Origin: Calliopum simillimum
Lineage: Eukaryota > Arthropoda > Insecta > Diptera > Lauxaniidae
Direction of reading: 5' to 3'
Length of the DNA stretch: 64,000 nucleotides
Assembly: GCA_951812925.1 (NCBI GenBank)
Contig: OX638368.1
Location: forward strand, 118,629,309-118,693,308
Below are positions 1 through 64,000 of the stretch, piece by piece. Within the stretch, counting starts at the first letter, position 1. Each line of letters begins with the position of its first letter. The notes beneath the pieces are model-generated. The model did no database searches and was not told the origin of the DNA. It was given only the letters and a program-made list of their open reading frames with translations. Made by a program: the position numbers and the translations under genes.

Positions 1-700
1 AAAAGTCGATTTATTTTTTCACAAGGAATTTGCTTGATTTTTTTCAGAATTTTAGGACTTGTTACGTGGCCGTAATGAGCGATTTAAACTTTTTAACCCA
101 TTCTGGCGCCACAACCCACATAGGATTTTTTTGAATTTTACTCCAGAATGTTTGTTAGATATCCCGCTATCTTGCCTTATGTGTCGCTATGGTGTGCTCG
201 ATCGCCTATCGCCAATAATCGCATTTTTTACCCAAAAACTAGCGTTTTTAATTTTTTACTCGGCAGGGGGCGCTCAAATTAAAAAACATCTTGAACAAAT
301 TCGTTTTATTTTCTATCAAGGAATTAGCTTGTTTTTTTCAGAATTTTAGGACCTGTTACGTGGCCGTAATGAGCGATTCAAACTTTTTAATCCATTCTTA
401 CGCCACGACCCACATACGATTTTTCTGAATTTTACTCTAGAGTATTTGTTAGATATCCCGCTTTCTTACCCTATGTGTCGCTATGGTGTGCTCGATCGCA
501 TATCGCCAATAATCGCATTTTTTACCCAAAAATTACCGTTTTTCATTTTTTACTCGGCAGGGGGCGCTTAGATTAAAAAATATCATGAGCAAAGTCGATT
601 TATTTTTTATCAAGGAACTTGCTTGATTTTTTTCAGAATTTTACATTCTGTCGCCACGACCCACATACGATGTTTTTGAATTTTACTTCAGAATATTTGG
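1..700. repeat. Tandem repeat, about 290-bp unit, ~2.4 copies
   Basis: Two full units and part of a third are visible. Landmarks such as GTTACGTGGCCGTAATGAGC (about 62 and 357), CTCGGCAGGGGGCGCT and GCTCGATCGC recur at the same spacing. The array runs off the left edge and decays after about 700. Short open frames inside it repeat with the unit and look non-coding. It is probably a satellite or the edge of a larger tandem element. Confidence 0.8.
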
Positions 701-1124
701 AAAGGTGCCCCGTAACATATCTACTACTTCTGAAATATGTGCTCTCCCGTATATTATCGAAAATCTCGATTTTCTCAAAATTTTCAGATAAAACGACCTC
801 CTGACAACCCCTCAGGTCGAAATTTTTTTGTTCGCCTATTGGAAATTTCAGCTTATGCGTCTAGGAATAAATACCACCACATTTGGTTATTGTACATGAA
901 AAAAAAATTTTTTTTAAAAACTGGGTCATATAAGAGGAGATTATTTTCGGATTTGCCCATATACATACACGAGTACCTTCGAAAAAAATGTTTTATCTTA
1001 GTTTGAAAAAAAAACACTTAAGCCGAATTTTTCACTTCTTCATCAATTCAAAAATTCTACCCACTAAGTTCTTTTTTCAAGTTTAGGAATAGTTAATATA
1101 AGCTGGGAGCCGGGACAAAACTAT
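701..1124. other. No gene seen; AT-rich
   Basis: AT-rich sequence with long A and T runs after the tandem repeat. I see no coding signal or recognisable RNA gene. Confidence 0.5.
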
Positions 1125-1206
1125 AAGGTGGGTGAGCCAAAACTCCGAAGCCCACCTTCTGCGGGCGCCTAACGCAAGACGGCTCTTGTTAGCAGGTGGG
1201 TTTTTT
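1125..1206 (+). other. GC-rich structured element with two alternative stems and a T-run
   Basis: AAGGTGGG (1125-1132) is the exact reverse complement of CCCACCTT (1151-1158). CCCACCT can instead pair with AGGTGGG (1194-1200), which is followed at once by six T. Between them CTAAC (1169-1173) pairs with GTTAG (1188-1192), extended by AAGA/TCTT. Mutually exclusive stems ending in a T-run resemble an attenuator or a Pol III-type end. The GC content contrasts with its surroundings. No function is assigned. Confidence 0.4.
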
Positions 1207-1563
1207 GTGCAGAAAGAGAACACTAATGGTCAACTTTATAAAGGGTAAACGCTTCTTTTTTCTGTGAAGACTTTTTTAAGCCACCCTTAGATTAAAGCGT
1301 AACATTTTCCGGTTATAGAGGCACCTTTATCTTTGTAATCGATCAACAGGATAGCTTCTGAGTCCGAAAAGACTGATGCCATGATTTTCCTAGCCCACTT
1401 TTACAACTTAAACTCCTTAGGTGGTAGTGTGCTTTTTTTGCCACTGCGTAGACTCCTGCTTGAAATCGGGTTCTACAGCGGTAAAAAAAACTTGCTAGGA
1501 TACTTCAAGCGTTTTTTTTAGGCTTCGTGAGCATTCTCGGCATTCATCTTGCGCTTACTTTAG
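1207..1563. other. Probable 3' continuation of a mariner relic
   Basis: On the minus strand the frame after 1564 continues with LTKVSARWMPRML, a mariner-like motif, before stops accumulate. It is probably the decayed middle of the element described in the next entry. Confidence 0.45.
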
Positions 1564-2076
1564 TCAGCCAAGATTGTCGTGAAGAATTTTAATAGTAGTT
1601 GTATCTGATATCCTGTAACTCCAACTATTTCTGCGAGCTGTGTCTTCTTTAGTCGTGCATCTTCCAATATTAATTTTTATGCTTCTTGAATAATTTCCGG
1701 TGTGGTCCCGTAGATGGGCCGTCCTGGTTATAGCACTTGTAAACCATACCCAGTGTGCCAGACGGTTCAAATCTCCGCTTTTTTATCCGTTACGGATCCG
1801 TTACTGATCCGTTGGCGGGAGAGATTCCCAAAAAAAAAGCGAATCGTTTATTTTTTTGGAATTTCTCCCGCAAACGGATCAGTAACGGATCCGTAACGGG
1901 TAAAAAAGCGAAAATATGAACCGTCTGGCACACTGGGTAGTTTTAATCGGGCAATAGTCGTTTGGCCGTCCTGGCTGTGAGTGGTCTTCAAGTGAGCCCC
2001 TGGCTTGCTTAAAGAGGTTATACCACTTACAAACCATAGTTTTACTCGGACAATAGTTGCCGTAACCGAATGACAT
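1564..2076 (-). pseudogene. Mariner-family transposase fragment, split by a MITE
   Basis: The minus strand encodes PSKTMVCKWYNLFKQ, then SLEDHSQPGRP. This is the helix-turn-helix and linker style of mariner transposases. It is interrupted by the palindromic MITE at 1749-1937 and resumes with an arm ending TIKILHDNLG and LTKVSARW downstream. Stops and frame breaks are frequent and no DDD catalytic core is seen here, so the copy is dead. The mariner family call rests on motif similarity. Confidence 0.6.
1749..1937. mobile_element. Palindromic 189-bp MITE with TA target duplication
   Basis: The ends are exact inverted repeats (CCCAGTGTGCCAGACGGTTC left, complementary right). Nearly the whole 189 bp folds into one hairpin, with arms of about 90 bp around an A/T-rich loop. 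TA dinucleotides flank both ends (1747-1748, 1938-1939), as expected for Tc1/mariner-type integration. Each arm also carries repeated GATCCGTTAC motifs. It lies inside the mariner relic, so it inserted later. Confidence 0.8.
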
Positions 2077-2553
2077 CTCTTTAAGTATGGTTCGAACTGA
2101 TTTGCTTTGCTTGGTAAGGAAATTTATAACAGCGCAATATTCGATTTGCTTCGGGATTGACTTGTTTCGTCAACGATAGTTCAACGACTAATGACCCGAA
2201 AAATTAAATACAAAATTCATTAGAGTAGCAGAAGAAATATTGAACAGGAAAAATAATATAAAGTTTTTCTCTTTATTGAATATAAAGAAAAAATAATTGA
2301 AACAATTTAATTTGTATTTTTATTTCCACTCCTTACCCCCAATTCCGCGGACTTAAAAATTTCCCCTCGTACATAGTTCCTTTTTATCGAGAAAAGGGCT
2401 AGTTCTCAAAGCATTCTCTAATCGATAATCTTACTGTTTGCCGGGATATCTAACTTAAAAAAAAATACATATATGTGGCCGCCCGAAGGAAAAGAGACCT
2501 TATCTTTACAAAATCAAAAACTGTTTTTTTTTGCATTTTCTAGAAATACATAT
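2077..2553. other. No gene seen
   Basis: AT-rich spacer between the mariner relic and a foldback element. No coding or RNA signal noticed. Confidence 0.5.
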
Positions 2554-2905
2554 TCAGGCGTTTTCCGTGATCCGTGTGGTTTCAATTACAATTCATTATG
2601 GAGGCTTTTTGATTAAAATGGTGAGTCACACGATAAAAAGTGTTAGAATCTTTTTTTTTTTTTTTTTGGAGAATAACAGGTTCTAAAAATAATATTGACT
2701 TGTATTATAACCTCTTAGGAAATATTTATTAAAAAATAATTTTTTGACTTTTTGCAGTTTTTTGAGAACATTTCCCAAACGTTTACTTTTTCGTTAAAGC
2801 AAATCAATATTATTTGTAGAACCAGTAATTCTCCACAAAATAATATTTTTTATCGTTCGACTCACTGTTTTCATCAAAAATCTTCATAACTGAAATGTAT
2901 TGGTA
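2554..2905. mobile_element. Foldback element family A, copy 1
   Basis: An inverted-repeat element. The left arm includes GGAGGCTTTTTGAT and ATGGTGAGTCACACGATAAA. The right arm carries the complement (TTTATCGTTCGACTCAC, CATCAAAAATCTTCAT). The interior holds AAATCAATATTATTTGTAGA. Relatives occur at 33,358-33,535, 39,253-39,580 and 56,656-57,105. No coding capacity, so non-autonomous. Confidence 0.7.
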
Positions 2906-3019
2906 ATTATATGGATTTCAAAAATATATGATCACTGAAAAATTCCAAAATTTCACTGAGTTTTGGCATTTTGAAATCGTAATATGAAAAACTCATATCG
3001 AAGATCAAAGATTATCAAT

Positions 3020-3276
3020 TCGTCGGGTTAAAATTACAACTAGACATCTACATATATTGATGTTTTTAGCTAAGTATACAGAAACATGAAGGAAGAATTG
3101 CTCTGTACCCTAGTCTAGTCGGTTCTTTGAAATTTTGTTACCAGCCAATTTTATATAAAGAATAAAAAGTAGAAAACAGCAAAATCCCTTACAAAAAACG
3201 AATTTCAAAAAACTTAAAGCGATTTTTTTCGAAAAATGAAAAATGTAGATGTCTAGTTGTAGTTTTAACCCGACGA
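3020..3276. mobile_element. Foldback element family B, copy 1, with 9-bp target duplication
   Basis: A 257-bp element starting TCGTCGGGTTAAAATTACAA and ending in the near-complement. The exact 9-bp repeat ATTATCAAT flanks it (3011-3019 and 3277-3285). A second copy lies in a PINCH intron at 44,769-45,024. A 9-bp duplication suits Mutator-like elements among other types. Confidence 0.8.
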
Positions 3277-3283
3277 ATTATCA

Positions 3284-3435
3284 ATTGCCGATTTTTTGGG
3301 TTAAATAATCTAATTATTTAAAAACTAGCTAACATTTCCATACAAATCGAAAAGCTTTTTATATGGAAAACTATCCTGGTTAGCGCTTAATCAACATTCA
3401 TCTGGTTAACCAGGCAAGTGAGAATAGGGTATAAG
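3284..3435 (+). repeat. Dispersed ~150-bp repeat, copy 1
   Basis: About 150 bp, including AAAAGCTTTTTATATGGAAA and CATCTGGTTAACCAGGCAAG, recurs in the same orientation at 51,028-51,176. The class is unknown. The palindrome TGGTTAACCA is a landmark. Confidence 0.7.
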
Positions 3436-4330
3436 ACCGCTTTTATTGATGTTTCTAATTTGATAATCCGGGAAGAAATGAAGCTGCTTCCAAGAAGAGC
3501 GCAATAGAAGCACAACTGTTGTAGCATACAAAATTTTTCAAATTCTTAATTGGGTTTTATTGCTGTTAAAAGTTAATAAATCTACCAAAAGTTACAGAAA
3601 AAAATTAATTTTTGTGAAATGGAACTTGAAATTTCGAAAAACTTCTACGGACGAGCATTTCATTTGCTTTCAAATGTGTGCTTCCACTCAACTTCCACGG
3701 AAGAGCTTTTGAATCGTATTTCATGTTCTTCCGAAGATGTGCATCTCAGCAATGACATACTGTGTTCCTCGTTGGGAATCGACTTTAAAACCATTGTCAA
3801 ATGTCCAGAACACAGAATTTCACTTTGAACGGAAAACCGATAAAATTGACCCTATCCCTTATTTTTAACTGTACTGTGAAATTTTGTCAGTGAAGATGAG
3901 GTCGCTTTTCCTGAGGACGATCACATAACACTTCCTTTTTGAGAAGAAAAAAAAAAAAAAAAAAAAACAAGCGGACAATACAACACACACACTTGTCATA
4001 ACACAGATCATAAATTCTGATCATGATGACACGCGAGACCACACAAAAAAACATTACGAGTAGAAAAATGTATCAAGTGAAAAACCATATGAACCAATAA
4101 GAATTAAGCAAAAAATAAACAAATTGTAAAACAGACAAAATATCATTGGTGAATATGAGCATTAAGCATGAGCATAAAGATTTTTTTTTTTACTAATGCT
4201 GAACTTGCATTGGTTTCTTATGATTTGAGAAAAAAAAACTCCATAGTTTTGTTTGGTTCATATCGGAATTAATTTTTTTTCAGATTTAGTTTTTATTTAC
4301 ATGTTGATATTGATAGTAGTGGCAAAAGAA
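3436..4330. other. Upstream region of btn; no separate gene seen
   Basis: AT-rich with an A-run near 3,945 and a short CA-repeat near 3,980. A short open frame at 3,619-3,828 is rich in repeated CTTC/GGAAGAGC motifs and matches nothing I know. It should hold the btn promoter and 5' leader, but no clear TATA box or initiator could be assigned. A possible splice acceptor (T-run then CAG) lies near 4,283, so the leader may begin in an upstream exon. Confidence 0.4.
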
Positions 4331-7300
4331 ATGCAACCTTTAAGTAAAAATTGCATAATTTCTCCTTCTGATAATAGAAAAGTTTGCAGAGATTCATTGA
4401 ATGACGAATTTAATAATTCATTTAGTGCAAATACTACAAATAATATTTGCTATGACTCAATTGCATCACCAATAGGAAATTTAACTATGCAATCATATTT
4501 GAATTATTTTCAACACGGTTTTCATCGCTTCAATTCTAGCACTCATTATATTGACACAAGTAACAACATAATAAATGATCATAGCCAAAGTTTGCTTATT
4601 TCTGAGGAATGTAACAGTGCCAAATTGTTTAAAGAACTAAATTCATTTACTAAGGACACACTATATAAAGACACGAGTTTCTGCAGCAATTTTGACATAA
4701 AGGACACATCAAAAAACAGGGACAACAATATATTAATGAACTCATGCTGTTTTAGTGTAAATGAAAGTGGTAAGATCAACATGAAACCCAAACAACAATT
4801 TAACAAAATTAAATAAAATGCAAAGGCGGATATTCAAGGCATTTGAATCGATTCATTTTTTTAACCAACAACTTAGCCAACATTTATGCACCTGCAAGCA
4901 GACAACAATTTTATTTATGAGACTTTTCCAAAAAAATTTACCACGAACGAATAATTGATCTCCTCACTTCATTCAGCATTTCGAATACATAATTCGTAAA
5001 TGTAGTGAAACAGGGACCTAATACAAAATTCTCTATACATGGGTTCACCGCCCACAATCAAAATGAACCAAGGCTGCAAGTGTAGCTTGCAAATATATGA
5101 TAGTGTTTAACTAAGAATAAAAGGAAATCCAATTTTTTTTTTTTAAAATAATAGGGAAATCAAAGCAATCAATAGCAAAGACTGCATACTAGGTTTGGAT
5201 CAAAACCGCCGATCCTTTTCGATTCAAAAAACGTTCTTTTGCCATAACTCAAGATGCAAGATTTAGGCCCCAATAAATGTAGAGAATCTATTTTATGTAC
5301 AATAATTTCGCTTGCGAATAATTATTCCAAGGCTCTTGCGCAAGTTTTAACCAATTTCTATTCTGAAGATCATGTTTGAAAGCACCTGACTTCCTCTTTA
5401 GCCTCTTATCAAAATTTTGAGTAGATTTTAAATTTAAAACATGAAAAGGTAGTTTTTCCATGATATACAGTTGTTTTTAATAAATGGCGCTCTCTGGCAG
5501 GCAAACGTTTAGCCTTGCAGTAATGATTTTCCAGCAAAACTATAGTAAAACAGACTACCTATATTTATTGGAGTCTTAAATATCTGTGTCTCTCTTGCAT
5601 TTTGATTTATAGCAAAAAAACTGTTTTTTGAATCGAAAAATTTCCAGGGACTTCCAGAGACCAAAGTTTTCAGTGTTGAGCAATTAGAGAGAAACTAAAA
5701 TGTTTGAAATTAACCTCTTTCAGAGATTTGCGCTGAATTACTACAAATAATTTCGTGGTTTTTAAGCCCCGAGTAAACCATCTTTTCGGGTGTTTTGATC
5801 CAAACCAAGTATGCAGCCTTTGTTTTAAGACCTTTAAAACATTTTTCATATTTCAAATTCTTGCTATTTTCTGCATAGTTTGATATTTCGTCAGCTTAAC
5901 GAGAAAAGGTGCTATGTCCATTTTATGGCAAAAGTAATGTCATACACATTAATTGCGTTATAATCGGTTATTGGATAAATATGATTTTTTGAACTAAATT
6001 TCATCAACTCTACACCACCAAGCAAACTTTTCGTAAAAAAAAAACCCAATTTTATTCATTTTTAACAAAATGCCAGCGATTTGTCTTTCAAAATCCTGAC
6101 GGATGTAAAATCGTGATTCTGGATTTGGATTTGTATCCGAAAAATGAGATGTGATAGAAAAATTTTGTAAATGCAGTTCTATTATCACTGGACACTGGGC
6201 CATCGGCAAGCATGCTGAAAAACTAAGCATCCCTTTCAACTCCTTTTGTCGGAGTTGCTTAGATGTAAACGAGCAAGAATCTCTTGAACACTTTCTCTGT
6301 GACTGCCTAGCTCTGGCTAGAGCTAGACTTAAATCACTAGGAAAGCCTTTCTTCAATACACTAAGCGAATTCGCCAACATCGAAATTGGCTCGCTGCTCA
6401 ATTACCTTAATAGGACTAACTGGATATAGATATCGTTAGTTAGGTAATTTTTTAAAATTTTCACATCCACTTATCGGATCACTTTTGTGGTATTAAAATG
6501 GCACTTTTAGTGCTACTTAGGGTTTAGCTTGCATCGCTAAACCGCCACTTTAACCTAACCTAACCTATTATCTCAAGAAATAATAATTCTGTGGCAGGAA
6601 GGAAAAACTGCTTAATTCGACTTAAGCAAAAAAGGTTTGCGCTTCATTTTCCATTAGTTCTGGGTGCAATTGTACTTTCGTTTTTGAGCGTTTTGTTAGT
6701 TCTTATTTAAACCTTAATAATTTCCAAAAACGAAAGAGTGACTTTTCCCAGAACTATTAGAAAATTGAGCTCAAACCTATTTTAATAACATCGACTTAAG
6801 CAGTTTTTCTTTCCTGCCACAGAATTACATCGTCCGAACTCAGATAAAATCAAGTCTGAAATTCGTTGAACTGTATTATATTATCCCTAATTCAACTAAA
6901 ACGACTCCATTTTCATTTATGCCGCACTATGACTATGATATAAATGAAAATATGGGCCGTGCAGAAATTACGTACGACTTTGAGGCTGCGAAACGGGGTC
7001 ATAATTTTCTTATGCTTCCTTAAAAAAGGGTAACAAAGCTCTTACTATTTCTTACATGGATTAGGGGGTCTAAAGTTTTTGGAAAAATATGTTCCGTAAT
7101 TTATGCAAGGCCCCCTTAAACAAACTATGACTACGACGATAAAGGTGATTGTACTTTTATTTTTGGGCCTGCGTAATATCTTTTATTTTTACTTGCTTTA
7201 AGATAAATTCGTACCTGAAACAACAAAAAGTTTGGATATAAAATGCAGTTATACCATTAATAAAAATAAATTGGAATCTGTAAATCGAAAGGAACGAACA

Positions 7301-7586
7301 GCTTTTACAAAGGAACAAATAAAAGAACTGGAGGCTGAATTCTTACATTCAAACTATTTGACCCGATTAAGAAGATACGAAATAGCAATAGCTTTAGATT
7401 TAACAGAAAGACAGGTAAATAAACAAAATGTAAATTAGAGTTACGGGGCTCGATTTCTGTTCCTCTATCAAGAATCAATAAATTATTTATTAAAACTAAA
7501 TTTCTTATTTTCAGGTAAAAGTTTGGTTTCAAAATAGACGCATGAAGTGGAAACGAACTAAATTGGAAGAGCAATTGCAAAAATAA
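4331..7586 (+). CDS. btn: Homeobox transcription factor, buttonless (Mox/Meox-like)
   Basis: Three coding exons: 4331-4769, 7203-7414 and 7515-7586, with phases fitting exactly (donor G|GTAAG, acceptor TTTAAG|AT; donor CAG|GTAAAT, acceptor TTTTCAG|GT), giving 240 aa. The homeodomain is residues ~174-233, beginning [11 protein letters not shown] and holding the recognition helix [14 protein letters not shown]. It is split between homeodomain positions 44 and 45, a common homeobox intron site. The sequence closely resembles Meox/Mox homeodomains, represented in flies by buttonless, a nuclear regulator of dorsal median cells. The 173-residue N-terminus is low-complexity and Asn/Ser-rich. I chose ATG 4331 over the weaker-context ATG 4301; both are in frame. 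The protein ends seven residues after the homeodomain. The gene is tail to tail with Nifk. Confidence 0.85.
5182..5816. mobile_element. Terminal-inverted-repeat element in btn intron 1
   Basis: CTGCATACT, GG, TTTGGATCAAAAC at the left end is mirrored by GTTTTGATCCAAACC and AGTATGCAG at the right (about 27 bp with one mismatch). Partly inverted interior segments also match (GATTCAAAAAACGTT against GTTTTTTGAATC). Length is about 635 bp with no coding capacity. The target duplication is unclear. Confidence 0.65.
6151..6566 (+). mobile_element. 3' end of a non-LTR retrotransposon (RNase H / zinc region)
   Basis: The frame encodes LTGHW-like [14 protein letters not shown], then [20 protein letters not shown], then LNRTNWI before a stop near 6,429. 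This RNase H plus CCHC tail is typical of R1/LOA/I-type elements in flies. About 130 bp of 3' UTR ends in tandem TAACC repeats, a common terminus for such elements. The 5' part is missing, so it is a dead, 5'-truncated insertion in btn intron 1. Confidence 0.7.
6584..6827. mobile_element. Foldback element family C, copy 1
   Basis: TAATTCTGTGGCAGGAAGGA at the left is mirrored by the complement at the right, giving arms over 30 bp, with further inverted matches inside (TTAGTTCTGGG and CCCAGAACTA). About 244 bp with no coding potential. A shorter relative is at 56,479-56,623. Confidence 0.75.
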
Positions 7587-7692
7587 CGAAATAAATACTG
7601 CTTCGTATATTTCATGTTTTTAAATTTTTTTATTGGAAATAATTAAATTTAAAATAAAAAACAACTAATTTACAATGAATACTTAAAAAAAA

Positions 7693-10600
7693 TTATGCTT
7701 TTTTATTTTTTAGACTTCTTTTGGGTTTAAGTTCCTTAATGGCCTTTACTTGCAATGACTTTTTTGCGTTAGAAGTTGCAGTATTTTTCGCACCTTTTTT
7801 GTTTGGTTTCTGGATTCCTCCTAAATGAGGTTTACGCTGAACCAGTTTATCCAAACGATCAACTTTTGTTTGTTGTATCGGCTTTTTTGAAGCAGACTTC
7901 GTGATCTTTTTCGATTTAGATGGAATATTATTATCATCTTCTTCATCACTTTCTTCGTTTTTTCCTTCATCATCAGAATTTTTCTGAAAGCCGTAAGTTT
8001 CTTCGTCGGATGTTAAAGCCTCGTCGTCATCGTCATCATCAACATTATCTATTACCTCCCAATCTTCATCCTCCGAGTCATCATTGATCGTATTGCCAAG
8101 TAAATCTTCTAACTCAAGATCATTTTTGGGTTTTTTCGGTGTATGTGCTGATGTAATTTTTGTTTCAGTTACATTTTGAAGTTTCTTATTTTTCGGCTGC
8201 GTATTTTTTTTGGATTTCTTATCATTTGACTTCAGCTTCGCTGCTTTATCATCGAGACTCGCCACTTTTGGCATTACCACAATATTTGAAAAATCTATTC
8301 CCAAATGAGCATATTTATTTTTGAGACCTTCTATTTTTTTCAACTTTAATTCAGTTCGTTTTTGATAAGAATCATCAGACCAATCATTCTGTTGCTTGAC
8401 TCTACGTTGAACTGCTGCACTTTTACCAGACACATAAATATCTTTGCCAGCCTAAAAGAATACGCACATAAAAGTTTACTTTGAATTAAATAAAAAAATT
8501 TAAAAAAATATACATAATGAAATACAATGCTAAAGCGAAACTTTTTAAGAAAGCATGCAATTTTTCAACTGAAGTAAGATGTATTATTTAATTAATTTTT
8601 AGTTCACTCGCTAAAAAAGATTTTTATTTACCCTTTGAAGAGTTTTTACTCCTGTAATACTTACACAGTACTACAATGGTTTTCCTTTCTTTGTCTTAAG
8701 AAGAGATTTCTATAGATTTGAGTGTGCTGATTACGAGAAAAACATTGAAACTATTCCATCAAGTAACAATTTTCAGTAATTAACATTTTACGTTACGTGA
8801 TTTTGTTTGCTCCTCGTCCATTTTCGTAAAATAGAGGTAAAAAAATCAGATTTAAAAAATAAAAAAAATAGAAATCAGTAGTGGGAAAAACCCAGCCGGT
8901 TTTCGATCAAAACTTGAAAAATGGACTAAAAAAGGCAAATCGCTTTAACTGCCCGTAACTTCGAAACTGTTGATTTTAACTCAACTTTTGTAGAGAATCA
9001 CTAGGTCAATATTATCCTCTTAGAATGTTTGAGTCGAAAAATAAAATTTATTCCTGTACAAAAATAGAAATTTTTTAAGAAAAAGTTCATTACTTTTTTT
9101 CTAGAAATTGGTTTTAGTAGTTTCCAAAGAGCCGGAATATTTGTATTGGAAATCCTATGTTGATGGAAATTAAATGTGGATTAATTTAAAAGAAAAAATA
9201 TTGAAAAATTAGAATTTTTAAAGTAAGGAGCCGGGCATCTTAATGTTCATTATGTATACTAACTAGGGCTTTTACTTATCCCGGGACTTTCGGGATTTGA
9301 AAACGCGATCCCGAGACAAAATAAAAGCGTTTGATAAAAACCAATGCTTTTTAAACAATGACTGTTCATCATTTTCAATGATTTCAATTATATACAAATG
9401 AAAATGTATGCCGAGTTTTTTTTTTCAAAAGGGCGTATTTCCATGTTAAACAAATTTTCAGTAATAAGAAAAAACTTTTAGGAGCTGTTTACAGTAATTT
9501 ATTTTTTTTGTTAATGTCTGCAGTGTTATAGTGAGTTGACCAAAGATTCTAATCTCCTTAAAACTTTTATTCTAACATTTTTGTATTTGATGGAAAAAGT
9601 AAAAAACTTTTGGAAATACGGCCTTTTGATATGAAACATTTGGAAAAAAGCCCTTTTGTTTTGAACTTTTTATAAATCACTCTTATTTCACCATATGGAA
9701 ATTTAAGCAGTTGTCTATAGGCATGATATGTAAGCACCTAAATAGCCTGGGGCATATAAAAAATATTAAAGGTTCCTTCGGCGACTATACGAAATACGTC
9801 TTTTGTATCAAACTCTAAAAATTACTATGGAATTGAATGTCATTTTTAAAAGGGGATGTGTGACAAAATTTTAACTTGTGGCAAATGTAAGAAAAACCCT
9901 CATAAGTTTGGTGAATCTTATTTAAATGCGACTTTAGTGATAAGAGTTAACTAACAATGATATTAAGCAGTAATCTGCGTACTGACAAAATATATAGACC
10001 AACTAGTGCCATAGCTAAAACGGCAGGAAAGCAATAAAACAATTTTCGGTCGAGCGACACATATCCCCTTTTAAAAATGGCAGATTCCATTAAATGGAAA
10101 TAAGCCCTTTTGTTTCAAAATGTGATTTTTGACCACTATTTTCTCTTGAAGAAATTAATTTTTTGTGAAGGATTTTTAACATGATGATTTTTAGCATGAT
10201 AATGTCTATGGCATCCTTATGTTTGTTTGAGGTCGGAAGTGGAAATACGCCCTTTTGAAAAATCACTTCCCATATCGCCTTAATTTTTAAATTTTTCTTT
10301 AAAATAGATGTTAAAAAAGTTAACGCGCTCAAAATTTCGTCTCACAGTCTTGATCGAAATTTTTTGCATACGTAAAAGGTGTTCTAGGTGTGGTACTTTG
10401 TTATCGATTTAAATCTGCATTATCGACCTTTGTCCGTCATTTTCATCGTGATCAATGCGGACGATATGTGATTTCAACAGGACGGCGCTACACCACACAC
10501 AACTCGCCTCAATTTGGACTATTTGCTTCGCAAATTTCCGAACCGTGTAATTTCTCGTCGCGATGATGTGAATTGGTCGTCCAGATCATGCGATTTGACG

Positions 10601-11514
10601 CAGTTAGACTTTTTTCTGTGGGGTTACACGAAAATAAGGTTTATGTGAACGATCCGAAGATGATTCCAGACTTGAAAAGCAATATTACATTGGCGATTCG
10701 GGCCATTTTTATACTGAAAAATGTCATCGAAAAGAGATATCTACGGAATAACGTGGTGAACATTTCCGCAAATAATCCTAAGCGTGGAAAGAAATTAAAA
10801 GCTTTTTAGAGATAATAGCCTCGATCTCCCCCATAGAAAATTAAGTCGACTTCCTTTATTTAAACTTCAGACATGGTATAAAGATCCATCGCGATGAACC
10901 CCGGCATTTTCGCAGCTGAAAAAAGGCCGGGATTTCAGAATCCCGAAATCATCCCTAATACCAACTGTCTTGAAAAAAGTGAAGCAAAAAAAAAATAGAA
11001 AATTTTGATAACAGACCTTATTTTTAACTTTGCGAAGTGTAGTTTTGAAATAATTGAAACGTTGTTGATCTGGAGGAATATACGAAGCTTTAACTACTCT
11101 CTTAAACATTAAATAGTTATCCATAGTCTCGGCAGCAACCTGTGCTACTTCAGGATATTCAAATTCAACAAAAGCGAAACCTTTGCTTCCTCCAGTTCGT
11201 TTCGAGCGAACTAAACGCAATTGTGTTACATTTCCAAACTGCTCAAAATATTTCTTCAATTGCTCCTCGAAGAATCCGTGTGGTAAATGTTTGATGAAAA
11301 CAACTCCACGTTGATTTTCGATCTTCTTTTTTTGTTTCTTAATCTTTTTATCAAGCTGTGGATGGAAATCAGTTGTATGTTTCATATTAAAAGTTTGGGT
11401 CAAGAATCATTTATGTTTTACCTGTCCAGAAATAACGCCAGTTGCATTTTCATTGTTTGTTTTAGTTTGGCCTTTGGACGTTTTTGCTGGTTTTACTTTT
11501 TTTACAGGCGGCAT
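7693..11514 (-). CDS. Nifk: Nucleolar RRM protein, NIFK orthologue (MKI67 FHA-interacting type)
   Basis: Exons on the minus strand: 11422-11514, 11017-11355 and 7693-8451, all phase 0 (CAG|GTAAAA, CCACAG|CT, AAG|GTCTGT, TTTTAG|GC), giving 396 aa. The RRM spans residues ~47-125, with RNP2 VVFIKH (~49-54) and RNP1 KGFAFVEF (~89-96). Just after it lie YFKTTLRKVKNK and, in exon 3, KIEGLKNKYAHLGIDF, which match the conserved post-RRM block of NIFK. The C-terminus alternates acidic tracts (DDDDDDE) with Lys-rich basic tracts, usual for nucleolar ribosome-biogenesis factors. Role, from the family: large-subunit rRNA maturation. The second donor (GTCTGT) is weaker than usual. Intron 2 is 2.6 kb and full of transposon debris. 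Confidence 0.87.
9262..10965. mobile_element. Nested transposon debris in Nifk intron 2
   Basis: CTAGGG followed by CGGGATTTGAAA near 9,262-9,302 is loosely mirrored by TTTCAGAATCCCG and CCCTA near 10,930-10,960, suggesting one large inverted-repeat element. Inside, TCAAAAGGGCGTATTTCC (9425-9442) is the exact complement of 10241-10258, and related GGAAATA(C/A)G(C/G)CCTTTTG motifs occur at 9612 and 10096. This is probably several nested non-autonomous insertions. The outer boundaries are uncertain. Confidence 0.45.
10440..10810 (+). pseudogene. Mariner/Tc1-superfamily (DDE) transposase fragment
   Basis: The plus strand reads FQQDGATPHTTRLNLDYLL, then NWSSRSCDLTQLDFFLWGY, then KVYVNDP. These match the second and third catalytic regions (HTxR and CDLTPLDFFLWG blocks) of a mariner-like lineage common in insects. 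Frame breaks and stops follow, and the first Asp region is missing. A dead fragment inside Nifk intron 2. Confidence 0.7.
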
Positions 11515-11997
11515 AATGATAAGCACTTATTTTATCAAACTTTTCCTATAACTTTAATAAATACAAGTAAATGAAATAAACTCAACAAAAAACCACACGT
11601 GCAATGAAAACCGCGGAACACATGTCATCCGCTATTTGACATTTATCACAGAGATGCCAGAGATGTTATTCTTAATCAACTTCTATCAATTTCGCGTACA
11701 ATCTGCAGGGACGATTTTTATTTTGCTTGGGTATGAGCAAGTTGTTTACGATTGGAATTCATTTTTTCGAAATAGTCTTAATTAAATATTATGTAATTTA
11801 TAAATTTATAGCAGAATTTAATAGTTATATAAACTAAATAAATAAATACATACATACATACCTTTTTATTTTGCTACTTTGCAAGCCAAAATGCTCCAGA
11901 TCGGCTATTGAAGTTAATTATACTTATTTTTATTGGAATATGTTTTGTTCGTACGGCAAAAATTTCGTACGAATTCGTATTCAATGTAATCTTTGAT
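11515..11997. other. Nifk upstream region
   Basis: It should contain the Nifk promoter and 5' UTR; a CACGTG E-box lies near 11,598. The palindrome TTCGTACGAATTCGTA near 11,964 belongs to a motif family also seen at 14,585 and at 27,128-27,302. No other gene seen. Confidence 0.4.
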
Positions 11998-12457
11998 TAT
12001 AACCCTTTCAGACCCAGATTACACGATTGTGTTATCTGAATTTTCCAGAGTTAAACCATTTTTATTTATTACAATAAAATCGGTTAAGTACATACATTTT
12101 TCGCTATACCAGAAATAGTAGTACTTTTACAAAAATTTTCATTTTTTTTGATACCGGCAATAATACATTGGCCCAAGTACAATATATTAGCACCAGCATT
12201 AACATCACGATTCCAACAAGTATTGCAATTTGGACAAAATTGATACCTGTGTGGTGATCGTGATGTTTTATTTTCAAAATAACAATTTGCACATAGCTTA
12301 GTGGTTCTATATTCATTAACTAACATAATGTCGACATTTTTATGCTCTCGCAATGCCCGTACAAATTTCCGATGTGGTGTCCGTATATAGCCGCGCACTG
12401 GTGACCCTGATGAGATTTCACTTGAACCGATACAAATTAGAGTCGATCCATTATTAC
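11998..12457 (-). pseudogene. Fanzor fragment, copy 1 (C-terminal part only)
   Basis: A 460-bp segment equal in length and almost identical (I count about three mismatches) to 17237-17696. On the minus strand it encodes the last ~120 residues of the nuclease: the NEYRTTK motif, the CANC/CPNC zinc ribbon, NRDVNAG, and a stop at 12,084, followed by 86 bp of shared 3' sequence. Homology ends abruptly at 12,457, where a takeout-like exon fragment begins. The RuvC-I Asp is absent, so this copy cannot be an active nuclease. The high identity implies a recent duplication or conversion. Confidence 0.85.
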
Positions 12458-12462
12458 TACAG

Positions 12463-12627
12463 AAAGATCCTGTCGGATTTCCAGGCACTCCAATATCAGA
12501 TCCAATGGATGTGCCAGATATGAAGAAAAGTATGGGAATGGCTAATTTGAATATGATGCAAGTGAAGACGCATGGTTTATCTAAATTTCGCATACATAGC
12601 ATCAATGCGGACTTAAAGGGCTTATAA
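12463..12627 (+). pseudogene. Exon fragment resembling takeout/JHBP-family proteins
   Basis: After a good acceptor (TTACTACAG) the plus strand is open for 54 codons, including GTPISDPMDVPDMKKSMGMA and a GLSKFRIHSINADL block. Insect takeout/JHBP secreted proteins have a similar 'DP..VPD...GLS.F.I' region. The exon abuts the Fanzor fragment and ends at a stop without its other exons, so I read it as an orphan exon piece. The family call is tentative. Confidence 0.4.
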
Positions 12628-13226
12628 GTTTTTTTTTTTTAAGTAAAATACCTAATATTTTCAAAAAAACATATGATGACGTTATTTCTGTGGCGATAAG
12701 AAGCAATTGAGCGAAGATTGACTTAAGATTCTTATTGCCAGTGATTTAATTAAATTTAAAATAATACATAATAAAGTAAGACTTCTATTTATTATATACT
12801 TATTTATGTTGTAAAACTTTTTAATTTTATAGTGGTTTTAAGAAATCATTAAACCATAGTGTTACATACATAAAACGGAAAATTCAGCTTAAGCCGATTC
12901 AAGACAAACTAAATTTAAGACAATTTTATTTATTTAATATAGTTCGTTAGTATGCATTATGATGGCTAACAAAAAAAGAAATATTCTTGAACTGAATAAT
13001 TCAGCAGAAACCGGATACAAAACTTAGGTAGTATATGCTCTAATGATTGCATGACATGTCAAGGAAGAATTAATTAAAAAAAATAAAAATAATTAAAAAT
13101 TTTAGAATTTGGACCCTTTTTGAAAAAAGTAATCTAGAGCAAACGACAAATGTTCCCTTCAATGTGTTTTCTGATAACGGTTGGAAAACATTTTTTTCTT
13201 AGTTAAATCTGGGCTTTGAAAACGCT
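12628..13226. other. No gene seen
   Basis: AT-rich spacer between the orphan exon and the duplicated block. I see no coding signal. Confidence 0.4.
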
Positions 13227-14013
13227 GAAATCAATCTTATTTGTGGAGTACAGATGTGTACTCATGATGTAATCAATTCAACGATTTTATCAAATAACAC
13301 AGAACCATGTATACTACGAAAGATTGCATCTCAAAAAAAAAAATAAACAAATTTACCAAATGGATAACAAAAATGAACAATTTCATTAGGGTATTTCTTA
13401 AAACATATAAAAATCTCGAAAACCTCGTAAACATTTACACGTTTTAAGGTATAACCTTACTAGACCAGAACGAAATTGCATTAAGAAAAGATTTTATGTA
13501 TATTTAATTAATTCCGTCATATACCTGATGTCAAAATGATTATAAAAAACTAAATTTTTTATTAAATTAGGTATTAGGTAAATTACAAATTAATTTATTA
13601 AGTAAAAAAGTATAAGTATATTTAACGTTAAACTGACTAATCAAAATATCACACCTATATTTCAAAATCAGACCAACATAAGTATTATTGTTTGTCCTTA
13701 TTTGGTGGTAAAGGTAGAAATTCACGATCAGATTCACGTATAACTCCAGCGGGAAGGAAGCGGAGCACTTCAGGTGGTTGAGTTTTTAACAATCGAATGC
13801 GTTCCTCCTCAATCAGTTGATCCCTGAAAATAAGTTTAAAATAAAAATATAACATACATTAAACTCTCGTGTAATACATTAAATTGTTATCATAAACAAA
13901 CAAGTGACAAGCAATATGATGTACCTCTTTTGTTGTTCCTTTATCTGCATTTCATAATCTTGAAGAACCTCTGCTGCTTCAATTGCCCGTCTACGTCGAT
14001 TTTCCTCTATCAT
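13227..14013 (-). repeat. Source copy of a segmental duplication covering the 3' part of Mns1
   Basis: 13227-13298 matches 18909-18980, and 13299-14013 matches 21368-22092, same orientation and nearly identical apart from a microsatellite. The block holds Mns1 exon 3, its intron and the 3' part of exon 2, plus downstream flank. Because the exons here connect to the full gene, I take this as the source copy. Confidence 0.85.
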
Positions 14014-16819
14014 TTCCTGAATTGCTCGTCCATGCTCCATTATTTTGCGACGTCGTTTCTCATTCGATAGCTGTTCTATTTTATCACGTTCTGCTAAGAT
14101 GCGCATATGCTCCATACGCATCTTATTTTCTTCATCCATTTCGCGTTCTTTATTTTGACGTACAATTTCTTTTTGATATCGTTCAAGTTCAGTACGCATT
14201 TGAATACGTTGCTCAATTTCTTTCTCTAAGGCACGCCGAAAGCGGAAATCATCATTTGCTTTTCGCTCCTCGACTAATAAGTCGAGCAATAAGTTTTCAC
14301 GTTTTTGTTTTTCACTCTGTAAACAAAACAAAATTTATTCTCAATTTGTGTAAATGTGTTAGTTTACCAATTGATTTAATCTGTGTTAATATTTATTTCC
14401 CGGGGAAATTTTGGAGAGTATTCAAAGCACTTGTAAATGACCGTAAACTACGGAAGAGGAGATAAAGGACACAAGAAGAAGAAAAATTTTTAATTTTACT
14501 ACAAAAGGTGCTCTTTAACCGAAATGTGGTGCGCGAGGAACAGAAAATCAAAGACGATAAAGCCAAGGTTACACTGGATATGACTTCGTACGAAAATTAA
14601 GTCATACGATCAAAACATGTTCCTTTGTTCTTTGTATTAGTCGTACGAATGACTGATAAAAAACAAAATATTTTGTTCGCGACTTAAACAAAGAAAAATT
14701 AATTATGCATGTTTCTATTGGAACATGGTTCGCGCTCAATAAAGACATTTCAGTTTTTACGAAATGTTTAACGATCAAATTTCAAGGAACGCGCATTTCT
14801 GATACATAAAATTCTTTTTTGAATAATGAAGTTAAGCAGACTTTGGGGCAGTAATATCCAAAGCTTATTCCCACGGGCACTTGAGCTTTTTTGCTTAAAA
14901 GTTTTCCGTTCAACTGTGTCAGGAGTTGTGCGGATCTCGTCACTTGCTTGCAGCTAATGCAAAATAAAAGCTTTCAAAGAGTTTTTATGCATTGACCAAA
15001 TGCGCTAGTATTGAGTTTGGCTATCAATGCTTTTGGGGTAATGCAACAAATTTTAAGTGCATTGAAGTTTTCACTATCACAAAATAAATTCTTTAAAAGT
15101 GAAAATTTTTCCAGTACCACTAATTTTTCCAGTTCCACTAAACGAATTAATGGAAATGAACTAAATTTATTGATGATAGAAAACTGTAAATAGTTGCAAT
15201 CTTCATATCTGATGTTAAGTAATGAACTCAGTCATGCTTCAAAAAAGTTTAAATTAATTTGGAAAAACGGCAGGTTAATTTAATTTGAAAAAAGTTTATC
15301 TTCATTTGGAAAAAGTTTAAATTGAATTGTAAATAGATAAAATTTGTTGTGAAAAAGGTTTAAATTGCAGTGGAAGTCCTGTAAAAAGGAAAGCATAGGA
15401 GATAATATGGTATATATGTTGGTGCCGTGACATAATCCCCACGGACATAATCCCCATTCACGATATGGGGATAATGTCCGCAAGTTATTCGGACATAATC
15501 CCCATTTTTTCAATGGGATTATGTCCGCAAGTGTTTCGGACATAATCCCCAGGAAAAAACGGACATAGTCCCCATAACGATATTTTGTTATTGACAACAG
15601 AAGCAGCTCAGGATTTACAACTCCCAAAAATTCCACAGTAATTTTACATAAGGGTAGGGGTAAGTGGGCGGCCTGCGGCCGCAACTCAGGATTTAAAACT
15701 CCCAAAAATCCAATACCGGCTTCGCGGCGGCCTTCGGCCGCGGATTAGTCTATAATATCCAACACCATATAAATTTTTTAAATGGATTATTGCAAAAATT
15801 TTGTTCAATCTTAATTAAATTTTTCAGACATAACCCCCATTGGGATTATGTCCGAAAAATTTGCGGACATAACCCCCATGGCCAAAATGGGGATTATGAC
15901 CGAAAAATTTTCGGACATAATCCCCATTTACGAAATGGGGATTATGTCCGTTGGGATTATGTCCGGTAACCATATATGTTCTTACTTCAATTACGTATAA
16001 TTGCTTTCCAATTTTTTCGCTTTGCGCCTGTGAACGTTCAATAGCTTCACGTTTTTGATCCTCACGACGTTTTTTCTCTGCGTCACGTTGTCTCATCATC
16101 TCAAGAAACCGTTCATTTTCATCCACTTTTAAAGAGCGTTCTTGTGATTTTATTAATTCTTGAGTGTGTAGAAATTCCTGCATTTCTGTTTTAGCTCTTT
16201 CCTTTCGAGCAGCCAAATCCTTTAGTTCTTGTTGTTGCTCGGCTGCAATCTTCTTTACAGTCTCTTTCATGGTCAATTTATCTTTGAGTATCTCTTCATA
16301 TTCTTGCATTTTTTTCGTTTGTGTCTGCGACATTTGCTCCAGTAACACATTACGAAACTTTTCTTTTTTACGACGTTCTTCTTCCTCTTGTTTGCGTGTG
16401 AGTTCTACGCATTTAATGCGTTCTTGTTCAAAATTTTTATCATCTCTTCGTTTGTCCAATATCTGCTGATCCTTTGCTTTATCAACCTCAGACTTCTGTT
16501 CGACGAGTGCTTTCGAAACATATGCAGCCCGAAGCTGAATCTCCAACTGTCGCAGCTCTTGTGAATTTTCACGTAATTGTTGTCGCCGTTTTTTTTCAAG
16601 AAACTGTTCCTTTTTATATTCCTTTAATTCTGTTGAAATGTCTATTGATTCATTTTGTGCTTTAATCCGAGGATTTTCCGCTGTTGATTGGATTTCCTGA
16701 GCACGTAACTGCTTCACCCGCCGATCTTCCTCAAGGACAGTTTGGATGAATTGAGTGTTGGCTATCTCCATTTGCCGCTCAGCATTTTGGGGAATTGTGC
16801 AACGTAACTTTTTAAACAT
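13685..16819 (-). CDS. Mns1-like coiled-coil ciliary protein (trichohyalin-plectin-homology family)
   Basis: Minus-strand exons 15986-16819, 13925-14316 and 13685-13823 (donors GAA|GTAAGA and AG|GTACAT; acceptors TTTACAG|AG and TTTTCAG|GG; phases 0 and 2) give 454 aa. Nearly the whole protein is charged, heptad-like helix (ERRKKEKFRNVLLEQ, ERDKIEQLSNEKRRRK). It ends in EVLRFLPAGVIRESDREFLP, which matches the tail of MNS1 proteins, and the length is close to vertebrate MNS1 (~495 aa). From the family: a microtubule inner protein of motile cilia and sperm flagella, so testis or chordotonal expression is expected. Intron 1 (1.67 kb) carries a foldback inserted beside the donor. Another TPH-domain protein such as CFAP53 is the main alternative. 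Confidence 0.75.
15421..15971 (+). mobile_element. Foldback transposon with 9-bp target duplication (copy A), Mutator-like candidate
   Basis: A 551-bp element between exact 9-bp repeats ATATATGTT (15412-15420 and 15972-15980). Both arms consist of alternating GGACATAATCCCCAT and its complement, and the ends are GGTGCCGTGACATAATCCCC and the complement of GGTTACCGGACATAATCCC. The centre is GC-rich with NotI-like palindromes (GCGGCCGC). Copy B at 49245-49723 is inverted. No coding capacity. Confidence 0.85.
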
Positions 16820-16981
16820 TGTATATTTCTATTATTGAGAATTTTTTGTATTTTTCTAAAATTAATATATTTCCAATAGCAACGAAAATTAAAAAACAAT
16901 TAAAATCAAACATTCAAAACGAATTACGTTCAGTTTTTCCCCTATTTTGTGTTTTGACAGAAAAGTTACGGTCAGTTTTCC

Positions 16982-16982
<1 letters not shown>

Positions 16983-17029
<47 letters not shown>

Positions 17030-17209
17030 TTCGAATAAGTCTGTATATATACAATAATTCAATTTTTAAATATTTACAGTAGTTCTACCAAAAGGTCTTA
17101 TGAACTAAAAAAATGCTCACAACCAAATATAAAATTGAGCTATTATTACATACATATGTTTTATCTTAATAAGCTAAATAGGATACAATTCAATACTTTA
17201 GAAGCAAAG
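16983..17209 (-). mobile_element. 5'-truncated copy of the non-LTR element at 53,816-55,796
   Basis: About 180 bp matches the reverse complement of 55,607-55,780, ending in a long T-run here (poly-A on the minus strand). It contains only the 3' UTR. It lies just upstream of the Mns1 start and next to the Fanzor right end. Confidence 0.8.
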
Positions 17210-17236
17210 ATGTGCACGACCTAGTTTACACCATCA

Positions 17237-17322
17237 TATAACCCTTTCAGACCCAGATTACACGATTGTGTTATCTGAATTTTCCAGAGTTAAACCATTT
17301 TTATTTATTACATTAAAATCGG
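17237..17322 (-). ncRNA. Candidate omegaRNA / right-end region of the Fanzor element
   Basis: The 86 bp after the Fanzor stop codon is shared with copy 1. It contains a 24-nt hairpin at 17254-17277 (plus strand CAGAT, T, ACAC, loop GATT, GTGT, T, ATCTG), also at 12015-12038. Homology between the copies stops at 17237 and 11998. In TnpB and Fanzor systems the guide RNA scaffold is transcribed from the 3' end of the gene through the right element end. That this region does so here is inference; no transcript evidence is available. Confidence 0.35.
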
Positions 17323-18871
17323 TTAAGTACATACATTTTTCGCTATACCAGAAATAGTAGTACTTTTACAAAAATTTTCATTTTTTTTGATACCGGCAAT
17401 AATACATTGGCCCAAGTACAATATATTAGCACCAGCATTAACATCACGATTCCAACAAGTATTGCAATTTGGACAAAATTGATACCTGTGTGGTGATCGT
17501 GATGTTTTATTTTCAAAATAACAATTTGCACATAGCTTAGTGGTTCTATATTCATTAACTAACATAACGTCGACATTTTTATGCTCTCGCAATGCCCGTA
17601 CAAATTTCCGATGTGGTGTCCATATATAGCCGCGCACTGGTGACCCTGATGAGATTTCACTTGAACCGATACAAATTAGAGTCGATCCATTATTACCAGG
17701 TCCAACAAGTTCTTTAGCCAGCTTATGACAAGTCTTCTCTACACAAATGTATTTTTGTAGTTTTAATCTGGTTACTTTACGTTGACTGAAAATCATTTGT
17801 TTTTCAAGCAATATCTCCAATTCGTATTGCGTATAGTTCTCCAGATCCTCAATTGAATTGGCCGAATATTTTGTATTTTCTGGGCACATTGAAGTGAATC
17901 TTTTTAATTTACATTTGCGCGAATAGAATCCGCTCATATAATGATATGTAGAATTTTTCAATTTAATTGGCTTTCCATTACGAACTCCACCATATATCAA
18001 ACGTAATCCCGGATCAAGACCAATTTTGTTGGCATATTCTGTTGAGCGTATTTTCTCCAAATTGACATTTGTATAGTATTCAATTTCTTTGTTTTCGCCT
18101 CGAATTGCTGAAGTTCTTTTTCGTTTTACAGAATTCTTTGCAGTATTTAACTTTACAATTGGTTTTCGCATTAGAAACGATACAGCTACACCGTCGGTCT
18201 GTAAAGAATAATCAAATTTTTTCTCTGACAAGGATTGAGCGTACGGAATTTTGAAATATTTTTGCCAATGTTCTGCACGATCGAAAGTTTTCCATGGACC
18301 CTTGTACAACTTTAACGAACACAACAGCGAATGGAAGGCAAACGAATCATAGCGAATATGATGTGCTCCGTGGTTGAATATGGGAATCATTGAGAAATTG
18401 CGATAATTGTTTCTTTCGTTGAATATTTGTAGATTAAAAAATAGTTTAATGCCTGTTGACCAATATAGTTTTTTATTTTTCAAGTTAGATAATTTTTCAC
18501 CATTCCATTGCAATTCGTCGATCAAATGAATCAATAGATCAAAATCTGGCTCTTTGTTTTTATTGTCATCTTGGTCGCAGAATAAATAGTTTAATGTATT
18601 GTAGATTTTTGTATTATCTTCAGTGAATTTCTTGAAAAACCTTCGTAGTCTACTATACGCATGCATCCATATGTTGTTGTGAAATATGACGCTATACTGA
18701 TTGGCGGAAACGATGAATAAATTTGATCGGTATGCACTGTTGTAAAACGGCAAATCTTTACGAAATTTAGCATAGTCCTCGTCGATACTTTGGTTTTTTC
18801 TTTACCATCAAATGATAATAATAATCGACAAATTTTATTTCGTCAAAATCTCCAGCTTTCCATTTTCTCAT
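17323..18871 (-). CDS. Fanzor nuclease (eukaryotic TnpB-like), near full length with an N-terminal frameshift
   Basis: A continuous minus-strand frame of 476 codons (18,753-17,323) ends in a TnpB/Fanzor C-terminal half. Numbering from 18,753: RuvC-I IGLDPGLR with Asp247; a beta-strand block STLICIGSSE (Glu366); NEYRTTK with Glu401; zinc ribbon C408/C411 and C427/C430; RuvC-III NRDVNAG with Asp437. From Fanzor work, the catalytic Glu may be the relocated one in the EYRT motif. Upstream, an ATG at 18,871 opens MRKWKAGDFDEIKFV in a frame that passes into the main frame near 18,800 only through a one- or two-base shift, so the N-terminus is either frameshifted or spliced. The protein would be ~510-520 aa, short for Fanzor. 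Known family role: RNA-guided DNA endonuclease carried by transposons. Present-day activity is unknown. Confidence 0.8.
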
Positions 18872-18980
18872 TAGAACAAAATGTATATATCTGTGTGTGT
18901 AGAAATCAGAAATCAATCTTATTTGTGGAGTACAGATGTGTACTCATGATGTAATCAATTCAACGATTTTATCAAATAAC

Positions 18981-21362
18981 TGTGGCGGACAGGTACTGGT
19001 TGCACAAGCATTGTTCTGCCTGAACGGGGACATTCATAGTAAACGTTCTGAAAGTGCACTACATTGCAAAGCAAAAAAGAAAAGACAACCAACTTCAGAG
19101 AACTGGTTGAGAAAAAATGGGAGGTTGAGTTTCCGACATCGTGTCAGGTTTTTCTTTCTGTTTAAAGAAGTCAACGTGCAACGTCAGTATCTTTAGAAAG
19201 ATTGATAAAATAAATGCAACTGTTTGCGTTACAAACATAAATTTTCTGGAGTGTGGATTTACATGCAACTTTCAACCGAAAGATAAAAGAAAAATTCCGC
19301 AGCAAAAATTCCATCAATTTGGAGACAAAAAGTTAAGGATTCTCATACTAATAGTCAAATTGCGAAAGGCGGTAGTCCGAAGGAAATCCCATCAAGTTTA
19401 TTGCCGCTGTACTGCCAAAATCATCGTCAATTACAAATCGTCGAAAGTAACAGCACGCTAGATTTCATCACGATAAAAGGTGGGAAAATTCCCGCTTCAA
19501 CACATTAATTCGTTCCTGCTAAATGTGGCTTAGTTTTTGGTAACGCCACTAAGAAAATAGAATTAAAGCTAAAATAGTGTTGTAGGCCCGGGTAAGAAAG
19601 CAGAATACGTGAACAAAAAGAAAAATCCGAAGAAAATAGATCTAGAGACTACCAATTCTCATCATTGCCCACTAACGTTCACCACGTTAATGCCACAAAG
19701 ACAACTAAACACATTGAGCAATACTTCATCATAATCCTGAGCATAATTCAGAACAACAGCCACGTCAATCGGAGCCCACCACATCTGAAAATCCAACAAG
19801 CTACAACATTCAACCAAAACAACACCAACAGACGACAGCAAAATTGTCCGACCTGCGAAGGATTCAATAAAATAAGCAAGTATGGTGACTAAAAAAAAAT
19901 AAGTAGAAGAAATCATAAATTTTAAGTTGTTTGAAAAATATTGAAGGTTTGCAGAAAGTAAATAGGTTAGGGAGATTCTAAAAAAAAAAAAAGGCAAAAT
20001 GCAAATTGCCTAAAAAAAAAAAAAACTATCATCACAAAAGATATTTTTTTTTGCTGGTTTCTATAATTTCGTTTTATTATTTGAATAACAAAAATAATTT
20101 AAGAATAATTAACTAAAAAAGAAAGAAAAAACAACAAAAAAATTGGTAGAAACTAAAAAGAAAAAAATATAAATTAAGAAAATGTATTTGTCAAATTAGA
20201 GTTAGAACTAAGTGAAGAAATAAGCTACAGATATTGTGTCAAGGTTTATTTATATGGCGTAATTTCGTTTTTCTTTTCAAAATTTTTTTGCGAGTAAAAG
20301 TATATTTCTCTATAAATTCAAAGCCCCTGTAGGAATTGGCCAAACCCTATAGAGCATATAATGACTGTAGAATTTCTATAAAAGCGGAAACGATGAATCG
20401 ATGAATTTATCGTGATATAAATAAACCTAATAGAGGAAGTACTACGAAAAATCTAAAAACTAAAGTATATTATGGAAAGATAGAATTTGCAGTTATTAGG
20501 AAACAATATAAAGTTGTGTAATTGTTACGATATATGTCATTTAGGTATTTATTGCATTAATACTTACCTGTGAATATTTTTACGTTTGAATAATTTTCAC
20601 TTACCGTGTGTAGTGCTGTCTTTTGAGACCTATATAAGAAAAATTGTTATATATTCATAAGAAGAGATTAACAAAAAAAATATCAGATAAATTAAGACGA
20701 ATCTTAGATTAATTAAAAATACTTTAAATTTAAAATTAACTAAGATCTAATTTATAAATTTATGTTCAATTCTCTGCTTATGCGTATATAATTAAATAGA
20801 ATTACTTATTTTTTAAGCTTACCTGGTTATTTTTCAGTATCCAATATTAAGTTTGTTTATAAATAAAAAAAAAAACAACCAAATGTTTTTGTACAAATTT
20901 ATGAAGTGAAATGTGTCGTAATTTTAATATGGAGTAGAGATTTTGTCTAGTATGTTGAGGTGAAGTAGAAAGGAACTCATTTATTTTCGGGGGTATCCAC
21001 ACATAATTAGGCCAACGTGGATGCCTAAGGTGACTGTAAGGTCAGAGGGAGGGTCGGCTAAGTGCAAGTACATCTGCACTGGTAATCTCGTTTGTCTGAA
21101 AATGCTCATTAGGAATTTCTCCTCACGCTTTTAGTGCTTGGATAGTGTTTAATGTTTATCTCCTTTAATCGCAATTCTTTCTCATCTTTTGTGTCTTTCT
21201 ATTCCCTCCTTTTCCCTATAAACTTACAATTTTGATTTTGGCACGCATATAATTTTTAAATATGACGGTTTGAGAGCGGAAAAAACCCACTCATTTTCCG
21301 GCGAGCTCAAGCCGAGCACCGATGTTTCGCCAGCGTGCCCCGCTCTAGCAACCTTCCGTTAT
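18981..21362. mobile_element. Unclassified ~2.38-kb insertion with ATAAC target duplication
   Basis: Comparison with the source copy shows a clean insertion: sequence continuous at 13298/13299 is split here, and ATAAC is repeated at 18976-18980 and 21363-21367. The insert begins TGTGGCGGACAGGTACTGG and ends CAACCTTCCGTTAT. The left third has short, GC-richer open frames, one with QQNCPTCEGFN; the rest is A/T-rich. I cannot find terminal repeats, a reverse transcriptase or a transposase. Candidates are a decayed LTR-type element or a non-autonomous transposon. Confidence 0.6.
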
Positions 21363-21764
21363 ATAACACAGAACCATGTATACTACGAAAGATTATTATT
21401 ATTATTATTATTATAAGAAAAATATACAAATTTACCAAATGGATAACAAAAATGAACAATTTCATTAGGGTATTTCTTAAAACATATAAAAATCTCGAAA
21501 ACCTCGTAAACATTTACACGTTTTAAGGTATACCCCTACCAGACCAGAACGAAATTGCATTAAGAAAAGATTTTATGTATATTTAATTAATTCCGTCATA
21601 TACCTGATGTCAAAATGATTATAAAAAACTAAATTTTTTATTAAATTAGGTATTAGGTAAATTACAAATTAATTTATTAAGTAAAAAAGTATAAGTATAT
21701 TTAACGTTAAACTGACTAATCAAAATATCACACCTATATTTCAAAATCAGACCAACATAAGTGT

Positions 21765-22092
21765 TATTGTTTGTCCTTATTTGGTGGTAAAGGTAGAAAT
21801 TCACGATCAGATTCACGTATAACTCCAGCGGGAAGGAAGCGGAGCACTTCAGGTGGTTGAGTTTTTAACAATCGAATGCGTTCCTCCTCAATCAGTTGAT
21901 CCCTGAAAATAAGTTTAAAATAAAAATATAATATACATTAAACTCTCGTGTAATACATTAAATTGTTATCATAAACAAACAAGTGACAAGCAATATGATG
22001 TACCTCTTTTGTTGTTCCTTTATCTGCATTTCATAATCTTGAAGAACCTCTGCTGCTTCAATTGCCCGTCTACGTCGATTTTCCTCTATCAT
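21765..22092 (-). pseudogene. Mns1 3' fragment (exon 3 and part of exon 2)
   Basis: Nearly identical to 13685-14013, including the stop, the intron with its splice sites, and the FLPAGVIRESDREFLP coding end. Exon 2 is cut short at 22,092. It lacks the gene start, so it is a duplicated fragment that could act as a 3' exon for a fusion transcript from upstream pieces. Confidence 0.8.
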
Positions 22093-22129
22093 ATAATAAC
22101 AAAGTGAATGAAAAAAATGTGCTGTAGTT

Positions 22130-22395
22130 GTTTCAACTTTTCCACAATTTATCGATGTGAGATTTGATCCTGTTCCCAGTTGTACTGCTTGATTTGATTC
22201 TCGAGCAGTTCCATGCGTGTGCGACAGAATGCCTCATAGTTACCGGTATAGTATTAAAGGCGTTTTTTCGTCATATTTTTAATGTTGGTGCACACACCAT
22301 TGAGGAAATCTTGTGATTTGTGGGCTCATCCAGTAGCAACAAATGGGGTTTGACGAAAAGTGCACGCGCCAAAGCGATACGCATACGCATACCTA
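22130..22395 (-). pseudogene. ABCF2 (ABC-F ATPase) fragment with internal deletion
   Basis: The minus strand gives [20 protein letters not shown] then PTNH, the Walker B region of ABC-F proteins, then jumps to a segment matching 'NGVCTNI..M.KKRL', then [20 protein letters not shown] and [11 protein letters not shown], diagnostic for ABCF2. A stretch of roughly 30 residues between the Walker B block and the later block is missing, and a stop precedes YYTGNYEA. A dead fragment fused directly to the Abl piece upstream. Confidence 0.75.
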
Positions 22396-24690
<2,295 letters not shown>

Positions 24691-24899
24691 TTAATCAAAA
24701 GAGGAAATGGAAATGTCAGCAGCGTTTTTAAAAATACCATCTCCGATGCCGCACATTGTACAATTTAGATGGGCGAAGTGGCAAACGGAGTCCACAAGAC
24801 TGTTTGGCAATATTTTTTTTGGTAAACTTTCTTTACAAAATATCTTTTTTAGTATGTAATACGTACATATAATATTTCTTGTTTTCGCAGATATTTTTC
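24691..24899 (-). pseudogene. Orphan terminal exon, possibly from a leucine-rich-repeat protein
   Basis: After a good acceptor (TCTACAATTCAG) the frame runs KISAKTRNII ... LPNSLVDSVCHFAHLNCTMC to a stop at 24,691, followed by AATAAA-rich sequence. The layout 'LP.SL...L.....C..C' is reminiscent of the tails of some LRR proteins, a weak match. No upstream exon is seen nearby, so it is either the last exon of a gene with a large intron or another captured fragment. Confidence 0.3.
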
Positions 24900-26812
24900 C
24901 TGAATTGTAGAAAGAGGACATCCAAATGGATGTAAGAAATTGTGTATTTTTATCATTATTAGCTTTAAAACTAACATATAACTTTTTATTATTCTTACAA
25001 TATAAATAACTTAACATTATATCATAATTTCAATTTAAAAATAAGCATGTTAATTAGCAATAATTTTCCAAATATTTTATATTAATTCACTTTTGTTTTG
25101 ACTTTTCGGAATGACAGTGGAAAGAAAAATATAAAATTAAATATGAAAGGGACAACCATAGTTTTTTCATAATTTTTCTTATGAGGAAATCTCATTGATA
25201 AGACAGGGATGCACAGTCACATCTATTCTCACACGGATAGGGTCAAGTGGTTATTTTTTTCCCGATGCTAGAAGAAATGTAACTGGTATAATACGAGATT
25301 TGTAACTATTATATAATAAGGTTGGTAACAGTTACAGGATTTCCTGGGTAGTTAATTTTTGAAAATATTTTTTTTGTTTATAAACATCCTTATTTGTAAC
25401 TTTTGGCAACATAAAAAAAAGGTTACTACACTCATAAAGAGTCGTGTATTTTTTTTAAATTTGAATTTTTTTTGTAAATGGTACTTCTTCAACATTCATC
25501 ATGGCGAAAGATCTTTCTTCGTGGAAGCTGTCGTCCAAAAAAAAATGTAAGTTTTATCATTCTAAATAAATAATTATATAATACACACTTAATGAGTGAA
25601 GTTTTCATATGTTTTAAGTTGTCAGAAAGCATAATTTAAATTTAAATTAATTTTTGCAAATTAAATAAATGAAAAATAATTAACACTATTAAATTTTGCT
25701 AAATTTGTTTATTCTCAACTATTAATTTAATGAATGTTTTAAATTTAAGCACTTGTTAATAAAATCTTAATAATGTCAGCTTCAATTGTTGATTTCTAAT
25801 GGTCGTGAAGTTGTTGTGGTAACAAGAGATTTTTGGGATCATTTAAAAGAAAAGTTATGATTTAAATTTGATCATGGATGGGAGGGTTTAGTGGCAGCAA
25901 CTATCACCATAAGGCTGTCACAAATTCCAAGCAGCAGGAACATTTTATTTTTTTTTTGTCAACACTTAATTTTTTTTTCTTTTCGATTTTCCTCGCGGCT
26001 TTTTCTCCTTGTTTTAGCACGTAATTTAAATAATTTTTTGATACTAGCGGTTTAAATTCCCCAGGTAAATAAAAGAAAGAACAACTACCCGTTAGCCGAT
26101 GAGCCGAGCTGGACATTACTACGTGCAATCCCTTTTATACCTGCACAACAAATTTACCGTTACATGTTACACGGTGCGGAAACGAAAAGTAAAACAAAAT
26201 AAGAAATAAAACAAAATCGCTTTAGAAGTAATATATTAACACTCTGTTAATACGTTGCCGTCTAAAACACAGCCTACCTAAGCCTCGTGCTCAATTTTCT
26301 ATTATATGAACCATTTACTTGCCATTTAGCTATAGTACCGTTTCGTCAATGCTAATAGCGTACATCCATTAATTGTATTAGTATAATATTAATTTTAAAT
26401 GTTTAAAGCATTGTAAATTGATCCGTACAAGTAATTTTAAATCTTTTAACTAAATAGTCTTATTATGAGTGAAATTTAAAAGTATTGATTCATGATACAA
26501 TAATGAAGGAAATAGTTTCTCTTTTTTATGTTATTTTGGCTAAGCTAAATATCGAAATAAAATATTTTGGTCATGGTATGGATATTCGCCAAAGTTGATA
26601 GCTTTGAAATTTAACAGTATCACTTGCTGAAAATTAAAACACGGAATTCCGTAAGTGCGTACGTGACGTTCATCGGCTCTCGTTCTTGCATTTTTTGCAT
26701 CGTCGTATTTGACCAGCGTTGCCAGAGGCTCAAAAAATTATGCATGGCGGCCGTTTATCCCATTTGAAAAATCGCAGAAAAGATTTCATTGTCATAAGCA
26801 TGCATTGGATCA
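24900..26812. other. No gene seen
   Basis: AT-rich intergenic sequence. A short open frame at 25,904-26,128 on the minus strand, Lys-rich at its end, resembles nothing I recognise. No RNA gene noticed. Confidence 0.4.
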
Positions 26813-27372
26813 GGGGTTCTCAACTGTTTTTGGTCACGTCCCTCTTTTCACAAGATCGCACCCAAAACCAAAAAGCACCTACCCACCAACCAGATTTCAT
26901 CGAAATATCTTGTATATTTTAGGAGTTATAGCGTTTTAAATAGTCTATTCTTCGAATCGGTAAAAGTGGGCGTGGCATTGTCCGATCAGGCCCACTTTTT
27001 GATCAGCGGATGCTTATTATGTGGAGCACCTACCTACCAAATTTCATGGAAATAGCGTCCATAGTTTTCGAGATGTAACGTGTTAAATTTTTTTTCGATC
27101 AATCGTTAAATAGTGGGCGTGGCATATCCGTACTATCGCAAATAAGGTACGAAAAGTACGAAGTTCGTATCAAAGGTACGAACTTTACCAAATTCACGTA
27201 CCTGTGCGAACCTCAAATTCACGTGTTTTGGGGGTACGTGATTTCGTACCCCTGTTCGTGAATTCACGTACTCACGTGTAGTACGAATTCACGTGATCCG
27301 ACAGCTCTAATCAGGAGTTCTCAACTGTTTTTGGTCACGCCTCTCTTTTCACAAGCTCGCACCCAAAATCAA
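26813..27372. repeat. Transposon-like block bounded by direct repeats
   Basis: CTCAACTGTTTTTGGTCACG with TTTTCACAAG and CGCACCCAAAA occurs at 26,817-26,880 and again at 27,310-27,372. Between the copies are GTGGGCGTGGCAT motifs and lines such as CAAATTTCATGGAAATAGC, common in fly repeat families. Probably a decayed non-autonomous element. Confidence 0.5.
27128..27302. repeat. Dense cluster of GTACGAA and TTCACGT motifs
   Basis: Within 175 bp there are about six GTACGAA/TTCGTAC units, at least four TTCACGT/ACGTGAA units and three CACGTG E-boxes, on both strands. No open frame. It looks like a degenerate palindromic satellite or the end of a transposon. Confidence 0.6.
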
Positions 27373-27423
27373 ATCATAAAATTAGAAGATCGTGATAAAA
27401 TAAGATAAATCCTGTCTACTTAA

Positions 27424-28107
27424 CCTTAGAACCGTGCATGGTCTAGCCAACCTATTTCCGTGTTTCTGGGCACTCATTACATTTCATATTTTTTTATTGA
27501 GCGTTTATTTACATATGAACGTATGAATAGGAGAAGTATATAAAAAAAATTATTTGTGTGTGAAAAAAGTATAAACAAGTGTGTAAATTTAGGTGGTCGT
27601 TATATGCAAGGTCATGATGGATGGTCACCAACCAATCAGCTCTAAATGTCGTATTTGAATTTCCCCGATTTTTTCAAATTTTTATGTTGAGCGTTGATGG
27701 CTCTATTGGGCCCTAATTGGCCTCTTGGTGTATGTGTCAGTCTGAATGTTGAAATTACGATTGCGCCCAAACATATAAAGCTGTATGCATAAAATTTGGC
27801 ACAAATAATAGTTAGGGCTATAGTCTGATTGGGACCAAAAAATGGGCGTGATCGGTTAAAGTTCAAAAATCACTCCCATATATTCTTGACACACAGTGCT
27901 CATAACACGAAAATGAGGCTTCCCGCCTTTTATTTATTTTTATTTTACTTATACCTAAATCTTATCCGAACTAAGTTTTTTTAAGTAGTAATATGTTCAA
28001 TCTATTGAAAAACGATGAGATCTGACATTCGTTTCGAACAATTTGGGGTTTGAAAACAACATTGAAAATTGCTTTGGGCACCCAGTGCCCATAACACGGT
28101 TCTAAGG
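27424..28107. mobile_element. piggyBac-type MITE with TTAA target duplication
   Basis: A 684-bp element with exact 13-bp terminal inverted repeats, CCTTAGAACCGTG at the left and its complement at the right, flanked on both sides by TTAA (27420-27423 and 28108-28111). The TTAA site and CCYTAGA-like end are the piggyBac signature. No transposase is present. Its interior (27,595-27,790) is shared with 61,893-62,095 in the opposite orientation. Confidence 0.85.
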
Positions 28108-28851
28108 TTAATGTATATTTTTTGTTTTCAAAGGCTTTCAGAAATGTGTTGCGCCAACCCTGAATTGTCTTCTCGGCCCCCAGCGAACGCTCCCCACCAA
28201 TTGAGAATCCCAGCATTAAATATTGCAGTCGGGAGCATATTAACAGAAAAATAAAACTATTCTCGAATATAGTTGTAATGTATTTAAACTTAAAAAAAAA
28301 AAAATTTGCATTTCGCAAGTTTTCTATTTTGCAACAAAGGGTGAATCGCACTTATGTTAATTTTTATTTTAATTTGAAGGCAAGAATATCACAAAATATA
28401 GGCAAAATACTATGCTCTGGCAACATTTCAAATGGTGGGACACGAATGCAGAAGAAATTCGTTTCGTAGTAAAAAATTATGTGGAAAAATATTTTTGCAA
28501 ACAATTTAATTAAAGTGTTGTTTTGTTGAAATTTATCCAAAAAATCAAATAAATGAAATCTCAAGAATATGTATCCAACAATTTGTGAGAAGAAATCTGA
28601 TTAAATACCTTAAAATAAAAGAATTAGAAGATTGAAAAAAAAAAAAACGCATAAAATATGCGGAAGCAACTAGAAAAAATATGGAAAATAAAAGCGAGAA
28701 AAAATTATAATTAAAACTAGAAGAAAAAACGTTAATAAAGTGTGAAAATAACCTTTGCACAGCGTGTTAGTAACAAAAAAATCGGAAGAAATAGCAAAAT
28801 CGTGTAATTGCGAAATAATCGACAGAAATAATATAATAAATCCTTGTAAAA
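28108..28851. other. Atg13 upstream region
   Basis: AT-rich sequence presumed to hold the Atg13 promoter and 5' leader. No clear TATA box or initiator assigned. No other gene. Confidence 0.4.
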
Positions 28852-30480
28852 ATGTCTTCAAACCGCTTAAACGCAGCCGAGAAAGACTTGGAAAAATTCA
28901 TCAAGTTTTTGGCGTTGAAGTCCACGCAAGTCGTGGTGCAGTCACGCTTAGGTGAAAAAATACAAACCGCCTGCAATCCACTGGCCACTGGGAATGACTG
29001 GTTTAACATTGTTATAACTGACCATCCCGACGTTTATGCAGAAACAAAACGAGCATTGAATTTAGTGCAGGGTGAGAGCATTTTACAGCGGCTCCCGCTC
29101 TGTGTAGAGATTTCCTTGAAAACAGTTGAAGGAGACCAGATGATATTAGAGGTGTGGTCTTTGGACTTGCAATTACCGACGCAGGTAGCTCAGACGGGCC
29201 AGCAAAAGGACACGAGCGATAAAACAGAAGCCAAATCCAATGGACTCGATCAAAAACCAGGCGTTCCACAAACTAACTCCGCCTCACCGGAGCACACGCT
29301 TAAAGCTGCACATGCAATTTACAATCGCATGGGCATACTCTTGAAGTCTTTGATTTCACTCACACGGGCCACGCCTGCATACAAACTGTCACGTCGCCAA
29401 TCATCCGATTCTTATGGCATCTATTATCGAATTTACGTGGACACACCACAAGTGCATACACTTGGTGAGGGATATAAAAATGTTAAAATCGGTCAGCTTA
29501 GTACTATTGTAGGCCTACTATCAATGTCAGTGGCGTATCGTACAAAAATGACGATCACTCCGACAACACACAAAACAGCAACAGGCAATGTGAGTGATGC
29601 TACCATTATGTTAAAGTCCGATCATTTTCGTCGCGACACTGTGCCAAATAGCAAGCAGCAAACTAATCCAACACGTTATCTTCATACGAAAAAATCAGGC
29701 GATCGAAAAGTCATCGATATTGAGAAACCATTGCGTCCTGGCGCATTTACAGATATTTCCAAGCTTAAACAATACACAGAAAAAGATTTCATTTTACCAG
29801 AAACACCGCCATTTGATTGGCTACTAAAGCGCACACGTCATGAGAGTGGTAGCAGCAGCGTTGGTAGCGGCTCGGTTGAATCGCTGAATCGTAAATCATC
29901 TTCACCTACTTCACCACTGGGAAATGGTCATCAACATAACATTAATAACAATGCACAGACTTGCATTGTAGCAAACAACAATAACAATGTTGTAGCCTTT
30001 AAAAGTTTTGAAAATGACGAAAATTTAAAATCAAATTCAGGCTCCTCCGCCTATTCACCGCCAATCAAAAGTTTACTAATTCCCGTTGTATCGCCCCCAC
30101 AATCGCGTCACGGTTCAGCCTCAACTTTACCGCACGACGATGACAATTTGCTTAAGGAGTTAAATTTTCCATTCGCTTCTCCCACATCACATGTGAATGA
30201 TTTAGCCAAGTTTTATCGTGATTGTTATCATGCACCACCTTTATTGGGTCTCAGTGCACCAGCTGATTTGACAACAGATGCAAATGGTGGCGGCGGTGCC
30301 ACTGGAAGCTGTGCTGCTGCGTATGTTGCTACATCTGATGCTATTGTTGATGATTTATCGAAGCAATTAGAGCAGTTCGAAACATCACTTGAGGACTACG
30401 ATAAACTCGTCTCACAATTAGCGTTAACGAATTCATCTTCGACGGAAAGTCGCAGCAGTGGTTTACAAATGAGTAACTAA
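28852..30480 (+). CDS. Atg13: Autophagy-related protein 13
   Basis: A single uninterrupted frame of 542 codons. The N-terminal ~240 residues form the Atg13 HORMA-type domain, starting MSSNRLNAAEKDLEKFIKFL, with VQSRLGEKIQTACNP, YAETKRALN, LVQGESILQRLPLCVEISL and TVEGDQMILEVWSL. The middle and C-terminal parts are Ser/Asn-rich and disordered (NNNN runs, SSSVGSGSVESLNRKSSSP), as expected for the region that binds Atg1 and FIP200/Atg17. Family role: regulatory subunit of the Atg1/ULK kinase complex that starts autophagosome formation, under TOR control. The length is close to that of the Drosophila protein (~520 aa). The start ATG follows AAAA, a usual fly context. No sign of damage. Confidence 0.93.
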   Translation: MSSNRLNAAEKDLEKFIKFLALKSTQVVVQSRLGEKIQTACNPLATGNDWFNIVITDHPDVYAETKRALNLVQGESILQRLPLCVEISLKTVEGDQMILEVWSLDLQLPTQVAQTGQQKDTSDKTEAKSNGLDQKPGVPQTNSASPEHTLKAAHAIYNRMGILLKSLISLTRATPAYKLSRRQSSDSYGIYYRIYVDTPQVHTLGEGYKNVKIGQLSTIVGLLSMSVAYRTKMTITPTTHKTATGNVSDATIMLKSDHFRRDTVPNSKQQTNPTRYLHTKKSGDRKVIDIEKPLRPGAFTDISKLKQYTEKDFILPETPPFDWLLKRTRHESGSSSVGSGSVESLNRKSSSPTSPLGNGHQHNINNNAQTCIVANNNNNVVAFKSFENDENLKSNSGSSAYSPPIKSLLIPVVSPPQSRHGSASTLPHDDDNLLKELNFPFASPTSHVNDLAKFYRDCYHAPPLLGLSAPADLTTDANGGGGATGSCAAAYVATSDAIVDDLSKQLEQFETSLEDYDKLVSQLALTNSSSTESRSSGLQMSN

Positions 30481-31479
30481 GTGCAAGGTATAACTTGAAA
30501 GCGTGAAGTCTGATCTAAGCCATTTGTGTATTGGTTTTGTTAACTAATGTAAGCTTGTTAAATTTAAGTTTTGTTATCTTGTAGTTAAGTAAATGCTTTG
30601 CACATTTTCTAAAATTCAATTTAAAGCTGATTGGAATTCGGTTACTAACTTGGTCAAAATATATTGTACAATTTAATACAAACTATTTCAATGATTAAGT
30701 TTAGAAAATGCAGTCACGCCCAAAATTATTTATCCAATGATTTATTAAAAAAAAAAGGGTAAGATGAATATGAGATCAAGTAAAAAAGCAATTTTTTTTA
30801 TACAATCGAATTCAAATTTGCTAAACCCTCATAAAATTTATGGAGTTCTGCTGATAAAAAAGTTTAGTTTGTTCTAAAGTTTCCCAAAAATAAAAGTTAA
30901 AAAAAATTGCCTTCAATTTGTATAGAGACGTTTTTTTTTATCAGTTCCCAATTAATTTACTAGGTTGAATTGTTAAACAAAACCCTGAAATACTTATAAT
31001 TTAAGTCAAAAATAAAAATATATACACATACAAATATAATAAAAACTAAAAATAAAAAAAGATCGAAAACAATCGAAACCGTTAATTAAAATAAAGTTAT
31101 ATAATATAAGTAATTAATGATTTAAAATTTATGGCGTCATAAAGAAATTTTCAAATAAAATTTATTTCAAAACATGATGCTAAATTACTTACTTAGCCTT
31201 TGCATAAACCTACATACATATACGAACAATTTGCATATAACAATATAAAACTATATTTTTTTAAAGATAAAGTAATTTTTAATCATTATGTTGAATATTT
31301 AAACATACAAATAAATTTTTTTTTTCTACTACACAAAGATAACCAACTATAAATACATTATTGTTGTGAATTATTTGCAAGTTTTGTTATTTATTTGACT
31401 TTTAACGTTTATACGATAGATAGGCTGTGAGCAAGATAACAAGATTAGACTGATATTAAAAATTAATTTTCATTTTTCG
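30481..31479 (+). other. Atg13 3' UTR and AT-rich spacer
   Basis: AT-rich. Several AATAAA-type signals occur (for example near 31,010 and 31,090), so the Atg13 transcript probably ends in this stretch. No other gene. Confidence 0.45.
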
Positions 31480-32040
31480 CGAAAACGTATTTTCACACGT
31501 TAGGTATGTTTTCACAGAACAAGTCACATATAGTTTTGGCGTCAAACACTTTTCTCTTACAATTGCGATGACTTTGATCTCTTGCCACGATTTTCCCGAT
31601 TCTTGGATTTCCTTTTCCAACGACTTTTTCCAGTTGGTTTTGGGCCTACCACGTCCTCTACTGCCTTGTGGATTCCACTCAAGGGCCTGGCGACAAACTT
31701 CGCTGTGTGGTTTCCGGAGAGTGTGACCAATCCATCCCCATTTGCGCAGCTTGATCTCGTTTGCTATTGCCTTCTGTTTGCATTTTTGATGTAGCTCGGC
31801 ATTTGATATAGTGCGAGGCCACCAAACCTTTAGTATACGCCTTAAGCATTTGTTGACGAATACTTGCAGCTCGTTCGTTAGTTGCTCAGTAACAAGCCAT
31901 GTTTCGCACCCATATAATAAAACCGATTTCACATTCGAATAAAAAATGCGCACTCTCGTTTTGGTGGATATAACGGATGAAGACCATATTTTGTTCAGTT
32001 GAGCAAACGCGCCTTTTGCTATTCTTGAGTTGATAATAAT
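31480..32040 (-). pseudogene. RTE/BovB-like non-LTR reverse transcriptase C-terminal fragment
   Basis: The minus strand reads AFAQLNKIWSSSVISTKTRV, then SVLLYGCETWLVTE, then NKCLRRILKVWWPRTISNAE, KLRKWGWIGHTLRKP and GRGRPKTNWKKSLE. These are standard blocks of the region after the palm in RTE-type elements. The catalytic FADD motif is not present, so only the 3' part survives. Confidence 0.75.
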
Positions 32041-33082
32041 ATAATAATTTTAGAACTTGCAAAAGCCAGTCTAACTTGCTACTTCTCATGGAAGCATTTC
32101 TTAAAGCGCTTCTTGTTCCTTTTACCTATGATCTTACATCAAACAAATATTTTAATATTAACAACAACAAAATACACTGTCACACAAAGCTGAAAAAAGG
32201 ACAAAGTATGTTACTTTTATGATGCAAATGGATAACATTCAGAAGGAGGAAGATCTTGACATTCTGGAAGAATTTTTTTTTTTAAAATCGTGCTCAAGGA
32301 TAAGCATCACTACAGAATATCACTTTTCCATCATGCTGAAAATCTTAAACAAACTACACTCAGGGAAAAAACGATAACTTTCACTGTTGATTCAATAGAT
32401 ATCAGTAACGATTTAGAGCCAAGGGCGAAATTACTTGAATTAATTGTGAAAAACTATTGATTTTTTGAAAGTGATTAGCATTCAAATCAAGTAATATTTA
32501 CTTGGTTTCCTTCTGAAATGATTGTTACACTGTTATACTTTTAAAAATTTTATTTAAAGCTCATAAGTTGACAAATTTTTTTTATAACAAAAGAGTGTAC
32601 TAAAATCATAACCAAATGGTCATCTTAACGATGTTTTTTGGTATTAAAATATTCTTCGAAACATATGAGTACAAACCAAACTAAAAAATCTTGGTCACTA
32701 CCAAAAACAGGTCGACGGTAAACTTGAAAAAATTATAGTAGTTTTGGTTAGTTTTCTCTAAGATTTCTGTTTAATGGACAAACATAACAAATCGCATTAT
32801 TGATATATTGGTTATAGTCCGGGAGCCGGCAATACTAAAAGTGCCGTCATCGCGGATTCTGAAATTTTTAATGCAAAATGGTAGTTTACACTAAGACGAA
32901 TAAGAAAAGCTTGGTCAGCGTGGTTATAGCCTGGCAGAAATATTTTTAAATGATTTTTGAATTATTAAATTTTCGGAATGTTTTGCTTACATCGCGGATT
33001 TTGATCAATCTTAATATTAATCGATGATAAATTTTATAACCATTCAGAAAATATCTCGCCGACCAAATTTTGTTTGCCGAAA
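32041..33082. other. No gene seen
   Basis: AT-rich spacer, no coding or RNA signal noticed. Confidence 0.4.
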
Positions 33083-33265
33083 ATGACCGGCAGACCTATT
33101 TTAATGGTGCTACAGCGGGTACAATTTCTCTGTTATCACGGAAATTTGTTTTTTTTTTTTTAATTTACGTGTTTTAATGTCAAATTTAAAAATATCTTGG
33201 TATGCAAGCTTAGAAACTGCAGAAAGGATCCACTGTCGTATCATTAAAATAGGTCTGCCGGTCAT
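33083..33265. mobile_element. Small palindromic element
   Basis: ATGACCGGCAGACCTATTTT at 33083 is exactly mirrored at the right end (to 33265), giving 24-bp inverted ends over 183 bp. There is a T-run inside and no coding capacity. The target duplication is unclear. Confidence 0.65.
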
Positions 33266-33357
33266 TAAACTACTTATTAAATCATTGTACTCCTGAAGGA
33301 ATTAAAAATATTTGACGAGTATATTTTCTCACAAAGTCAAAGCAAAAAGTTGGAAAA

Positions 33358-33535
33358 TTAGATTTTATCGAATATTTCTTAAACGGTTACTTTTTCGTTA
33401 ATGCAAATCAATATTAGAGCCTGCAATTTTCCACAAAAGAGATTCTAATACTTTTTATCGTTTGACTCACCGTTTTCTTAAAAAAGCCTTCCAAATGAAA
33501 AGTAATTGAAACCACACGGATTACGGAACTCTAGA
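33358..33535. mobile_element. Foldback element family A, half copy
   Basis: Matches the right half of the family (TTACTTTTTCGTTAATGCAA, TTTTATCGTTTGACTCACCG, AAGTAATTGAAACCAC and CGGATTACGGAA). The left arm is missing. Confidence 0.7.
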
Positions 33536-33581
33536 AAAATTCAACCCATTTGTTTCAGTATTGTCTGCTTTATGACTACTA

Positions 33582-34297
33582 TATCGATACCTTAGAGCGC
33601 TTTAGTCCTATCTCCACTTTTTGCGATTTTGAGATTTTTGCAGTTATGGCATCATTGTGGGCTTCTTTACCGTGTGGAAAACTGTGTGATGTCAAAATAC
33701 CACTTAAATACGAAAATATTCGATAATTAAGAAAAATTCTATCTCCAAACTGTAATTTTTTCAAGAGCGCTACTGTCCTATCTCCACTGAATATTCAAAT
33801 AAGTCACATTTTTAAAAAAATTTCTTCGTTTTTTCGCATTTTCTTCACGTTTCGTGACTATTTGCGACATTTTAGTGAACAAATTTGGTTACACCCAAGG
33901 CTCCACTCTTGTTTGTCGGAACCAAAAATTCAAAAATTCAAAAAAAAAAAAAAAAAAAAAATTCGTTTTTTTCGCGTATCATGACTTTTTACGACATTTT
34001 AGTGGAAAAATTTCAAAAAATGTACTAAATACGTCGTTTTTTTCAATAGTAGTGGAATTCTATATAAGGGCAAAAGTAATGACACACTATAAATTGGCTG
34101 GGATTTCGTTAGAAATTAATTAAATTGGTTAAAAACATTAAATTATGTTAAAAGATACTATAGGTAAAAATATTGCATGTATCGTTATATCAAAATAGCA
34201 GCCAATCCTAAATTACCACTGTTTGAAATCTTCTTTTTTGCATTTCCCAACAATTGGAAAAATGGAGATAGGACTATTGCGCTCTAAGGTATCGATA
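33582..34297. mobile_element. 716-bp inverted-repeat unit, first of a tandem pair
   Basis: Begins TATCGATACCTTAGAGCGCT and ends in its complement, with terminal inverted repeats of about 35 bp that continue into TAGTCCTATCTCCA. The second unit (34310-35025) has the same length and is very similar. The interior has CTGTCCTATCTCCACTGAAT and an A-run. No transposase. Confidence 0.8.
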
Positions 34298-34309
34298 TGC
34301 TCATTTGTA

Positions 34310-35025
34310 TATCGATACCTTAGAGCGCTATAGTCCTATCTCCACATTTTGCGATTTTGAGATTTTTGCAGTTATGGCATCATTGTGGGCTTCTTTACCG
34401 TGTGGAAAACTGTGTGATGTCAAAATACCCCTAAAATACGAAAATATTCGATAATTAAGAAAAATCCTATCTCCAAATTGTAATTTTTTCAAGAGCGCTA
34501 CTGTCCTATCTCCACTGAATATTCAAATAAGTCACATTTTTAAAAAAAAGTTTTCGTTTTTTCGCGTTTTCTTCGCGTTTCATGAACCTTTGCGACATTT
34601 TAGTGAACAAATTTGGATACACCCAAGGCTCCACTCTTGTTTGTCGGAACCAAAAAATTAAAAAAAAAAAAAAAAAAAATTCGTTTTTTTCGTGTTTTCT
34701 ACGCGTTTCATGACTTTTTATGACATTTTAGTGGAAAAAATTCAAAAAATGTGCTAAATACATCGTTTTTATGAATAGTAGTGGAATTTTATATAAGGGC
34801 AAAAGTAATGACACACTATAAATTGGCTGGGATTTCGTTAGAAATTAATAAAATTGGTTAAAAACATTAAATTATGTTAAAATATACCATTAGTAAAATT
34901 ATTGCATTTATCGTTATATCAAAATAGCAGCCAGTCCTAAATTACCACTGTTTGAAATCTTCTTTTTGCATTTCCCAACAATTGGAAAAATGGAGATAGG
35001 ACTATAGCGCTCTAAGGTATCGATA
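34310..35025. mobile_element. 716-bp inverted-repeat unit, second of a tandem pair
   Basis: Same ends, orientation and length as the first unit, separated from it by only 12 bp. Differences are scattered substitutions and A-run length changes. This points to a tandem duplication or two insertions at the same site. Confidence 0.8.
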
Positions 35026-36271
35026 TATTCTTATTAATTTAAACTGATTTATTTATATATAAGCAGTTCTTTCTCCGTCTTTTCCAACTTTAGTAGTAAA
35101 AAAGAATGTCGTCAAAGAAATTTATACAATTGATTTAACGTGCTTGGAATTCCCTTTTCCTCAAAAATGTGTCGGTCTGAAAAATCAATTGCGAACATTT
35201 CTTATGCCCAGTGGCGGATCCAGCATTGTCAAGAGGGGGGGGCCCGATCGACTACATTTCTAGATAATAAATGAATATTTTTCTCTCAAATTTTTTTTTT
35301 CAAATTTTTATTTTTGATGAACGAAAATTGCCTCTCAATCATAAACAAATTCAAACGTTTCTATGGAAATAGAAATAGTAAGAAAAAGGCAAAAGTGTAA
35401 GATTATTTTACACTAGAAAATAGCTTGACTAAAAGGGTAAAAGAGTAACAGAGTAACTGACGTATATTTTGATGTTGTGGTTGTGCACTGTTACCCAGCG
35501 TCGGTAAACGACTCCCCAAGATTAGTTTTAAAGCCAAAACATAAACTACGCAGTATTTTTTACAATTACATGAAAAGAACTTTATAAGAAATTGAAGAAT
35601 TTTCTCCCAATAATCGGTATTTTATTTGCTGGCAAAGATATATAGTGAAGTTTGAAATTTTTGCAAAGCTTACAATTCCTTTTTGAAAGTAAGTTCCACA
35701 AAATCTGATTTAATTAGCCATATAACTACCAACAAGCACAATTAGACCCTAACGGTGGTCAAATAGATTTACATTATAAAAGCGTATTTAGTCATGTACA
35801 AATGTTAAAAACATGTGTAAAATTACGATTTTTTGGGTAAAATTTTATAGTGGAACGAATCGTCGGTTGCCTCGGTATGGCAGCACTTTGAGGCATTGAT
35901 GATGATCATCTAAAGCGCTCTAATGTCATTTTGACATTTCATTTCAATTCAGTTTTTTAATGCATAATTTTGTGTAGTTTTATTATAATTATTAAAAAAT
36001 ATAAAAATAAATAATAGAGTTTGAAAAGGTAAACAACAGTGTTGCTTTTATAGATTTACAAATAAATCGTCTTTCTAGTGTTTTTTTTTTTAACACCTAC
36101 ACGAATAAATAATAGAGAAAATTTTCTTCAAGAAATTCTTGTTGCCAAATTAGGGAGGAGATCACAGTCGTCGTCATCAGTATCTCGTCCGTCGTCGCAA
36201 AGTTAAAAGCAACGCAAAAATATTAAAACTACATATAAAAATAAATTAAATAAGTGTAAATTTTGCTCAAC
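35026..36271. other. Intergenic; PINCH upstream and 5' leader
   Basis: Near 35,210 the motif CAGTGGCGGATCCAGC followed by a G-run looks like the end of another DNA transposon, with no partner found. From about 36,100 the sequence becomes GC-richer (CGTCGTCGTCATCAG region), which fits the PINCH 5' leader before ATG 36,272. Confidence 0.4.
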
Positions 36272-39200
36272 ATGGCACCAGTCGAGTAAGATTTTTTTAC
36301 AATTAAAAATAAAGTCCAATTCGCAAGTTTCCATTCGTCATATCTCGCTTATCTCATTTATTGCTAATTTTATAACGTAAAATGCTTCCAAACGGCAGAT
36401 GGTCAAGTAATGCTTTAATTCATCAAACATTTCAAAATTGTATTTACTAAAAATATATTTTCCACATAAAAAATACTAGTAGTACCGCTTCCTACACTTC
36501 GTCGGATTAGAATGAAAGGCATCGGCTGAGGTACTTTTGATACTTTAGTGATTAATGTCGTGTGTTGCATTTCTTTATTTTTAATTGAAAAATTAAAACT
36601 CATTTTATCAACACAATACAAAATTACAAAATGCGATCGCGTTGAAGTATTTTTTATGGTCCAGATGTTTATTTTAACAATGACGTCATCCTCATTTGGT
36701 TTTATTTATAACTTAGAATGCGAGTCGCACGGTGGGCCATTGCAGAAAATGTTTTTTTGATTTAAAAAACTTATTTTTGTTTTTTATATTGGGTGTACAA
36801 CTTAAAAACCGGAATTTGACGGTGGATGTCCGTACTAACAAATATCGTGAAAGCTCGAACTTTACATATATGTCATTTTGAAGGTTTATTTGACAGCTGT
36901 CAAATTCAGTCAACAAAACAATTTTATCTTGAGTGCATCATTATTATTTTTCACGATGAATAACTTCGAAAATTGGAGAAAAAGACAGCATTTGCGGGAG
37001 GTTCTTGTGGGTCATTTTTTTGCAAAGAAAACTGCTGCCAAAAGTCATTTTTGCATCGGATCGTGACTGGGGATGAAAAATGGATCCATTACGACAACCC
37101 GAAACGCAACATTCATGTATGAAGCCCGGACAACCAGGACCTTCCCAGCCAAAGGCAAATATCCATGGTGCCAAGGTAATGCTCTGTAATGCTCACAGGT
37201 GACCTCTATCGAACAGAATTAATACGTTTGAAGCGTGCCATCATCGAAAAACGCCCGGAAAATGCGACCAGACACGAAGCAATAATTTTTCATCATGACA
37301 ACGCTCGGCCACATATTGCTGCCCCAGTCAAAAATTACCTGGAAAACAACGGATGGGAAATTTTGCCTCACCCGCTTTATAGCCCAGACCTTGCACTATT
37401 AGAATACCTTTTGTTCCGATCGATGCAGAATGCCCTATCAGGAATACGCTTCACTTAAGTTCAAGATATCGAAAATTGAATAGATTCATTTTTGGCCGCC
37501 AAGCCGGCGCAATTTTTTTGGGATGGAATTCATAAATTGCCTGAAAGATGGGGAAATGTTGTAGCTTCCAATGGACAATACTTTGAATAAAATATATTGT
37601 AACATTTTTCCACAATAAAGCATCAAATTTCGCTAAAAAATTCCGGTTTTTAAGTTGTACACCCAATAGCTATGCTGGCCCGACAAAGTTCGTAAACTCG
37701 TAATAGGTGTTCAAAATCAATACGAATTTTGATAGTTTACGAGGTTTTCGAGACTTACACGTTGTAAGGTATACTCTTAGTAGGAGATCCGGTGAAGAAA
37801 TTACTATCTCATTGTATCTAGAATTTTAATATTATTTGGGAACAATTTTGCTTTAAATACTCGTGTCCGATGTTGTTTTTTGTGCAAATAGGGCTCTGGG
37901 AATTAATTACAAGAATTTGTATATAGTTTTGATGAGATATGGATTTTTTGTATCAAAATTGTCTCTTTAAATACTATTCTATCAGTCCGTTTTTATTATT
38001 TTGTCCATCACAGTCCCAAGTTTTATAATGGTAGCTCTTATGGGTGCGGAGATATGGCATTTAAGGTTTTTTTGTTGGGGGGGTATATGTGTCTTTAAAT
38101 ATTAAAACTGCCTAAGTCACTATGCTATGAAGGAAAAATAAAATAAATTTCAGTAATTTGATTTTAATTTATTTTATTTTGCCTACATATCAGAGAGGGA
38201 CCTAGGCAGTTTTGATATTTAACGACACAAATGTCTTATCCCGTTTTGTAAATAAAATATATGTCCATATACATATTAAGTTTCATTTCGATATTTGCTA
38301 TAAGTGCAGAAATATAGCATGTTAAGCGTGCAATCTCGCCTATTTTGCGCATGGATAGATACCTTATATATCAATGCATCAAATTTATAGTTGATAACTT
38401 GCAAAGGTGCGAAAATACAGCTATACTTTTTGCACGATGTACTTCCATTAGGTTTCATATCGATAACTGCAACAGATGCGGGGACATACCATTTTAACGA
38501 TATTACGATATTAACCTGGCGGAAAATAAGTCGCAGATATGGTGAAAATATTGTTTCGACCTACGTAATGGTCTAGGCGTAATGCGATGCCAAACACTCA
38601 AACACATTATTCTTTTTTTTTTGTGTTAGCGAGTGTCCTGAAGTCTTCATTTTGATTTCCAAGCCAGTCTTATATTTTACTTAGCACATCACCATTTTTT
38701 CTTAAGTCGACTTGAGATGTTTTTCACAGTCCTCATTTGCACGAAAATATTTATATTTTTCTTTTAAAATAAATCAACTTGTGTCCACCATTCAAATGAA
38801 CAACTAAATTGTTTCATGGTAGTTTTTTTATTCAAATAAAAAATATTTGCTTAATCAGTTATGTATATGTACATATGCCAAATAATTGGAAATCCTAATG
38901 ATAAGCACAATTTTTGGTTCGTGCTTATCATTGTTAAATAAATGTACAGTTTTATCTCAAAAACTGTATTTGTTGTTCCGTTTTTTGGTTGAAGTTAATT
39001 TTTTATATAACATGTTTTAAAGCTTTTATAGCTTTTCATCAGATAAAATTGTATGTCTGTACACCATCATAATAGTATTTTTCTAATTGACAACTGTTTC
39101 GCTTGTTGATTTATATTTAAGCTTATTTTGATTGATTTTCGCTATGTATGTGATATAAGAGATTTCCATAATTCATATTGTTTGAGTAATTGCATAATCT

Positions 39201-42200
39201 TGAACAGAGACCTACTAATCTTTACACTTTATCATCATGCAATGAAAGATTCAGGCCTGTTCCGTAATGTGTGTGGTGCCAATTACTTTTCATTTAGGAG
39301 GCTTTTTGATGAAAATGGTGAAAATTACAGGTTCTACAAATAACATTGATTTGCATTAACGAAAAAGTAACCGTTTAGGAAATATTCTTAAAAAAATTAG
39401 ACTTTATCGAATATTTCCGAAACAATTACTTTTTAATAAAAACAAATCAATATTATTTGTAGAACCCGTAGTTCTCCACAAAAAAGATGCTTATAATTTT
39501 TATCGTGTGACTCACCATTTTCATCAAAAAGCCTCCTAAGTGAAAAGTAATTGAAACCACGCGGATTGCGGAATAGGCCTGATTATGTGATTCATAAATC
39601 ATGTCAAATCAAAAAAAAAAATATATATATTTCTATATTCTGTATCGTTCATCTATTTACAGAGTATAGAACTCCAACAAAATTTTTCTATCATGTGCAG
39701 ATGCTACCGAGTACTTTTAATTTTATCCGAAATTTTGTCAATTCACTTATTCTTTGTTTTAACAATCCACTTTCGCCGAGGTTTTGTTATTTCGACATTG
39801 GAATTCTATATTTCCAATGTCGACTGGCCACTGAATTTATAGGATAAAGCAGAAAAAATTATTTGAATTAATTTTTTTAATAATGATATGCGAAGAAAAA
39901 TGTTTTTTCCTTTAATTTTTGTTGGCGATGCTTTAGTTGTAGTATTTGATATCAAAAAGTCTTTCGGAAACAAAAATATGATTAAATTCCATGGCCTTTC
40001 AGCTACATAAGAGGAAGTTAAATTTTTAACTCAATATGATTAGTTAGTCGTTTGTGAGGACTGCCCTTCAGAACAACATAGTTTCAAATTCTTGATTTCT
40101 ATTATTTATTATTTCTTGATTTAACATTACTCTCAAGATGATGTACTCCAAGGCAGAAATGTATTACATTTTGCTTACTTACTAATTCATACATATGTAT
40201 CAAAAGTCATCTTTCAAGAACAGTTGCACTTAATAACATAAAAACGTTTTCGTTGCACATAACAAATTGTCACAATTAATTCTTGTTTATTTGAATTTTA
40301 TATTTAATTGCAGATTACAGTTAGCCAATATGTCATTGGGCGCAATGCATTGCACTCGATGCTCTGATGGTTTTGAACCGAACGAAAAAATTGTTAATTC
40401 TAATGGTGAACTTTGGCACACGCAATGCTTTGTGTAAGTATCCATTTTCAACATTAAGTTTCGGTATACTTCTGTGACAGTTACTACATGAGAAATATCA
40501 TCATATTCGCGTTTCACGGGAATCCAGCTACAGTTTCCTGTATAAAATATTTAGGACAATCGTTTGTAAATTGAATTGATTAATCACTTTTCACAACCGT
40601 TGAGAAGGATTGGTTTCACAGTCGACTCAAATCTCATGCTACGTTGATATTGATTGAATTCAGATTGAATGAAATTACTGTTGGAACTGGTTAGACGGAT
40701 TAATATGCTTTTTGTTTTATTTTAGCTGGTATATATAGTAACTGTATATTAACATTTTTTGTTATCTTATTACAGTTGCGCACAATGCTTTCGGCCTTTT
40801 CAAGATGGCATTTTTTATGAATTCGAAGGACGTAAGTATTGCGAACGTGACTTTAATGTACTTTTTGCTCCATGTTGCAATAAATGTGGCGAATTTGTAA
40901 TTGGACGTGTCATTAAGGCCATGGCAGCCAGTTGGCATCCGCAGTGTTTCCGTTGTAAATTATGCGCCAAGGAGCTAGCTGATAGTGGATTTATACGTAA
41001 CCAGAATCGTGCACTTTGCCATGAATGTAATGCTAAGGTGAAAGCTGAAATAACAGGCCGATATATGTGTCAAAAGTGCCAGTAAGTCATAGATTTTTTA
41101 ATACCATATGTATATCGTAAGAAAAGTTTATCGCTTAGTCAAAATGTTTCAAATGTACATGCGGTAAGAGTAAGTTGGTAAGAAGGAGAACAGGAAAAAT
41201 ATTTTTGTTTATTTTCAATCTTCATCCTTTTTTATCTTCTCTATATAATCGCCATTCATTTCTATACATTTTTTTTAGTCTGTAGATCCGCTTATTAAAA
41301 CAGTTCTCAAAATCGTGTTTTTGAAGCTTCTTCATTTCTGCATTATCTCCGCAATTCTTGCCCTCAATTTTTTTTTAATTTATAGAAATAACCAGAAATC
41401 ACGAGACGTCAGATCTGAAAAATATGGTGTTGGGCGAATCACTTCGACACCAGAAAGCGCAATAATCAGCAATGTCCGCTGACGCATTATTATGAATTGA
41501 ATGACGAATTTCTTGCTTGTTAATGGCGGAACTTTTGTTATCAGTTATTTAACGTTTTCTCGTCTCCATTGCGATCGATCTGTCTGAAATTTGAAATGAA
41601 ATATCTTGAAATGGAATTGGGCACGGCCACGTAAGACGAAGCTATACAACTTTTTTTTTTCTTTAAATCTCGCACTCATTTGCCCATATTTCATAAGTTT
41701 ACATCTAATGCTGTCCAAAAATACCGTTTTCAAGTATATAAGTTGATTTTAGGGGTGCTTTTTTCATAAAAACTTACACTTGCTTGTGAAAAGAAAACAA
41801 GTCCCGAAAAGAAGGTAAAAATTTGCTTTATTTTTATTGTATCAATGCAATTTTGATTTCCGCAGAAAGAAAATGTTTGAAATTAAGGATTAACATTGAT
41901 ATCTTGAAGGAAAACCAGTTGCTTATGCATATTTGTTGGCGATGAATTCTACCGCAATAAAAAGCATAACGTTCCCAACGAAATATTTTAAGAATTTTCT
42001 TGTAGCGGAAGTTAGTGGGTAAAATATTAAAATGCAATCACCCTTTTCGAGTATTTTCAGTCTTATTTCTGAATCCATTTTAAAATTACTTAAATAAAGT
42101 ATCTACCATGGTGAACATAGCCACTAAATATGTGTAACGTTCCCAACATTTTTTAATCATAAGTTATATTTTTCTACTAAAATTTCTTCTGAATCCACGC

Positions 42201-45200
42201 GATGAGCTGTGTTGAAAGGGATAGAAATTCCTTACAATAATTTAAATCAACCAATAAGAACTGTTGGATTGAAGAGGAAGTTATGGACATAAATCACGTT
42301 AATTGCTATTTTGAGATCTATCCAAGTGCATAGGATATCACAAATATTTCGTTCCTTACAGGCTTTTTGGTGCTTCCGAGACAACCTAGTAATATTCTTG
42401 TTACATGTACCAAATTTCATGCATCTAGCTTAATCCGTTCGGCCACCTGTCAGGGCTCAACATAAAAATCTGAAAAAAACAGAAAAAAATTTATTTTCGA
42501 TATAATTTTTTTTGTTGAACCCAGACTGGCGGCCATACGAATTTAGCTAGATGCATGAAATTTGGTACAGATAACGCCAATATTACCAAGCTGCCTGAGA
42601 CTAAAATTGGACGTGATAGGTTGATCTCCACGCCTACTTCCCATACAACGTTTTAACTAGCATATATGGGAGGTAGGCGTGAACATTAACCGATCACGCT
42701 CAATTTTAATCCTGATCAGAAAATGGCTCTCAGTATTATCTGTACCAAGTTTCATGTAGATAGCTTTATCCTTTTGGGAGAAATCGTAATTTCAAAAAAA
42801 AAAAAAATATGTATCGAGGTCTTGGAGCAAAAAATTTGTAATGTAGTGTAAATGGGAATCTTCCAAGGAATGAAATATTCACATATTTTCATCTTTATGG
42901 ATGTTTGGACTGTTTGGCTGTATTTGCCCTCAATTTATTTATGGAAACTCGTACGCATAACGTTCCCAACGCTTTTGCGTGACGTAACCAACGTTGCTTT
43001 AATGTCTGTAAGTCCACCAATAATATTTTTTTCATCACAATTACTATTCCAATCTTAGCTTTGATCCTTTATCTTGATATTATAGAAGATGTTCGGGAAA
43101 ATACATTACTAGATTCGCAGACTTTTTAGAAAATGTGCACTGACCTCAAAAATTGTTGAAAAAAAAAAAAATAACGTTCCCAACGGCACTTAAACTCTTA
43201 TAACTTCTAAGCCATAAGCGATAGACAAAAACTTTGTTCCTACGAAATATTGGCCTTATTACATGCACTCAAGATATCATAATGTTTGATTATTTTTCAA
43301 AGAGATATGGGCAAAAATGTGCGTGCGAACGTAACGTTCCCAACAGTGGCCGTGCCCAATTGTGAAACACTGAAACTTGAGAGGTTGCGGAATGTAGACA
43401 TTATCCCATGTCTGTGCTCAAGCAGCCTGCTGGCTCCCAGAGGCAACCCTTGGAAATGGTTGTTGACATTGTTGACTACCAGCTAATGCATGAGTTTTAA
43501 AGTGAGTGGGATTGGTTCCCAATAATCATATGGAAAAGTGGCCGAACCTATCCAAGATTTAAAGTATTTTCGTGTTCCCACGATCGAAAGTAAGCCGTTC
43601 CGCATATAATAAAGTGGTCATAGCAATCCAAGACAGGATTTCGAGAGTTTTTCTTGACGAACGCGGTCCCATGATCCATAATAAGTCGAGTCGTGCATGG
43701 TAACAATGCCATATAAAGAGAGAATAGCACTAAGTAACGCTATACTAAAGTAGTGTTGCGGTTACCAGAGATTATTCTGGCACCACGGGAGTCAGTAGCT
43801 CTTTGGAGAATCCACTCGCTGGGTCTTCCCACTGACTATTTGATGGAGTATCATGGTGGCTGTGGCTTGGACCTAAAATCGCAAAAAGAGTGAAAAAAGG
43901 TCGATGTGGAGTTGCATTTCAACTGTCCTCAACTCCCCACCATTATAGTGCAATCGTGGCTGACCGCATGATTCTAAAAATGGTAACCATCGTCGGCATT
44001 TCGCTGATTGAGGGTTGCGCCCTTCGTCATTACTCTGAATTCGTATGAAGAACACCGTAATATTAAGCCATCATGACAGGAGCTCCAGAGACTTCTGTGA
44101 ATTGTCTTTCATCCTTGATTGTTTTTATATAAAGAAATTAACAAGTACCAAGTCAGCGAACTTTCGTAAGTCCCCTCGTTTACTGCGACTTTTTATTTCA
44201 CTTTTTTTGAAAAATGCATAAACTTTTTTTAGGCATGCAAAATGTTCCATATCAATAAAAAACAACATTGCAATGAATAATTTTTTAACTTATTTTCAGT
44301 GGCCTTATTGATGAGGAGCCGTTACGTTTTCGCGGTGAAGTCTACCATGGTTACCATTTTAATTGTACAGCTTGTGGTGTAGAATTGGATTCTACTGCAA
44401 GAGAAGTTAAGAGTCGTCCTGGTTTAGCAGCAAACGATATGGTATACTTTTATTTTATATTACATAGTAAATTTTATATTGTTTTTGCTTTTTTTTTCTG
44501 ATTTTTTAGAATGAACTTTACTGTCTACGCTGCCATGATAAAATGGGTATTCCGATTTGTGGCGCTTGTCGTCGCCCAATAGAGGAACGTGTTGTTACCG
44601 CACTGGGAAAACATTGGCATGTGGAGGTACGTTGCTAAAAATTAGCTTAAGGATAATCCATAAAATAATATTTTTAAGTTAACTATCTAGTTGATATTTT
44701 ATAATTTTAGAAATTCTTCAAATCGCTTTTTTGTTTTTTTGATTTTTAATTTGATTCTTAATAATAAATCGTCGGGTTAAAACTACAACTAGATATCTAC
44801 AATTTTCATGTTTTGAGATAAAGCATTTTAAGTTTTTTGAAATTCGTTTTTTCTATGGAATTTTGTAGTTATCTTATTTTTATTTTCTATATATAATTGG
44901 ATGGGGGCTACATTTCCAAGTATCGACTAGTCTGGGGCGTAGAGTCGTATTTTCTTCATGTTTCTGTACACTTAACTCAAAAATTCAAAAAAGTAGATGT
45001 CTAGTTGTAGATTTAAACCGACGAAATGTAATCACTGGTAGTTCATATTAAATAAATTCTAACTCTCTGGACCATCCCACTGATATGCCTCGATAGGTTT
45101 TTAATCGCTATAGTCCAACCGTGCATATATTTTTCTGCACCTAATAACCATACTAGCTTGGCTAATATAACTTCTCTTGTTATTGGGCGAAACTCGATAA

Positions 45201-45695
45201 TATGTGTATTTTGTTATCTTCTCTTAAAGTTGCTTCTACCTATTAACGTTATTAAAACCTGCATTTTTTTTTTAGCACTTTGTTTGCGCAAAATGCGAGA
45301 AACCATTTTTGGGACATCGACATTATGAGAAGCGTGGCTTGGCATATTGTGAGACACATTATCATCAGCTGTTTGGCAACTTATGTTTCGTTTGTAATCA
45401 AGTTATTGCAGGAGATGGTGAGTGTACATTTAGATAATTTTTTTTTTTTTAATTTTCCTATACATATTATGTACTCATGTTTTACTCAACTCTTTTTTTA
45501 GTTTTTACTGCTCTCAATAAAGCATGGTGTGTTCATCATTTTGCTTGTTCAATTTGCGACTCGAAAATGACACAAAAATCGAAATTTTACGAATATGACG
45601 AAAAACCAGTTTGCAAAAAATGCTACGAACGTTTCCCCAATGAGCTAAGAAGACGTCTACGTACAGCACATGAAATGACTATGAAGAAAGTTTAA
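36272..45695 (+). CDS. stck: PINCH, five-LIM-domain adaptor (steamer duck)
   Basis: Coding exons 36272-36285, 40314-40433, 40776-41081, 44300-44441, 44510-44626, 45276-45417 and 45502-45695. All junctions are GT-AG and all phases agree, giving 344 aa. The first coding exon is only 14 nt (MAPVE start); an internal ATG at 40,330 (MSLGAMHC) could serve transcripts lacking it. Five LIM domains follow in order, each a double zinc finger: CTRC...CAQC; CNKC...CKLC; CQKC...CTAC; CGAC...CAKC; CFVC...CSIC. It ends [15 protein letters not shown]. Family role: PINCH binds integrin-linked kinase (through LIM1) and RSU1 at integrin adhesion sites, anchoring muscle and epithelia. Introns 1 and 3 hold most of the mobile elements. 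It converges with Ipp. Confidence 0.95.
36789..37666 (+). mobile_element. Mariner element with internal deletion and stops (DD34D-type)
   Basis: Terminal inverted repeats TTGGGTGTACAACTTAAAAA (left) and complement (right), about 28 bp, flanked by TA at both ends (36787-36788, 37667-37668). The plus strand encodes [32 protein letters not shown] and [18 protein letters not shown], the three catalytic blocks. The third block has Glu where mariner has Asp, and frames are broken. At 878 bp it is shorter than a full mariner (~1.3 kb). Dead copy in PINCH intron 1. Confidence 0.9.
37669..39252. other. PINCH intron 1, no further gene seen
   Basis: AT-rich intron. A short hairpin with 11-12-bp arms (ATGATAAGCAC and complement) lies at 38,899-38,935. 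Otherwise nothing supported. Confidence 0.4.
39253..39580. mobile_element. Foldback element family A, best-preserved copy
   Basis: Ends AGGCCTGTTCCGTAAT and ATTGCGGAATAGGCCT are inverted repeats, continuing through GAGGCTTTTTGATGAAAATG and its complement. A GATT flanks each end. The interior has AAATCAATATTATTTGTAGA. 328 bp, non-coding. Confidence 0.8.
41200..41530 (-). pseudogene. Mariner/Tc1-type transposase 3' fragment
   Basis: On the minus strand, [15 protein letters not shown] (a degenerate version of the third-Asp block) is followed after frame damage by [20 protein letters not shown], typical of the transposase C-terminus. Dead fragment in PINCH intron 3. Confidence 0.6.
41615..43361. 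mobile_element. DNA-transposon-like element with 16-bp inverted ends and five direct motif copies
   Basis: AATTGGGCACGGCCAC (41615-41630) is the exact complement of 43346-43361. Inside, the 13-mer TAACGTTCCCAAC occurs five times in the same orientation (41967, 42135, 42958, 43172, 43332). A nested palindrome lies near 42,408-42,570. There is no long open frame, so it is non-autonomous. The superfamily is unknown. Confidence 0.65.
43362..44299. other. PINCH intron 3, GC-richer stretch of unknown origin
   Basis: 43,370-44,100 has noticeably more G and C than the surrounding intron but no long open frame or family motif. It may be an old insertion or captured fragment. Confidence 0.35.
44769..45024. 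mobile_element. Foldback element family B, copy 2
   Basis: 256 bp with ends TCGTCGGGTTAAAACTACAA and a near-complement, matching 3020-3276. It sits in the PINCH intron between exons 44510-44626 and 45276-45417. No target duplication is apparent here. Confidence 0.75.
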
Positions 45696-46976
45696 AATTG
45701 TTATTAATTCTAATTTATTTGGTCGTCGATACATTATTTTCACCAAGATTAAAACGGGGAAGTAAAAAAAAACAAAAAAAAAAAAAAAAATTATAAAACT
45801 AAAAACATAAGTTTGGTAATAAAAACTTAACGAAGTGCCTTTTAAAATCCGTTTTAACAATATATTAATGTTTTCCATAATGTTTGTTGTTCAAATTTTA
45901 CACAAATTGTAATTAGTAAGTTGTAAATTTCCACTGGAAATACATGTTTTTTAAAGTTTTTAAATGCCTAAACAAAAAAATATCGAAGAATATTTCAAAA
46001 ACTAGACCTAATTTTTCCTGAGTAGCCTAAGCTAAATTTGCTTTTATTATAAAATACAAATAATGACTTTCTGATTTATATTTTAGTGATTATCTGTTTA
46101 TTAATTTAAAATCAATAAATATGTGTATGTATTTCTGTTGTATTGTAATTAATTTTGTTGTAATAACAGTTCAAATAATTGTATTGGCAGCTAACAAAAC
46201 CATATCTTTATTATATTTAAACAAGTATATCGATTTTTGAAAATACATATTTTGCCAATAATTTTAATGGTAGTGTCGGTATTCATGCAATTGTGTAATT
46301 TAGCTTGAACGCCACTAATATTTCACTTGAAACTATCAAATACATTAGAAATCAAAATAAATTATACTGCTTTTTAACTTTCACTTATGGAATAATTTTA
46401 CATACATTTCTTTAGCTTTTAGTACCATAAGATTTGGAGTAAATATCTATTAAGTACTTTATGGAAGATTTTTTTTTTGAAATTTCGCTATATTGTGGGC
46501 ATGGGGAAAAAGGTGAATATTTCCTTACCCTTTTTATTTTTAATTTAAAATAAAAAAAAACTTATTTCTACAATTTGATTTGATTACAACTTTTTACAAT
46601 TAAAAATTTGATGAGCCAACTTTAAACAATATGAGGGGAAAATTTGTTAGTTTTGAAGTTTTAGTATATTTTTTAATAAATACAGTCACCTAAAAAAAAA
46701 ACGATAAATAAATGCAATTTAAATCAAATCTTTTCCATGTAATTTCCTTAGAAATTTCATTATGCTAGGAATGTTGCATAGAGATTGGTGGCTTTGGTGG
46801 AAAATTTCAAAAAAACCTGAAAAATTATGGTGCCACATTTTACATTTTTAAAGCAAAAGTTATAATCCATAATAAATGTAAGTTTACCGATTAGTCTTGG
46901 AAATAACAGTATTGTTAGGAAAAATGAGAATCAAAGAACTTTTCTGTTAGAGAGTATCTAATTAAATCAAAATTTA
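45696..46976. other. Convergent 3' UTRs of PINCH and Ipp
   Basis: AT-rich stretch between the two stop codons, with polyadenylation-type signals on both strands. No other gene seen. Confidence 0.5.
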
Positions 46977-48404
46977 TTATTCCATTTCAATTAACTTTTG
47001 CAGCAATGGTTTCAATAAATCAATTTCTCTAACCGCAATAAGGCCACCTTTATTGCACTTGCAATCTTCATCATCATTTTCTAAATAATTTAATGGAACT
47101 GGAGTTTTTTCTTTAATACTTTCCTTAAAATTAAAAATATTACCACCCAATGAACGAAGTATGGCTTGGGGTGCGCATGTATCCCACTTAAATGTTGATC
47201 CTTTGCTAAGCAAGTACAAATCTACTTCCCACGTAATAACTTTTAATGCTTTATGTCCTGCGCCTGCAGAAAATGCAAACTCATAACCAATCTCTAGAGT
47301 TTTTTGTAGTAAGTCTGCGTTCTCTGAACTAGAAAATATAGCTAATAGATTGCAACGTGTTGGTCGTGTTGCAAAGCAATTGCTTGCTTTAACTTGAGGT
47401 AAACAAACGCCCCAGAAGACTAAACTTTGGTAGTGATTCTCATCGACTTTATTGTGAAAAGGTTGTGAAATTATGCCAATTATTGGTTCACCAGACAAAC
47501 GATCATATGCGCCAATCAGTACAGTAACACAATCCAAGCCCGTAGATGTAATGCCAGGAAAATTAGTAAATATACTATCTCCTGAGATGTATTCTGCTGT
47601 AGCATCTGAAGAGGAAAAAAAGAAAATTTCATTGCGTACACAAAAGAATACACAAATTGAGTTGAGAAGGAGAATTTTCTTATTTTTCCCCTACCAATCG
47701 GATCAATCCAAATACCAACGTTAGCGTAATCGAAGTCTTCTGGTAGTTCAGGTATTTCACCTAAATCTTCAGAGCAATAGTTGATGTTGGTATGTACTTC
47801 AGCTGCCAACACATCGGCCGCATCTTGTTGACCATTGAGAACTGCGCTTAAACATTGTGCAGTTTCGGACGCGTCTGCACCTATCGCTATGGAAATGGAT
47901 TCGCCGACAGTGTTTGTAAAATTAGGTGATTCTTCGCCTTTGATGTGGTCTTTTAAGCTAGGAAACTGAATCGTGAAGAAATTAAAAAAAAAAAAAACAA
48001 CCAATTAATGCTATTTTATGTGCCCGAATATATGCAATACAATTGGACAATTGGCACAATTTTACTATGCATAATTTTGAGGAGAACTAAATCTTTATGT
48101 AATCTTGTAGCCTAAGTCTGACAAGAAATCAAATTTGGACATTATGCCAGATAGACAGGTTTTGTTTTTCAATACTCACCACTTTTAAAACGTCGTGTTT
48201 GATGGTCTCTTGTATGAGTACGTCGGCCAGGGTTTTGAAGTCATGTTCAAACCTGGCATTAGCTTCGTCTCCAGATTTTTCCTGCACTAAAAGCGAAAGT
48301 AACTGCTCGTGGGCACGGCATCTGCGTGCTATATTTGCAGCCTTTTCGGAAGCATTTATAAGCGTACGTATTAAATTTACAGATGGTGTAGCGGGTAAGG
48401 ACAT
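46977..48404 (-). CDS. Ipp: Inositol polyphosphate 1-phosphatase
   Basis: Minus-strand exons 48180-48404, 47695-47965 and 46977-47605 (GTG|GTGAGT, ATTCAG|TT, ATTG|GTAGGG, CTTCAG|AT; phases 0 and 1) give 374 aa, near the ~400 aa of vertebrate INPP1. Metal-site motifs of the Li-sensitive phosphatase superfamily are present: GEES in exon 2, WIDPIDATAEYI across the exon 2/3 junction, and KWDTCAPQAILRSLGGNIF near the C-terminus with the final Asp. Role: removes the 1-phosphate from inositol 1,4-bisphosphate and related substrates, feeding inositol recycling in phosphoinositide signalling; Mg-dependent and lithium-sensitive. Cytosolic: no signal peptide or membrane segment. The start ATG 48,404 is followed by SLPATPSVNLIRTLINASEK, an expected N-terminal helix. 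Convergent with PINCH. Confidence 0.92.
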
Positions 48405-49244
48405 ACTTTTTGTTTCTATGTAGTTAATTTTAATGAAATTGAAATACGTAAGGCACTGGTAGAAAAAATGTCCAACTAGTTAATTTAATTAGTATTCCTT
48501 TGTTTTTACCTTTTAGTTTCTTTGACCTTGTTGTGTGTGTGGGCGTTGGTTTTGATTTTAACAGAAGCTTTTGTGTGGGTGCCAATTTAAGTAAGCATAA
48601 ACAAAACAAAACATTAATTATGCACTTTACAATGGATAAAAAAACGTAGAGTATTTTTAGGTGCGAAATGTTAAGTGACAGTTTTCGAGTTTGTGTGTTC
48701 GCAAAGTATAGAGAAACAGTAGAATTGACAGTTGACAGTGGATGGATGCTAGCGAAATGTCAAATTGCCAAAACAAAAAGCTAAAATTTTGACAATAAGA
48801 AAAGCTTTAACTGTAAGGAACATGCATCCTCGGAATTCGAGAGAACTGAAGAATCATCACCGGAATTCGTGAGAAAAACTCAAAATAAAGTTAAATTACA
48901 GACAGCATAGTATGCTTAATATTAGTTGTAGCGTTTGGGTTTCTCAATTGTAGTGGACGATATTACTCAAATGTTTCATGTCCCATAAATTCTGGTAAAG
49001 AGTGTACTTTACCTTGCCGATCTTTGCTCAAAGCTTCGAAAGATATGATTATATCTTTTTGTATTGCCAGATTGGGGAATTTTCCCCTTAATTTAATGGA
49101 ATTTTTAAGAACTGAAGGTCAAACTTGGGGATTTATTCAATTGCTAACGGGATTTCTTTAAGGGATCAGGGTATATCTAAGATTGTCGAATTCAACTCAA
49201 ATAAAACAAATCAGTGCTCAAAACGTGTGATTAAACTTGATGCA
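48405..49244. other. Ipp upstream region
   Basis: Presumed Ipp promoter and leader. Around 48,830-48,890 GGAATTCGAGAGAA and GGAATTCGTGAGAA form a short direct repeat. No gene seen. Confidence 0.4.
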
Positions 49245-49723
49245 GGTTACCGGACATAATCCCAACGGACATAATCCCCATTTCGTAAATGGGGACTATG
49301 TCCGAAAACTTTTCGGTCATAATCCCCATTTTGGCCATGGGGGTTATGTCCGCAAATTTCTCGGACATAATCCCAATGGGGGTTATGTCCGAAAAATTTA
49401 ATTAAGATTGAACAAAATTTTTGCAATAATCCATTTAAAAAATTTATATAGTGTTGGATGTTATAGACTGATCCGCGGCCGAAGGCCGCCGCGAAGCCAG
49501 TGTTGGATTTTTGGGAGTTTTAAATCCTAAACTGCGGCCGCAGGCCGCCCACTTACCCCTACCCTTATGTAAAATTACTGTGGCTAGCAAACTAGGTGTT
49601 GGATATATTATGTTGCGGACATAATCCCCATTGAAAAAATGGAGATTATGTCCGAATTATTTGCGGACATAATCCCCATATCATGAATGGGGATTATGTC
49701 CGTGGGGATTATGTCACGGCACC
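49245..49723 (-). mobile_element. Foldback transposon with 9-bp target duplication (copy B)
   Basis: Inverted relative to 15421-15971. Ends GGTTACCGGACATAATCCC and GATTATGTCACGGCACC, between exact 9-bp repeats CTTGATGCA (49236-49244 and 49724-49732). 479 bp; internal GGACATAATCCCCAT arms and a GC-rich centre are shared with copy A. Confidence 0.88.
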
Positions 49724-49732
49724 CTTGATGCA

Positions 49733-51027
49733 TACATGCTTATTCCATATCATTATACTTCATAATACTTCTAAATAAAATACAACGTCAGTCTGTCTGC
49801 GTCTCCATAACTCGAGAACCATTCATACGATTTGCATGATTTTTTTTTCCTTTACTCCCCGACTCGACGAGCAATAAGTCATGCAATACTTCAGGTCATA
49901 ACAGCAAATATCTAGTGGAGACACCAAAATGTTATGAAATGAAAATTTCATAACATCAAATCACATTAATTTTGACAAAAAAAAAAAAAATGATGATTTA
50001 AATTATAGCATAAATAATTGCACGTCGAGTCGTGGTGTTATAGATATTTTGCATTGCAACGTTTAAGAATACATTTTATTTCAAAATTCCCTCGGCTTCG
50101 TCCGGGTTCTTGGAAAATCCTTTAATTCAAAAATCAATTATTCGATTTGCATGATTTTTTACTTTACTTTCATGGCATGAGATTCCATAACAAACTCTTA
50201 TTGGAAATTTTCTTGGTTTACCCGGAATATTAAAAAATTTTAGGACAAATAATATCAGCTGGAAAAATGTTCAACACAACGATATAAAAAAAAAAAACAA
50301 CATTCTGAGACTGTTTGGCAAAGATGGATACATTTTCAAAGGGTATCTGGAGCGGGCGAACAAAGTCGCTCTCGGGGCAACTAGTATACTAATAAAATAT
50401 AGTGTAAAAAGATAATTTGCTATTATAAAAATAATTAAAAACACACTTACAATTCAAATAGCGGTAAATACTGTAGAAGCCATTATCCTTGTTGAAAATA
50501 ATTAATTTAACTTTGTGTCATTCGGCCATCTGAAAAGTATCCTCAAAAAATATTGTACCCTTTTTTGTTCAATTTGTTAATTTATTAAAAATAAACTTTA
50601 AAACTAAATCTTCGAAACTTAAAACAAAGGGTGGGAAGCAGTCCCTCCGCTTGCCTACAAATAGTACTATCGCCCGACAATTTATACCTTTTTCTCACTT
50701 GCTTGGTTAACCAGCCTAAAATCAGAAAATCTTGATAATCACAGAACACGTTCATACCTTTTACCTGGACGAGTCATCTATCATTTCAACGACACTTTTT
50801 TGGCATTTACCAAATCACTACACTATTTTTACTTTTTTCAAATATATTTTTATATGTTTCGTTATTTAAATTTTTTTAAAAACAATTGAGACGAACACAT
50901 TTTCGATTTTAGCTTTAATTTGCTTTTTATTAAAAATATTTTATTTGTTTGCATTTTTCATTTGTCAAAAGAAAAGGAAATTTCCTAATTTCCCTGGGAT
51001 TTTTTGAATTTGGAGCTGACACCTGCC
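49733..51027. other. Intergenic repeat debris
   Basis: ATTCGATTTGCATGATTTTT recurs near 49,825 and 50,143. Near 50,350 GGGCGAACAAAGTCGCTCTC looks like a transposon end. 50,588-50,682 is repeated at 51,175-51,265. No gene seen. Confidence 0.4.
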
Positions 51028-51176
51028 GATTTTTAGGGTTAAATGATCTAATTATTTAAAAACTAGCTAATCTTTTCCATACTTATCGAAAAGCTTTTTA
51101 TATGGAAAGCTATACTGGTTAGTGCTTAATCAGCATTCATCTGGTTAACCAGGCAAGTGAGAATAGGTTATTAAAA
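51028..51176 (+). repeat. Dispersed ~150-bp repeat, copy 2
   Basis: Direct-orientation match to 3284-3435, with the same CATCTGGTTAACCAGGCAAG landmark. Flanking units at 50,588-50,720 and 51,175-51,265 resemble each other, so a larger composite repeat is likely. Confidence 0.7.
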
Positions 51177-51849
51177 ATATACCTTAAAATTAAATCTTAA
51201 AAACTTAAAACTAAGAGTGGGAAGCGGTCCGCTTGCCTACAAATAGTACTATCGTCCGACATTTTAATGTGTGAACCAGCTCTAGTACATGTGCACATAA
51301 AATTAACCTTTATGTGGCGTGATTGCCAAATTCGGGAAAGAAAGAGCTTTTCCTAAAAATATTAAAATTTGGGGAAATATGCGTAAGTTTACCTGGCAAC
51401 ACTGCCCTTATCGGTTTTGTTGTGAATGCAAGAAACACGTCAAATTTATAAAAACAATTTATAAACAACAAATGCCTCTCATTTAGATTCAGTGGTTGTT
51501 TGAGTATGTTTGAGTGCTTTAAATTGCTTCTCGTTCGTTGCTATACTTAATTTGTTAATCTCGAATTATACATTTCGTGCGATTGTTAGTGCTAAGAAGA
51601 AAAAGTTCTGAAACATTTAAAAAAAGTGAATTTAATAGAAAATCAAGGGGAGGGAACACCCTCATCATAAACAAGTCGCTGCTGATTCTAATAAAGACCA
51701 GACAAAGCAGACAAAGAAAACACGGAACTGAAAAAATCTCTATTCGTAATATATCTATTGTGTATTGCGTTTTATATATATTGGCTCTGTGGAGGAGAAA
51801 ACCTAGATTTAGTGGCTGAATTTGTTTGATCAAAAATAATCATCTCAAC

Positions 51850-51936
51850 ATGGATTCCAAATTTATTAATATTCTAATACTGGGCCTTGGCTTTATGTTC
51901 GTCTTCACTTCGTTCCAAACGATGGGCAACATTGAG
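51850..51936 (+). CDS. First coding exon of an UNC93-like membrane protein (partial)
   Basis: ATG at 51,850 opens 29 codons, phase 0, to a strong donor GAG|GTAAGT: MDSKFINILILGLGFMFVFT then SFQTMGNIE. This is the characteristic first transmembrane segment of UNC93-like proteins (LGLGFMFVFTxFQTMGNIE), a 12-TM major-facilitator-type family; one branch regulates K+ channels, others are uncharacterised in flies. A leader probably starts upstream (51,450-51,849 is transcribed-looking, GC-richer). I found no second exon in the remaining 12 kb of the window, so either intron 1 is very long or the rest lies outside. An alternative is a stray first exon. Confidence 0.65.
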
Positions 51937-52235
51937 GTAAGTGTTGATTTGACCTTAAAAAAAAAAAAAAAAAAAATAGAAGTAAAATGCGTCCTTGTAT
52001 ATGCGTAGTAAATCCTTGAGTACTTTTCAAGGATAGACAGTAGACAGTTCATGATGTTACTCTTTGCTTATTTTGGGATATCTGCTGTTTAATTTTATAA
52101 TATTGTAATAATAATAGTTAAATTAATCTTTAGTTATACAAAATGAACTCAACTTTTATTGTTTATAACTAATTCTGAAGTTATTAATATCTAAAGTTTG
52201 TTGTCTTTAAACTCTTGGTATTTGCAACTTCCACA

Positions 52236-52525
52236 CGAGGGTCGTTCAATAAGTCCTCAGTGAAAGTCATTATCCCTGAAATGATGTAACAGCACGAAAA
52301 ATTGGGACGCAATAATCTCGGACAGATGAGTGCTCTCACAACTAACAAATAACACTTACGTGTATCAACTTCAAAAGTATTGCAAAATTTAGTGAGTTAT
52401 TGCTTTGACTTTCATCCTATTCATCGGATTTGGCCATGGTTTTATTTCCTAATTTTAAAAATGGCTCGGCGGGCAGCGGTTCACGTTCACGAACGAGATG
52501 CTTAAAAAATTTAAATTTTAAAACG
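52236..52525. mobile_element. Probable mariner remnant
   Basis: ACACGAGGGTCGTTCAATAA resembles mariner inverted-repeat ends, and 52,420-52,500 carries a degraded 'SSDLA...LFPN.KNG' block like the mariner C-terminal region. Heavily decayed and incomplete. Confidence 0.35.
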
Positions 52526-53815
52526 CTATGCTTATTTTTTATTAAAAGCTTTTTATAAATCAGGCAAGTTGGCAAATAATCATTAAAGCCAACGGCCCAT
52601 ACAGTACGTCACGTCGTTTTTTTCGACTGTCAGTTAAGTTAAGAATATGAGTTTATATCAAGTGCGACCCAATCAGTACGCCTACGTCAACGCAACGTAC
52701 AAAAGTTGTCCAACTCCAAACTTTCGACGTACGTCGCACACTGGCGACATTTCTCAAAAGTGGTTGCAAAAATCAATTTTGGTGTGGTGGAAATTTGCAA
52801 ATCAAATGATGCAGTTCGATAAACAAACGATCAGTGCTTAAGGATGTAAAATTTTAATTCATTTGAAAAAATGGTTCGCTTTGTAGAGCTGGTCAAAGTC
52901 TATGGTTTTTTCGAGTTTGTAATTTTTTTTTTTTTTTTTTCAAGATGTGGCTCTAATTTTTCTGCAACTTATAAAAGAAAAGTTAATTTTTTTCTATTTA
53001 TGCTATAAACGGTTTTTATACTATCAAGTAACACTAAAAATAAATGATTTTTTTTTTAATGTCTGAGGTTTCTGTACTTTTCTGAAACACTATTTTTACC
53101 CTTTTTTCAACTTCGAATGGAGTTTCAAAAAAATGTTCGCAAAAGATATCTTACGTACTACTAAAACTAAATAGACTGCTGCGTCTACTTGCAGTTCTAT
53201 GAGTTATAATGATTTTCATCAGGAAACCTGTGACTCTTGAAGTCATTTTTCGAAAAGGCGTTGCAAAAATCAATTTCGAGTGGGTTCCTTTTACAAATCT
53301 GATAGTGCCATCAAATAGGGAAATATTAGGAGCTAAAGAATTTGAACCCATTCGGGCAAGTGGTTTGATTTTTACAGCCTCTCAAAGTTGAGTAAATTTT
53401 CAAGTTGCAAATGCTTCATATTTAGGTTGAATACTTTGGCGAATGGTTAAAGGAAAGCGATTTTTTCTTTCACTTAAAGCATTAGTGGTCTTGTCTCATA
53501 AAACTGATTAGCAAAAATCTAAGTTTTTTTAATAGCTTTTATTTTTTATGAATTTTTTTTGAAGACATTGCTTTTAGCGTAGTTTTTAAGCTTTGGGTTG
53601 AGTTTAAAAAAAAAACTTCGCTTTTTGTAAAGCTTGGCTTACTACACAACTAATTGGTGTTTATCTCTTAGCTTGTGCTCCAAAAACTGTATGGTTTTAC
53701 TTACAACCCTTTATGTAAGAGCAACTTTTATGGCGAAACCTATGGATGAAAAAGCAAATTTCACATTTTAAGTACAAAACTTTATATTTTTAAATTTGTT
53801 TTTGTCGATTACAGC
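52526..53815. other. No gene seen
   Basis: AT-rich presumed intron of the UNC93-like gene with homopolymer runs near 52,930 and 53,050. No coding signal supported. Confidence 0.4.
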
Positions 53816-55796
53816 GTAATGAGATAGAAAAATGTGCAGGCGATTCAAAAATGATCTGGAAGAGTGTTAATTCTTTATTTAAAGAAAATACCAAAAAAAC
53901 GTATCCTATATATGAGAATAATGTCTTACTTGGTGATCTTGCCATTGCTAATAAATTTAATGATTTTTTCAGTTCCATTGGTCAATCAATGTCGCAATCT
54001 TTTGTTTGTTTCCCTTGGGATGACATAAATTTTTTTCAATCTCTTAATCCTATGGCTCAGACTAGGTCCTTTGTTTTTCAAGGGTCCTCGGTATTGGACG
54101 TGGAAAGGGTTATATCCGCTCTAAACAATAAAACTTCTTCTGGTTGGGACGGTGTCTCGAGCATTATTTTCAAAAGTTGTAAGCATGAACTTTCGCCAAT
54201 AATTTGCAATATTTTTAATGCAATAATTGACTCTGGCTCCTACCCGGACCCCTTGAAAATTCAAGCTGTGACCCCAGTCTTTAAACGCGGCGAAAAAAGT
54301 AACCCGGATCACTATCGTCCAATATCAATGCCTCCAACTCTGAGTAAGATTTTTGAAAGGCTCTTGTATAACCAAATTTACAGTTATGTCATGGAACAAA
54401 ATCTTCTATATGAACACCAATATGGATTTCTCAGAGGATTGGGTACTCAGACAGCTCTTATTGAACTGGTCGACCTTGTTTGTAAAAACATTGCTAGGAA
54501 CAAGTTGGTGGGTGGAATGTTTCTTGATCTAAGCAAGGCGTTCGATTCGATTGATCACGATATTCTCTTGGAAAAATTAAAGTACTATGGGTTTTCTACA
54601 GGTTCGATTAGTTTAATTAAGAGTTATTTGAGTAACCGGAAACAATTTGTCTACATTAACAATGAAAAGAGTGATTTCAAATCTGTTGGTGTTGGTGTCC
54701 CTCAGGGCTCTGTCCTGGGGCCTCTGTTGTTTTTAATATTTATTAACGACATTGCAAGATTGCCACTAAAGGGCAAAATATTCTTATTTGCAGATGATTG
54801 CTCGATTTTCTATCCTGGTGATACCATCGATGAAATTAGAAGGGACGTGAAGGATGATTTAGTTGTTCTTGATGAGTTTTTTCGATTGAATAAATTGCAT
54901 CTTAATGTAAATAAAACAAATGTCATTTGCTTCCGCAGCAAACGGAAGTAAGTGTCTGGTCTTGATATTCTCCATAATGGAGTCGCAATAAGTGAGGTAA
55001 ATTGCATTAAATTTCTGGGCGTCAAAATTGATTGCTTCTTGAGCTGGCATGATCATATTGATCTAGTAGAAAATAAATTGTCCATGGTCAATGGGTTACT
55101 TTACAAGGTCAGGCATAAGCTTTCGACGGAAGTAAAGAAGTTGATCTATTTTGGTCTCGCGCATTGTCACATCACGTATGCAGCTGGCACATGGGGTTCT
55201 TTCTCCAATATAAATAGAATTCAGGTGATACAAAACAGAATGCTTAAAACGTATTTAATTTACACTATCGCTATCACTCTGTGGATATATTCTTCAACTT
55301 TCGTATCTTACCAGTGAAGCAGATTTATAAATATCAATTACTTTGCTATATTCACAAAATAACAAAAAACTTAATTCCCAACACTGTGCAAATTGTAAGC
55401 TTTCAACACTCTTACAATACAAGAAACAGAGATAACCTGGTTGTCTCTCGTGCGTGTAATATGATATCATCTCAAAACATTTCCCATAACGGTGTAATTT
55501 ATTATAATGAGCTTGATAGATCCTTAAAGGGCTTAGAAAATATGGTGATATTTAAAAAAAGACTGAAAGAATTTTTATTAGATAGAAATAGACTAATAGC
55601 TTTATTCTAAAGTATTGAATTGTATCCTATTTAACTTATTAAGATAAAACATATGTATGTAATAATAGCTCAATTTTATCTTTGGTTGTGAGCATTTTTT
55701 AGTTCATAAGACCTTTTGGTAGAACTACTGTAAATATTTAAAAATTGAATTATTGTATATATACAGACTTATTCGAAATAAAAAAAAAAAAAAAAT
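53816..55796 (+). mobile_element. Non-LTR retrotransposon, 5'-truncated, reverse transcriptase nearly intact
   Basis: The main frame (to a stop at 54,949-54,951) covers the reverse transcriptase: SSGWDGVSSIIFKSC, VTPVFKRGEKSNPDHYRPIS, MFLDLSKAFDSIDHDIL with the first Asp, VPQGSVLGPLLFLIFIND, and the catalytic LFADD box. Frames after the stop continue with the linker and tail to 55,610 with one frameshift. A 3' UTR and poly-A end at 55,796. The endonuclease and first ORF are missing, so it is a 5'-truncated insertion. A CR1/jockey-type clade is likely. A shorter copy is at 16,983-17,209. Confidence 0.88.
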
Positions 55797-56478
55797 AAAA
55801 AATAAGAAAAAATTTTTCAGACAAAATTTTCTTATTTTTTTACGTAGAATCCGAATCTGCAATAAAAATTGGGGGTATCCATTTAAAAATTTGATTTTTC
55901 CCCCGCCCCACCCCCGTCGGAGGGGATCAAGATTCATATCGTTGAATAGATCTCTGAAAATTATTGGACACGTGATTTTTTGTTTTTAGATTTAACATCC
56001 AATTTCTGAAATATTTGCCCGTTCCGGGATTTTCCTAACGATATGTATGTAATTTACAGAAAATTGGACTTCAACAAAACATTGCTTTCCACCATGCAAT
56101 GCTTTCTAAATGAAATTTAGAATAGCAATAGCTATGAGAATTTTCTATCCACAACAGAAAACAGAATTAAAATATCTTAAATGGTTCAGAAGTTATGATT
56201 TTTGCAACGAGAAATGCCAGATGTCGCCACTGTGCGTCGTGTGATTTGACAATTTTGAAATAAATTTTTTTTCAAATAATAGCTTTGTTCGCGTTCAAAA
56301 AATTGTTAACAAGAAAATTTCAGAGAGTAAGTAGAATTTACTCTCAAAAAAACGAAAAACTACAAAAGTACGAAAACGAAAAATTGTTAAAAATTGTTAG
56401 AAATTAAGGGGCTAACTGCCATGGGAATTCTCGTATATTCAATATAATTTTTTTTTTCTTTCTATGATAACAACAGTT
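55797..56478. other. No gene seen
   Basis: Includes a CCCCCGCCCCACCCCC-type C-rich patch near 55,900 and AT-rich spacer. Nothing supported. Confidence 0.4.
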
Positions 56479-56623
56479 ATATCTGTGGCTGGAAGGAAAA
56501 ACTGCTTAACCCGAATTTTGATTAGAAAACAAAGCAGTTTAAATTTTGTTTTATATGTATTGAATTTATGTTGCTTTTTTATCGAATATTTACTTAGCTG
56601 TTTTTTCTTATTGCCGCTGATAT
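56479..56623. mobile_element. Foldback element family C, copy 2 (short)
   Basis: TATCTGTGGCTGGAAGGAAA and CTGCTTAAC match the left end of 6584-6827. The right end (TTATTGCCGCTGATATA) is a degraded complement. Confidence 0.55.
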
Positions 56624-56655
56624 AATCGAACGAAATGTTCAAAAGGTTAATTATT

Positions 56656-57105
56656 AGGCCTGCTGCAGAATCCGATCGGTTTCAATAACTTTTCATTTTG
56701 AAAGTTTTTTGATGAAAACGATGAAATAGATCCGTTTGGTTCGAAATCTTAAACTCCATAAATAATAACTTTATTTGTTGACCAAAAAGTAACCAACTAA
56801 GAGAATTTTTTGCGGTTTTGCGGATTTTTAATGATATACGTTAATTTTTCCCTACACACAAATCCATATCCTTCATAGAGCATGTAATTTAGTGATGGTC
56901 AAAATTAGTCTTTGTCTTGGTCTTGATAATTTTTCGAGACCAAGACGCTGATATAATTTTAAGACCAAGATCAAGACTGCTATGGTCTCGGTCAAGACTG
57001 CTATGGTCTTGGTTTGCTCATCACTAATGTAACTAACCGTTTTCATCAAAAAAGTTTCAAAGCGAAAAGTGACTGAAATCGCAAGGATTCTGGAACACTC
57101 CTACA
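56656..57105. mobile_element. Foldback element family A, diverged copy
   Basis: Begins AGGCCTGCTGCAGAATCC and ends GGATTCTGGAACACTCC, with TTTTTGATGAAAACGATGAA and its complement inside. More diverged and longer than the other copies. Its centre has a tandem GACTGCTATGGTCT motif. Confidence 0.6.
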
Positions 57106-60100
57106 TCTTAAGGATCCTTTGAACGAGAGAGCTATAAACTGGAATGAAAGTGAATCGTCAGTTAAATTTTGCACAGAAGCCATTTTATCTCAAAAAATCA
57201 TAATATCAAACAAACCCAGATTAGTTTTTTAAGTGCCTTTCATTTAATTATATGATCATGCACCTCCTGAATGTATGCCTCTGATATAAGTTTGTGCAAA
57301 TTTCAAATTAATTATTTTATGGAGGCAGAGGAGTTTCAAAAAAATATGCGCTTACGTAAAAAATGGAAGCGGGCCGAGCAATATAATCTCTATAAAATAA
57401 TACTGAATTGGTAAAAGCACCACCGCATTTTTTGTGTATTGTTATTTTTGTGTCAGTAGTTTTAGATCTGATACAATAGTACCGATTCCTAAATCCGTTC
57501 AACCTCATCGCCAAATATAAATGCATAGCGAAAATCACAAACTCTTAATCAAAGTCTTTAATAAGGTATTACTAGGACACCATAGTAAATCCTTCAGAAA
57601 AAGTTTATTACTGAAACTAGTGCTTAATTAAAGAATTAAAACTTTCAAGTTGTGTTTAAATTATTTCTAAACACCACCAGTTTTGTAAAAATAGCATTTA
57701 TTTTATAATTCCCTATACTATTCCCCTTAAGACACAGAATTGCTGCCGGCCCAGAATTCTTGTTTTATTAAAACCTATTTTTTCAGCGAACCTTTGGGAC
57801 AATTCGAGCAAAGTGCATAACATTTGGAAGATAATTTTATTAGCTAAATATTGCTGTACTAAAGTTCCAAAACCATTCATTAGAATTTAAAATATTTCAA
57901 GTCTTCCAATTTTTTGTCAGATTTTTGAAATATTTTTGAAATTCAATTTATTTTAATTTAATTTATTTGACACTTGGAACAATTTTTGCCTCATGAAATT
58001 TTGTTGTTAAAATTTGTTAAAAATTGTTTGGAGGGGAAATGGGAAGCCATTTTAAAATTTTTTGTGTACAAAAACGCTTTTAAAGCAAAAATTGTTAACA
58101 ATAGTTGACAATTTTTTGAACGCGAACAAAGCTTTTATTTGTTGTTTTGTTTTTTTTTTGTATGTTTTTATTTTATTTTGTGAATAAAATTGAAATGAAA
58201 AATTATTGAAGAGGAGCAAACGCAACATTAAAATTTTAAATTATTTTATAAACAAATATTTTGATTTTTCAATCCGTTCTCAAAGTATTCATTGGACCAG
58301 TCTTCGCCGTCAAATCAGTCGCAGTCAGTTGAAAGAGACGACGTGACGTATTCGACGTATTCTATGGACCGTTCGCTTTACTTTTTAGAGTTTTCTAGTT
58401 ATGACACTGGTTCCTGTAACTGTTGGTTGGTTTGTCAAAGAGTGCGTCTTATCCACACCTATTTGCATAGTTAATCTCGTTTGTGCTGGGTATATAATGC
58501 AAGGCGTTTGAGATAGTAAAGTAATTTCAATGTTTTGTTTAGTTGAATGTCTTTAATTTTTCAAATTCTTCACCCCACCGCTCCACATTATTTCAATTGC
58601 TAGATTTAATAGATAGTCTTCAAGATTCTTCTTCAGAAAATCTGTTTATTTCCTTTTTAGTAATGGCTTAGCTCATTTGTAAACATTTAAGATCGTCTTC
58701 GCCTTATAAGCGAAGTTACAAATTCTATGTTAGGAGACCCTACTTGTTATAATGTGTTTCTTAAGTACCAATGTCATGGATATCTTTTGAAAGGTAGTTT
58801 TGCTCATACTTACATATAAACATAGTTACAAAGAGTCTTACTTACTCACTAATCGTAGAAGGCAAATTCTATACGATGTATTTATTGGAATCGATGCAGT
58901 TATTATGACTCTTCCATTCCCAACTATATTTCCGTCACTGAGTAATGATGCAAAATTTAAATAACCACTGTATAATGTATAAAAAAATAAAAATTAATAA
59001 ACGTGCCTCGAGTGTAAAAAGCAGTTAAGAAAACTTATCAACGTAAAAATTGACATACACCTTAAAGGTTTTTTGCAGTTATAGTTAATAACAAAATATA
59101 AATGTATGTAAATCTAAAAATATTTCCTCCATACTAAATTCTGCAAATGCATATTCTATTTATAAACTGGTTTTTTCCCACAAAATGGAATCTCGTTTTG
59201 CGGAATTGCAATACCTATCCTACACCCTTGATAACGGCAACAGAAAATTAAAAATATCTACTATTGTATATATCCTTTTTTATTACTTTACGTGACAAAT
59301 GAAAGAAACAATTAAAGGAGAATGTAAAAAGCAAAAAAACGCTTTGAATAAAGTTTCCGATTGACCTTGATCCTTCACATAGCATGTCAACCAAGTGTGT
59401 TTGTTGGTATTTATATTTCTGTTGGTATTTATAGATTCGATTTGAAAATAAAAAATGAAAAATTCTTTAAACAACTTGATTGTTTAGAACTTAACGTTTA
59501 TTTATATACATATTTGGTTCACATTTGAACAATTTCATCGATTAGTTGTTGCCAAATTACCAAAACATATTTACATTGAAGTAAACATGCGTTTTTATTT
59601 ATCGGTAACATTCGATAATTTTCGAGTTTATGTATATTTTTACTTGCATTTTTACTTTTAATAACTTTTCCCATGCCCTCTTACCTTTATCAATGATATT
59701 CGCCTGTTTGATACTGTTGGATTTTTATTGACTTTTTCCAATAACTCCGTGGCAAATGGGAATCAAAGCTTAAGTCGACATTTCATCACAATACAAATGC
59801 TTATCTCGAACATTTCCGAAATTTAAGCCAAACTATCTTTTTTGAACTTTAGAATTCAATTTGCTATAACTTCGTTAATTTTTAACATACATACGACTTT
59901 GGTGTCATTCGCTTGACAATTTTATTCTTTAAAATGTTGGACTAAAACTTCAATTTTCACCTCTGACATATTAAGTATATTTTTATCAGATCGCATCACA
60001 TATTATGATATAACAGCAAGTTCATTCATTACATCGCGATTGCTTGCGCACACCCTTTTCTTTATTGATAGTAAATACGGATATGATTTAATTGGCATAG

Positions 60101-61892
60101 TTTTATCTTTTTTTTTATATTCAAATGGCACTTTTTATGCTAATAAAATGATTACAATAACTCTATTATCTCGGGTCTCTTATCAAAATAAAATCGAAAC
60201 GATTGATTTTGAGAATTAGATTGTGTCGTGTTTTGTGCTATGGACTTTTTGATCAATCAAAGTCATTTCCTCCAACATACAATTACAATTAATGTTGAGT
60301 AGCAATTAACTGCCTTTATTTTATGAGGCAATTAACGTTTTATCGAATTCACTTAATTGAAATGATTATGAAAGATATGCAAACATGTGTATGTAAGTTG
60401 ATACTTAATTATTTTATGTACGAATATATATTGTAGTAATTTTGGTAACTAATGAAGCCATGAATTCAGCAAGTAGAAAACATTTTATTGGATTTTATGA
60501 TGACATTTGTTAGCCTGACTTTATTATTCTTTATTAGTTCGTGACGCTCAACAAAAAAAGGGGAGTTGTTCTGAGCAATCGGCACGTTTTGTCACAAGAT
60601 GGCGGAGAGTTTCTTCAACCATCACGAAACGGCGTTTAAAATAATCTGAAGAAATCTTTAGAAGAAAGTTTTAAATTAAACGTCAGCCATTCAGATGTTA
60701 AGTTATTAAACACAAGAGAAAACAAACTTTGAATTATCTGGCTGAAACATGAACCCAACTTTAATTGTCGGGCTTCTTTTACTTCCTTAAACCTTTTGAT
60801 TGAACTATGTAGCCATCTATGAACTATTTATATTGATTAATTTATTACTAATTATCTATTACTTGTACATGAATTAATTAGACTTTTCAAATAAATAAAA
60901 ATACCCAGTACTAAGCGACCACATTTTTCTGTAATATTGTCTAGAAACTAATCCTAACAACATGATTCCGTAAACTCTAAGCTAGCTATAGATCTCTAGT
61001 TTAAAATACATACAGCTTAAAAACATACCTACATTGTTTTTTTTTTTTTTGTTTTCATTTGGGTGAAAGTTAGATTACTCAAATAAAAATGTGTTTTTTG
61101 GCAACTTTTTCTATTCGATTATTTAAAGCTTGATCTGAAAAATATATCTGACAACCAGTTTCTTAAAAAACTCGAACTGCCTTCGACTGCATTATCATTC
61201 ATAAGTATATTGAAGTGAAGAAAAAATTATCACATTCGGTTTTTTGCTTGTGAAAGTGAATCATGGCTCTAAAACAGAGAATAACGAATTACAAAACAAA
61301 GAGAACTAAACAACTGTCGACCGAAATTAGAAACATTGCTTAGAATATGTCTGTGGCAACAAAACTTAAAGAAACTTAAAAGAAATGGGGTTAAGGTCAA
61401 TATTGTACGTACTAGTTGTGGCAAGGTCGTACACAAAACATTTAGAGGGGTGGTAAGAAAGCGTATAACCTGAGGCAAACTTTTTCGTAAATAATCGATA
61501 AAGTTGTTTTGCTCTTCTACTTCAAAAAATTGATAAGCAAAAGACACAAACAAAAAAAAAACCTTTCTTTTTCTTGCAACATGGTGTTCCAACTATATAC
61601 GCTGGGGAAAGAAAAATGTTATACTTTCATACAATAACTAATAAATATATGTTATTTTTTCCATAATAAAATAAATATATTTTTTCAATAAATATTTTTC
61701 ATCTCGGAAAGTATACAGATTTTATTAAATGAATTAGTTAAAATTATTTATGAAAAGTCAGAATGGCTCCGACTTCGCTCAGACTGATTTGAATAATTAT
61801 AAGAAATAACGAGAAGTCGTTTCGAACTGATTTCGAAGTGTCGGAATAGTTTTGTCCGTTTTCCGACGATGTCGTTAAGTTTTATCATATTG
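57106..61892. other. Gene-poor stretch; presumed UNC93-like intron
   Basis: No homologue recognised. A TATATAAT box near 58,490 and a locally GC-richer stretch with TCAGTCGCAGTCAGTT near 58,315 could mark an alternative promoter or leader exon, but this is weak. GTTAACAATAGTTGACAATT motifs near 58,100 and 56,300 suggest an old inverted-repeat element between them. Confidence 0.35.
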
Positions 61893-62095
61893 CTTTAGCC
61901 CTTTGGCCATAATCGTAATTTTAACAAACTAACAGACAAAAAATATCCCATAGGGCCAATCAGGGCTCTACAGGTCCCTAAGGAATTCAACATAAAAATT
62001 CTAAAAAAATCAGAAACTTTTTTTTCGACATTTGGAGTCGATTGACCACCATCCATCATGACCTTACATATAACGATCACCTTAATACATATTCA
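61893..62095 (-). repeat. Dispersed repeat shared with the piggyBac-type MITE
   Basis: The reverse complement matches 27,595-27,790 (landmarks AAGGTCATGATGGATGGT, AAATGTCG, AATTTTTATGTTGA). It may be the remains of a second copy of that element. Confidence 0.65.
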
Positions 62096-62099
62096 TATA

Positions 62100-62535
62100 C
62101 AGGGCGGGCGGGAATCGGTAGAACACCGGAAAAGGTTAAATTCCTGGGACTATTCTGAACAATTTTTCTTCGTTCCATTTTTCGAAACTCGCAAAACAAA
62201 CGGAGTTGTTTTTGCCGTTAATTTTGAAAGCGGAATAAGTCCATAAACGTAATAAAAGTAATATTATACATATTTTATGCCAATTGGTGATTTGACTGAT
62301 ATCATTTTTTCAACTTAGTGCAATCAATTTCAAACCATCAAGTAAACTTTTCGTGAAAAATGAGCCCAATTTTATTCATTTCTAACAAAATGTCAGCCAG
62401 TTCATATTATGATTTTACCTATGTCTCTTAATGGAGTTATTCCAATAACTCTGTTGATTTTGCGAATTTGGAAAAAAGGAACTTGGAACAGTTGTTCAGA
62501 ATAAACCGAAGTTCTACCTATTTTCCCCCATCCTG
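62100..62535. mobile_element. Tc1/mariner-type MITE
   Basis: Ends CAGGGCGGGCGGGAATCGG and the approximate complement of CAGGATGGGGGAAAATAGG; arms of ~35 bp with mismatches continue into GGTAGAAC...CGG. TA flanks both ends (62098-62099, 62536-62537). 436 bp, no transposase. Its interior near 62,340 resembles 6,010-6,065. Confidence 0.65.
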
Positions 62536-64000
62536 TATAAGTACCAGGAAAAAAGGGAAATCAAAACAATGAAAAAATTATTTCCAATATTAAAAGTGGC
62601 TTTGTCAACAAAGTTTTTAGTGCTAAATTTTTGCAATTATGAACATTAGTTAGACAGTGATTTTTTTTTTAAAAACCTTTGCAAAGTGCTCTATTTAACA
62701 TATTTTTGCAACGTTCGAACTTTTAAAATCATAAAAATATTTTTGATTAAATTGCTCTTTTCCCTTTTAAGTTCTCTACTTTGAGCTTGGAGAAAGAAAA
62801 TGAGAGCAAAGTCAAAATTTTCTCTTGAAAAATTTTTGCTGACATTTAACATTCAAAGAATATTTTCCGCCCCTAAAACTAAAAGAAAAAAAAAAAAAAA
62901 ATTCAAAGTTCATTCAGGATACGGGCAACAGTCTTTCAATCAAGATGGCATAATTTAAATCATATTACAATTTTTAACCTTTTCTAGTGACATTCATTTC
63001 ACTAGAAATTAGATAATCTTGATTTATTTTTTTCGTTATTATGGGAGTAACAAAATTTGAAATATTTTGACGTAGACGATTATGTATGTGCGCATTTGAA
63101 AGATTCAAATTTAGCGTTACATAAAATTAACTGATGTATAACATTTTTTATGGCTAGAAATTTCAACAAAAAAAGTTAAATAAATTTAATTTTATTTGAA
63201 ACGTGTGTCCGTTTTTGCGCAATTTATAATTCGATCGTTAACTTTGCTCAGAGTCACTTGGTCGTATCTACACGTAAACCAGGTTTTATTGAAAACTCGT
63301 TTTTTCGTCTCTCGCGCTCGATTGCTTGCACCACTAACGTTGACTTGGCATATTGCCGGTGGTTTTCTTATGGGTTTTGCTTTTCTTTAATCTCCCTGCT
63401 CAAACAAGTCGCCAAGTTTTTGTGGGCTCGTCTCTTGGACATAAATATGTATGTATCTATGTATCTGTATACATGCCCACTTTTAAATGCTGAAAAAATG
63501 CGGTATCAGTTGTAAAGCAATAAATATTCTTTTGCATGCGTATGCAAGTTGTGGTGTGCATGAATGGTTTTAATACTATATGATAAGCAATGTTTTGTTT
63601 GACCTTCAAAAGGCCTTGACTTTGTATTTTTATATTTCACTCTTGTTTTTAATTATTAAACAGTTAAATTAACAAATATTTACATTTCTTAATTCGTTTC
63701 TTGACATGAGGATCCTTTGTTATTTAAAAGTCTTAAATTTACATGCCTCTTTTATACTTAGTTATTCATTACAAATTCCACAATAAATGAAAGCACTCAA
63801 ATTCCTCATATTAGACTGAATTAATCCAAGGTTATACGTTTCAATTAACTAATAACGCTTTCATAAGTAACTGAAACACGCCCTGCATGTTATATACATA
63901 TGTTTATAAAATTACAAAAACGATAGCAACAACAAAAATATCGCGTCTGCTAAGCAGAAAAAGAAACAAGTTAGCGGTAAAGATATAGCCATAAATTTTA
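62536..64000. other. No gene seen; right edge
   Basis: AT-rich sequence with A-runs. Overlapping open frames near 63,196-63,515 look like chance. No exon or RNA gene supported. Confidence 0.4.

Follow-up and report, generated by a model that had tools for sequence, protein, structure and literature searches.

A Fanzor1 Nuclease Frame, Probably Degenerate, and a Second Element Fragment in a Schizophoran Fly Genome

Organization of the locus

Fanzors are eukaryotic RNA-guided DNA cutters and cousins of the CRISPR-like TnpB. The window, the whole stretch of 64,000 nucleotides that was analyzed, harbors a Fanzor1 open frame (hereafter copy 2) on the minus strand at 17323..18801, which encodes most of the REC region, the RuvC domain, and the TNB zinc ribbon. 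Counting its stop codon (17323-17325), the frame spans 492 codons from stop to stop, not the 476 claimed by the first-pass annotation from which this work started. This length is far beyond chance; when the 2-kb region was shuffled 500 times at the mononucleotide level, the longest frame obtained had 164 codons (mean, 79).

All of the motifs named in that annotation are found in the claimed order when the minus-strand frame is translated. Numbered from the first codon of the frame, they are D263 (LDPG), E417 (NEYRTTK), and D453 (NRDVNAG), so that the earlier Asp247 and Asp437 lie 16 below the actual numbering. The zinc ribbon cysteines are C424, C427, C443, and C446. D263 and E417 are invariant in an alignment of 32 sequences, and D453 is nearly invariant. 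Copy 2 matches the Fanzor motif as published, D-X(125,275)-[TS][TS]-X-X-[C4 zinc finger]-X(5,50)-RD (PMC3627910), with 156 residues from D263 to the TT pair, CxxC/CxxC, and 5 residues from there to RD.

A protein search with copy 2 gave 21 matches at an E value of ≤1e-3, the top one at 9.2e-174. Eight of these 21 relatives (P0001 to P0008) share 51 to 59% identity with copy 2 across 92 to 97% of the query. A profile built from 18 sequences, the window protein and 17 others, widened the set to 40 relatives, which take in a wasp protein (Leptopilina boulardi) as well as Trebouxia and Phytophthora proteins. In a FastTree phylogeny of 29 sequences, the window protein and P0001 to P0007 group together with a support of 1.000, and a possible branching of the window protein outside P0001 has a support of just 0.533.

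On one side of copy 2 lies a gene with a TPH domain, the part of its identity that was tested, at 13879..16828 on the minus strand; we retain the first-pass name in calling it Mns1-like. Its frames at 16828..15824 and 14334..13879 match TPH profile positions 1-197 and 197-327, and they therefore represent one split gene. On the other side, at 21363..22092 on the minus strand, is a partial duplicate of the Mns1-like 3' end and flank, with 96.8% identity to 13294-14013, an interval that takes in the 3' part of the gene. Self-comparison of the window thus bears out the earlier statement that the Fanzor sits between two copies of an Mns1 duplication. The 3' tail of a non-LTR retrotransposon (16995..17203, minus strand), which is 97.1% identical to 55605-55812 beside a reverse transcriptase frame, is separated from the Fanzor end by 33 bp. 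The description of the DNA as a fly genome also holds, as the relatives of the neighboring Atg13 point to a schizophoran fly; within the best 120 of 365 matches, the best named relatives are from Glossina (63%), Teleopsis (62%), and Musca (61% and 60%), and the top match overall, at 70%, carries no species name.

Several other features of the window were observed. Repeats rich in inverted repeats, with the unit CGGACATAATCCCC, are present at 15412-15977 and 49244-49725 and are 96.5% alike over 339 bp; one of them sits between the two Mns1-like open frames. The 2.3 kb from Fanzor copy 2 to the duplicated Mns1-like end (19057-21362) is unexplained DNA. At 33580-35026, a segment of roughly 730 bp is tandemly duplicated (92% identity), and a frame with Pfam DUF6451 at 31456-32049 on the minus strand has the look of a retrotransposon remnant.

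A second copy and the ends of the element

The first-pass annotation described a single Fanzor, which is present, and overlooked a second fragment at 11998-13298 (hereafter copy 1). Self-comparison of the window indicates that 11998-12457 corresponds to 17237-17696 with 99.3% identity over 460 bp (three differences), and that 13227-13298 is 100% identical to 18909-18980; the two blocks have the same order and orientation in both copies. Copy 1 thus consists of a 3'-terminal 460 bp (11998..12457, minus strand), in which arginine 394 and the scaffold described below are kept, an interior of 769 bp without similarity to copy 2 (12458..13226, minus strand), and an upstream block of 72 bp (13227..13298, minus strand) that joins the Mns1-like 3' flank at ATAAC. 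The corresponding block of copy 2 (18909..18980, minus strand) is not recognizably coding. In copy 1, unrelated upstream DNA prolongs the frame of the Fanzor C terminus into a chimeric frame of 184 codons (12084-12638, minus strand), which has a hydrophobic stretch ahead of the zinc ribbon and, in Pfam, only the TNB domain. This frame is possibly due to chance.

The 3' terminus of the element reads CCCTTTCAGACCC on the plus strand at 17242..17254 and is the same in copy 1 at 12003-12015. Beside it, at 17238..17241, is ATAA on the plus strand (TTAT in gene orientation), a putative target-site copy. Identity between the copies on this side stops just past the terminus, at TATAA, and the flanks are unrelated. 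On the upstream side, the 72-bp block ends at GTTAT in gene orientation, so that in both copies the shared sequence has TTAT at either end, although on the upstream side this may reflect joining at a microhomology. ATAAC also starts the paralogous Mns1-like flank at 21363, which makes this 5-bp stretch common to three junctions. The upstream junction of copy 1 may therefore represent either a TTAT insertion or a join at the 5-bp microhomology.

These junctions raise the possibility of one old insertion that was segmentally duplicated together with the Mns1-like 3' end and then rearranged, with the TTAT borders being partly coincidence. We regard this as a plausible, if tentative, account. The Mns1-like 3' end is indeed duplicated nearby at 96.8%, and copy 1 joins the Mns1-like flank at the very ATAAC found at all three junctions, but the 3' identity stops at the terminus and TATAA with flanks that share nothing, as separate insertions predict, and the upstream identity between the copies stops at TTAT as well.

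No 5' terminal inverted repeat of 13 bp and no complete element better than chance was found in the window. The terminus is matched with three or fewer mismatches at 10 places, two of which are the element's own exact termini, versus an expectation of 5.96; a count of at least 10 was reached in 4 of 100 shuffles. One candidate 5' repeat, at 19056-19044, agrees at 10 of 13 bases, has no TTAT beside it, and accumulates 13 mismatches over 24 bases, and it was rejected. We likewise rejected an inverted resemblance of the upstream block to the 3' end, since it was equaled in 710 of 2,000 shuffles and a longer stretch in 811 of 2,000. Insect-virus Fanzor1 elements are described as carrying TTAN duplications and 13-bp terminal inverted repeats at both ends (PMC3627910), whereas copy 2 is chromosomal and broken and no 5' repeat was found for it; for lack of this repeat, the element is not classed as a Fanzor1 transposon of the insect-virus type.

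Searches outside the window gave the following results. Viral contigs with the terminus plus TTAN yielded 51 stretches, which were taken as chance matches, as none was found by tblastn with P0001 to P0040 at an E value of ≤1e-3. Viral contigs searched by protein gave 96 stretches from 3 loci, which cover the C-terminal part only. Among prokaryote genome contigs with the terminus pattern, there were 36 matches, none of them a relative. When the 30 bases past TTAT of each copy were taken as guides, no other match of more than 13 bases was found in the window.

Damage to copy 2

The first-pass description of the gene as near full-length stands for most of the protein, but its N-terminal 50 or so residues could not be located, and the frame is interrupted. 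The continuation of the Fanzor coding sequence, corresponding to residues of about 52 to 88 of the relatives, was located by tblastn at 18785..18892 on the minus strand, in a frame other than the main one. P0001 residues 52-87 match 18892-18785, P0002 to P0007 behave similarly, and the remainder matches from 18801 down in a different frame. The interval 17237..18871 given for the gene in the first-pass annotation accordingly contains the main frame, but its part from 18871 to 18802 belongs to the other frame, as tblastn with the relatives indicates. Because the two frames overlap, the interruption near 18785-18801 represents a frame break rather than an intron.

When residues 1-50 of seven relatives were searched against the window, no E value fell below 0.36, and neither tblastn nor a scan of the upstream DNA found a complete N-terminal region in one frame for copy 2. 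P0001 to P0007 have the N terminus that is missing from copy 2, and P0008 also lacks it; by structural alignment, SpuFz residues before about 85 to 88 have no counterpart in copy 2. An N terminus running upstream to about 19036 was considered and rejected, as it was equaled by 128 of 3,000 shuffles and by 453 of 3,528 stop-free stretches of 29 codons from the window. The gapped tblastn extensions by P0005 (to 19006) and P0006 (to 19000) owe to their downstream part.

Copy 2 also carries substitutions. Seventeen relatives share 85 nearly invariant columns, of which the window protein keeps 80 and has changed 5; F331L, R394W, and A410V fall at columns where all 17 agree. Residue 394 is still arginine in the translation of copy 1, and R394W is therefore a recent change in copy 2. 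At positions invariant in P0001 to P0008, the window protein departs at 26 of 161, versus 2 to 17 departures when each of P0001 to P0007 is left out in turn; the corresponding count for the fragment P0008 is 30 of 192.

The N-terminal loss and the frame break together point to a damaged copy and not a working gene. Judged from its sequence, copy 2 probably makes no working nuclease and is probably dead. The opposite reading, a working or host-adopted Fanzor gene whose frame break and N-terminal gap stem from errors in the assembly or from an upstream exon that escaped notice, would accommodate the stop-free frame of 492 codons, the retained D, E, and D residues and four cysteines, and the 80 conserved columns. 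We consider it improbable, as the overlapping frames leave no place for an intron between them, residues 1-50 of the relatives are unmatched, three substitutions lie at columns kept by every relative, and the departures at invariant positions exceed those of each of P0001 to P0007.

Family assignment, predicted scaffold, and interpretation

Our results clearly support the assignment of copy 2 to the Fanzor1 family by descent, a family that is already known, and here they agree with the first-pass identification. Pfam Cas12f1-like_TNB (PF07282) matches copy 2 with an E value of 6e-9 and 36.4 bits, above the cutoff of 26.3. NCBIfam guided_TnpB matches at 1.7e-7 with 30.8 bits, which is under the curated model cutoff of 100. 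These profile searches found no better match to a zinc ribbon protein outside TnpB. When the family profile was compared with solved structures, SpuFz1 ranked first, followed by LaTranC, Guillardia Fanzor1, Cas12f, and UnCas12m4a. In the profile match, D383, E541, and D606 of SpuFz1, the catalytic residues according to PMC11423790, align with D263, E417, and D453 of copy 2. The predicted fold has a RuvC core, so that the lack of an RNase H-like core, which would have spoken against a Fanzor, was not observed, and it includes the Fanzor1 fold elements RuvC, TNB, REC, and WED. In Foldseek, the three solved Fanzor1s occupy the top seven rows (structural alignment by VIA-align), the lower rows are RuvC cores of Cas12 and TnpB, and the nearest viral structure model is an insect nudivirus protein. 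That the gene represents another TnpB-like group, either Fanzor2 as carried by IS607-type elements or TnpB from bacterial contamination, is scarcely credible: the zinc ribbon part by itself does match TnpB, LaTranC, and Cas12f, but profile and fold fit Fanzor1 best, the single Fanzor2 structure among the matches listed has a TM of 0.26 versus 0.61, and the surrounding genes, such as Atg13, are fly genes.

Among known systems, SpuFz1, the Fanzor1 of Spizellomyces punctatus (PDB 8gkh, 9ceu, and others), shares about 17% identity with copy 2 by structural alignment, and SpuFz elements are described as having TA duplications and 33-bp terminal inverted repeats (PMC3627910). Fold matches were also obtained with a Tipula oleracea nudivirus protein (A0A0B4VG12; 33% identity) and a Helicoverpa armigera granulovirus protein (A9YMP5; 23% identity). 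The Hessian fly, Mayetiola destructor, is also a dipteran with chromosomal Fanzor1s, of another lineage and likened here by published description only; its Fanzors are said to cluster with insect-virus Fanzors, and in 2013 it was the sole insect species reported to harbor Fanzor elements (PMC3627910). Later accounts mention Fanzors in arthropods generally (PMC10432273) and in lepidopterans and their viruses (PMC10711439). None from a schizophoran fly was described among the PMC titles and abstract openings listed.

The 3' end of the element, 17238..17400 on the minus strand, overlaps the last codons of the frame and is a predicted guide-RNA (omegaRNA/reRNA) scaffold. The last 88 bases up to the TTAT end fold at -23.2 kcal/mol (z, -4.84; equaled in 0 of 200 shuffles), and the 163-base fold consists of a small hairpin and three successive stems (z, -3.13; 0 of 200 shuffles equal). 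In the last stem, UAACUCU pairs with AGGGUUA, which joins the terminal AGGG to TTA from the adjacent TTAT. Copy 1 has the same structure at -27.1 kcal/mol, with a single base difference adding a pairing in the second stem; the fold thus rests on two near-identical copies. As a control, 2,412 windows of 88 bases from both strands of the 64 kb were scored with 25 shuffles each; 28 reach the z of copy 2 and 15 have a z as low as that of copy 1. Among the windows with the strongest folds, several overlap inverted repeats, and one or more, including that at 11979 on the minus strand, overlap the end of copy 1 itself. The fold alone is therefore notable but not unique, and it is its position that makes it telling. 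Rfam at gathering scores gave no match within 11500-22500.

In insect-virus Fanzor1s, terminal inverted repeats and target-site duplications are described as part of a three-stem scaffold, and the RNA as running about 15 nucleotides beyond the duplication (PMC10711439, section 27). The TTAT and the fold seen here agree with the TTAN copies and with this scaffold as described for those elements, including those of SfAV, and the 3' end is likely a Fanzor guide-RNA scaffold of the published kind. The target motif of GtFz1 is given as TTAAN (PMC10432273).

We consider it likely that this schizophoran fly locus holds a degenerate copy of a DNA transposon encoding Fanzor1. Intact relatives of the transposon would follow a cycle of guide-RNA-directed cutting and repair. 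In such a relative, the 3' end of the element would be transcribed as a guide RNA, with a scaffold that extends into both the terminus and the target-site copy (TTAN), and the guide would be supplied by flanking host DNA. The Fanzor RuvC nuclease would then cut the matching empty site beside a TTAN-like motif, and repair from the element-bearing copy would restore the element, which may thus be retained. A bolder proposal, which we think unlikely, is that a live and as yet undescribed Fanzor1 lineage persists in higher flies, with intact copies elsewhere in this genome that insert at TTAT, build the target-site copy into the guide RNA, and cut their own empty sites, this cutting and its repair having given rise to the rearrangements around the Mns1-like gene. 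A scaffold-like fold that incorporates the flanking TTA is consistent with the proposed inclusion of the target-site copy in the guide RNA of Fanzor1 elements. Copy 2 is probably dead and therefore of limited value, but its presence in a schizophoran fly places the Fanzor family near Drosophila, where genetics is easy.

One observation concerns a relative found along the way. P0022, the protein of Leptopilina boulardi, bears a Fanzor C-terminal half (E value of 1.2e-40 to the family profile, with PF07282), and its public name, "caldesmon-like," therefore looks wrong.
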